Source: an uncultured Gammaproteobacteria bacterium (lineage in GTDB: Bacteria; Pseudomonadota; Gammaproteobacteria; Pseudomonadales; UBA5518). From it: a DNA stretch of 34,293 bases. The notes beneath the pieces were generated by a model that did no database searches, had not been told where the DNA came from, and saw nothing but the letters and a program-made list of their open reading frames with translations. The stretch covers positions 1-34,293 of the forward strand of contig CAIYPF010000077.1 in NCBI GenBank assembly GCA_903928015.1, in the 5' to 3' direction. How positions within the stretch are numbered: position 1 is the first letter of the stretch; each line of letters begins with the position of its first letter. Both the position numbers and the translations under genes were made by a program. This document shows positions 1 through 34,293 of the stretch, piece after piece.

Positions 1-17
1 ATTGGCACCCGGGCTCA

Positions 18-410
18 ATGGACACTGCGATGACCGACACCGAACACAACCGCCGCACCGCGCTCCGCATGCTGGAGCGCATCTCCCAGGGCATCATCGA
101 CGACGAGCTCGTCACCGATGACGTGTACTGGTGGGTGCCCGGCCAGGGCAACATGACGCGCGCCGAGTTCGGTGCGCTGATGGACGCCTTCGCCGGCCTG
201 CACACTGGTGGCGGCCGCATGGAGGTGAAGGGCATCACCGCAGAGGGCGATCGTGTGGCCATCGAGGCCGAGTCGCATTTCCGGCTGAACGATGGCCGCG
301 TCTACAACAACACCTACCACTTCCTGTTCCAGTTCCGCGACGGCCGCATCTGCTGCGCGAAGGAATACAACGATTCGCGCTACGCCGCCGAGACGCTGCG
401 CCTGCTCTGA
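18..410 (+). CDS. SnoaL-like (NTF2-fold) protein
   Basis: A 130-residue protein that looks like a single SnoaL/NTF2-like alpha+beta barrel, the fold of ketosteroid isomerases, polyketide cyclases and many small hydratases. The sequence has an N-terminal helical part, a WWVPG segment near residue 39, and the closing strands with YNNTYHF and a final charged strand (FQFRDGRI) that are typical of the family. No partner enzyme or substrate can be read from the sequence. It ends 15 bp before the convergent amidohydrolase gene. The start could be the ATG at 18 or the in-frame ATG at 30; the region upstream is cut by the window edge, so no operon can be judged. The family call is fairly safe, the reaction unknown. 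Confidence 0.75.
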   Translation: MDTAMTDTEHNRRTALRMLERISQGIIDDELVTDDVYWWVPGQGNMTRAEFGALMDAFAGLHTGGGRMEVKGITAEGDRVAIEAESHFRLNDGRVYNNTYHFLFQFRDGRICCAKEYNDSRYAAETLRLL

Positions 411-425
411 TTCCCGCGCGGCCGC

Positions 426-1649
426 TCAGACGAGCGGCTGCCCCATCCCCGCAAATACCTCCGCGATGCTGCCGCCCGCGAAGGCGCTGCGTTGCGCGCC
501 ATTGAGGCCCGACAGCGCGCCGGCGAAGTAGGGCGCCGGTTGCGTGAAGCCCTCGAAGTGCGGGAAATCGCTGGAGAACACCAGCATGCCGGGCGGCAGG
601 TCTTCCATGATCCGTGCGAGTGGTGTGTCGTTACCGCCGCTGAGCGGCGTGGCCTTGACGTTCCGTGCCAGGTACTCGCTGGGCTTCATCGGCAGCGTGT
701 ATTTGCCGAGGAAGAGTTCCGCGGTGGGCGCGATGCGATCGTCGATCTCGCGGTAGAGGAAGGGCAGCCAGCCGGTGCCCACCTCGGCAAGCACCACGGT
801 GAGCCGCGGGAAACGCTCGAAGACACCGCTGTAGCAGAGCGCGTTCAGCAGCGTGTTGGGTGCCACCTGCCGTTGCCCGCTGCCCACCATGCGCAGCGTG
901 GTCACATCAGCGCCCATGTTCGCCCAGCCGGGATCGAAGCGCATGTGCTCGAAGCCCGTGTGCAGCATCGCCACCATGCCGCAGTCGACCACTGCCTCCC
1001 AGAACGCATCCCAGCTCGGGTGCGCGGGCGGCACGCCGTTCACCGGATAGGCGGGAATCAGCACGAAACGCGAGCCCAGCCTGCGCATGCGCCGCAATTC
1101 CGCCACTGCCCAGTCGATATCCGTGTACTCGAGCGCCGTCACCGGGCACAGCCTGCCGTTGCCCGCAGAGCAGGTATCGGCGAGCCAGCTGTTGGCGGCC
1201 TGGATGGTCTCCTGTCGGAGACCAAGGTCCGACACCTGCAGCCCGTAGGCGATGCCGGAAAGGCAGATCACGTGCTGCTGGTGGATGCCCTGCTCGTCCA
1301 TCCACTTCAAGCGGGCTTGCGCGTTTGCGACCTGGAACTGGTTCTTGCCTTCGAATTCCGCGCGGCGTGTGGCCTCTCCCGCCTTCTCCTGCCCGTAGAG
1401 CATGGCGAGGCCCGGTGGCAGCAGCTCGGAAAACGGCGGGCGCTTCGGCATGGGGACATCGCGCAGCAGGTCCCCGACGATGGAGTCGACCGCGATCAAC
1501 CCCGGATCAAGCGCGGGCAGCCGGCGCGCGAGGTCGGGGTAGGGCAGGAGCCAGTCGTTGCCGGGCTCGAAGTGGGAATCGATGTCGATGACGGTGGTGG
1601 CGGTGTTGCCGAGAAAATCGCGCTGCATCGCGCCGTGCAGTGGGGGCAT
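426..1649 (-). CDS. Amidohydrolase family 2 (ACMSD-like) metal-dependent hydrolase
   Basis: A 407-residue TIM-barrel enzyme of the amidohydrolase-2 family, whose members are metal-dependent hydrolases or decarboxylases such as ACMSD and gamma-resorcylate decarboxylase. Visible landmarks are the first-strand metal motif in DIDSHFEP (Asp24, His26; a D-x-H version of the usual H-x-H), His230 in MLHTGFEH, Glu289 in LAEVGTGW and the barrel-closing Asp361 in SSDFPHFEG. The ATG at 1649 is preceded by GGAGGAG eight bases upstream, which favours it over the longer reading to 1727. It is divergent from the acyl-CoA synthetase at 1764, with 114 bp between them that must hold both promoters. Related genes often lie in aromatic or steroid catabolic clusters, which fits the neighbours, but the substrate is inference. 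Confidence 0.88.
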   Translation of the reverse strand: MPPLHGAMQRDFLGNTATTVIDIDSHFEPGNDWLLPYPDLARRLPALDPGLIAVDSIVGDLLRDVPMPKRPPFSELLPPGLAMLYGQEKAGEATRRAEFEGKNQFQVANAQARLKWMDEQGIHQQHVICLSGIAYGLQVSDLGLRQETIQAANSWLADTCSAGNGRLCPVTALEYTDIDWAVAELRRMRRLGSRFVLIPAYPVNGVPPAHPSWDAFWEAVVDCGMVAMLHTGFEHMRFDPGWANMGADVTTLRMVGSGQRQVAPNTLLNALCYSGVFERFPRLTVVLAEVGTGWLPFLYREIDDRIAPTAELFLGKYTLPMKPSEYLARNVKATPLSGGNDTPLARIMEDLPPGMLVFSSDFPHFEGFTQPAPYFAGALSGLNGAQRSAFAGGSIAEVFAGMGQPLV

Positions 1650-1763
1650 GGTTGAGCTCCTCCGGGTCTGGTTATGATCCGCGCCTTCGTCGGCGCCGCC
1701 GTGGGGATCAGGCCACGGCGCGCGCACACCATAAATCTTGTGGAATCGTCTGGGGAGTCCGAG

Positions 1764-3326
1764 ATGAGCATCGAACAGGCCAGACGCCAGACCCTCGCGG
1801 ATCTGCTGCGCCGTAGCGCGCGGTGTTTCCCTACGCGCATGGCGCTCGAATTCGGCGATGTGCGCTGGAGCTATGCCGAGCTCGACGCGGTGGTAGACCG
1901 TCTCGCGCTGTCACTGCAGGCACGTGGCATCGTGCCCGGCGAGCGTTTGGCGGTCCTCTCGCGGAACTCGCATGCCTTCATCGCGATGCGCTTTGCGCTC
2001 GCCCGCACGGGCGCCGTGCTGGTGCCGGTGAATTTCATGCTGAATGCCTCCGAGATTGCCTACATCCTGCGTCACTCCGGCGCGCGGATGCTGTGCACCG
2101 ACAGCGAGCATGCGGCAGTGGGCCGGGAGGCAAGCGCGCAGGACACGCAGGTGGAGCGCTTCGTGTGGCTGCCGGCCGCCACGGGCGCGCCGGAGCCGGG
2201 GATGATCTCCTTCGAGGAGTTGTGCTCCCCGCCAGAGGGCGCACGCTGGCAGGAGCCGGTGCTCGATGCCGCGATGCTCGCGCAGATCCTCTACACCAGC
2301 GGCACCGAGTCTTTGCCCAAGGGCGCCATGCTCTCGCACGAGTCCGTGATCCAGCAGTACGTGAGCGTGATGGTGGCGGCGGAGTACGCGGCCGACGACA
2401 CCATGCTGCACGCCATGCCGCTCTTCCATTGCGCGCAGCTCGATACCTTCTTCGGGCCCATGCTCTACAACGGCGCGCAGAACGTGATCATCTCCGCGCC
2501 CGTGCCGGAAGTGGTGCTGGGGCTGATCGCGTCGCGGCGCATCACGTCCTTCTTCGCGCCGCCCACGGTGTGGATTTCCCTGCTGCGCTCGCCGGCGTTC
2601 GAAACCCATGATCTTTCCAGCCTGCGCAAGTGCTACTACGGCGCCTCGATCATGCCGGTGGCCATCCTGCAGGAAATGCAGCAGCGCCTGCCCGGCGCGC
2701 GCTTCTGGAACATCTACGGTCAAACAGAGATCGCGCCCACCGCCACGGTGCTGGGGCCCGAGGACCAGATCCGCAAGGCCGGTTCCGCGGGCCGCCCCGT
2801 GCTGAACGTAGAGACGATGATCGCGGACGATGAGTGCGTGGAAGTGCCGCGCGGCACGGTGGGCGAGATCGTGCACCGCTCGCCGCAACTTCTGCTCGGT
2901 TACCTGAACGACCCGAAGAAAACCGAGGAAGCCTTTGCGGGCGGTTGGTTCCATTCGGGCGATCTGGGCGTGATGGACGAGGAGGGCTACATCACCGTCG
3001 TCGATCGCAAGAAGGACATGATCAAGACCGGCGGCGAGAACGTGGCGAGCCGTGAGGTGGAGGAGTGCATCTACCGTCTGCCTGCCGTCTCGGAGGTGGC
3101 CGTCGTCGCGCTGAGCGATCCGCGCTGGGTCGAGGCGGTGACGGCAGTGGTGGTGGTGAAGGCGGGCATGTCCCTCGACGAAGCTGCGGTGATCGCGCAC
3201 TGCCGTGCGCATCTGGCGCATTTCAAATGCCCCAAGCGCGTTATCTTCAGCGAGACGCTGCCGCGCAACCCCAGCGGCAAGATCCTCAAGCGCAATTTGC
3301 GCGTGATGTACGACGCACCCGCGTAG
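1764..3326 (+). CDS. AMP-forming acyl-CoA synthetase
   Basis: A 520-residue ANL-superfamily ligase that should activate a carboxylic acid through an acyl-AMP and transfer it to coenzyme A in the cytoplasm. The phosphate loop is at residues 177-187 (YTSGTESLPKG, with Glu-Ser instead of the usual Thr-Gly), the adenine motif is YGQTE near 317, the hinge Asp region is HSGDLGVMDEEGY followed by DRKKDMIKTGGENV, and the C-terminal catalytic Lys506 is in NPSGKILKR. Length is normal for medium/long-chain or aryl-CoA ligases. The ATG at 1764 has GGGAG seven to eight bases upstream and fits the family N-terminus; the reading can extend to 1674 without support. Its stop codon lies inside a REP palindrome. 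Substrate is not determinable; the crotonase downstream suggests a beta-oxidation-type route. Confidence 0.92.
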   Translation: MSIEQARRQTLADLLRRSARCFPTRMALEFGDVRWSYAELDAVVDRLALSLQARGIVPGERLAVLSRNSHAFIAMRFALARTGAVLVPVNFMLNASEIAYILRHSGARMLCTDSEHAAVGREASAQDTQVERFVWLPAATGAPEPGMISFEELCSPPEGARWQEPVLDAAMLAQILYTSGTESLPKGAMLSHESVIQQYVSVMVAAEYAADDTMLHAMPLFHCAQLDTFFGPMLYNGAQNVIISAPVPEVVLGLIASRRITSFFAPPTVWISLLRSPAFETHDLSSLRKCYYGASIMPVAILQEMQQRLPGARFWNIYGQTEIAPTATVLGPEDQIRKAGSAGRPVLNVETMIADDECVEVPRGTVGEIVHRSPQLLLGYLNDPKKTEEAFAGGWFHSGDLGVMDEEGYITVVDRKKDMIKTGGENVASREVEECIYRLPAVSEVAVVALSDPRWVEAVTAVVVVKAGMSLDEAAVIAHCRAHLAHFKCPKRVIFSETLPRNPSGKILKRNLRVMYDAPA

Positions 3327-3345
3327 GAGCGGGCCATGCCCGCGA
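3323..3345 (+). repeat. REP element, copy 1 (GTAG head, CGGGC hairpin)
   Basis: A 23-bp element that starts with GTAGGAG and folds as GCGGGC-CAT-GCCCGC. The same sequence, inverted and with one change each, recurs at 9008-9030 and 9042-9064. A 5' GTAG followed by a short GC hairpin is the hallmark of REP sequences mobilised by REP-associated tyrosine transposases (RAYTs). This copy overlaps the last bases and TAG stop of the acyl-CoA synthetase gene, so its hairpin sits right at the mRNA 3' end, where such elements can stabilise or terminate transcripts. Confidence 0.8.
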
Positions 3346-3372
3346 CCGCGCCCCGGGGCTGAGGCCAACCCC

Positions 3373-4161
3373 TCAGTCGAACACGGGTTTCCGTTTTTCG
3401 ATGAAGGCCATCACGGCTTCGCGGTGTTCCGGTGTTTTGTGCGCCAGGGCCTGATAGCCCGCCGAGAGTTCCAGCAGTGAATCCAGCCGCAGGTGGTCGG
3501 CTTCGCGCTGCAGTTTCTTGGTGAGTCGCATTGTTGGGCCCGGGTTGGCGGCGATGCGTGCCGCAAGCGCGTGTGCGGTCGAAAGCAGTTGCTCCTGCGG
3601 GACTACCCGCGAGACCAGTCCGCAGGCCAGTGCTTCCTGCGCGCTGATCGCCTCGCCGGTGAAGGCCATCTCTGCGGCGCGCGAGGGGCCCACCACGCGC
3701 GGCAGCAGCCAGGCGCCTCCGTCGCCGGGTATGAGGCCCACCTTGATGAAACTCTCGGCGAAGCTCGCGTTCTCCGCGGCGATGCGTATGTCGCACATGC
3801 AGCTGAGGTCGCATCCGGCGCCGATCGCCGGGCCGTTCACCGCTGCGATGGCGGGTACGGCAAGCCCGTACATGGCGAGTGTCAGTTGCTGGATGCCGCG
3901 GCGGTACTCTTCTGCGATGGCTACCGGTGTGGCCTCGTCACCGAAGAAGCGCTGCATGTCCTTGACGTTGCCGCCGGAGGAGAACACGGGCCCGGCTCCC
4001 GTGACGATCGCGACCCGTACGCTGTGATCTGCAGCGATGCGTTGCGCGGCGGCAACGAATTCCGCTACCGCGGTGTTGCCCGTCAGGGCATTGCGCGATT
4101 CGGGCTGGTCCATCGTGAGCGTGACGATGTGTCCGCTCTGCTCGTAGCGCAGGAAGGCCAT
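3373..4161 (-). CDS. Enoyl-CoA hydratase/isomerase family (crotonase) protein
   Basis: A 262-residue crotonase-fold enzyme acting on acyl-CoA thioesters. The oxyanion-hole segments are visible as FSSGGNVKDM (about 60-69) and NGPAIGAGCDLS (109-120), and the C-terminal part MAFIEKRKPVF is standard. Compared with true hydratases, the two catalytic glutamates are replaced: Asp118 stands for the first and Phe138 for the second (spacing of 20 residues preserved). The stretch VGLIPGDGGAWLLPRVVG resembles PaaG-type isomerases more than hydratases. So the protein may isomerise a double bond or epoxide rather than hydrate. It converges with the acyl-CoA synthetase gene, 46 bp away, and is divergent from the B12-binding subunit at 4371 across about 209 bp. 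Family certain, exact reaction not. Confidence 0.88.
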   Translation of the reverse strand: MAFLRYEQSGHIVTLTMDQPESRNALTGNTAVAEFVAAAQRIAADHSVRVAIVTGAGPVFSSGGNVKDMQRFFGDEATPVAIAEEYRRGIQQLTLAMYGLAVPAIAAVNGPAIGAGCDLSCMCDIRIAAENASFAESFIKVGLIPGDGGAWLLPRVVGPSRAAEMAFTGEAISAQEALACGLVSRVVPQEQLLSTAHALAARIAANPGPTMRLTKKLQREADHLRLDSLLELSAGYQALAHKTPEHREAVMAFIEKRKPVFD

Positions 4162-4370
4162 GTGGTTTTCCGTGTATCGGGTTGCGGCGCACCCGACGTG
4201 CGCGTCAGGTTGCGGAGTCTAGCAGCGCGTGCGGCCGGCGCTGTTCCTGTGCGGCACTCCGAGGTGTCGCTGGCTGTGTCGTGGCGGGTGGTGTCATGCG
4301 TCCGCATGAGGCAGACTCCCGGCGCAGGCGTCACGCTGCGCGGCGCCCCTTCCGGACGGAGATGATCTGC
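4162..4370. promoter_or_regulatory. Divergent intergenic region (crotonase / B12 subunit)
   Basis: This 209-bp gap separates two outward-facing genes, so it must carry promoters for both. I see no convincing -35/-10 pair, operator palindrome, cobalamin riboswitch box or small open reading frame in it. GGACGGAG at 4354-4361 serves as the ribosome-binding site of the downstream gene. Confidence 0.4.
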
Positions 4371-4787
4371 ATGGCACCACCGCTTCGCGTGCTGCTCGCC
4401 AAACTCGGCCTGGACACCCACACCGTGGGTGTCACGGTGATCGCGCACGCGCTGCGCGACGCCGGTATGGAAGTGATCTTCACGGGGCTCAAGCAGAGCG
4501 CGGCCACGGTGGCTGCCACGGCCATCCAGGAAGACGTCGACGTGGTGGGCGTTTCCTCGCTCTCGGCGGCGCATATGCGCCACATTCCCGAACTCGCCCG
4601 CTTGCTGCGCGAACAGGGCGGGGGCGACAAACTCCTCATCGTGGGGGGCGTGGTTCCCGAGGAAGACCAGGTGGCGCTGCACGCGGCGGGCGTTGCGCGC
4701 ATTTTCACCATGGGTGCCAGCACGCAGGATATCGTCGATTACCTGAATGCCTGGCGCAGCGAACGCGACGCGTCAGCGCAGTCCTGA
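4371..4787 (+). CDS. B12-binding small subunit of an acyl-CoA mutase
   Basis: A 138-residue stand-alone cobalamin-binding domain like the C-terminal domain of methylmalonyl-CoA mutase or the small subunits of isobutyryl-CoA and 2-hydroxyisobutyryl-CoA mutases. The B12 signature is complete: Asp15-x-His17-xx-Gly20 in GLDTHTVG (His17 would be the lower axial cobalt ligand), SSL at 62-64 and GG at 92-93. Such subunits need a separate large catalytic subunit, which is not in this window. The ATG at 4371 is preferred because GGACGGAG ends nine bases upstream; an in-frame ATG at 4362 has no room for it. The 3' end overlaps the out-of-frame tail of the convergent glycosyltransferase. The MeaB-type GTPase at 7010 is its likely partner. 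Confidence 0.88.
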   Translation: MAPPLRVLLAKLGLDTHTVGVTVIAHALRDAGMEVIFTGLKQSAATVAATAIQEDVDVVGVSSLSAAHMRHIPELARLLREQGGGDKLLIVGGVVPEEDQVALHAAGVARIFTMGASTQDIVDYLNAWRSERDASAQS

Positions 4788-4927
4788 TCCTTCCACACTG
4801 AAGGCTTCCGCCGGCGCGCCGCTCAAGTGGCGCTCCCACATCCGCGTGTAAGCGGATTCCACTCCCCGCGCAAAGGCATCGGCGTCGAAGAGCACCGAGC
4901 GTTCCGCGTCTGCAGCAATGTTTTTTT
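4773..4927 (-). other. A7 frameshift site and out-of-frame C-terminal tail of the glycosyltransferase
   Basis: On the coding strand the reading is GAG AAA AAA ACA, with seven A's (complement of 4921-4927). A -1 shift, or one more A, continues as K-K-N-I-A-A-D and then SVLFDADAFARGVESAY followed by TRMWERHL, ending at the TGA at 4773. This LFD-x3-F-x-R-x-(V/L)E-x-AY-x-x-MW pattern is the normal end of bacterial GT41 proteins, so the tail belongs to this gene. The cause may be a real one-base deletion, a homopolymer base-calling error, or slippage of polymerase or ribosome on the A run. Confidence 0.8.
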
Positions 4928-6895
4928 CTCCCCCGCTAGGCGCTGCGGGTCCAACGCCAGCTCGAGCGCGAGGCGCTCGTAGTCCTCGAGGGTCGAGGTC
5001 AGCAAGCCGGGCATGCCCGCAGCACGCAGCAGGCTGCCCGCCATGCGGGCCGCAAAGCCGTGTCCGGCGCAGCTCACGATCGGCAGCCCCGCGCGCAGCG
5101 CATCGTTGGCCGTTGTGCCAGCGTTGTATGGCAGCGTGTCGAGGAAGATGTCGGCGGCAGCGAGCCGTGCCATGTACTCCCGAACACCGACTCGGGGCGA
5201 GAAAACAAGCCGCGCCGGATCCACGCCGCGCGCTGCCGCCTCTGCGCAGAGATTGCGCCGCACTGCGGGCAGGTTCTCTACCAGCCACAACACCGATCCC
5301 GGCACCTTCTGCAGCAGACGCATCCATGCCGAGAAGAATTCCGGCGTGATCTTGTAGGGGTTGTTGAAGGCGCAGAACACCACGCCTTCTGCCGGCAATC
5401 CGCAGTGCTGCCGTGACGCGGGTGGCAGGGGTTCGGGCGAGAGCGGCGCGCAGGACTGGAAGCACCCGGGCAGCCGCACGATCCGCTCGTCGTAGAAGGG
5501 CTGGTCTTCTTCCGGCGTGACGAAGGCATCGCCCAGTACGTAGTCGATGTACTGCGCGCACATCGCGCCCGGATATCCGAGGTAGGCCACCTGCACGGGC
5601 GCGGGTCGCCGCGCCAGGATGCCCAGCCTGCATCCCAGGGTGTGACCGTTCAGGTCGATCAGGATATCCACGCCGTCGTCGCGGATGCGCTGCGCGCCGC
5701 TTTCCATCGACAGGGTGCGGATGTCCGCAAAGGTGTCCACCGCAGAGACGATGCGCTTTCGCTCCGCGCTGCCGTCGTCCACACCGTGTGAGTAGGCGTG
5801 CACGCTGAAGCGGCTTCGGTCGTGCCGCTCCAGCAGATCGGTGATCAGCCAGGCCACCGGATGCCGCCGGAAGTCCGAGGAGAGATAGCCGATGCGGATC
5901 CGCTCCCGGCGCTCCGGCGGCCGTGGCGGGAGCGCCTGTATGCCGCCACCCATGCGGTATGACATGCGACGCGCGGCGAGCGCCTGCGTGAAGGGATCGT
6001 CGGTGGCGATCATCACGTCGAAGGGAGAGACATCCTGCGAGCCCGCCTGTACCAGCGCGAGTACATCCGCGCGCTCGGCAGGATAGTTGCGCCAGTCGCA
6101 GAGGTGGCGGCGCTGGTGGGCGATCCCCACGCGTGCTCCGCCGTGTGAGGGATCCACATTGGCGGCTGACGCATAGGCATCCACGGCCTCTTCCAGTCGC
6201 TGCGCTGCCACCAGTGCGTGCCCGAGGTTGTAGTACGCCTCGCCCATCGCCGGATTCAGTTCGAGCGCGTGCCTGTAGGCGGCGATAGCCTGATCGACAT
6301 GTCCCAGGTGACGCAGCGCCGCGCCGAGATTCGCGTGCGCATCGGCGAGTTCGGGTTTTGCGGCGATGGCCTCTCGCGTGAGGCGCGCCGCAGCGGCCGG
6401 GTCTCCGGTCTGCAGCATCAGCACGCCGAGGTTGTTCAGCACTTCGGGATAGCGCGGCTGCCGGACGAGAATGTCCTCGTAGAGCCGACGAGCCGTAGCG
6501 GTATCGCCCTGGTGGTGGGCGCGCGTGGCCTCGTGCTTGCGCGCGATCTCCGCGCGCAGCCCCGCAAGCACGCGCGCCGCGCCACCGAGCTCCGGGCGTT
6601 TGGCGAGCGCGAGTTCGAAGAGCGCCGCGGCATCCTCGGGAAGTCCGAGTTCCGCGCAGGCGTGGCCCAGGTTGTTGTGCATCACGGGGTCGTCGGGACG
6701 CGCCAGCAGCGCTTGCTCGATAAGCCGCTTTCCTGTGGCGGGGTCGCCGCGGCGACAGGCCACCACGCCCAGATAGTGCAGTGCCTGTGCGTTGGACGGC
6801 TCCCGCGCGAGCACTGCACGCAGCAGCGGTTCCGCAGCATCCGCTTCGCCTCGCTGCAGGGCCGCGATCGCCTGCGAGAGCGTCGGGTCGTTCAT
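4823..6895 (-). CDS. TPR / glycosyltransferase family 41 (OGT/SPINDLY-like), frameshifted C-terminus
   Basis: Read as given, a 690-residue protein: TPR repeats over about residues 1-260, then a GT41 domain like O-GlcNAc transferase and SPINDLY. Catalytic-domain landmarks are RIGYLSSDFRRHP (His345 at the position of the catalytic-site His of human OGT), LIDLNGHTLGCRLGI, AYLGYPGAM, FNNPYKI (Lys515, matching the UDP-contacting Lys), LWLVENLP and DTLPYNAGTTANDALRAG. Such enzymes transfer a sugar from a nucleotide-sugar to protein Ser/Thr. After Lys658 the frame leaves the family sequence and adds 32 unrelated residues; the expected ending is found one frame away (see 4773-4927), giving 707 residues if restored. 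The start at 6895 (MNDPTLSQAI) is favoured over 6961. It sits antisense between the B12 subunit and meaB and looks functionally separate from them. Confidence 0.85.
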   Translation of the reverse strand: MNDPTLSQAIAALQRGEADAAEPLLRAVLAREPSNAQALHYLGVVACRRGDPATGKRLIEQALLARPDDPVMHNNLGHACAELGLPEDAAALFELALAKRPELGGAARVLAGLRAEIARKHEATRAHHQGDTATARRLYEDILVRQPRYPEVLNNLGVLMLQTGDPAAAARLTREAIAAKPELADAHANLGAALRHLGHVDQAIAAYRHALELNPAMGEAYYNLGHALVAAQRLEEAVDAYASAANVDPSHGGARVGIAHQRRHLCDWRNYPAERADVLALVQAGSQDVSPFDVMIATDDPFTQALAARRMSYRMGGGIQALPPRPPERRERIRIGYLSSDFRRHPVAWLITDLLERHDRSRFSVHAYSHGVDDGSAERKRIVSAVDTFADIRTLSMESGAQRIRDDGVDILIDLNGHTLGCRLGILARRPAPVQVAYLGYPGAMCAQYIDYVLGDAFVTPEEDQPFYDERIVRLPGCFQSCAPLSPEPLPPASRQHCGLPAEGVVFCAFNNPYKITPEFFSAWMRLLQKVPGSVLWLVENLPAVRRNLCAEAAARGVDPARLVFSPRVGVREYMARLAAADIFLDTLPYNAGTTANDALRAGLPIVSCAGHGFAARMAGSLLRAAGMPGLLTSTLEDYERLALELALDPQRLAGEKKTLLQTRNARCSSTPMPLRGEWNPLTRGCGSAT

Positions 6896-7009
6896 GGGTT
6901 TGGTCCGCGTTGCATGAGCCGATTCTAGCCCGTGCGCAGCCGCGAGGATTGGCGCGGTCACCCGATGCGCCTACCATCGGCCCGGTTTGCATCCTCGGGC
7001 GACGTCAGC

Positions 7010-7984
7010 GTGAAAGACCCCAATACCCTAGAGATCGCTTCCCGCGTGCTGGCGGGCGAGGTGCCTGCCGGTGCGCGCCTGATCCGTTGGCTGGAAGACG
7101 ATGATCCGCGCGGTGCCGCTGTGCTTGCCGAGCTCTATCCGCACACCGGGCGCGCGCGCGTGGTGGGCATTACGGGGGCGCCCGGCGCGGGCAAATCGAC
7201 CTTGGCGGGCATGCTTATCGGCGAACTCCGCGCGCGGGGCCAGAAGGTGGGCGTGGTGGCGGTGGATCCTTCGAGTCCGTTCTCCGGAGGAGCCGTGCTG
7301 GGAGACCGCATCCGCATGCAGCAGCACGCCGCGGACCCGGGCGTGTTCATCCGTTCCATGGGCAGCCGCGGCCAGCACGGAGGTCTTGCGCGTGCGAGCT
7401 TCGACGCGCTGCTGGTGCTCGATGCGATGGGCTACGACACCATCCTCGTCGAGACAGTGGGCGTGGGGCAGGAGGAGATCGAGATCGTCTCTCTCGCAGA
7501 CACCACGCTCATCGTGGCGGTGCCGGGTCTCGGTGACGAGGTGCAGGCGATCAAGGCTGGCCTCATGGAGGCGGGCGATGTGTTCGTGCTGAACAAGGCC
7601 GACCGCGATGGCGCACCGGAAACCCGACGCCAGCTCGAGCTGGCGCTTCACCTGCGTACGCAGCACCACGGCGAGGGCGCGTGGATTCCGCCCGTGATAC
7701 CCGCCGTGGCTGCGCGGCGCGAGGGCGGTGCCGCCGTGCTCGATGCCGTGGACGCACACACGCAATCGTTGCGGGAAAGCGGCGAAATCACCGCGCGCAG
7801 ATCTGCCCGCGCGTATGCCGTGTTCCACAAGCTGCTGCGTGATGCAGCCGCGCGACGACTGCTCGAGGCCGCTCTCGCGCGCCCCGATGCCGCAGCGCTC
7901 GTCGAGGGCGTGCGATCGCTGTCGATCGATCCGCACGCAGCAGCCGCGAGCCTGGTGTCGCGGCTGGAACTCGCCGGCATCTGA
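7010..7984 (+). CDS. meaB: MeaB/ArgK-family GTPase, chaperone of B12-dependent mutase
   Basis: A 324-residue SIMIBI-class G protein that guards and reloads adenosylcobalamin-dependent acyl-CoA mutases. Visible are the P-loop GAPGAGKST (about 56-64), the family signature VDPSSPFSGGAVLGDRIRM (about 86-104), the switch segment ETVGVGQEEIEI, the base-recognition NKAD and a helical C-terminal dimerisation arm. The GTG at 7010 gives the usual family N-terminus and length; GTG 6932 or ATG 6965 are in frame but add non-conserved residues. It is followed after only 13 bp by the gene at 7998, so they are probably co-transcribed. The B12-binding subunit at 4371 is the likely client; the large mutase subunit must be encoded elsewhere. 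Confidence 0.9.
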   Translation: MKDPNTLEIASRVLAGEVPAGARLIRWLEDDDPRGAAVLAELYPHTGRARVVGITGAPGAGKSTLAGMLIGELRARGQKVGVVAVDPSSPFSGGAVLGDRIRMQQHAADPGVFIRSMGSRGQHGGLARASFDALLVLDAMGYDTILVETVGVGQEEIEIVSLADTTLIVAVPGLGDEVQAIKAGLMEAGDVFVLNKADRDGAPETRRQLELALHLRTQHHGEGAWIPPVIPAVAARREGGAAVLDAVDAHTQSLRESGEITARRSARAYAVFHKLLRDAAARRLLEAALARPDAAALVEGVRSLSIDPHAAAASLVSRLELAGI

Positions 7985-7997
7985 GCCGTACCGGCAG

Positions 7998-9002
7998 ATG
8001 GATTCGGCATCCGTCGCGTGGCTTCCGTTGGCATGGACGGGCACGCGCCTCGCGGATTTCCAGCCCTACGTGCCTGCCATCGACGACAGCGGCGCAGTGG
8101 TGTTCCAGGCGGGGCTTGCCGGAGGTGCAAGCGGAGTGTTCGTCGCTCGCGGCGATGCCGTGGAATCGCTTTTCCCGACGATGCCCGAGCATCAGGTCTC
8201 GAGTCACCCCGACCGCAACGCGCGCGGCGATGCATGCGTATACGTGACGCGACAGGATGGCAGCAGCGCCGTGATCGGCGTGCAGCAAGGTCGCCCGATC
8301 AGTTACGCCGACTCCCGCCACGGTGTTTTCGCGGGCATCGCTCCGCTCGGACCGGTGATGGATGCAGACGGGAGCGTGGGGTTCCGTGCGTCGCTCGCTG
8401 ATGGCGGTGAGGCTGTCTGCGCGTGGGTTGGTGGCGAGGTGCATGTGCTAGCTCGCACGGGCGAGCAGTTCACGGCGTTTCATGGCCTGCCCGTCATCCG
8501 CGGGGCTGCAGCCGTGCTGTTCCGGGCTGACACCTGCGATGGCCTACAAGGTCTGTATCGGGCTACAGGATCACGCATGTGGCCGGTGTTCGAGCGGCCG
8601 GCAGCGCAGGGCAGACTCGCGTTTTTCCCGACTCAGAACGCCTCGGGTGAGGTCGTCTGTGGGTGGGCCTCGGTGGAGGGCGATGCCCGGGTGCTACGTA
8701 TCCGCGAGGGCTGTGAGCCGGTCGATGTCGACACCGGAGACATCCGGTTCGAGAGTCTTCGCGGCTGCCTGATGGGAGAGGGCGGAGAGCTCTGTTTCAC
8801 GGGCACGCCACGCGGAGGACGTCTTGGTTTGTATCGCGTGTTGGCGCGGGGAGTGGAGTGCCTGCTTGAAGAGGGTGGGCTGATTGAAGGCGCGCGCGTG
8901 CAGGCATTTGCGCTCAATCCTGTATCGATGAATGCGCGGGGACGTCTGGCGGTCCGGATCCTGTTGGACGATGGGCGCCAGCTGGTCGCGGCATCGCGCT
9001 GA
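7998..9002 (+). CDS. Uncharacterised beta-repeat protein (DUF7453-like)
   Basis: A 334-residue protein made of repeated blocks of the type 'D-D/A-x-G-x-V-x-F-x-A-x-L-x-x-G...G-V-x-V', for instance AIDDSGAVVFQAGLAGG near residue 29 and VMDADGSVGFRASLADG near residue 120, each followed by a short strand ending in L(F/A)-R-T-G-like residues. This pattern is known from beta-propeller-like proteins of unknown role with repeats naming 'variable, valid at' values; here no signal peptide or sorting tail is present, so the protein seems cytoplasmic. It begins 13 bp after meaB and likely shares its transcript, but I cannot connect its function to B12 metabolism. The two REP elements follow its stop codon. 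Confidence 0.65.
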   Translation: MDSASVAWLPLAWTGTRLADFQPYVPAIDDSGAVVFQAGLAGGASGVFVARGDAVESLFPTMPEHQVSSHPDRNARGDACVYVTRQDGSSAVIGVQQGRPISYADSRHGVFAGIAPLGPVMDADGSVGFRASLADGGEAVCAWVGGEVHVLARTGEQFTAFHGLPVIRGAAAVLFRADTCDGLQGLYRATGSRMWPVFERPAAQGRLAFFPTQNASGEVVCGWASVEGDARVLRIREGCEPVDVDTGDIRFESLRGCLMGEGGELCFTGTPRGGRLGLYRVLARGVECLLEEGGLIEGARVQAFALNPVSMNARGRLAVRILLDDGRQLVAASR

Positions 9003-9007
9003 ATCTG

Positions 9008-9030
9008 TCGCGGGCATGGCCCGTTCCTAC
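9008..9030 (-). repeat. REP element, copy 2
   Basis: Inverted copy of the 3323-3345 element (22 of 23 bases), reading GTAGGAACGGGCC... on the minus strand and folding as a short GCGGGC/GCCCGT hairpin. It begins five bases after the stop codon of the 7998 gene and is followed 11 bp later by a third copy in the same direction, a head-to-tail REP doublet. Confidence 0.8.
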
Positions 9031-9041
9031 GTCGGAAGATC

Positions 9042-9064
9042 TCGCGGGCATGGTCCGCTCCTAC
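9042..9064 (-). repeat. REP element, copy 3
   Basis: Second member of the doublet, again 22 of 23 bases identical to the inverted 3323-3345 element (one C-to-T change in the stem). The two copies start 34 bp apart. Together they fill most of the gap between the 7998 gene and the symporter gene at 9126 and may act as a transcript end or mRNA stabiliser for the meaB unit. Confidence 0.8.
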
Positions 9065-9125
9065 TGGCAGGCGGCGGGAAATCGTGACAACGTGCGCCCT
9101 TCATCGCTCACCGGAAACATCGCGC

Positions 9126-10448
9126 ATGCAGGCCGCTTCGGGGAACTCGTCGGGTAATTCGCTCACCGTCTGGATTCTGGGAGGACTTTTTCTCGGGCTT
9201 GGTTGCGGCGCCGTGCTGCACGCCACGGTTCCGGATACGGCAGGCTGGGTGAAGGGCTTCACGCTGGTCACCACCGTGTTCCTGCGCCTGATAAAGATGG
9301 TTATCGCACCGCTGGTGTTCGCCACGCTTGCCGTTGGTATCGCCAGGATGGGTGATACAGGGTCGGTGGGGCGCATCGGCCTCAAGGCCTTCCTGTGGTT
9401 CGTGTGTGCCTCGCTTGCATCGCTGTCGCTGGGGCTCGTGCTGGTGAATTTTTTCCAGCCCGGCATCGGCACCGGCATCACGCTACCCGAGGCCGGCGCG
9501 AGCAGCGGCATCACCACCGGCGAGTTCGGCCTGCAGGAGTTCATCCTGCACCTGGTGCCCGTCAGCATCGTCGACGGCATGGCGCGCAACGAGATCCTGC
9601 AGATCGTGGTGTTTTCGGTTTTCTTCGGTGTTGCCTGCGCCGGCGTGGGCAAACCTGCCGCGGCACTGGTCGATGCGCTCGAAGGCCTGTCCTACGTGAT
9701 GCTGAAACTCACGATGCTCGTGATGTGGTTCGCACCGCTCGCGGTGTTCGCTGCAGTTGCAGCCGCGGTGGCGAAGAGCGGGCTCGGCATCCTCGCGGTC
9801 TACGGCACTTTCATGCTCGAGTTCTACCTCGCCATCCTGGTGCTCTGGCTGCTGCTGTTCGCGGCGGCGTGGGCCGTGATCGGACGGCGCGCGATCGGAC
9901 TTTTCCGCGCAGTGCGCGAGCCCGTCGTGCTCGCCTTCGCCACGGCCTCCAGCGAGGCGGCCTATCCGCGCACGCTGGCGCAACTCGAGCGCTTCGGCTG
10001 CAGCAACCGCGTTGCCTCGTTCGTGCTGCCGCTCGGGTATTCCTTCAATCTCGACGGCTCGATGATGTACTGCACTTTCGCGGTGATGTTCATCGCGCAG
10101 GTGTACGGCATCGAACTCACAACGGGGCAGCAAATGGCGATGCTGCTCACGCTGATGGTGACATCCAAGGGAATGGCGGGCGTGCCGCGTGCGTCACTGG
10201 TGGTGATCGCGGCGACGCTCTCGCAGTTCAGGATTCCGGAGGCCGGGTTGCTGTTGCTGCTGGGCGTGGATCACTTTCTCGACATGGCGCGCTCGGCGAC
10301 CAATGTCATCGGCAACAGCGTGGCGACGGCAGTTGTATCGAAGTGGGAGGGCCTGCTGCGGCCCGAAGATACCGAGAACGCGGATCTCGAGAGATCCCTG
10401 TCAGGCGAGTTGCCGCACCGCGATGCGGCGCGGCCACCCGCCGTCTGA
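9126..10448 (+). CDS. Dicarboxylate/amino acid:cation symporter (DAACS family)
   Basis: A 440-residue inner-membrane carrier of the GltP/DctA family, which imports C4-dicarboxylates or glutamate/aspartate with H+ or Na+. It has about eight membrane helices and the family's core elements: the serine-rich hairpin loop FATASSEAAYP, the SFNLDGSMMY stretch (family: NMDGT-like) in helix 7, GVPRASLVV in hairpin 2, and DMARSATNVIGNSVAT in helix 8, where Asp and Arg/Asn contact substrate and cation. ATG 9126 is chosen; a GTG at 9084 is in frame with a close GGGA and would add 14 residues. The gene converges with the SYLF-protein gene only 4 bp away. Substrate cannot be fixed. Confidence 0.9.
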   Translation: MQAASGNSSGNSLTVWILGGLFLGLGCGAVLHATVPDTAGWVKGFTLVTTVFLRLIKMVIAPLVFATLAVGIARMGDTGSVGRIGLKAFLWFVCASLASLSLGLVLVNFFQPGIGTGITLPEAGASSGITTGEFGLQEFILHLVPVSIVDGMARNEILQIVVFSVFFGVACAGVGKPAAALVDALEGLSYVMLKLTMLVMWFAPLAVFAAVAAAVAKSGLGILAVYGTFMLEFYLAILVLWLLLFAAAWAVIGRRAIGLFRAVREPVVLAFATASSEAAYPRTLAQLERFGCSNRVASFVLPLGYSFNLDGSMMYCTFAVMFIAQVYGIELTTGQQMAMLLTLMVTSKGMAGVPRASLVVIAATLSQFRIPEAGLLLLLGVDHFLDMARSATNVIGNSVATAVVSKWEGLLRPEDTENADLERSLSGELPHRDAARPPAV

Positions 10449-10452
10449 AGGC

Positions 10453-11031
10453 TCAGCGCCCTGCGGGCGTGAAATCGAATTTCTGCCCACCGACGGAGAC
10501 CTCGTACATCAGGCCACCTTTGGCCACCGTGAAGATCGCCATGCCCTTGTAGAAGTCGGTAGCCACGGTTGATGCGTCGTTCTTGCCACCGCTGGCGCCC
10601 GCCGATGCGCCCGTCGTGCCCGCCGATGCGGAAGCGCCTGCAGTGATCGCCACAGCGCTTGCCTGTGCGCTGAACTCGAAGCCGGTGCTGGTGAACTCAT
10701 CGAGTGCGCGCTTGTCCTGGAAGAACACGATCTGGCTGAAGGCCTGACCGCCGAGTTGGAAGCCCACCGACAGCTGCGTCATGACGGCGTTGCCTATGTA
10801 GGCCCCCCGCGCATAGACCTTGCCCTTGCCCCTCGCCCCACCGATCACGAGCCCACCCTTGCCGATGGTGGGGAACACGGCATAGCCGTACGACTTTTCG
10901 AAGAACTTGCTGCTCTCGCCGGCGGCCTTGAAGACGCGGATGGTGTCGGCATAGGCGTCATCGGCGCGTGCAAAGCCGGCAGACAGGGTGGCCAGCAGCA
11001 GGACGAGTAAGGATCTGCTCAGGATTTTCAT
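10453..11031 (-). CDS. Exported SYLF-domain (YSC84-related) lipid-binding protein
   Basis: A 192-residue protein with a clear Sec signal peptide (MKILSRSLLVLLLATLSAGF, cut near ARA-DD) and a SYLF domain. SYLF proteins bind phosphoinositides in eukaryotes; bacterial ones are periplasmic and of unknown role. Landmarks are SYGYAVFPTIGKGGLVIGG, GKVYARGAYIG, SVGFQLGGQAFSQIVFFQ, and the closing AIFTVAKGGLMYEVSVGGQ. A low-complexity Ala/Gly/Ser loop lies at about residues 137-158. GGAG ten bases before the ATG at 11031 supports this start over the longer reading to 11091. It is monocistronic or follows the 11197-12180 gene on the same strand after 165 bp. Confidence 0.88.
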   Translation of the reverse strand: MKILSRSLLVLLLATLSAGFARADDAYADTIRVFKAAGESSKFFEKSYGYAVFPTIGKGGLVIGGARGKGKVYARGAYIGNAVMTQLSVGFQLGGQAFSQIVFFQDKRALDEFTSTGFEFSAQASAVAITAGASASAGTTGASAGASGGKNDASTVATDFYKGMAIFTVAKGGLMYEVSVGGQKFDFTPAGR

Positions 11032-11111
11032 GTGGATGCTCCACCGTTGGGTTGGAAAATGCGACGCAGGACAGGGTGAACGGGCAGACATTCGAGTGCA
11101 AGCGTTTTCCG

Positions 11112-11177
11112 ATGGTTACCGTTTCGGTCTCGGCAAGCTGCTGATTTCAAAGGCATCAAAGCCAATACCGTAACCAT
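11112..11177. repeat. Interrupted inverted repeat upstream of SYLF gene
   Basis: ATGGTTACCGT at 11112-11122 and ACCGTAACCAT at 11167-11177 are inverted copies (10 of 11 bases) with 44 bp between them. The pair sits in the 165-bp gap upstream of the SYLF gene, where a promoter is expected. It may be an operator with two half sites, but nothing shows which regulator would bind, and chance is possible. Confidence 0.3.
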
Positions 11178-11196
11178 GAGAAACTGTATTTTCACG

Positions 11197-12180
11197 TTAT
11201 CGAAGTGTGATCCCGGGCGCGCCGGCCCCCGGCTCCCGGGTACCCAGCACCGGCTCGTGGCCGCTCTGCGCCGCTCCCCACAGAATGCCGTAACCGTTGG
11301 AGCTCACCACGACTTCCCCGTCCACTCCCAGCGCGATGACCGCGCCCTCGGCCTTGTCTTCCTTGCCGATCAGGGTTTTGACCACGTGGTCGGTGGCAGC
11401 CTTCAGGGGCTGCCCGAGGTACTGCACCCGCATGGCGATATCGCGGGTGGCGGCGCGCTTGATGAAGTACTCGCCCACACCGGTTGCAGAGAGCGCCACC
11501 CGGGTATCGGCATAGGTGCTGGCGCCGATGATGGGGCTGTCGCCTACGCGGCCGGGGAGTTTGCCGGGCCATCCGCCGGTGGAGGTGCCAGCAGCCAGAT
11601 GCCCGCAGCGGTCCAGCGCTGCGGCGCCCACGGTGCCGTGCTTGCGCTCGACCGGTTTGGGTGGCGGAACGAACTCCTGGTACCAGGTCGCGGGATCGAC
11701 CATCTCCGCGCCCAGTCCACGCAGGCTCTGCTCTCCGGTGGCACCCACCAGCAGCACGTGCCGCGTGTGCTCCATCACGATGCGCGAGGCGAGGATGGGG
11801 TTGCGCACACGCTGCATTGCCGCCACCGCGCCCGAGCGTCCGGTGGCGCCGTCCATGATGGATGCGTCGGTTTCGGTGAAGCCTTCGGTGTTCACGATGG
11901 AGCCCTTGCCCGCATCCAGAAGTCCGGAGTCTTCCATGGCGCGAATCGCGGTCGATACCGCATCGAGTGCGGTGCCGCCTGCGGCGAGACCTGCCTTGCC
12001 CTCGACAAGCAGACGCTGCAGCAGTTGCCTGTGCGCCGGTGTCACTTCCTCCTCGTAGTCCAGGTAGCCGCCGTGCAGCACCAGCGCGTAGGAAGATCCG
12101 GCACTGCAGCCCGCTGCCTGCGCGCCCACCGGCACGAGCAAAGCCATCAATGCCACAGCGAGACAGTTGCGTGATCTCAT
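11197..12180 (-). CDS. Exported isoaspartyl peptidase / L-asparaginase (Ntn hydrolase)
   Basis: A 327-residue plant-type asparaginase, made as a proenzyme that cleaves itself before a threonine. The nucleophile is Thr183 in KHGTVGAAALD, followed by LAAGTSTGGWPGKLPGRVGDSP, which forms the substrate pocket; the N-terminal half shows LVLHGG and LDAGKGSIVN. These enzymes remove beta-aspartyl residues from peptides and hydrolyse asparagine. Residues 1-23 are a Sec signal (ends AQA-AG), so the enzyme should be periplasmic, unlike E. coli IaaA. GGAG ten bases before the ATG at 12180 selects this start over the reading to 12303. It is divergent from the DUF485 gene at 12256 across 75 bp. Confidence 0.9.
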   Translation of the reverse strand: MRSRNCLAVALMALLVPVGAQAAGCSAGSSYALVLHGGYLDYEEEVTPAHRQLLQRLLVEGKAGLAAGGTALDAVSTAIRAMEDSGLLDAGKGSIVNTEGFTETDASIMDGATGRSGAVAAMQRVRNPILASRIVMEHTRHVLLVGATGEQSLRGLGAEMVDPATWYQEFVPPPKPVERKHGTVGAAALDRCGHLAAGTSTGGWPGKLPGRVGDSPIIGASTYADTRVALSATGVGEYFIKRAATRDIAMRVQYLGQPLKAATDHVVKTLIGKEDKAEGAVIALGVDGEVVVSSNGYGILWGAAQSGHEPVLGTREPGAGAPGITLR

Positions 12181-12255
12181 GCGTGCGCTCCACGCGGTTG
12201 GTAAAGGACGAGGGGCCTTGTTAGGCTTCGGAAACCATAACACGAAGGTCTTCAC

Positions 12256-12567
12256 ATGAACTGGCAAGCGATCGACGCCGATCCGCGTTTTCAGCGCCTT
12301 CACCGCGAAAAAAGCCGTTTTCTCTGGTCATTGATGGCGGTTTCGATCGTGTATTACCTGATGCTGCCGCTGGGTGCCGCGTGGTTTCCCGAGCTCTTCC
12401 GCACACGCGTGTGGGGGCCGGTCAACGTGGGATTGGTGTTCGCGCTCTCGGAGTTCGTGATGGCCTGGGGCGTGGCCTTTGTGTATGCGCGCCATGCTGG
12501 CCGGCGCTTCGATGCCATGGCTGCGGAACTGGTCCGTGATGCCGCTGCTATCGGAGCTGCGTCATGA
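12256..12567 (+). CDS. DUF485 (YjcH-like) membrane protein
   Basis: A 103-residue protein with two membrane helices (about residues 25-45 and 58-80) and the DUF485 pattern: a start such as DPRFQRLHREKSRF, then a helix, a short loop and WGVAFVYARHA. The family nearly always sits directly upstream of an ActP-type acetate/monocarboxylate symporter, as here, where its TGA overlaps the symporter's ATG by 4 bp (12564-12567). This supports translational coupling and probably a joint complex. Function within the transporter is unknown. Confidence 0.85.
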   Translation: MNWQAIDADPRFQRLHREKSRFLWSLMAVSIVYYLMLPLGAAWFPELFRTRVWGPVNVGLVFALSEFVMAWGVAFVYARHAGRRFDAMAAELVRDAAAIGAAS

Positions 12568-14456
12568 GGAAGTTGCTCGCTATCTTCGCGCTCTCTGCCC
12601 CAGCCTTTCCCGCGCACGCCATGTTCAGCGGCGGCGCCGTGCCGCAACGCTTCGGCTGGCTCGCCTTCGCTGTGTTCGCGGCGATCATCTCGCTCACGAT
12701 GTATGTCACCTGGCTCGCGGCGCGGCGTGTGCGCAGCACGCAGCAGTTCTATGCGGCGGGCCGTTCCGTCACCGGACTGCAGAACGGCTGGGCGATCGCC
12801 GGAGACTACCTCTCTGCCGCCTCTTTTCTCGGCATCGCCGGGCTGATCTCGCTCTACGGCTACGACGGGTTCATGTACTCGGTGGGCTGGCTGGTGGCCT
12901 ACGTCACAGTGCTTCTGCTGATCGCCGAGCCCTGCCGCAACATCGGCAAGTACACGCTCGGCGATATCCTCGCCTTCCGCAATGACCCGCGCAGCGCGCG
13001 CCTGGTGGCGGCGCTTTCCACGGTCACGGTGTCGGTGTTCTACCTGACGGCACAGATGGTGGGCGGGGGCGTGCTGGTCAAGACGCTGATCGGCATTCCC
13101 TACGAGGTGTCTGTGATCGTGGTGGGCGTGCTGATGCTCGCCTATGTGGTTTTCGGTGGCATGGTCGCCACCACCTGGGTGCAGATCATCAAGGCCGTGC
13201 TGCTCGTGACGGCTTCGCTGCTGCTGGTGGCGTTCACCTGGGCACCGCACGGCTTCAGCCTGCCCGGGCTTCTCGGCGATGTGACAGCCGATCCGAAGGT
13301 GCAGGCGCAGGTGGCAAAGCTCCTCGGCGACGCGGCAACCACGATGACGCCGGAGCAACTCGGGCAGCGTTTCCTCGAGCCGGGGCTGTTCCTCAAGAAT
13401 CCGGTGGACCAGGTGTCGCTCGGGCTCGCTCTGGTGCTGGGCACGGCAGGAATGCCGCACATCCTCATGCGTTTCTTCACCGTGCCGAACGCGCAGCAGG
13501 CGCGTGTTTCCGTGCTGTGGGCAATGGCCATCATCGGCGGTTTCTACCTGCTGACACTGGTCATCGGAAACAGTGCTGCCATCAACGTGGGCGCCGCCAC
13601 CATCGCGGGCATGGACAAGGGCGGCAACATGGCCGCTCCGCTGCTCGCGCAGTTTGCCGGCGGCGGCGCTGAATCGCTTCTGGGCAATCTCTTCCTCGCC
13701 TTCGTTGCAGCGGTGGCGTTTGCCACCATCGTCGCGGTGGTCGCAGGGCTGGTGCTCGCCAGCGCGAGTGCGATGTCCCACGACATATGGGTGGGTGTCG
13801 TGAAGGGCGAACACGCCACGCAGCAGGAGGAAGTGCGTGCAGCCCGCGTGAGCGCGGTGATCGTGGGTGCCGTCGCGATAGGCATCGGCATCGCCTCGCG
13901 CGACCAGAACGTAGCGCACCTGGTGGCGCTGGCCTTTGCCGTGGCGGCCTCGGGGAACTTCCCCGCGGTGCTGCTCACCCTCTACTGGAAGCGCTGTAAC
14001 ACCGGCGGCATCGTGCTCGGCATGATCGCCGGCGCGGTATCGGCAATCGCGCTGGTGCTGGTCTCGCCGAACATGAGCTATCCGCTGCTGGAGACCGCCA
14101 AGGCGCAGCAGGTGATCGATTCGGCCCCAGCCACGATCGCCCGGCTCGAAGCCACTGCAGCGGCCGATGCCGCAGCGGCCGCAAAACTTCCGTCTGCGCG
14201 CGCGGCGCTCGATGCCAACGTGAAGGCAGCCGAGGCCACCGTACAGAAATTCGCCGGGCAGACCAGCAGCCTCGTGGGACTCGAAAAGCCGCTCATCGAA
14301 CTGAAGAACCCCGGACTCTATTCGATACCTGTCGGTTTCCTCTGCGTGCTGCTGGGTTCGCTGTTCTGGAAGGACCCTCGCGCAGAAGAGATGTGGGAGG
14401 AGCTCTACGTGCGGCAGAACACGGGGATACACGCCGAGGCGGCAAGCGAGCACTGA
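12564..14456 (+). CDS. Sodium:solute symporter, ActP-like, with extra C-terminal loop
   Basis: A 630-residue member of the SSS family, most like ActP (acetate/glycolate permease, 549 residues in E. coli). It shows AGRSVTGLQNGWAIAGDY then LSAASFLGIAGL, GYDGFMYSVGW, EPCRNIGKYTLGDI, a central MPHILMRFFTVPN, and about 13 membrane helices, with a signal-like N-terminus. Two long non-membrane segments stand out: around residues 235-270, and about 510-580, an Ala-rich, probably coiled-coil insertion before the last helix that E. coli ActP lacks. Coupled to the DUF485 gene upstream. It probably takes up a short monocarboxylate with Na+. Confidence 0.88.
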   Translation: MRKLLAIFALSAPAFPAHAMFSGGAVPQRFGWLAFAVFAAIISLTMYVTWLAARRVRSTQQFYAAGRSVTGLQNGWAIAGDYLSAASFLGIAGLISLYGYDGFMYSVGWLVAYVTVLLLIAEPCRNIGKYTLGDILAFRNDPRSARLVAALSTVTVSVFYLTAQMVGGGVLVKTLIGIPYEVSVIVVGVLMLAYVVFGGMVATTWVQIIKAVLLVTASLLLVAFTWAPHGFSLPGLLGDVTADPKVQAQVAKLLGDAATTMTPEQLGQRFLEPGLFLKNPVDQVSLGLALVLGTAGMPHILMRFFTVPNAQQARVSVLWAMAIIGGFYLLTLVIGNSAAINVGAATIAGMDKGGNMAAPLLAQFAGGGAESLLGNLFLAFVAAVAFATIVAVVAGLVLASASAMSHDIWVGVVKGEHATQQEEVRAARVSAVIVGAVAIGIGIASRDQNVAHLVALAFAVAASGNFPAVLLTLYWKRCNTGGIVLGMIAGAVSAIALVLVSPNMSYPLLETAKAQQVIDSAPATIARLEATAAADAAAAAKLPSARAALDANVKAAEATVQKFAGQTSSLVGLEKPLIELKNPGLYSIPVGFLCVLLGSLFWKDPRAEEMWEELYVRQNTGIHAEAASEH

Positions 14457-14506
14457 TCGGCTGTAACGGGAGTCCGCCAGCAAGGGCGAAGGGGCAGCGC
14501 ACGACG

Positions 14507-14965
14507 ATGGACGCCGAGAACACGCACAAGGTCTTTGACTGGCTCTGGTCATCGGGGCAGTTGTCTGCGCGTGACATTGCCGCGCTCCCTGCGCTCGGCG
14601 TGACGGTCGTCATCAACCTCGCGCTGCCGACCTCCGTGAACGCGCTGCCGGGAGAGGCTGAACTGGTCACGCGCGAAGGTCTCGATTACGTGCACATCCC
14701 CGTGGTGTGGGAGCGCCCTGAGCTGGCTCGGTTCGAGCGCTTCGTGGCCGTGCTCCAGGCCTGGTCGGGCAGCACGGTGTGGGTCCACTGCGCGAAAAAC
14801 ATGCGCGTTTCCGCCTTCCTGTATCTCTACCGCAGCCTGGTGCTCGGCGAGTCCGAAGACACCGCCACTTACCCCATGCGCGAAGTCTGGGTGCCCGACG
14901 CTGTCTGGCAGGCATTCATCGAGCAGGTGAAGTCCCGGTTCCCTGTTTCCGGGCAGAGAGCATGA
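14507..14965 (+). CDS. Protein-tyrosine-phosphatase-like protein with CX4R loop
   Basis: A 152-residue protein related to the small dual-specificity phosphatase fold: start SSGQLSARDIAALPALGV, INLALPTS, then HIPVVWERPEL and the putative phosphate loop VHCAKNMRVS (His94, Cys95, Arg100). The canonical loop is C-x5-R; here only four residues separate Cys95 and Arg100, while Ser102 keeps its normal distance from the Cys. I recall relatives with a similar HC-x-x-N-x-R-V-S loop, so this is a subfamily trait rather than a mutation. Its stop overlaps the next gene's ATG by 4 bp, which suggests coupled translation. Catalytic activity is uncertain. Confidence 0.7.
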   Translation: MDAENTHKVFDWLWSSGQLSARDIAALPALGVTVVINLALPTSVNALPGEAELVTREGLDYVHIPVVWERPELARFERFVAVLQAWSGSTVWVHCAKNMRVSAFLYLYRSLVLGESEDTATYPMREVWVPDAVWQAFIEQVKSRFPVSGQRA

Positions 14966-15432
14966 GCGAGGCAGGTGCCCGCGCGATGCGGCTGATCTTC
15001 ACCAAGGGCTCCGGCAAGTACGATCTGCTCGAGATCACCAGAGCCGGATCCGCGCCGCAGCGCATCGAGTGTCCCAAGCAAGGGATCATCCCTCACGACA
15101 TGGTCCACTACGCGGTGGAATCCACTGTGGCAGCGCGCGGTTTCCTGCGGCGCGTCGAAGGCGGAGAGAGCGCCGGATTCCGCATGGACGCCAAAGCAGA
15201 CAGCGATGCGGTGGAGCGGCTCGTCGAGGTCTTCCAGGGCGATGCCTGGTCCGGTGGCACGAGCAGCGCTGATGACATGCTCGGGATGTATCGCGTCACC
15301 TGTGCCGCGCGGGACTGTCCGGTGCTGCCGGTGGATGCTGCAACCATCCTTGCCGTGCGTGACACCATCAAGCGCCTCGGTGGCGAGTGGGATGCCATTG
15401 CGGTTGGCGGATCGCTGGAACTGTTTCTCTGA
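14962..15432 (+). CDS. Conserved hypothetical protein
   Basis: A 156-residue soluble protein with no signal peptide or membrane helix. I do not recognise a named domain. Visible features: a lysine/glycine-rich first strand (LIFTKGSGKYD), CPKQGIIPHDMVHYAVES near residues 34-51, an acidic middle (residues 60-95) and a C-terminal ending in VGGSLELFL. The PHD-M-V-H-Y-x-V-E motif recurs in a family of uncharacterised proteobacterial proteins that I can recall only loosely. The ATG overlaps the stop of the phosphatase-like gene (ATGA), so the two are likely made together. Confidence 0.65.
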   Translation: MSEAGARAMRLIFTKGSGKYDLLEITRAGSAPQRIECPKQGIIPHDMVHYAVESTVAARGFLRRVEGGESAGFRMDAKADSDAVERLVEVFQGDAWSGGTSSADDMLGMYRVTCAARDCPVLPVDAATILAVRDTIKRLGGEWDAIAVGGSLELFL

Positions 15433-15507
15433 GCGGGCGTTCCCGGGTGTGGGACTCGGCGCCGTGCTGAGGCACAATCCGCGCTGTTTCCGAATTCCCT
15501 ATCCACT

Positions 15508-15513
15508 CCGGAG
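15508..15513 (+). promoter_or_regulatory. Ribosome-binding site that selects a TTG start
   Basis: CCGGAG lies seven bases before the TTG at 15521 and is the only good Shine-Dalgarno match near the start of the MAPEG gene. An ATG at 15514 immediately after it is in another frame and too close to be used. Confidence 0.6.
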
Positions 15514-15520
15514 ATGTCCC

Positions 15521-15898
15521 TTGAACCTCGTCGATATCGTTACCGTGCTGGTGATTTTGCAGTTTCTCGTCTTCGGCTCCCTGGTGGGCCGCGCGCGTGG
15601 CAAGTACGGCGTCAAGGCACCTGCCGTCACCGGCTCGGAGATGTTCGAGCGCACCTATCGCGTGCAGATGAACACGCTGGAGATCATGGTCTGCCTGGTG
15701 CCTGCGATGTATATCGCCGCGCGCTATTGGACGCCGGTTTTTCCTGCTGCGGCAGGGGCGGTGTATCTGGTCGGGCGCGTGATCTACTGCCAGGCCTACA
15801 TCAGCGCGCCCGAGCGCCGTGGCCTCGGTTTCATGCTGAGTGTGCTGCCGGTTTTCGCGCTGCTGTTCGCAGCGCTTGCCGGTGCGCTACTCGCCTGA
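15521..15898 (+). CDS. MAPEG-family membrane protein
   Basis: A 125-residue integral membrane protein with four predicted helices. MAPEG proteins include microsomal glutathione transferase and leukotriene-C4 synthase; bacterial ones are mostly uncharacterised. The family signature is clear in FERTYRVQMNTLEIMVCLVP (about residues 38-57), with the Glu/Arg/Asn pattern after the first helix, and YLVGRVIYCQAYISAPERRG later, which includes the conserved Arg and Tyr. No ATG fits, so the start is TTG 15521 (residues read NLVDIVTVLVI), supported by CCGGAG upstream. It ends 37 bp before the ACT-domain gene. Confidence 0.85.
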   Translation: MNLVDIVTVLVILQFLVFGSLVGRARGKYGVKAPAVTGSEMFERTYRVQMNTLEIMVCLVPAMYIAARYWTPVFPAAAGAVYLVGRVIYCQAYISAPERRGLGFMLSVLPVFALLFAALAGALLA

Positions 15899-15935
15899 TC
15901 TGCGCTCAGGCCCGGGCGCAGGTGTCACGAAGGTG

Positions 15936-16334
15936 ATGTCGGATCTGGGGCAACTGCTCGCCGCCATGGAGCCGGTCTTGCGTCCCGGCGCCTTCGTTTT
16001 CGGTGTCTTGCCCCGGGGAGTGTCGCTGGACGCGGCCGGCATCGTGGCATCGATGCGCGAAGCCGAGGGCGTCTCGGTGGTGATGGAAGAATCAGCTGCG
16101 ATGGAGGCGGGAGTGCAGCCGGTATTCCGCTGCGCCTGGATCACGCTGAAGGTTCATTCGGATCTCGAGGCAGTGGGCCTTACGGCGGCTTTCGCGAGCG
16201 CGCTGGGCCAGTCTGGCATCAGCTGCAACGTGGTTGCAGGCACGCACCACGATCACATATTCGTGCCTGTGGAGCGCGCGCAAGATGCGCTGCGCTCCCT
16301 GCTGGCACTGCAAGCCGCTCATTCGGTTCCCTGA
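15936..16334 (+). CDS. ACT-domain protein (DUF2241-like)
   Basis: A 132-residue protein with an N-terminal DUF2241-like half (LLAAMEPVLRPGAFVFGVLP, about residues 8-27) and a C-terminal ACT-like half: CAWITLKVHSDLEAVGLTAA followed by ISCNVVAGTHHDHIFVPV. ACT domains usually bind small ligands such as amino acids; these stand-alone proteins have no known role, although the HHDHIFVP end is very constant. The ATG at 15936 has AAGG close in front. It ends 31 bp before the convergent DUF1254 gene. Family call good, function unknown. Confidence 0.8.
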   Translation: MSDLGQLLAAMEPVLRPGAFVFGVLPRGVSLDAAGIVASMREAEGVSVVMEESAAMEAGVQPVFRCAWITLKVHSDLEAVGLTAAFASALGQSGISCNVVAGTHHDHIFVPVERAQDALRSLLALQAAHSVP

Positions 16335-16365
16335 AGCGGGACTCCGCGCCCTTGCGGCTCCCCGT

Positions 16366-17820
16366 TTACTTGATGTTCTCGAGATCAGGCAAAGCCCAGG
16401 TCTTGTTGAAATAGGCTTCTGTGGGTGCATAGAGGCGGAAGTACGTGAACCAGCCTTTTCCGGGCACCGTCTGCACGAAGTTCGCGTTTGCAGTGGCCGG
16501 CTTGCGGGGTCCGAAGTAGAGATCCACCGAGCCATCGGCGTTCACGTCGAGTCCGGCTTTGCGCGATGAGATGTCGGCACCACCCTGCGGGGTCTGCAGT
16601 GGCGCACGGCTGGTGTTCTCGTAGAGCGTGAAGGACCAGAACTGCTTTACCGGCGCGTTCGGTGGTACGCGCAGGTGATAGTTCTTGCCGCCGTCCAGCC
16701 AGGCACCGTCCTTGTCCCTGCTCGTTTCCAGATAAACCTGACCGAAGCCGAGGATGCGGCCCTGCATGCCAGAGGTGTTGCCGATCGCTTCGTAGAACCA
16801 GGACGCGCGTTCGTCGAGTTGCGAGAACGCGGGGGTCTGCTGGTCGAGCTCCACCATGTTCGCGTATTCCCACCGCGTGCCCTCGAACACGGTGGCACCG
16901 GGAAAGCGTTTGTCGAAGGCGTTTGCGCGCGCCATCAATTCGCCCGCCAGCGCGGCGTCGGCAAGGATTTTCCGCCGACGCGCATCCGGCGCGAAGGGCT
17001 TGCCCGGTTCGATGCCCAGCGAGCGCAGCATCGCGTGGAAGTACCCGTCGCGGATTTCCACGGGCTCGGGCTCGAGGATGGATTTCAGTTGCTCGAAGTA
17101 GCGTATGTCGCTCGGCTGCCAGGAGGCCCACTCGCGGCCACCTACCGGGATGTACTTGGTCTCGCCGGGCGTTTCGCGATCGTTCCAGGCATAGACGCGG
17201 TGTTTGCGCACGGTGGCTTCGGCCTCGACAGGATCCGCAGAGAGCCCGCGCGTGCCGAACCAGATCTGGTTGGTGGGTGAGCGCACCACGTGGTAGCCCG
17301 GCGGATTGAGTTCCGGGCCGCCCGGGGGAAGGATGAGGTATTTGCCGCCGAGGCCCTGATCGGGCCCGGTCTGGCCCATGTCGATCACCGGCCGTTGCCA
17401 GATGTCGTCGATGCCGCCGGCAGTGGCGCCTGCAGGCACCTCGACCACCAGAGGGCCCTGCTCGGCCATGTTCCAGAAAGTGAAGGCGTAGAGCGTGGTC
17501 AGGTTCGGCGTGAGCATGCCCGCCTTGTCCTTCAGGCTCTGGTACATGACGATTTCGCCGTCACGCGCGCCGAAGTTCTTGCGCTGCGCCTCGCGCAGTC
17601 CGTAGAAGCCCACCGCAGGCAGGCCCCACATGAAGGCCTGCGTTGCCCGCTGGAACTCCATCTCGTCGTAGAGCTTCTCCATGGACGCGGAAGAGGGGTA
17701 ACCGTTTTCGAGTTGCAGTTTTCCGATCCGTGTCGAGACAGTCTCCGATTGCGCCGGAGATGCCGTGAACAGCGCCATCTGCAGGGCGGTGGCGGTCAGC
17801 AGGGCGATGTGCTTTCGCAT
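16366..17820 (-). CDS. Secreted DUF1254/DUF1214 protein
   Basis: A 484-residue periplasmic protein: signal peptide (MRKHIALLTATALQMALF, cut near AQS-E), a DUF1254 half with FMWGLPAVGFYGLREAQ and MLTPNLTTLYAFTFWNM, and a DUF1214 half with FWSFTLYENTSRAPL, NADGSVDLYFGPR and GWFTYFRLYAPTEAYF then NKTWALPDLE. No catalytic residues are known for this family. It is the second gene of a pair: the start lies 8 bp after the stop of the DUF1254 lipoprotein gene at 17829, so they share a transcript. The closing segments match those of its neighbour, hence paralogues. The ATG at 17820 is chosen because it begins the signal peptide. Confidence 0.88.
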   Translation of the reverse strand: MRKHIALLTATALQMALFTASPAQSETVSTRIGKLQLENGYPSSASMEKLYDEMEFQRATQAFMWGLPAVGFYGLREAQRKNFGARDGEIVMYQSLKDKAGMLTPNLTTLYAFTFWNMAEQGPLVVEVPAGATAGGIDDIWQRPVIDMGQTGPDQGLGGKYLILPPGGPELNPPGYHVVRSPTNQIWFGTRGLSADPVEAEATVRKHRVYAWNDRETPGETKYIPVGGREWASWQPSDIRYFEQLKSILEPEPVEIRDGYFHAMLRSLGIEPGKPFAPDARRRKILADAALAGELMARANAFDKRFPGATVFEGTRWEYANMVELDQQTPAFSQLDERASWFYEAIGNTSGMQGRILGFGQVYLETSRDKDGAWLDGGKNYHLRVPPNAPVKQFWSFTLYENTSRAPLQTPQGGADISSRKAGLDVNADGSVDLYFGPRKPATANANFVQTVPGKGWFTYFRLYAPTEAYFNKTWALPDLENIK

Positions 17821-17828
17821 GGTGTGTC

Positions 17829-19226
17829 TCACTTGGTTTCCTTGAGTGCAGGCAGGGTCCACGATCCGTCCATGAGCGAGGCGCGTGGCCCGTAGAAGCG
17901 CGCGACAAAAAAGAACGGTCCGGCGGGGGCGGGCAACCAGTTGCCCGTCTTTCCAGCGCCCGGATCGGTGTTCTGGATGTAGATTTCCAGAGAGCCGTCT
18001 GCGCCCGGTGTCAGACTGGCGGTGCGATCACCGACCGAGTACCGGTTGAGCGGATTGTCCACCAGCAGGCGTTCAGGCAGCTTGTACATGGTGATCGACC
18101 AGAAGAGGTCTACCGGCGGCAACTGGCCTTTTTCGAAGCGCAGCACCCACTTCCTGGTGCCGTCCAGAATCTTGCCGTCCGGGCCTTTCTGCTGGCTCGC
18201 GTAAACGGCTTCTTCCTTGGTGTTGCCGTAGATGCCGAGCATCGCCCCCATCGCGCGGTTCATCACGTAATCGTTGCCGAGGGCTTCGCGGGTGCCGAAG
18301 AACTTCTTGGATTCGGTCTGGGCAATCGCCGTCGTGGAGAGCTCCTCCGAGGCGTCCGCGATGCCGGCCTCGATGGCCGCTCGCGTGGCGGCAGGCAGCG
18401 CGTCGGGATCGAAGGCCTTGCCCGGAGCGATGCCGATCTTCGCGAAGCGCTCGAACGCTGCTTTCTCGGCGGGCACGGCAGGCATCAAGGGCAGCAGCGC
18501 GTTCAGGTAGGAAATGAAACCGATGCCTTCTGCCCGGGTCTTGTCCCACGGTGGCAGCAGCAACTGCGGAGCGGCTGCAGGCGCCGGCGTGCCGGCGAAT
18601 TGCGAGAGGGGAGTCAGGCGGTAGTGCGCCTGCAGTGCCGCCATCGCCGGAAGATCGGCGTCGCCGTTCAACTGGGTGCGTGTCAGCGTGCCGACGATAT
18701 CGGTTTCGCTACGGAACACCTGCGCGATGCCCGGCGGGACCTGGCCATTCCAGTGCGGACCCGCGAACAGGTAGTTGCCTGCAGCGCGGCCCGTGGCGCG
18801 AACGCCGGTGTAGGCAAAGTTGTGGGTGTAGAGATCGAACCACTGGTTCACGTAGTAGCGCGGAGCCGCCACTGCGGGCAGGGACAGGACAATCGGTTCG
18901 GCGCGCAGGTCGAGCCAGGCCCAGGAGTAGGGCGTGTCATTGTTGGGAGTGACGATGTCTGCATCAGCCGGTGTGTACAGGCGCGAGTAGTGGCGAAAGC
19001 GGTTGAAGCCGCCGACGTAGGCGTTGGATGCCGGATCCAGGGCCTGTGTGTAGAGCGTCTGATAGCCCTGCAACGGAGCGTAGGCATAGAGCCATGCTTC
19101 CCTGGCAATCGCACGCGTCTCGTCCGGCCCGGGCGCGCCCGTCAGCGAAGAGCACGACGCAAGAAGGCCGAGGGCCAATGTCAGGGGAAGACGGTGTCTG
19201 AAGCGCAGAATCAGGTTGAGAAGCAT
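17829..19226 (-). CDS. DUF1254/DUF1214 lipoprotein
   Basis: A 465-residue protein with a lipoprotein signal; the lipobox is L-A-S-C with Cys25, so it should be anchored to a membrane, probably the outer one. DUF1254 part: REAWLYAYAPLQGYQTLY, TPNNDTPYSWAWLDLRAEP. DUF1214 part: VDLFWSITMYKLPERLL, GADGSLEIYIQNTDPG, NWLPAPAGPFFFVARFYGP, then a last DGSWTLPALKE. Both halves align with the gene just downstream. AAGGA seven bases before the ATG at 19226 supports the start. It is transcribed away from the LysR gene at 19373, its probable regulator. Role unknown; a substrate-handling job in the envelope is only inference. Confidence 0.88.
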   Translation of the reverse strand: MLLNLILRFRHRLPLTLALGLLASCSSLTGAPGPDETRAIAREAWLYAYAPLQGYQTLYTQALDPASNAYVGGFNRFRHYSRLYTPADADIVTPNNDTPYSWAWLDLRAEPIVLSLPAVAAPRYYVNQWFDLYTHNFAYTGVRATGRAAGNYLFAGPHWNGQVPPGIAQVFRSETDIVGTLTRTQLNGDADLPAMAALQAHYRLTPLSQFAGTPAPAAAPQLLLPPWDKTRAEGIGFISYLNALLPLMPAVPAEKAAFERFAKIGIAPGKAFDPDALPAATRAAIEAGIADASEELSTTAIAQTESKKFFGTREALGNDYVMNRAMGAMLGIYGNTKEEAVYASQQKGPDGKILDGTRKWVLRFEKGQLPPVDLFWSITMYKLPERLLVDNPLNRYSVGDRTASLTPGADGSLEIYIQNTDPGAGKTGNWLPAPAGPFFFVARFYGPRASLMDGSWTLPALKETK

Positions 19227-19318
19227 GCCGTTTTCCTTGGGGACGGAAACAGGGTTAAATCGCCCGGGCCAGTGTCAGCGCGCCCGCCTGATTGCGGCAA
19301 TGATCAATTAGGTATGGG

Positions 19319-19341
19319 CTGTATGCGCCTTGGCTATACAG
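19319..19341. promoter_or_regulatory. Candidate LysR-type operator (T-N11-A palindrome)
   Basis: CTGTAT at 19319-19324 and ATACAG at 19336-19341 form a perfect 6-bp inverted repeat with an 11-base spacer, the T-N11-A spacing of LysR-type binding sites. It lies in the 146-bp gap between the divergent DUF1254 lipoprotein and LysR genes, 32 bp before the LysR start, a place suited to control of both directions. Confidence 0.6.
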
Positions 19342-19372
19342 AGGCGGGCGTTTTTCATCTGTGGGATCCGAT

Positions 19373-20338
19373 ATGTCGATCGATCTTCGCTTGCTCCGCT
19401 TTGCCCAGGCGCTGATCGACCATGGCAGTTTCAGTCGGGCGGCCGAGGCCCTGCACGTCGCGCAGCCCTCGCTCAGCCGCGGTATCCAGGAACTTGAAGC
19501 CAGAGTGGGTGTGCCGCTGTTCATCCGCAGCCGGCTCGGCAACGAGCTCACGGACTTCGGCCGGGTATTCATGCAGCACGCGCAAGGTGTTCTTGCCCAT
19601 TCCCGTGATCTGGAGCGCGAAGTTGCACTGATCAAAGGCCTGGGATCCGCCGAGATCTCCGTGGCTATGGGGCCTTATGCCGTCGATCTGATCGGCACCG
19701 GCACTGCGCTCGACTTTGCCCGCAGCAGCCCTTCCCTGAAGCTGCGGGTCCTGCATGCGGATCCGGTTGCCGCGGTCAGGCTGATGCGTGCGCGACAGGT
19801 CGATTTCCTCGTGGTCGAAAGCAGCCTGATCGATGAGGAAGACATCGAGGTGATCGATTCTCTGGCGCCCCTGCCCGGGTACGTCGTGGTCCGCGGCGCT
19901 CATCCACTGCGTGAGCTCCCGACACCGGCTCTGGCGGATGTGCTCGATTACCCCTACGCGCAGGTCGTGATGCTGCCGCCGCGATTGCTGACCCCGCTCC
20001 TGTCCTGCCGTCGGCCGCGCATGGCACATGCCGCGATGCCGTTCCCGGCGATCGAATGCCCCACAGCCCGCATGGCCATCGACGTGGTAGCCGGCTCCGA
20101 TGCCTTCACCTTCAGCAATCTCGGTCTCATCAAGGACGAGTTGCCATCAGGGCGAGTGCAGGTCCTGCCGCTGCAGGCGCCGTGGTTGCGTACCGAGTGG
20201 AGCATCCTGCGTCTGCGCAATCGTGTCGTCCCGTCTGCGGTGAGCGCGGCCATCGATGCGGTACGGAACACGCATGCCGGGCTGCTTCGCGAAGAACAGC
20301 AGTTGCGCGCGAAGCACGCGAAATGGGATTCCCGGTGA
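19373..20338 (+). CDS. LysR-family transcriptional regulator
   Basis: A 321-residue LysR-type regulator: winged helix-turn-helix at residues 5-62 (LRFAQALIDHGSFSRAAEAL, then VAQPSLSRGIQELE), then a two-lobe effector-binding domain from about residue 90 (ISVAMGPYAVDLIG). It should bind DNA as a tetramer and respond to a small molecule, here unknown. The ATG at 19373 gives the normal family start; a GTG at 19361 adds four residues. It is divergent from the DUF1254 pair and a matching T-N11-A palindrome lies between, so that pair is its most likely target, together with self-repression. Confidence 0.9.
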   Translation: MSIDLRLLRFAQALIDHGSFSRAAEALHVAQPSLSRGIQELEARVGVPLFIRSRLGNELTDFGRVFMQHAQGVLAHSRDLEREVALIKGLGSAEISVAMGPYAVDLIGTGTALDFARSSPSLKLRVLHADPVAAVRLMRARQVDFLVVESSLIDEEDIEVIDSLAPLPGYVVVRGAHPLRELPTPALADVLDYPYAQVVMLPPRLLTPLLSCRRPRMAHAAMPFPAIECPTARMAIDVVAGSDAFTFSNLGLIKDELPSGRVQVLPLQAPWLRTEWSILRLRNRVVPSAVSAAIDAVRNTHAGLLREEQQLRAKHAKWDSR

Positions 20339-20490
20339 ACAAACCGTAACGGTGCTTCGGCAATTTCAACGGTGGTGCAACGGATCCCGTCACTGCCTCC
20401 GGCCGTATCATCCGCGTGGTTGCGGCAAACCGTCTTTGCAGTTCGCCAACCCACCGCTACATCCCCCTCAATCCTGCGTCGGAAGTACCC

Positions 20491-21039
20491 ATGAGACCTG
20501 TTCGTTTCCTTGCTGTTTTCCTGCTTGCTGCTTTGCCACTTGCTGCAACCGCTGCCACCAAGACTGTCTGCCAGGACGGTGGCCGCTACCGGGTGGTGTC
20601 AAAGCCCACCGACTCCGTCGGGACCGATTTTCTGGTCAAGTACACGGGCAGAGGGCGCAGCATTCCGCCCTGCAAATACGTTGTGCGTCCCGGAGACTTC
20701 GAGATCCGCAACGAGAGCGCCGAATATTTCCTGGGACTCGAGGGCCCGCTTCTCATTCTGGACAGCGGCACTGCACCCGAGCCGCGCGGCCTCATCATCT
20801 GGGATCTCGAGAAGCGCCAGAAGGTCTACACCGGCACCTACTCGCCGCCCTACGATATCGACCGCGACGGCATCGCTTTCTGGATGCCCTCGGGCGAGGC
20901 CACCGATGCCAACTGCCCGCAGGCTGCTGGCTGGCGAGCACAGGGTCTGGGTGCTGCACTCGAGACACAGGTACGCCTCGGCTTCTCCGACCTGAAAGTG
21001 GTGCCGGGCACTGCAACACGCTGCAGCGCCCGCCAGTAA
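20491..21039 (+). CDS. Small exported protein of unknown function
   Basis: A 182-residue protein with a clear Sec signal (MRPVRFLAVFLLAALPLAAT, cut near ATA-A). The mature part has four Cys (three paired-looking positions near residues 28, 55 and 148, and one near the end), which fits disulfides in the periplasm, and patches such as YFLGLEGPLLILDSG, GLIIWDLEKRQKVYTGTY and DIDRDGIAFWMP. I recognise no domain. GGAAG five bases before the ATG at 20491 supports the start. It is separated from LysR by 152 bp, in which ACCGTAACGGT near 20345 is a small palindrome with no other evidence of use. Confidence 0.6.
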   Translation: MRPVRFLAVFLLAALPLAATAATKTVCQDGGRYRVVSKPTDSVGTDFLVKYTGRGRSIPPCKYVVRPGDFEIRNESAEYFLGLEGPLLILDSGTAPEPRGLIIWDLEKRQKVYTGTYSPPYDIDRDGIAFWMPSGEATDANCPQAAGWRAQGLGAALETQVRLGFSDLKVVPGTATRCSARQ

Positions 21040-21075
21040 GCCAGACATTTTCTTGATGTGCGGGAACTGACGCAG

Positions 21076-21561
21076 ATGGACATCAGGCCAGACGATCTCA
21101 GCTCAGCCCGTGTGCACGCCCTGCTGGAGGAGCACCTGCGGGACATGCGGGCATGGTCGCCGCCGGGCAGCGTCCACGCGCTGGATCTCGACGCGCTGCG
21201 CGGCCCCGGCATGAGTTTCTGGACCGTCTGGGACGGTGATGAGCTGCTCGGCTGCGGGGCTCTGATGGAGCACAGCGCCGGGCACGCCGAGATCAAGTCC
21301 ATGCGCTCCGCGCTCGCGCACCGCGGCAAGGGCGCGGGGGTCGCAATGCTCTCGTACATCATCGACGAGGGGCGCAGGCGCGGATATGCGCGTCTCAGCC
21401 TGGAGACGGGCTCGTCCGAGCCCTTCACTCCATCGCGCGCGCTGTACTCCCGCTTCGGCTTCAGCGAGTGCCCGCCTTTTGCCGACTACGTAGAAGACCC
21501 GCACAGCGTTTTCATGACGCTTGAGCTCAGCCCTCTGGCGGGCGAGGTGGCCAGAGCCTAA
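21076..21561 (+). CDS. GNAT-family N-acetyltransferase
   Basis: A 161-residue acetyltransferase that should move an acetyl group from acetyl-CoA to an amine. The fold is seen from WTVWDGDELLGCGALME (strands 2-4), IKSMRSALAHRGKGAGVAML (acetyl-CoA pyrophosphate loop, RGKGAG at about 83-88), and RRGYARLSLETGSSEPF with SRALYSRFGFSECPPF near the end. This is close to the YjdJ/PhnO-like 'putative N-acetyltransferase' group; the substrate is unknown. ATG 21076 or GTG 21058 could be the start; ATG is preferred by family length. Confidence 0.85.
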   Translation: MDIRPDDLSSARVHALLEEHLRDMRAWSPPGSVHALDLDALRGPGMSFWTVWDGDELLGCGALMEHSAGHAEIKSMRSALAHRGKGAGVAMLSYIIDEGRRRGYARLSLETGSSEPFTPSRALYSRFGFSECPPFADYVEDPHSVFMTLELSPLAGEVARA

Positions 21562-21602
21562 GCTCAGGCCGGGAATCATCCCCACCCGCAAAGGAGTCCG
21601 AT

Positions 21603-21704
21603 ATGGCCAAAGGCATGGACAAGAAGAAAGAGACCAAGAAGAAGCCCACCAAGACGGTGAAGGAAAAGCGCGCCGCCAAGGTGGCAAAGAAAAGCGGCAA
21701 GTAA
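21603..21704 (+). CDS. 33-residue lysine-rich microprotein
   Basis: A short frame beginning MAKGMDKKKETKKKPTKTV and ending AKKSGK-stop; 15 of 33 residues are Lys, with one Arg, so it is very basic. A strong Shine-Dalgarno, AAGGAG at 21591-21596, lies six bases before the ATG, which argues that it is translated. I recall near-identical MAKGMD-K-K-x-x-K-K small proteins in other gammaproteobacteria, but no function. Disordered, basic proteins of this size often bind nucleic acid or ribosomes, which here is only a guess. It sits between the GNAT gene (41 bp before) and a 15-bp stem-loop. Confidence 0.75.
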   Translation: MAKGMDKKKETKKKPTKTVKEKRAAKVAKKSGK

Positions 21705-21713
21705 GCGCGGTCC

Positions 21714-21746
21714 GCGCAGGTTCGCCCGCCACGGGCGAGCCTGCGC
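21714..21746 (+). terminator. Strong stem-loop after the microprotein gene
   Basis: GCGCAGGTTCGCCCG (21714-21728) pairs with CGGGCGAGCCTGCGC (21732-21746), a 15-bp stem with one G-T pair and a CCA loop. It starts 9 bases after the microprotein stop. The following bases (AATCTGCC) lack a T-run, so it may be a weak or factor-assisted terminator or an mRNA-stabilising end. Confidence 0.55.
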
Positions 21747-21788
21747 AATCTGCCCGGTGTTCCACTTCCAGCCCTCTCCGGTGGTGGC

Positions 21789-22205
21789 GTGGTGACACGT
21801 CGCGTCGGTGATACAGACATCCTTCCCCTGCATCGGGCCTCGTGCCACTGCGGTGCGGTGGTGCTGGAGCTCGCGCTACCCGATGGCATCGTCGATACCC
21901 GCCGCTGCAACTGCTCGCTGTGCCGGCGCAAAGGCGCGATCATGGGCGCCGTGCCTCTGGAAGGCCTGCGCGTTGTGCAGGGCCAGTCCGCGCTACGGCT
22001 CTACCAGTTCAACACGTTCAGCGCAGAGCATTGGTTCTGTGCGATGTGCGGCATCTACACACATCACCGGCGTCGCTCCAATCCGCTGCATTACGGCTAC
22101 AACGTGGGATGCCTCGAGGGTGTGGATCCTTCGCTGCTCGAGCCGGTGCCGACAGGTGACGGCGTCAACCACCCTTCGGACCGTCAGGAGACCGTTACCG
22201 CATGA
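21789..22205 (+). CDS. GFA/CENP-V-family zinc-binding protein
   Basis: A 138-residue protein of the glutathione-dependent formaldehyde-activating (GFA) family. Zinc ligands are visible: CHCGAVVLE near residues 19-27 (C-x-C), CNCSLCRRKG (about residues 40-49; C-x-C-x2-C), and WFCAMCGIYTHHRRRSNP (C-x2-C). These proteins add glutathione to aldehydes or have unknown roles. The frame begins with GTGs at 21789 and 21792; neither has a strong ribosome-binding site, so the start is uncertain. Its TGA overlaps the next ATG by 4 bp (22202-22205), which implies coupling with an exported protein of unknown role. Confidence 0.8.
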   Translation: MVTRRVGDTDILPLHRASCHCGAVVLELALPDGIVDTRRCNCSLCRRKGAIMGAVPLEGLRVVQGQSALRLYQFNTFSAEHWFCAMCGIYTHHRRRSNPLHYGYNVGCLEGVDPSLLEPVPTGDGVNHPSDRQETVTA

Positions 22206-22975
22206 TCCTGTCACGTGTGCGCATCGCAGCGCTCTGCCTGCTGATCCTGCCGCTGCAGGTGTTTGCAGCCTGCAGCAAATCCCAGCCCGGCTGGCTCTGG
22301 AACTACAACGGCGATATCGGCGGCAAGTACCGCATCCGCATGACGCTGGTCTTTGCCGGGGAGGAGATCAGCGGCGTGTATTTCTATGCCTCGCAGTTGA
22401 AGGACATCGCGCTGCGTGGCCGGATGCAGGACGCCACCCACGTGCTTCTCGAGGAACTGGATGGTTCGGGCAAGGTCGTTGCACGCATCGAAGCGGAATT
22501 TCCCGAAAAAGACCCCGACAGCGCCTTCGGCGACAGCGAGCTCCAGTGCGAGGTGATACGCGGCAACTGGAGCAAGACCGGCTCCGACACCAAACTCCCC
22601 ATCTATCTGCAGATGGAGGGAGGCACGGCAGGGTCGATCAAACATCGCTACGCCTCCATTGGCGTGCGCGACCCGGAGACCCTGCATCGCAACTCCCAGG
22701 CATTCTGGTTGGCCGTCAAGAGTGACGATCGCAAGGCGGCCGCGTCGCTGGTCCGCTACCCGATTCGTGTAGAGACCTCGGCCGGGCGCAAGCGCTATGC
22801 CTCTGCCGATGAGCTCCTCGGCGACTACGAACTCATATTCACGCCCCGGTTTCGCGAAAGCATTGCCAAAGCCCTGCCCCGCAATATGTTCGTCCGCGAT
22901 CAGGGCGCCATGCTCGGCAACGGTCAGGTCTGGTTCGGGGCCGATGGCAAGGTCACTGCACTCAACACCTTCTGA
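22202..22975 (+). CDS. Exported protein of unknown function
   Basis: A 257-residue protein with an N-terminal Sec signal (MILSRVRIAALCLLILPLQV, cut near FA-AC). Cys24 follows the cut region but the -3 residue is Phe, so a lipobox is doubtful. The first half (30-140) is beta-rich: RIRMTLVFAGEEISGVYFYA, GRMQDATHVLLEELDGSGK, ending CEVIRGNWSKTGSD. The second half (about 150-257) reads SQAFWLAVKSDDRKAAASLV then YPIRVE and DQGAMLGNGQVWFGADGKV, like proteins that handle secreted ligands. I cannot name a family. ATG overlaps the GFA stop, and the next lipoprotein starts 17 bp downstream. Confidence 0.6.
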   Translation: MILSRVRIAALCLLILPLQVFAACSKSQPGWLWNYNGDIGGKYRIRMTLVFAGEEISGVYFYASQLKDIALRGRMQDATHVLLEELDGSGKVVARIEAEFPEKDPDSAFGDSELQCEVIRGNWSKTGSDTKLPIYLQMEGGTAGSIKHRYASIGVRDPETLHRNSQAFWLAVKSDDRKAAASLVRYPIRVETSAGRKRYASADELLGDYELIFTPRFRESIAKALPRNMFVRDQGAMLGNGQVWFGADGKVTALNTF

Positions 22976-22992
22976 TCCGGACGATTGCACGC

Positions 22993-23484
22993 ATGCCTGT
23001 ACATCCCATGGCCTTTGTTCCACGCGCCAGCGTGCTGGTGCTGCTCCTCATGCTGCAGGGCTGCGAGCGATCAGCGCCGGCACCTGATCCCGCGCCTGCA
23101 CTGACGCCTGCAACTGCAACTGCAACCGGGAGCGTGCCCGAGCCTTCAAGCGCCCCGGAGGCTGTGCCCGCGCCTGCAACTGCACCCGAGGTCGCGCCAG
23201 AGCCTGCTGCGCAGCCCGAGAAGCACGAAGACCCGCCCCAGCTCGTTGCGCTGCGCAAGGACATGCCGCCGGATGCGGGCGATTTCATTCGCCGCGCCGT
23301 GATCTGCAACCACTGGGCGGGCGAGGAGCCCTACGACGAAGAGCGTCGCGCCCAGATCAACGCCATGGTGCAGGAGTTGCGCTGCCGCGAACTCGACGCA
23401 GACCAGGCCTCGCTTCGCAAGCAGTACGCCGGCAACGCCGAGGTGCTCCGTCGTATCAGGCAATCGAGGAGCACACCGCTGTGA
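22993..23484 (+). CDS. Lipoprotein with Pro/Ala linker and conserved C-terminal domain
   Basis: A 163-residue lipoprotein: signal with lipobox L-Q-G-C (Cys24 from ATG 22993; an in-frame ATG at 23008 is possible), a Pro/Ala/Thr-rich linker over about residues 28-75, and a compact domain from 80 on with DAGDFIRRAVICNHWAGEEP followed by YDEERRAQI and LRCRELDAD. The pattern C-x-H-W-x-G-E-E-P-Y-D-x-x-R recurs in many proteobacterial exported proteins of unknown role. The two Cys in this domain may form a disulfide. The TGA overlaps the next GTG start by 4 bp (23481-23484). The linker repeat (GCAACT units near 23110) is only low complexity. Confidence 0.65.
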   Translation: MPVHPMAFVPRASVLVLLLMLQGCERSAPAPDPAPALTPATATATGSVPEPSSAPEAVPAPATAPEVAPEPAAQPEKHEDPPQLVALRKDMPPDAGDFIRRAVICNHWAGEEPYDEERRAQINAMVQELRCRELDADQASLRKQYAGNAEVLRRIRQSRSTPL

Positions 23485-24041
23485 GAGCCGTATTCGCATC
23501 CTTTTTGTTTGCGCTGCTTTGCGCCTGCTCCGGCGCACCGGAACAATCCCCTGCGCCGGAGAGCCCTTCGCCGTCTGCCGGAGATCGCGTCAGCGCGTTC
23601 CTGCAGACTTACCAGGCGCAGTTTTTCCGTGGCCTTCCCAACGCCGAACAGGCCGCCACGCTTGCTCCGCATTTCAGCCCCCGGCTGAACGCGCTGTTCC
23701 GCGACGCGCTCGCCGGACAACAGGCGTACAAGGCGAAGTTTCCCTCCGACAAGCCGCCAATGATCGACGGTGACATTTTCTCGAGCCTCTTCGAGGGCGC
23801 GAGCAGCGGTAGCGTCGATGCCGTTGACGCTTCAGCCGAGACGGCGTCGGTCCGTGTGAAGTATGTCTACAACGACCCCGAGACGGGCAAGGCCATCCAG
23901 ACCTGGCCGGACCGTTTTCTGCTGGTGCGAGGGGAATCCGGCTGGTTGATCGACGACATCGAATATCTGGGTGGCTGGGATTTCTCGCCGCGCGGCAAGC
24001 TCTCTTCGGCGCTGTCTGAAACAGCAGCCCTGGGCGATTGA
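23481..24041 (+). CDS. Lipoprotein, DUF3828-like
   Basis: A 186-residue lipoprotein that starts with GTG; lipobox L-C-A-C with Cys16, then a Pro/Ser-rich stretch. The domain has VSAFLQTYQAQFFRGLPNAE, HFSPRLNALFRDALAGQQ and a C-terminal strand pattern RFLLVRGESGWLIDDIEYLG, which resembles DUF3828 proteins. No function is known. The GTGA overlap with the gene before suggests translational coupling; RsuA starts 37 bp after, with no obvious promoter between. Confidence 0.6.
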   Translation: MRAVFASFLFALLCACSGAPEQSPAPESPSPSAGDRVSAFLQTYQAQFFRGLPNAEQAATLAPHFSPRLNALFRDALAGQQAYKAKFPSDKPPMIDGDIFSSLFEGASSGSVDAVDASAETASVRVKYVYNDPETGKAIQTWPDRFLLVRGESGWLIDDIEYLGGWDFSPRGKLSSALSETAALGD

Positions 24042-24078
24042 CCGGCTGACAGCCGCCCCTGCAACACGAGACATCACA

Positions 24079-24765
24079 GTGCAACTCCAGCGCATCCTGC
24101 AGTCGCAGGGCTTCGGCTCCAGGCGCCTTTGCCGTGCAATTGTGTATTCAGGGCGCGTTACGGTGGCGGGAGCGCCGGCGCTGGATCCTTCGGCTGAGTT
24201 CCCGGTCGGCGATCTGCATTTCACCGTCGACGGTGAGGAATGGCGATATGCGGAGCACGCGACCCTCATGCTCCACAAGCCCGCAGGTTACGAGTGCTCG
24301 CGAGCACCGCAGTTTCACGCGAGCGTGCTCGAGCTGCTGCCGGTTCCCTTGCGCGAGCGCGGCGTGCAGCCGGTGGGAAGGCTCGACCAGGACACCACGG
24401 GGCTGCTGTTGCTCACGGACGACGGCGCGCTCAACCACCGCCTGACCTCGCCAAAGCACCACATTCACAAAACCTATCGCGTAGGCCTGAAGCACCCTGC
24501 CGAGGCGAGCATCTGCGAGCAGTTGCTCGGTGGCGTGCAACTGAACGACGAGCCGGCGCCCAGCGTGGCACTCGCGTGCGAATTGCCCGATCCGCTCACG
24601 CTGCGCATGACCATCGACGAAGGCAAGTATCACCAGGTGAAACGGATGATCGCTGCAGCCGGAAACCGGGTGGAGTCACTGCACCGCGAGGCCGTGGGCA
24701 GCCTGGTGCTGCCGGCCGATCTGGCGCCGGGGCAGTGGCGCTGGTTGCCCGGTTTCGAGGCCTGA
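24079..24765 (+). CDS. rsuA: 16S rRNA pseudouridine(516) synthase
   Basis: A 228-residue RsuA-type enzyme that isomerises uridine 516 of 16S rRNA to pseudouridine. It has a short S4-like N-terminus (RILQSQGFGSRRLCRAIVYS), the catalytic motif GRLDQDTTGLLLLTDDG (Asp in RLDQDTTG), TSPKHHIHKTYRV and the closing EGKYHQVKRMIAAAGNRV then LHREAVG. No ATG fits; the GTG at 24079 gives the family's usual start. It follows the lipoprotein gene by 37 bp and converges with the lipocalin-like gene 7 bp away. Confidence 0.9.
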   Translation: MQLQRILQSQGFGSRRLCRAIVYSGRVTVAGAPALDPSAEFPVGDLHFTVDGEEWRYAEHATLMLHKPAGYECSRAPQFHASVLELLPVPLRERGVQPVGRLDQDTTGLLLLTDDGALNHRLTSPKHHIHKTYRVGLKHPAEASICEQLLGGVQLNDEPAPSVALACELPDPLTLRMTIDEGKYHQVKRMIAAAGNRVESLHREAVGSLVLPADLAPGQWRWLPGFEA

Positions 24766-24772
24766 TCGGGCC

Positions 24773-25348
24773 TCAGATCTTCTGCCACACCTTGCGGTGG
24801 ATCACGGGCACATCGCCCTGCTTGCCGCGCCGGATGAAGACCAGCAGATCGCCCTCGCGGCGCACCTCCTGCCGGTAACTCATGCCCTGTTCCACGGAGA
24901 GCAGCGCCACCTCCACATGGTGCGTGCAGACCGAGCTCTCTTCGTCGTACTGCCAGGTGCCGGTGTAGGCGTAGTAACTGTGGAATGCCGCCCGTTCGGC
25001 GGAGATCTCTCCGGCAGTGCCGGGCGGCACGGGCCGCGTGAGAGGTACCTTCACGGATGGACGCTTTTCTCCGGCGATCTGCACGCTGATGGCGCCGGAG
25101 GCGTCGTAGATCAGCAGCCCTGTGGTGCCCGGGCCATAGAAGTCGTCGGGTTGGATGCCCGCGGGGCTTTCGGTTTCGATCCGCAGCAGTTTCCATGCGC
25201 CGATCAGATCCGCGCGGGAGGTGTGCGATTCCCCTGCCGCGTGGAGGCCGATCGCCGGGCAGAACAACCACAGGAGGCTTGCGGCAAGGCAGGTGCGGAG
25301 CGAGGCACGGGAGCCTTGCGGGCGGTGGTCAAGCTGCGTGGTACTCAT
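24773..25348 (-). CDS. Lipocalin-like exported protein
   Basis: A 191-residue protein with a signal anchor/peptide (hydrophobic stretch LRTCLAASLLWLFCPAIGL at about residues 17-35, cut near LHA-A) and a small beta-barrel: LIGAWKLLRIETES, GLLIYDASGAISVQIAG, then YYAYTGTWQYDEE and a final VPVIHRKVWQ. The 'L-x-G-x-W-x-L' start and 'Y-T-G-x-W' strand are those of the lipocalin-like domain found in many secreted bacterial proteins; the ligand is unknown. The ATG at 25348 overlaps the stop of the upstream TPR-like gene by 4 bp, so both are translated from one mRNA. Confidence 0.75.
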   Translation of the reverse strand: MSTTQLDHRPQGSRASLRTCLAASLLWLFCPAIGLHAAGESHTSRADLIGAWKLLRIETESPAGIQPDDFYGPGTTGLLIYDASGAISVQIAGEKRPSVKVPLTRPVPPGTAGEISAERAAFHSYYAYTGTWQYDEESSVCTHHVEVALLSVEQGMSYRQEVRREGDLLVFIRRGKQGDVPVIHRKVWQKI

Positions 25349-26856
25349 GAGCGTGTCGCCTGTGCGAGCCCCGCAAGTGCCAGTCGGCGCCCGGGGTAGG
25401 TCTGGAGGGTTTTGCGGAAAGCGGCTGCGGCCTCATCGTGGCGGCCTTCGGCGAGCAGGAATTCGCCGAGCAGTTCGCTGAAGGGTTTCACCGACCACGG
25501 AGGGCCGTACTCGAATATCAACCCGTCTGCGGCCTTGTCGGCGATGCGCAGTTGCGTGATGGCCTGATCGCGTTGACCGGCATGGAAGCGTATGGCGGCA
25601 TCGAGGGCCTCGGCCAGAAGTCGGGTCTGCTCGATCTCTTGCGGCGTGACGTTCTCGTACCACTGCGCCGCCAGTTCGGCTGTCGGCGTGAGTACTGCCG
25701 CGCGCGCGCGCAGTGCGGAGAGCGTCGTACGGGCCTCGGACAAGCGCCCATTGCCCGCTGCGGCGATGCCGCGCACGTAATCGTGGATCGAGAAATAGGC
25801 GCTTGCGGGAATGCCTGTGGAATCCACGTCGACGGTGGCGTCCACGCCCTTTGGGTCGCCCGTCTCGGCCAGCCACATCGCACGCGCCAGAGCGAGGCGC
25901 AGGCGGTTGTCCTTGCTCGGGCGCGTGGCCACATCGCGCGCTACCGATTCGATCAGCGGGCGGGCGTCTTCGGGCTTGTTCTGCTGGAAGTACGCGTATG
26001 CGAGCCAGATGAGCGAGTGGTAACCCCCGTCACCCTGGGCGCGCGCGGTGGCCAGCGAGGCGATGTTCGCCGTGATCGCGTCATCCCACATGCCGAGCGC
26101 GAAGAAGATGTGCGAGGGCATGTGTTGCGCGTGCGATGCGGCCGGCGCCACCTCGCCATAGAGTCGCGCGGCGCGCAGGCCGAGCGGAGCGTGCACGGGA
26201 TCGTCGTAGGCGTGGATCAGGTAGTGCAGGGCGCCGGGGTGGGTCGGATCGGTCTGGTAGACGGACTCCGCTTCCGCTGCGGCGCGCATGTAGTTGCTCT
26301 CGTCGCGGCGCGTGCCGGTGAGGCCGATCAGGGAGAGGGCGTAGAAGCTGCGCGCGTTCAGATCCTCGGGTTCCCGTGCGGCGAGATCAGCCATCGCCGC
26401 GCTGAAGCCCGCGTCACGCTCGGGCTTCGTGCCCTCGCCGAACAGCCGCTCCACTGCACCGAGGTAAGCGCGCTCGCGCGGTGTGGGTGCGAGCGCGGCG
26501 CGTGCCCCGGCCGTGGGCGCCAGTCGGGCCAGCGCCGCGCGCGCGGCTGCCAGATCCTGCTCGCCCCAGATGGTGTGGTTGTAGCTGAGGGCCTCGCCCC
26601 AGTAGGCGAGCGCGAAGTGCGGATCCTTGCGCTGCGCGGCCACGAAAGCCTCGCGTGATTGGGCGTACTCAAAGCTGTGCAGCAGCAACACGCCGCGGAT
26701 GAAATCCGCCTGGGCGGCGGCCGCGCCCGAGTTGGGGAACTCGACGTAGCCGACCCCCCCGGTGATGCGGGCGTCCGGCACCCGGCACTGGGCGAGCGCC
26801 GTCGCGCTGCAGGCCAGCGCGAGAGCGGCGAGAAAGCAGGTAATCGCGGATCGCAC
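25345..26856 (-). CDS. Exported TPR-like protein
   Basis: A 503-residue protein with a signal peptide (ITCFLAALALACSATALA, cut near LAQ-C) and helical repeats of TPR type over most of its length, for example LLHSFEYAQSREAFVAAQ and DPHFALAYWGEAL (about 60-95), LYGEVAPAASHAQHMPSHIF and TANIASLATARAQGD mid-length, and EYGPPWSVKPFSELLGEFLL at the end. The HYLIHAYDDPVHAPLGLRAA stretch marks a known group of uncharacterised proteins. GTG 26856 is chosen: GGAGG (26862-26866) sits five bases upstream. The downstream lipocalin-like gene overlaps by 4 bp. Divergent from the DMGDH-like gene, 121 bp away. Confidence 0.75.
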   Translation of the reverse strand: MRSAITCFLAALALACSATALAQCRVPDARITGGVGYVEFPNSGAAAAQADFIRGVLLLHSFEYAQSREAFVAAQRKDPHFALAYWGEALSYNHTIWGEQDLAAARAALARLAPTAGARAALAPTPRERAYLGAVERLFGEGTKPERDAGFSAAMADLAAREPEDLNARSFYALSLIGLTGTRRDESNYMRAAAEAESVYQTDPTHPGALHYLIHAYDDPVHAPLGLRAARLYGEVAPAASHAQHMPSHIFFALGMWDDAITANIASLATARAQGDGGYHSLIWLAYAYFQQNKPEDARPLIESVARDVATRPSKDNRLRLALARAMWLAETGDPKGVDATVDVDSTGIPASAYFSIHDYVRGIAAAGNGRLSEARTTLSALRARAAVLTPTAELAAQWYENVTPQEIEQTRLLAEALDAAIRFHAGQRDQAITQLRIADKAADGLIFEYGPPWSVKPFSELLGEFLLAEGRHDEAAAAFRKTLQTYPGRRLALAGLAQATRS

Positions 26857-26977
26857 GTGTGCCTCCGGGCGGGAGCGGCGGGACCAGCCCGACTCTAGCG
26901 CAATCGGCAGTGCGGGGTGGAGCCCCGTATACTCCCGCCGCGCCACGCAGGGCTGGCGAGCAAGGAGAATCCCGTAC

Positions 26978-29407
26978 ATGAAGACGACAGCGCAGGTAGT
27001 GGTGATCGGTGGCGGCGTGGTGGGCTGCTCGGTGCTTTACCACCTCACGAAGAAAGGCTGGACCGATGTGCTATTGATCGAGCGCGACCAGCTCACGTCC
27101 GGCTCCACCTGGCACGCGGCAGGCGGTTTCCACACCCTGAACGGCGACCCGAACGTCGCGATGCTGCAGAGCTACACGGTGGGGCTCTACAAGGAGCTCG
27201 AGGAGATCTCGGGTCAGTCCTGCGGGCTGCACAAATCCCCCGGCATCATGCTGGCCGACACGCCCGAGCGCATGGAGTTCCTGAAGATGACCGTGGCGCG
27301 CGGGCGCTACCTCGGCATGGAGACGAGCATCATTTCCGTGGCCGAGGCGAAGGAGTACTTCCCGTTCATCGAGGAGAAGTATTTCCTCGGCGCGCTCCTC
27401 GACCCGAACGAAGGGCACCTCGACCCCAGCGGCACCACTCACGCCTACGCCAAGGCCGCGCGCATCAACGGCGCGAGCATCGAGCTCTCCACCCGCGTCA
27501 CCGCGCTGGAGCAGACCCCCGACGGCACCTGGATCGTGCGTACCGACAAGGGCGATGTGCGTGCCGAGCACGTCGTGAACTGCGGCGGGCTGTGGGCGCG
27601 GGAAGTCGGCCGCATGGTGGGCATCGAGTTGCCCGTGCTCGCGATGGAGCACATGTATCTGGTGACCGACGACATCCCCGCGGTGGTGGAATTCAACCAG
27701 CGCACCGGCAAGGAAGTAGGGCACCTGATCGACTTCGGCGCCGAGAGCTATCTGCGCCAGGAAGGCCGCGGCATGGTGATGGGCGTCTACGAGAAAGCCT
27801 GCGTGCCGTGGTCCCCGCGCGAGACGCCGTGGAGCTTCGGGCAGGAACTGCTCGCACCTGATCTGGACCGCATCGCGCCTTCGCTGGAGATCGCCTTCCG
27901 GCATTTCCCCGCCCTCGAGAACGCCGGCATCAAGCGCATCATCAACGGGCCCTTCACCTTCGCGCCGGATGGCAACCCGCTGGTCGGTCCGGTGCCGGGT
28001 CGCACGAATTTCTGGTCCGCCTGCGGCGTGATGGCGGGCTTCAGCCAGGGCGGCGGTGTGGGGCTCGCGCTCTCTAACTGGATGGTCGATGGCGACCCCG
28101 GATTCGATATCTGGGGCATGGACGTGGCGCGCTACGGCGACTGGGCCACGCGGAGCTACACCAACGCCAAAGTGCGCGAGAACTACGCGCGCCGCTTCTC
28201 GATCCGTTTCCCGAACGAGGAACTCCCGGCAGCGCGCCCGCTGCAGACCACGCCGCTCTACGACACCTTCCGCGAGCAAGGCGCGGTCATGGGGGATTCC
28301 TGGGGCATGGAGACGCCGCTCTGGTTCGCGCCGCCCGGCGAGCGCGCCGAGGACATCGTGTCTTTCCGTCGCTCGAACGATTTCGGCCCGATAGGCGCCG
28401 AGTGCCGCGCGGTGCGCGATGCGGTGGGTGTCACCGAGATCGCCAACTTCGCGAAGTACGAGATCACGGGTCCGGGCGCTGAGGCCTGGCTTGCGCAGGT
28501 GATGACCAACACGATGCCGCGCACCGGCCGTCTGGTGCTGACACCGATGCTGAACCATCAGGGCCGCATCATCGGTGATTTCACCATCGCCAAGGCCGCA
28601 GAGAACCGCTTCATGATGTGGGGCTCCTCGCAGGCGCAGGTCTATCACATGCGCTGGTTCGAGGGCGTTCTGCCCAAGGACGGTTCCGTCCGCATCGACG
28701 CGCTCGGCATGCGCATGATCGGCCTCTCCATTGCCGGTCCTCGCTCGCGCGAGGTGCTGCAGCGCCTCACCGATGACGATGTGTCGAACGCGTCTTTCCG
28801 TTTCATGGACTACCGCGAGATGGACATCGCCGGCATCCGCGCCAAGGTGAACCGCATCAGCTACACGGGGGATCTTGGCTACGAGATCTGTGTGGCACCC
28901 GAGTACCAGTTGCGCCTCTACACCGCGATCATGGCCGCGGGTGAGGATCAGGGCATCCGCAACTTCGGCATGCGCGCGCTGCTCTGCCTGCGCCTGGAGA
29001 AACACTTCGGCACCTGGTACCGCGAATTCCGCCCGATCTACGGCCCCTTCGAGGCGGGGCTCGAGCGTTTCGTACGACTCGACAAGGCCGATTTCATCGG
29101 CCGCGAGGCGGCGCTGCGCGAGCAGGCCGAGGGGCCGAAGCGCCGTCGCGTCTTCATGGAAGTCGATGCCACCGACGCGGACGTGCTGGGCGACGAGCCG
29201 ATCTGGGTGGACGGCAAGGTGGTGGGTTGGGTCACCTCGGGTGGCTACGGGCACGGCGTGGGGCAATCGCTCGCGCAGGGTTACATTCCGTCGGAGCTGG
29301 TGCGTCCCGGCCTTGCGCTGGAGATCGAGATCCTCGGCGAGCGCCGCCCGGCGCGTCTTCAGGACGCACCGCCCTTCGATCCGGAAGGGCTGCGGATGCG
29401 GATGTAG
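26978..29407 (+). CDS. FAD-dependent dehydrogenase, dimethylglycine/sarcosine dehydrogenase type
   Basis: An 809-residue two-domain flavoprotein. Residues 1-~420: FAD-binding DAO fold with GGGVVG (11-16) and SGSTWHAAGG, where His46 is the covalent FAD-attachment site in dimethylglycine and sarcosine dehydrogenases. Residues ~430-809: a GcvT-like tetrahydrofolate-binding domain (FAKYEITGPGAEAWL, IGLSIAGPRSREVL, NRISYTGDLGYEICV). Such enzymes demethylate N-methylated amino acids and pass the C1 unit to folate. The ATG at 26978 has AAGGAG ten bases upstream. It is followed after 7 bp by the SDR gene, so co-expression is likely. Substrate unproven. Confidence 0.9.
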   Translation: MKTTAQVVVIGGGVVGCSVLYHLTKKGWTDVLLIERDQLTSGSTWHAAGGFHTLNGDPNVAMLQSYTVGLYKELEEISGQSCGLHKSPGIMLADTPERMEFLKMTVARGRYLGMETSIISVAEAKEYFPFIEEKYFLGALLDPNEGHLDPSGTTHAYAKAARINGASIELSTRVTALEQTPDGTWIVRTDKGDVRAEHVVNCGGLWAREVGRMVGIELPVLAMEHMYLVTDDIPAVVEFNQRTGKEVGHLIDFGAESYLRQEGRGMVMGVYEKACVPWSPRETPWSFGQELLAPDLDRIAPSLEIAFRHFPALENAGIKRIINGPFTFAPDGNPLVGPVPGRTNFWSACGVMAGFSQGGGVGLALSNWMVDGDPGFDIWGMDVARYGDWATRSYTNAKVRENYARRFSIRFPNEELPAARPLQTTPLYDTFREQGAVMGDSWGMETPLWFAPPGERAEDIVSFRRSNDFGPIGAECRAVRDAVGVTEIANFAKYEITGPGAEAWLAQVMTNTMPRTGRLVLTPMLNHQGRIIGDFTIAKAAENRFMMWGSSQAQVYHMRWFEGVLPKDGSVRIDALGMRMIGLSIAGPRSREVLQRLTDDDVSNASFRFMDYREMDIAGIRAKVNRISYTGDLGYEICVAPEYQLRLYTAIMAAGEDQGIRNFGMRALLCLRLEKHFGTWYREFRPIYGPFEAGLERFVRLDKADFIGREAALREQAEGPKRRRVFMEVDATDADVLGDEPIWVDGKVVGWVTSGGYGHGVGQSLAQGYIPSELVRPGLALEIEILGERRPARLQDAPPFDPEGLRMRM

Positions 29408-29414
29408 TTTTTCC

Positions 29415-30938
29415 ATGTCGACGTCAGTCAGGCTCTCTCCCGAAGACCTTGCCACGGCCTTGCGCCTGCTGGCGTCCGTGGTCGAAGACCGCTCGCTGCT
29501 CGCCGCGCTTGGCGAGGACGAGCGCGCTCGCCTGCTGAAACTTGCCGGACAGGTGGCGATGCCGGACGCAGACGCCAAGCACCGGTTGCGCCGGGAGTTG
29601 CGCCAGCGTGATCTCGACCGACGCCGCGATGCCGATGAAGGGCTGCGTGCCAGCACCGGTATCCGTGCGCTGCGGGCCAAACCCGTGTTCCTCACGCCGC
29701 CGATGCCGCCACTGCTCACCTCCGCGCAGTTGCCCGTTGCAGACGACACCGGTCAGCCGCAGCCGGCAATCCTTGAAGAGGCGCTGCGCAAGCCGCGCAC
29801 CTGCTACACCTGCAAGGTGGAATACACGTCGGTGCACGCCTTCTACGACCAGTTGTGCCCCGCGTGCGGCGATCTGAACTTCAGCAAGCGCGCTCCCGTC
29901 CACGATCTGCGCGGGAGGGTGGCGATCATCACCGGTGCGCGGGTGAAGATCGGCTACCACGCCGCGATATTGCTGCTGCGCAACGGCTGCCGCGTGGTGG
30001 TGACCACGCGCTTTCCGCGGGACTGCGCGGCGCGTTATGCACGCGAGCCGGACTTCGATACCTGGCGCGGGAGGCTCAGCATCTACGGCCTCGACCTGCG
30101 CCATACGCCCTCCGTGGAGGCCTTCGCGCGGCACGCGGGCGAGGTGCTGCCCCACCTCGATTTCCTGATCCAGAACGCCTGCCAGACCGTGCGGCGCCCG
30201 CCGGATTTCTATGCACACATGATCGAGGCCGAAGAGGGAGCGCTCGCGCATCTCCCGCCCGCCGAGGCCGCGCTGGTGTCGGACTACGAGTCGCTGCGGC
30301 GCACTGCCGGCCTTGCGGGCCTGGCCGCACCCGCGCAACTCTCGCAACTTGCGACGGATGATCCGGCAGCGATCGCCGGTGCCGACAGCGCGCTGGTCGA
30401 ACTCTTTCCGCGCGGGCTGCTCGATGCCGACCTGCAGCAGGTCGACCTGCGCGATCGCAACTCCTGGCGCCTCAGCCTGGACGAGGTGCCCACGCGCGAA
30501 CTCCTCGAGGTGCTGCTGGTGAATGCGGTCGGCCCCTTCGTGCTGTCCGCGCGCCTGAAGCCGCTCATGCTGCGCACGCCAAGCCGTGACAAACACATCG
30601 TGCAGGTGAGCGCGATGGAAGGTCAGTTCAACCGCAACAAGACGGCCAAGCACCCGCACACCAACATGGCGAAGGCCGCGCTCAACATGCTCACGCGTAC
30701 CTCGGCCCAGGAGTACGTGCAGGACGGCATCCACATGAACTCTGTCGATACCGGCTGGATTACCGACGAGGACCCGGCGCATCTCGCGCAGCAGAAGATC
30801 GACATGCACCGTTTCTCGCCGCCGCTCGACGTGGTGGACGGTGCGGCCCGCATCGTCGATCCGATCTTTTCCGGTCTCGCGAGCGGCGAGCACGCGTGGG
30901 GCCAGTTCTTCAAGGATTACCGGACTACCTACTGGTGA
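29415..30938 (+). CDS. Zinc-ribbon short-chain dehydrogenase/reductase, atypical active site
   Basis: A 507-residue protein of three parts: a helical N-terminus (1-120); a zinc-ribbon C-x2-C-x14-C-x2-C (Cys130, 133, 148, 151); and an SDR domain from 165 (IITGARVKIGYHAA replaces the usual TGxxxGIG; Asn370-Ala371, Ser399 and Lys420 sit at expected places). The catalytic Tyr of Y-x3-K is absent: Thr416 stands four residues before Lys420 in PHTNMAKAALNML. Eukaryotic and bacterial relatives I recall have this same TNMAK. It starts 7 bp after the DMGDH-like gene. The reaction is unknown; NAD(P) binding is likely, classical reduction doubtful. Confidence 0.82.
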   Translation: MSTSVRLSPEDLATALRLLASVVEDRSLLAALGEDERARLLKLAGQVAMPDADAKHRLRRELRQRDLDRRRDADEGLRASTGIRALRAKPVFLTPPMPPLLTSAQLPVADDTGQPQPAILEEALRKPRTCYTCKVEYTSVHAFYDQLCPACGDLNFSKRAPVHDLRGRVAIITGARVKIGYHAAILLLRNGCRVVVTTRFPRDCAARYAREPDFDTWRGRLSIYGLDLRHTPSVEAFARHAGEVLPHLDFLIQNACQTVRRPPDFYAHMIEAEEGALAHLPPAEAALVSDYESLRRTAGLAGLAAPAQLSQLATDDPAAIAGADSALVELFPRGLLDADLQQVDLRDRNSWRLSLDEVPTRELLEVLLVNAVGPFVLSARLKPLMLRTPSRDKHIVQVSAMEGQFNRNKTAKHPHTNMAKAALNMLTRTSAQEYVQDGIHMNSVDTGWITDEDPAHLAQQKIDMHRFSPPLDVVDGAARIVDPIFSGLASGEHAWGQFFKDYRTTYW

Positions 30939-30956
30939 GTCCTGGCCGCTCTTGGG

Positions 30957-31313
30957 ATGCGAGCGGGGTGCGTGCTCGCGGCGCCAGACAGGCGTAGAAA
31001 AACCGGATTTGCCTGGGTCACGGTGATCGTGATTCTCGGTGTGCTGGCGGCCTTCGCCATTCCCCGCTTCTCGGGGCTCGAGACCCAGGCCCGCATCGCG
31101 GCCGTCAACGGTCTTGCAGGTTCAGTCAAGAGCGCCGGGGCCCTGTCCAAGGCGCTGTGGACGGCCACTGCGGTGGTGTGCCACACCACATCCTCCGCCA
31201 CCAACATCTTCGAGTGGCAACTGAACTCGGCACTCACGCCTGCCAGTTGCAAGGTCACCTACAGCGTGGCCACCACGCCGCCGACCACCACGAGCACGAG
31301 CAGCGGTTGCTGA
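30957..31313 (+). CDS. MSHA-like type IV pilin, atypical N-terminus
   Basis: A 118-residue prepilin-like protein: leader ending RRRKTG-FAW, a hydrophobic helix (VTVIVILGVLAAFAIPRFSG), then QARIAAVNGLAGSVKSA, which closely follows MSHA pilins, and three Cys (75, 98, 118) with the typical Ser-Gly-Cys end. Pilins of this type are processed by a prepilin peptidase and assembled by a type IV pilus or MSHA system. Position +5 of the mature protein is Thr rather than the conserved Glu, and the helix start is about three residues short. It begins 18 bp after the SDR stop, with no strong ribosome-binding site. It may be a defective or minor pilin. No other pilus genes are here. Confidence 0.65.
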   Translation: MRAGCVLAAPDRRRKTGFAWVTVIVILGVLAAFAIPRFSGLETQARIAAVNGLAGSVKSAGALSKALWTATAVVCHTTSSATNIFEWQLNSALTPASCKVTYSVATTPPTTTSTSSGC

Positions 31314-31324
31314 TCCCGGATCGT

Positions 31325-31342
31325 GCCGGGGCGGGCCCCGGC
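31325..31342. terminator. GC-rich stem-loop between convergent genes
   Basis: GCCGGGG-CGGG-CCCCGGC forms a perfect 7-bp stem with a 4-base loop in the 36-bp gap between the pilin-like gene (+) and the luciferase-like gene (-). Being symmetrical it could end transcripts in both directions, though there is no T-run on either side. Confidence 0.4.
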
Positions 31343-31349
31343 GCTCTGC

Positions 31350-32222
31350 TCAGTACCTCCCCACGAACTCCTGACCGAACCGCTCCAGTTCCGCGCGCAT
31401 CGCCGCCTTGTCCGGCCCGCGCAGCGAGACCACGAACTGGTCGACGCCCGCCGCACGGTACTCTTCGAGCGTCTCCACGCTGACGGGCATGCGGTTGTAC
31501 ACCCCATGGCTGAAGGTGATGTCCTCGATGCGGCGTCCGCGTTCGGCGAGGATCTCGCCGAGGCGCTGCCGCACGACCACGATCTCTGCGGGTGTCTGGT
31601 CAAATCCGTAATAGCCGGAGCCGAGATCCGCGACACGCCGGAACGTAGCGTCGCCGAAGCCTCCGAACCACAACGGCGGATGCGGCTGCTGCACGGGCTT
31701 CGGGTGTTGCCGGCAGGCGGGCAGTTCGTAGAAGCGTCCGGAAAAAGACGAGACCGGATCGCACCACAGTCTGCGCATCACCTCGACGTATTCGCGGCAT
31801 CGCTCGCCGCGTGCGTCGAAGGGCGTGGCGCAGGCCGCGTACTCCTCCGAGCTCCAGCCGGTGCCGATCGCAAAATCGAAGCGTCCGCCCGAGAGCCAGT
31901 CGAGTGTGGCGACGTGCTTCGCGGTGTAGACGGGGTTGCGCTGCGGGAGGATCGCAACTCCCGTGGCGAGCCGGATCCGCGAGGTGCAGGCTGCGAGGTA
32001 GGTGAGTGTCTGGATGGGATCCGGCAGGTTCGCCATGGAAGGGAAAAATGCGGTGCCATCGTCGGACTGGCGGTACTCGTCGGCCGGATCGTCGAAGAGC
32101 ACCACGTGCTCGCCCAGATACAGTTCGGCGAAGCCGAGTTCCTCTGCCCGCATGGCGATCTCCCGCAGGAATGCGGGGTCTGTTTCCGGATTCACGACCG
32201 GCAGGTTGATTCCGATATCCAT
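31350..32222 (-). CDS. LLM-class (luciferase-like) flavin oxidoreductase
   Basis: A 290-residue TIM-barrel monooxygenase of the luciferase-like family; many members use FMN or F420. The N-terminus MDIGINLPVV, ELGFAELYLGEHVVL, the barrel part SRIRLATGVAILPQRNPVYT then KHVATLDWLSGGRFDFAIGT and GWSSEEYAA, and HPPLWFGGFGDATFRRVADL are all canonical (TIGR03619-like F420 group). The cofactor cannot be chosen from the sequence. The ATG at 32222 has GGAA ten bases upstream; the same frame runs open far upstream (to 33311), but that is opposite the antiporter gene and not coding. It is divergent from the ChaA-type gene across 129 bp. Confidence 0.88.
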   Translation of the reverse strand: MDIGINLPVVNPETDPAFLREIAMRAEELGFAELYLGEHVVLFDDPADEYRQSDDGTAFFPSMANLPDPIQTLTYLAACTSRIRLATGVAILPQRNPVYTAKHVATLDWLSGGRFDFAIGTGWSSEEYAACATPFDARGERCREYVEVMRRLWCDPVSSFSGRFYELPACRQHPKPVQQPHPPLWFGGFGDATFRRVADLGSGYYGFDQTPAEIVVVRQRLGEILAERGRRIEDITFSHGVYNRMPVSVETLEEYRAAGVDQFVVSLRGPDKAAMRAELERFGQEFVGRY

Positions 32223-32351
32223 TGTTGTGTTTTCCGGGGTTGATCGGCCGGGCAGATGATATGCGCTCCGTAGCATCGGTGGCGTCAGTGCCGCGGTCAG
32301 CGCTCCCGGCATCGGCTTGGCTCGGGCAGGAAGGGCATTTAAGCTACGCCC

Positions 32352-33500
32352 ATGCACATGCACCACGTTCCCGGCACATCCACTCCGCTCTCTCGGGTAT
32401 TGCGCGAGTCCCCGATCGTCATCGGACTTGGCACAGGCGCCGTCGTCCTCAGCCATTGGTCTCCGTCCGGCGCCATCGATGGCCTCTGGAACGTCGCCTG
32501 GAGCCTGTGGCTCATCGCGGCGATCCTCATGTGCGCGTTCCGCGCCATGGCGCATGCCGATGAACTGGCCGGGATACTCGGTGAACCTTACGGAACACTC
32601 ATCCTCACGGTTGCCGCGATCACGATCGAGGTCGCTGCCGTCTGCGCCGTGATGCTGGGCGCCGACGGCGACGACACGGTGGCGCGCGATACGATGTTCT
32701 CGGTGCTCATGATCATCCTGAACCTGCTGCTGGGTCTTGCCTTGCTGCTGGGCGGAGCGCGTCGCACGGAGCAGGAATTCAACGCGCAGTCGGCGGGCGC
32801 CTACATGCCACTCATCGTCACGCTTGGCATGATCACGCTGGTGCTGCCCCGTTTCACCTCGAGCCGCGAGGGCGGCTGGATGAGCGATCCGATGATGATC
32901 TTCGTCGCCATCGCCTCCCTTGCCATCTATGCCGTTTTCCTTGGCATGCAGACCACCCGTTACCGTGCGTTCTTCGCGCATGGCGGTCCGGTCGAGCGCG
33001 CGGAGGCCGCGCATGCCGGCGGCCGTCGCACAGCGTCCCTGCGCCTCCACGGCGCATTGCTTTTCCTGGCCTTGGCTGCCGTCGTGATGCTCGCCGAAGG
33101 TCTTGCAGGCCGGGTGAACTCGCTGCTGCAGACGCTCGACATGCCGAGCGCGCTGGGTGGTGTTTTCATCGCACTGCTGGTGCTCGCCCCGGAGGGGTTG
33201 GCTGCGTTGGGCTCCGCGCGCGACAACGACATGCAGCGCAGCATGAACATCCTGCTCGGCAGCGCGCTTGCCACGATCGGCCTCACGGTGCCCGCGGTGA
33301 TCGCGGTCCACTTCATCACGGGTGCGTCACCGGAGTTCGGGCTCGATCCGCCCTACATCGTCCTGCTCGCGACGACGTTCATGGTGGCCTCGCTGAATCT
33401 CCGCGGCGGCAAGGTGAACGCCATGCAGGGCGTGGTGCATCTGATGCTGTTCCTCGCATGGATCGCAACGATCCTTGACGAGGCATCCGCAGCGCCTTGA
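32352..33500 (+). CDS. chaA: ChaA-type calcium/sodium (potassium):proton antiporter
   Basis: A 382-residue inner-membrane antiporter of the CaCA superfamily, like E. coli ChaA, which expels Na+, K+ or Ca2+ in exchange for protons and supports growth at alkaline pH. It has about eleven helices and both alpha repeats: GEPYGTLILTVAAITIEV in the first half and LVLAPEGLAALGSARDND then MQRSMNILLGSALATIGLTV in the second, with the acidic ion-binding residues. The N-terminus MHMHHVP is His-rich. A hydrophilic loop (residues ~210-235) separates the halves, as in family members. The start ATG 32352 has no rival. Confidence 0.88.
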   Translation: MHMHHVPGTSTPLSRVLRESPIVIGLGTGAVVLSHWSPSGAIDGLWNVAWSLWLIAAILMCAFRAMAHADELAGILGEPYGTLILTVAAITIEVAAVCAVMLGADGDDTVARDTMFSVLMIILNLLLGLALLLGGARRTEQEFNAQSAGAYMPLIVTLGMITLVLPRFTSSREGGWMSDPMMIFVAIASLAIYAVFLGMQTTRYRAFFAHGGPVERAEAAHAGGRRTASLRLHGALLFLALAAVVMLAEGLAGRVNSLLQTLDMPSALGGVFIALLVLAPEGLAALGSARDNDMQRSMNILLGSALATIGLTVPAVIAVHFITGASPEFGLDPPYIVLLATTFMVASLNLRGGKVNAMQGVVHLMLFLAWIATILDEASAAP

Positions 33501-33534
33501 ACGCTGATTGTCCGGGGCGTGAATCGGGCAGGGC

Positions 33535-33563
33535 AAAAAAAAGCCCGCCGGTGGGGCGGGCTT
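33535..33563 (-). terminator. Rho-independent terminator of the PEP-CTERM gene
   Basis: On the minus strand AAGCCCGCC, a 5-base loop, and GGCGGGCTT form a 9-bp GC-rich stem followed by a run of T's (plus-strand A's at 33535-33542). It begins 17 bases after the stop codon of the 33581-34219 gene, and is the clearest intrinsic terminator in the window. Confidence 0.85.
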
Positions 33564-33580
33564 CCAGCTACGTGAGCGGA

Positions 33581-34219
33581 TCAGGATGCCTTGCGGCGCC
33601 TGATGACCCCCATTCCCGCCAATCCGAGTCCCAGCAAGCCGAGCGTTCCGGGCAAGGGAACTGCGTTGACAGACACGTTGTCGAGCGAGCCGCCATAGGT
33701 GTCCGAGTTGCCCACCGCGCGGAACTCGAGAGTGTTGGATCCGGCGATGCCCGTGACGATTGCCGAGTACAGGGTCCATGCGGTGTTGTTGGTGCCGTTG
33801 CCGGAGTTTCCGGGCGCGAACAGGTTGCCGATGTCCGTGCCGTTCAGCCAGATTTCGATGCCGTTGGTTGATGCGTCGGTGCCCGGTCGCGCGGCATACC
33901 AGTAGGAGATGTCGAGTACGGAACCGGGGCTGCTGAAGGTTTGCGACATCCAGCTGTTACCCGGGTTCGGGTGGGAGTCGAGTTCAACGAAGTTGACGCC
34001 GTCCTGCGCGGTCCCGGAGACGTTGTTCCTGATCTCGATGCCCGGGCCGGAGGTTGTTGTCCAGCCATCTATGCTCGGGTACACGTTCCACGTTCCCGAG
34101 GCCTGTGTTGTGGTTTCGAAGCTGCCATTGGTAAGTAGCGAGGCGCCGTGACAGACGCCGGAAAAGGCAATGACGCTTGCAACTGCTGCAAGACGGCCTG
34201 CGATGGATCGGATAGCCAT
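33581..34219 (-). CDS. PEP-CTERM-sorted extracellular protein
   Basis: A 212-residue exported protein: signal peptide (MAIRSIAGRLAAVASVIAFS, cut near CHG-A), a beta-sandwich domain with NGSFETTTQASGTWNVYPSI and GIEIRNNVSGTAQDGVNFVEL, and a PEP-CTERM tail (VPLPGTLGLLGLGLAG then MGVIRRRKAS; residues ~187-212). The tail, a VPLP motif, hydrophobic helix and RRRK end, is cut by an exosortase linked to exopolysaccharide export in biofilm or floc formers. The domain resembles DUF642/choice-of-anchor proteins. AAGGAG before the ATG at 34219 is strong. The exosortase is not in the window. Confidence 0.88.
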   Translation of the reverse strand: MAIRSIAGRLAAVASVIAFSGVCHGASLLTNGSFETTTQASGTWNVYPSIDGWTTTSGPGIEIRNNVSGTAQDGVNFVELDSHPNPGNSWMSQTFSSPGSVLDISYWYAARPGTDASTNGIEIWLNGTDIGNLFAPGNSGNGTNNTAWTLYSAIVTGIAGSNTLEFRAVGNSDTYGGSLDNVSVNAVPLPGTLGLLGLGLAGMGVIRRRKAS

Positions 34220-34293
34220 GGTGATCTCCTTGTTTCCTTGATGAATCCCTGTACTGCTTCTGCGGAAGTTGTTGCTTGCGCGGGCTTCCGTAG
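34220..34293. other. Upstream region of the PEP-CTERM gene
   Basis: These 74 bases lie upstream of the PEP-CTERM start and reach the window end. They hold the AAGGAG ribosome-binding site just before the start and a weak inverted repeat (CGGAAG 34263-34268, CTTCCG 34285-34290). No -35/-10 pair can be called. Confidence 0.35.

Follow-up and report, generated by a model that had tools for sequence, protein, structure and literature searches.

The window (the whole stretch of 34,293 nucleotides that was analysed) carries on its minus strand a gene for a GT41 glycosyltransferase whose C-terminal tail lies in a different reading frame from the rest of the protein. The explanation that we regard as very probable is an isolated one-base indel near positions 4893-4904, past a run of seven A's (A7), which would be either a recent mutation of the strain or a single error of the draft, with no programmed frameshifting involved. 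In an accessory GT41 gene that is otherwise intact, such an indel would displace the final 39 codons from the reading frame, and the gene as written would then encode a protein of 690 residues that keeps the catalytic core, loses the C-terminal helix and is probably unstable or impaired. The features concerned are:

4823-6895, minus strand: GT41 gene in its frame-0 reading of 690 aa, encoding TPR repeats and the GT41 catalytic domain (ORF list, translation, Pfam PF13844 and TPR models)
4773-4892, minus strand: displaced C-terminal tail in the other frame, 39 codons (LFD...GLR) plus stop, which encodes the final long helix of the fold (translation, DNA alignment, model of the relative, homologs)
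4826-4903, minus strand: the 26 residues with which frame 0 ends, out of frame and unmatched in the relative L005 (translation, alignment)
4893-4904, minus strand: best-supported interval for the frame change, bounded by a conserved Arg codon whose end is at 4904 and by the LFD codons, which begin at 4892 (tblastn, Pfam, DNA gap, codon usage plus BLOSUM, family anchors)
4921-4927, minus strand: the A7 run (T7 on the plus strand), named in the preliminary description and not the best-supported break point (sequence, junction scoring)

The C-terminal tail of the GT41 gene

Judged from its sequence, the gene encodes a GT41 glycosyltransferase with TPR repeats. Its product matches PF13844 (GT41) in Pfam at 250.6 bits against a cut-off of 25 (E 3e-74), and is probably a protein-glycosylating enzyme. 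Among 20 sequences that include the window protein, a lysine of the catalytic domain (K515) is invariant and a histidine (H345, in DF..HP) is conserved in at least 90%; the window protein has both, and the lysine presumably corresponds to K842 of hOGT.

Frame 0 runs from an ATG at 6895 to a stop codon at 4823-4825, giving 690 aa in the ORF list and translation, and the last 26 of these residues are out of frame. The tail frame gives LFDADAFARGVESAYTRMWERH... and ends, again in both the ORF list and the translation, at a stop codon at 4773-4775. Translation with read-through into this frame yields 707 aa, and with the displaced tail the whole gene spans 6895-4773 on the minus strand. The A7, the lengths of 690 and 707 residues, the LFD-F-R-E-AY-MW ending and the stop at 4773 had all been reported in the preliminary description, and all are seen in the sequence or its translation.

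The same description had proposed that a one-base frameshift cuts the enzyme off from the tail at its own C-terminus, and had suggested aligning the relatives and asking whether they keep the frame-0 ending. They keep the tail instead, which bears the proposal out. The nearest relative found (L005, from genome G001 of the same genus) is 79% identical, is 707 aa long and has the tail in frame. All 30 filtered homologs, which are not a blind sample since the cut at residue 640 favours homologs that reach the tail, continue in frame over 18 or more residues, counted from the F of LFD; 23 of the 30 have this F, and 27 have the tail Glu. The 30 homologs counted, which include L005 and a paralog from the genome analysed here (L002), were taken from 41 homologous frames that reached query residue 600; two of the 11 frames removed were duplicate loci (L057 and L038) and the others stopped short of residue 640 or had E >1e-60. 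The score against the profile of the 30 homologs rises from 269.1 bits for frame 0 alone to 302.9 bits for the best read-through. The LFD...E..AY..MW helix is not present in frame 0 and occurs only in the other frame, where, on these alignments, it is the ending of the GT41 family. Pfam returned no GT41 match for the tail-frame piece 4776-5063 taken alone, of which about half is out of frame.

The structure model of L005 (mean pLDDT 92.7) contains two confident helices in this region, one at residues 650-666 that spans the break and one at residues 672-691 in the tail (pLDDT blocks of 91-96), and it matches XcOGT (2jlb_A) with a TM-score of 0.94 by target at 35% identity. Because helix 672-691 of the model lies in the tail, and because the fold matches XcOGT, whose chain is covered by the family profile up to residue 563 of 568, loss of the tail would remove the last long helix. 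It could be argued that the protein truly ends as in frame 0 and that the tail is no part of the gene, as frame 0 is a plain ORF that carries the catalytic core. However, the filtered homologs, the 707-aa L005 among them, run into the tail in frame, its helix is confidently predicted in the L005 model and the 26-residue ending of frame 0 finds no counterpart in L005, and we give this reading practically no credence.

Position of the frame change

The enzyme had been described as reading normally to Lys658 and then diverging, with the split exactly at the A7. We found that frame 0 remains homologous for six codons more: after the A7 it reads TLLQTR where L005 has ALLRQR. It also supplies both of the family anchors that lie past the A7, Leu660 (26 of 30 homologs) and Arg664 (17 of 30), at which the tail frame reads Ile and Ala, while LFD is supplied by the tail frame only. 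With L005 as the query, tblastn follows frame 0 to 4904 and starts again in the other frame at 4898; the Pfam GT41 model, in a six-frame scan of the whole genome, matches frame 0 down to 4901, and the matches of the frame-0 protein to L005 end at residue 664. A single gap against the L005 DNA gave 48 matches out of 85 when placed at 4897-4899 and 39 out of 85 when placed within the A run; when the 28 bases after the run were shuffled, the observed gain of the downstream site was reached by 226 of 20000 shuffles. Codon usage combined with BLOSUM scores against L005 (flat prior) assigned 1.0% to the A run and 98.7% to 4916 and downstream, with the junction optimum at 4901-4913. A simple DNA likelihood, also with a flat prior, gave the A run at most 0.00001; this was judged overconfident, and the shuffle count was relied on instead. 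The claim of a split at the A7 is poorly supported by these results. The break most likely lies just downstream of the A7 and not within the run, the interval 4893-4904 being 17-28 bases past it, with a wider bound on the frame change of about 4892-4916.

Some of the measures were close to neutral. The profile of the 30 homologs alone favoured the downstream junction by only 2.0 bits (302.9 versus 300.9 at the A7), or 1.7 bits without L005. Codon usage alone picked no site, with log2 scores of -218.7 at 4910, -218.9 at 4940 and -219.2 at 4925, and the matches to PDB entries (XcOGT, SPINDLY and 5djs) extend no further than query residues 654-658, at or before the A7. Because L005 is the only close relative found, the fine placement of the break rests largely on one ortholog.

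The near-neutrality of the family profile and of codon usage between the two sites would suit an indel inside the A7 itself, arising by replication slippage or as a homopolymer miscall. The tail frame is open at the A7, which is the sole homopolymer of at least six in the GT41 gene, and homopolymers mutate and are mis-sequenced more often than other sites, which raises the prior for this position. We nevertheless consider an indel inside the run unlikely, as frame 0 is homologous past it in both protein and DNA and an A run of at least seven is found there in none of the 30 relatives. The case carries a caution: a frameshift close to a homopolymer may have occurred outside it, and testing which frame stays homologous past the run can shift the inferred break.

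Mutation or consensus error

In comparison with L005, the catalytic region has a dN of 0.11 and a dS of 0.75 over 329 codons and the tail a dN of 0.28 and a dS of 0.71 over 39 codons, which indicates clear constraint on the core and looser constraint on the tail. The differences at the three codon positions number 8/11/15 in the tail versus 41/28/128 in the core, and in the tail frame synonymous change exceeds non-synonymous change (pS 0.46, pN 0.24). The ORF list, the translation and the DNA comparison with L005 show the GT41 gene to be free of further breaks besides the C-terminal one. Because the rest of the gene is clean, as the core values indicate, the event would be either recent or artefactual. 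An error and a recent inactivating deletion were rightly listed as options in the preliminary description.

The window is contig 77 of a draft genome of 220 contigs and 4.27 Mb (97.2% complete, 2.27% contaminated). We performed a homology census of frameshifts in this draft, with L005 added as a positive control; the census is blind to breaks near gene ends and to genes without a relative of at least 50% identity in 1.2 Mb of G004 (plus L005), and within that reach, over 197 coding-like queries and 220,422 aligned nucleotides, the sole flagged frameshift was the GT41 gene, via L005. The reverse census, for breaks in G004 or L005, flagged none of 195. The first pass had returned 13 frameshift-like pairs for this genome and 17 in reverse; a filter for coding-like composition kept 197 of 539 queries here and 195 of 542 in reverse, after which 4 and 7 pairs were left, and only the GT41 gene passed in all four segments. 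Because the census flagged the GT41 gene alone, the draft is not generally frameshifted. A detector based only on codon usage made 40 calls in 344,677 bases here and 42 in 400,000 in G004, many of them ordinary gene overlaps by eye, and was set aside; its one call in the GT41 gene was at 4940, with a second frame of only 4 bases.

The genes on either side of the GT41 gene are:

4266-4787, plus strand: protein with the C-terminal (B12-binding) domain of methylmalonyl-CoA mutase, convergent, with a 15 bp overlap with the tail-frame stop (TIGR00640, ORF end)
6932-7984, plus strand: MeaB GTPase, divergent neighbour, given as the longest ORF, the true start of which may be further in (TIGR00750)

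In G001 the GT41 gene occupies the same place, flanked by MeaB and the mutase B12-domain protein. No GT41 gene separates the two neighbours in G004 and G005, where they are about 0.1-0.2 kb apart, and G002 and G003, which gave only weaker matches to either neighbour, are uninformative on the presence of the gene. Comparison of this locus (window 4266-7984; L166 and L167) identifies the GT41 gene as accessory, inserted here or lost elsewhere. A second GT41 gene (L002, L038) is found on contig 194 of the genome analysed here (G000), at 6433-8409; it is about 40% identical over the catalytic part and its frame is uninterrupted. A scan of genome contigs returned one distant locus, which is not an ortholog. 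It is plausible that the loss of a gene that is accessory, and possibly redundant, would be tolerated.

If a one-base indel past the A7 is the explanation, its two possible origins, i.e. a frameshift that arose recently in the strain sampled or an error in the consensus at one site, would have roughly even odds, and the sequence cannot separate them. To a single consensus or assembly error, with the gene intact in the organism, we give a chance a shade below even. It would accord with a draft in this many contigs and at this level of completeness and contamination, with the lack of a second break in the GT41 gene and with the excess of synonymous change still present in the tail frame. Against it, the census flagged no further frameshift over about 220 kb of aligned coding sequence, and by that test the draft is not error-laden; four of the 22 A/T runs of at least seven in the sample sit within one continuous homology match, the remaining runs being without a match to judge by. 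For a real and recent truncating mutation, with the accessory gene being lost in the lineage, the chance is somewhat below even. This origin would agree with the isolation of the frameshift in the census and with the distribution of the gene, which among six genomes of the same genus (G000-G005) is found between these neighbours only in G000 and G001, and the unbroken second GT41 gene means that its loss may be tolerated; against it, the gene has accumulated no additional inactivating change. An annotation of the gene should mark the frameshift and record the GT41 tail. The event is isolated and of an ordinary kind, affects an enzyme family that is already known and has little biological reach; no paper on such a case was among the literature matches listed.

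Possible recoding at the A7

The A7 had also been proposed as a slippery site giving two products. None of the 30 homologs has a run of at least seven A's within the 66 nt that surround the match end; the longest run is 2 in L005 and 6 in two distant homologs. Reading by eye, at the A7 only, showed no in-frame X XXY YYZ heptamer there (frame 0 is GAG AAA AAA ACA), and the 81 nt after the run gave no sign of a stimulatory RNA fold (z -0.82, with 42 of 200 shuffles folding at least as well). Its seven bases are below the roughly nine that we took for a long slippage run; the excerpt of one study reports that, in a large proportion of bacterial genomes, selection against slippage becomes visible at runs of nine bases (PMC1088944).

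For the A7 to be a site at which RNA polymerase or the ribosome slips, making products of 690 and 707 residues, there are precedents. Slippage is described on longer runs, e.g. A11 in Citrobacter rodentium tssM1 and A9 in a Yersinia tssM3 (PMC4256274, excerpt), and shorter sites reportedly slip elsewhere, e.g. GAAAAAA in potyviruses and iterated AAA codons, on which the ribosome slides, in E. coli (PMC5027478, PMC4363877); the frame-shifted product would moreover attain the family tail. We consider such a site highly unlikely, since the run has only seven A's and is absent from homologs, the heptamer is lacking, the downstream fold is ordinary and the linker produced by slippage would lose the conserved Leu and Arg; the proposal of a slippery site was therefore not upheld. 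The genes known to be read by slippage (C. rodentium tssM1, Yersinia tssM3, Thermus dnaX and mxiE) resemble the present one, as far as the excerpts go, in that an A run precedes a frame change, with an alternative C-terminus encoded in the other frame (PMC4256274, PMC1088944). They differ in that the run lengths stated in these excerpts are 9-11 A, compared with 7, not conserved, in this gene (PMC4256274, PMC1088944), and in that the frame change here most likely lies downstream of the run. A similarly slender chance attaches to weak slippage at the A7 that would partly rescue a broken allele, yielding mostly the 690-residue form and a little of the 707-residue form with an altered linker; if true, this would give two activity states of a protein-modifying enzyme.

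Comparison with known GT41 enzymes and other observations

A C-terminal frameshift in a GT41 enzyme is also described for Arabidopsis spy-20, in which the C-terminal end of plant SPINDLY (T880-S914) is affected, with a genetic phenotype (PMC10027727, excerpt). According to the same excerpt T880-S914 is absent from the cryo-EM density (PMC10027727), whereas the tail here is a confidently predicted helix in the L005 model. Xanthomonas campestris XcOGT (PDB 2jlb, 2vsy) shares with the window protein the TPR repeats, the GT41 catalytic domain and, on the L005 model, a matching fold. What sets the window gene apart from bacterial GT41 (OGT/SPINDLY-like) enzymes is that its final long helix lies in another frame; in L005 this helix is in frame.

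At window 5111-5128 (minus strand) the protein reads YNAGTT, the Gly being shared with L005, where the consensus of the 20 sequences has His (YNAHTT). Plant SPINDLY presumably likewise has Gly at this position. The donor sugar may differ. An intermediate group with mixed OGT and SPY residues, including some prokaryotic members, is mentioned in the excerpt of PMC10027727.

Elsewhere in the window, two adjacent long ORFs lie at 16366-19226 on the minus strand. By eye we take these to resemble DUF1254/DUF1214 proteins. A further ORF, at 33581-34219 on the minus strand, ends in VPLPGTLGLLGLGLAGMGVIRRRKAS, an ending that, again by eye, resembles a PEP-CTERM sorting signal.
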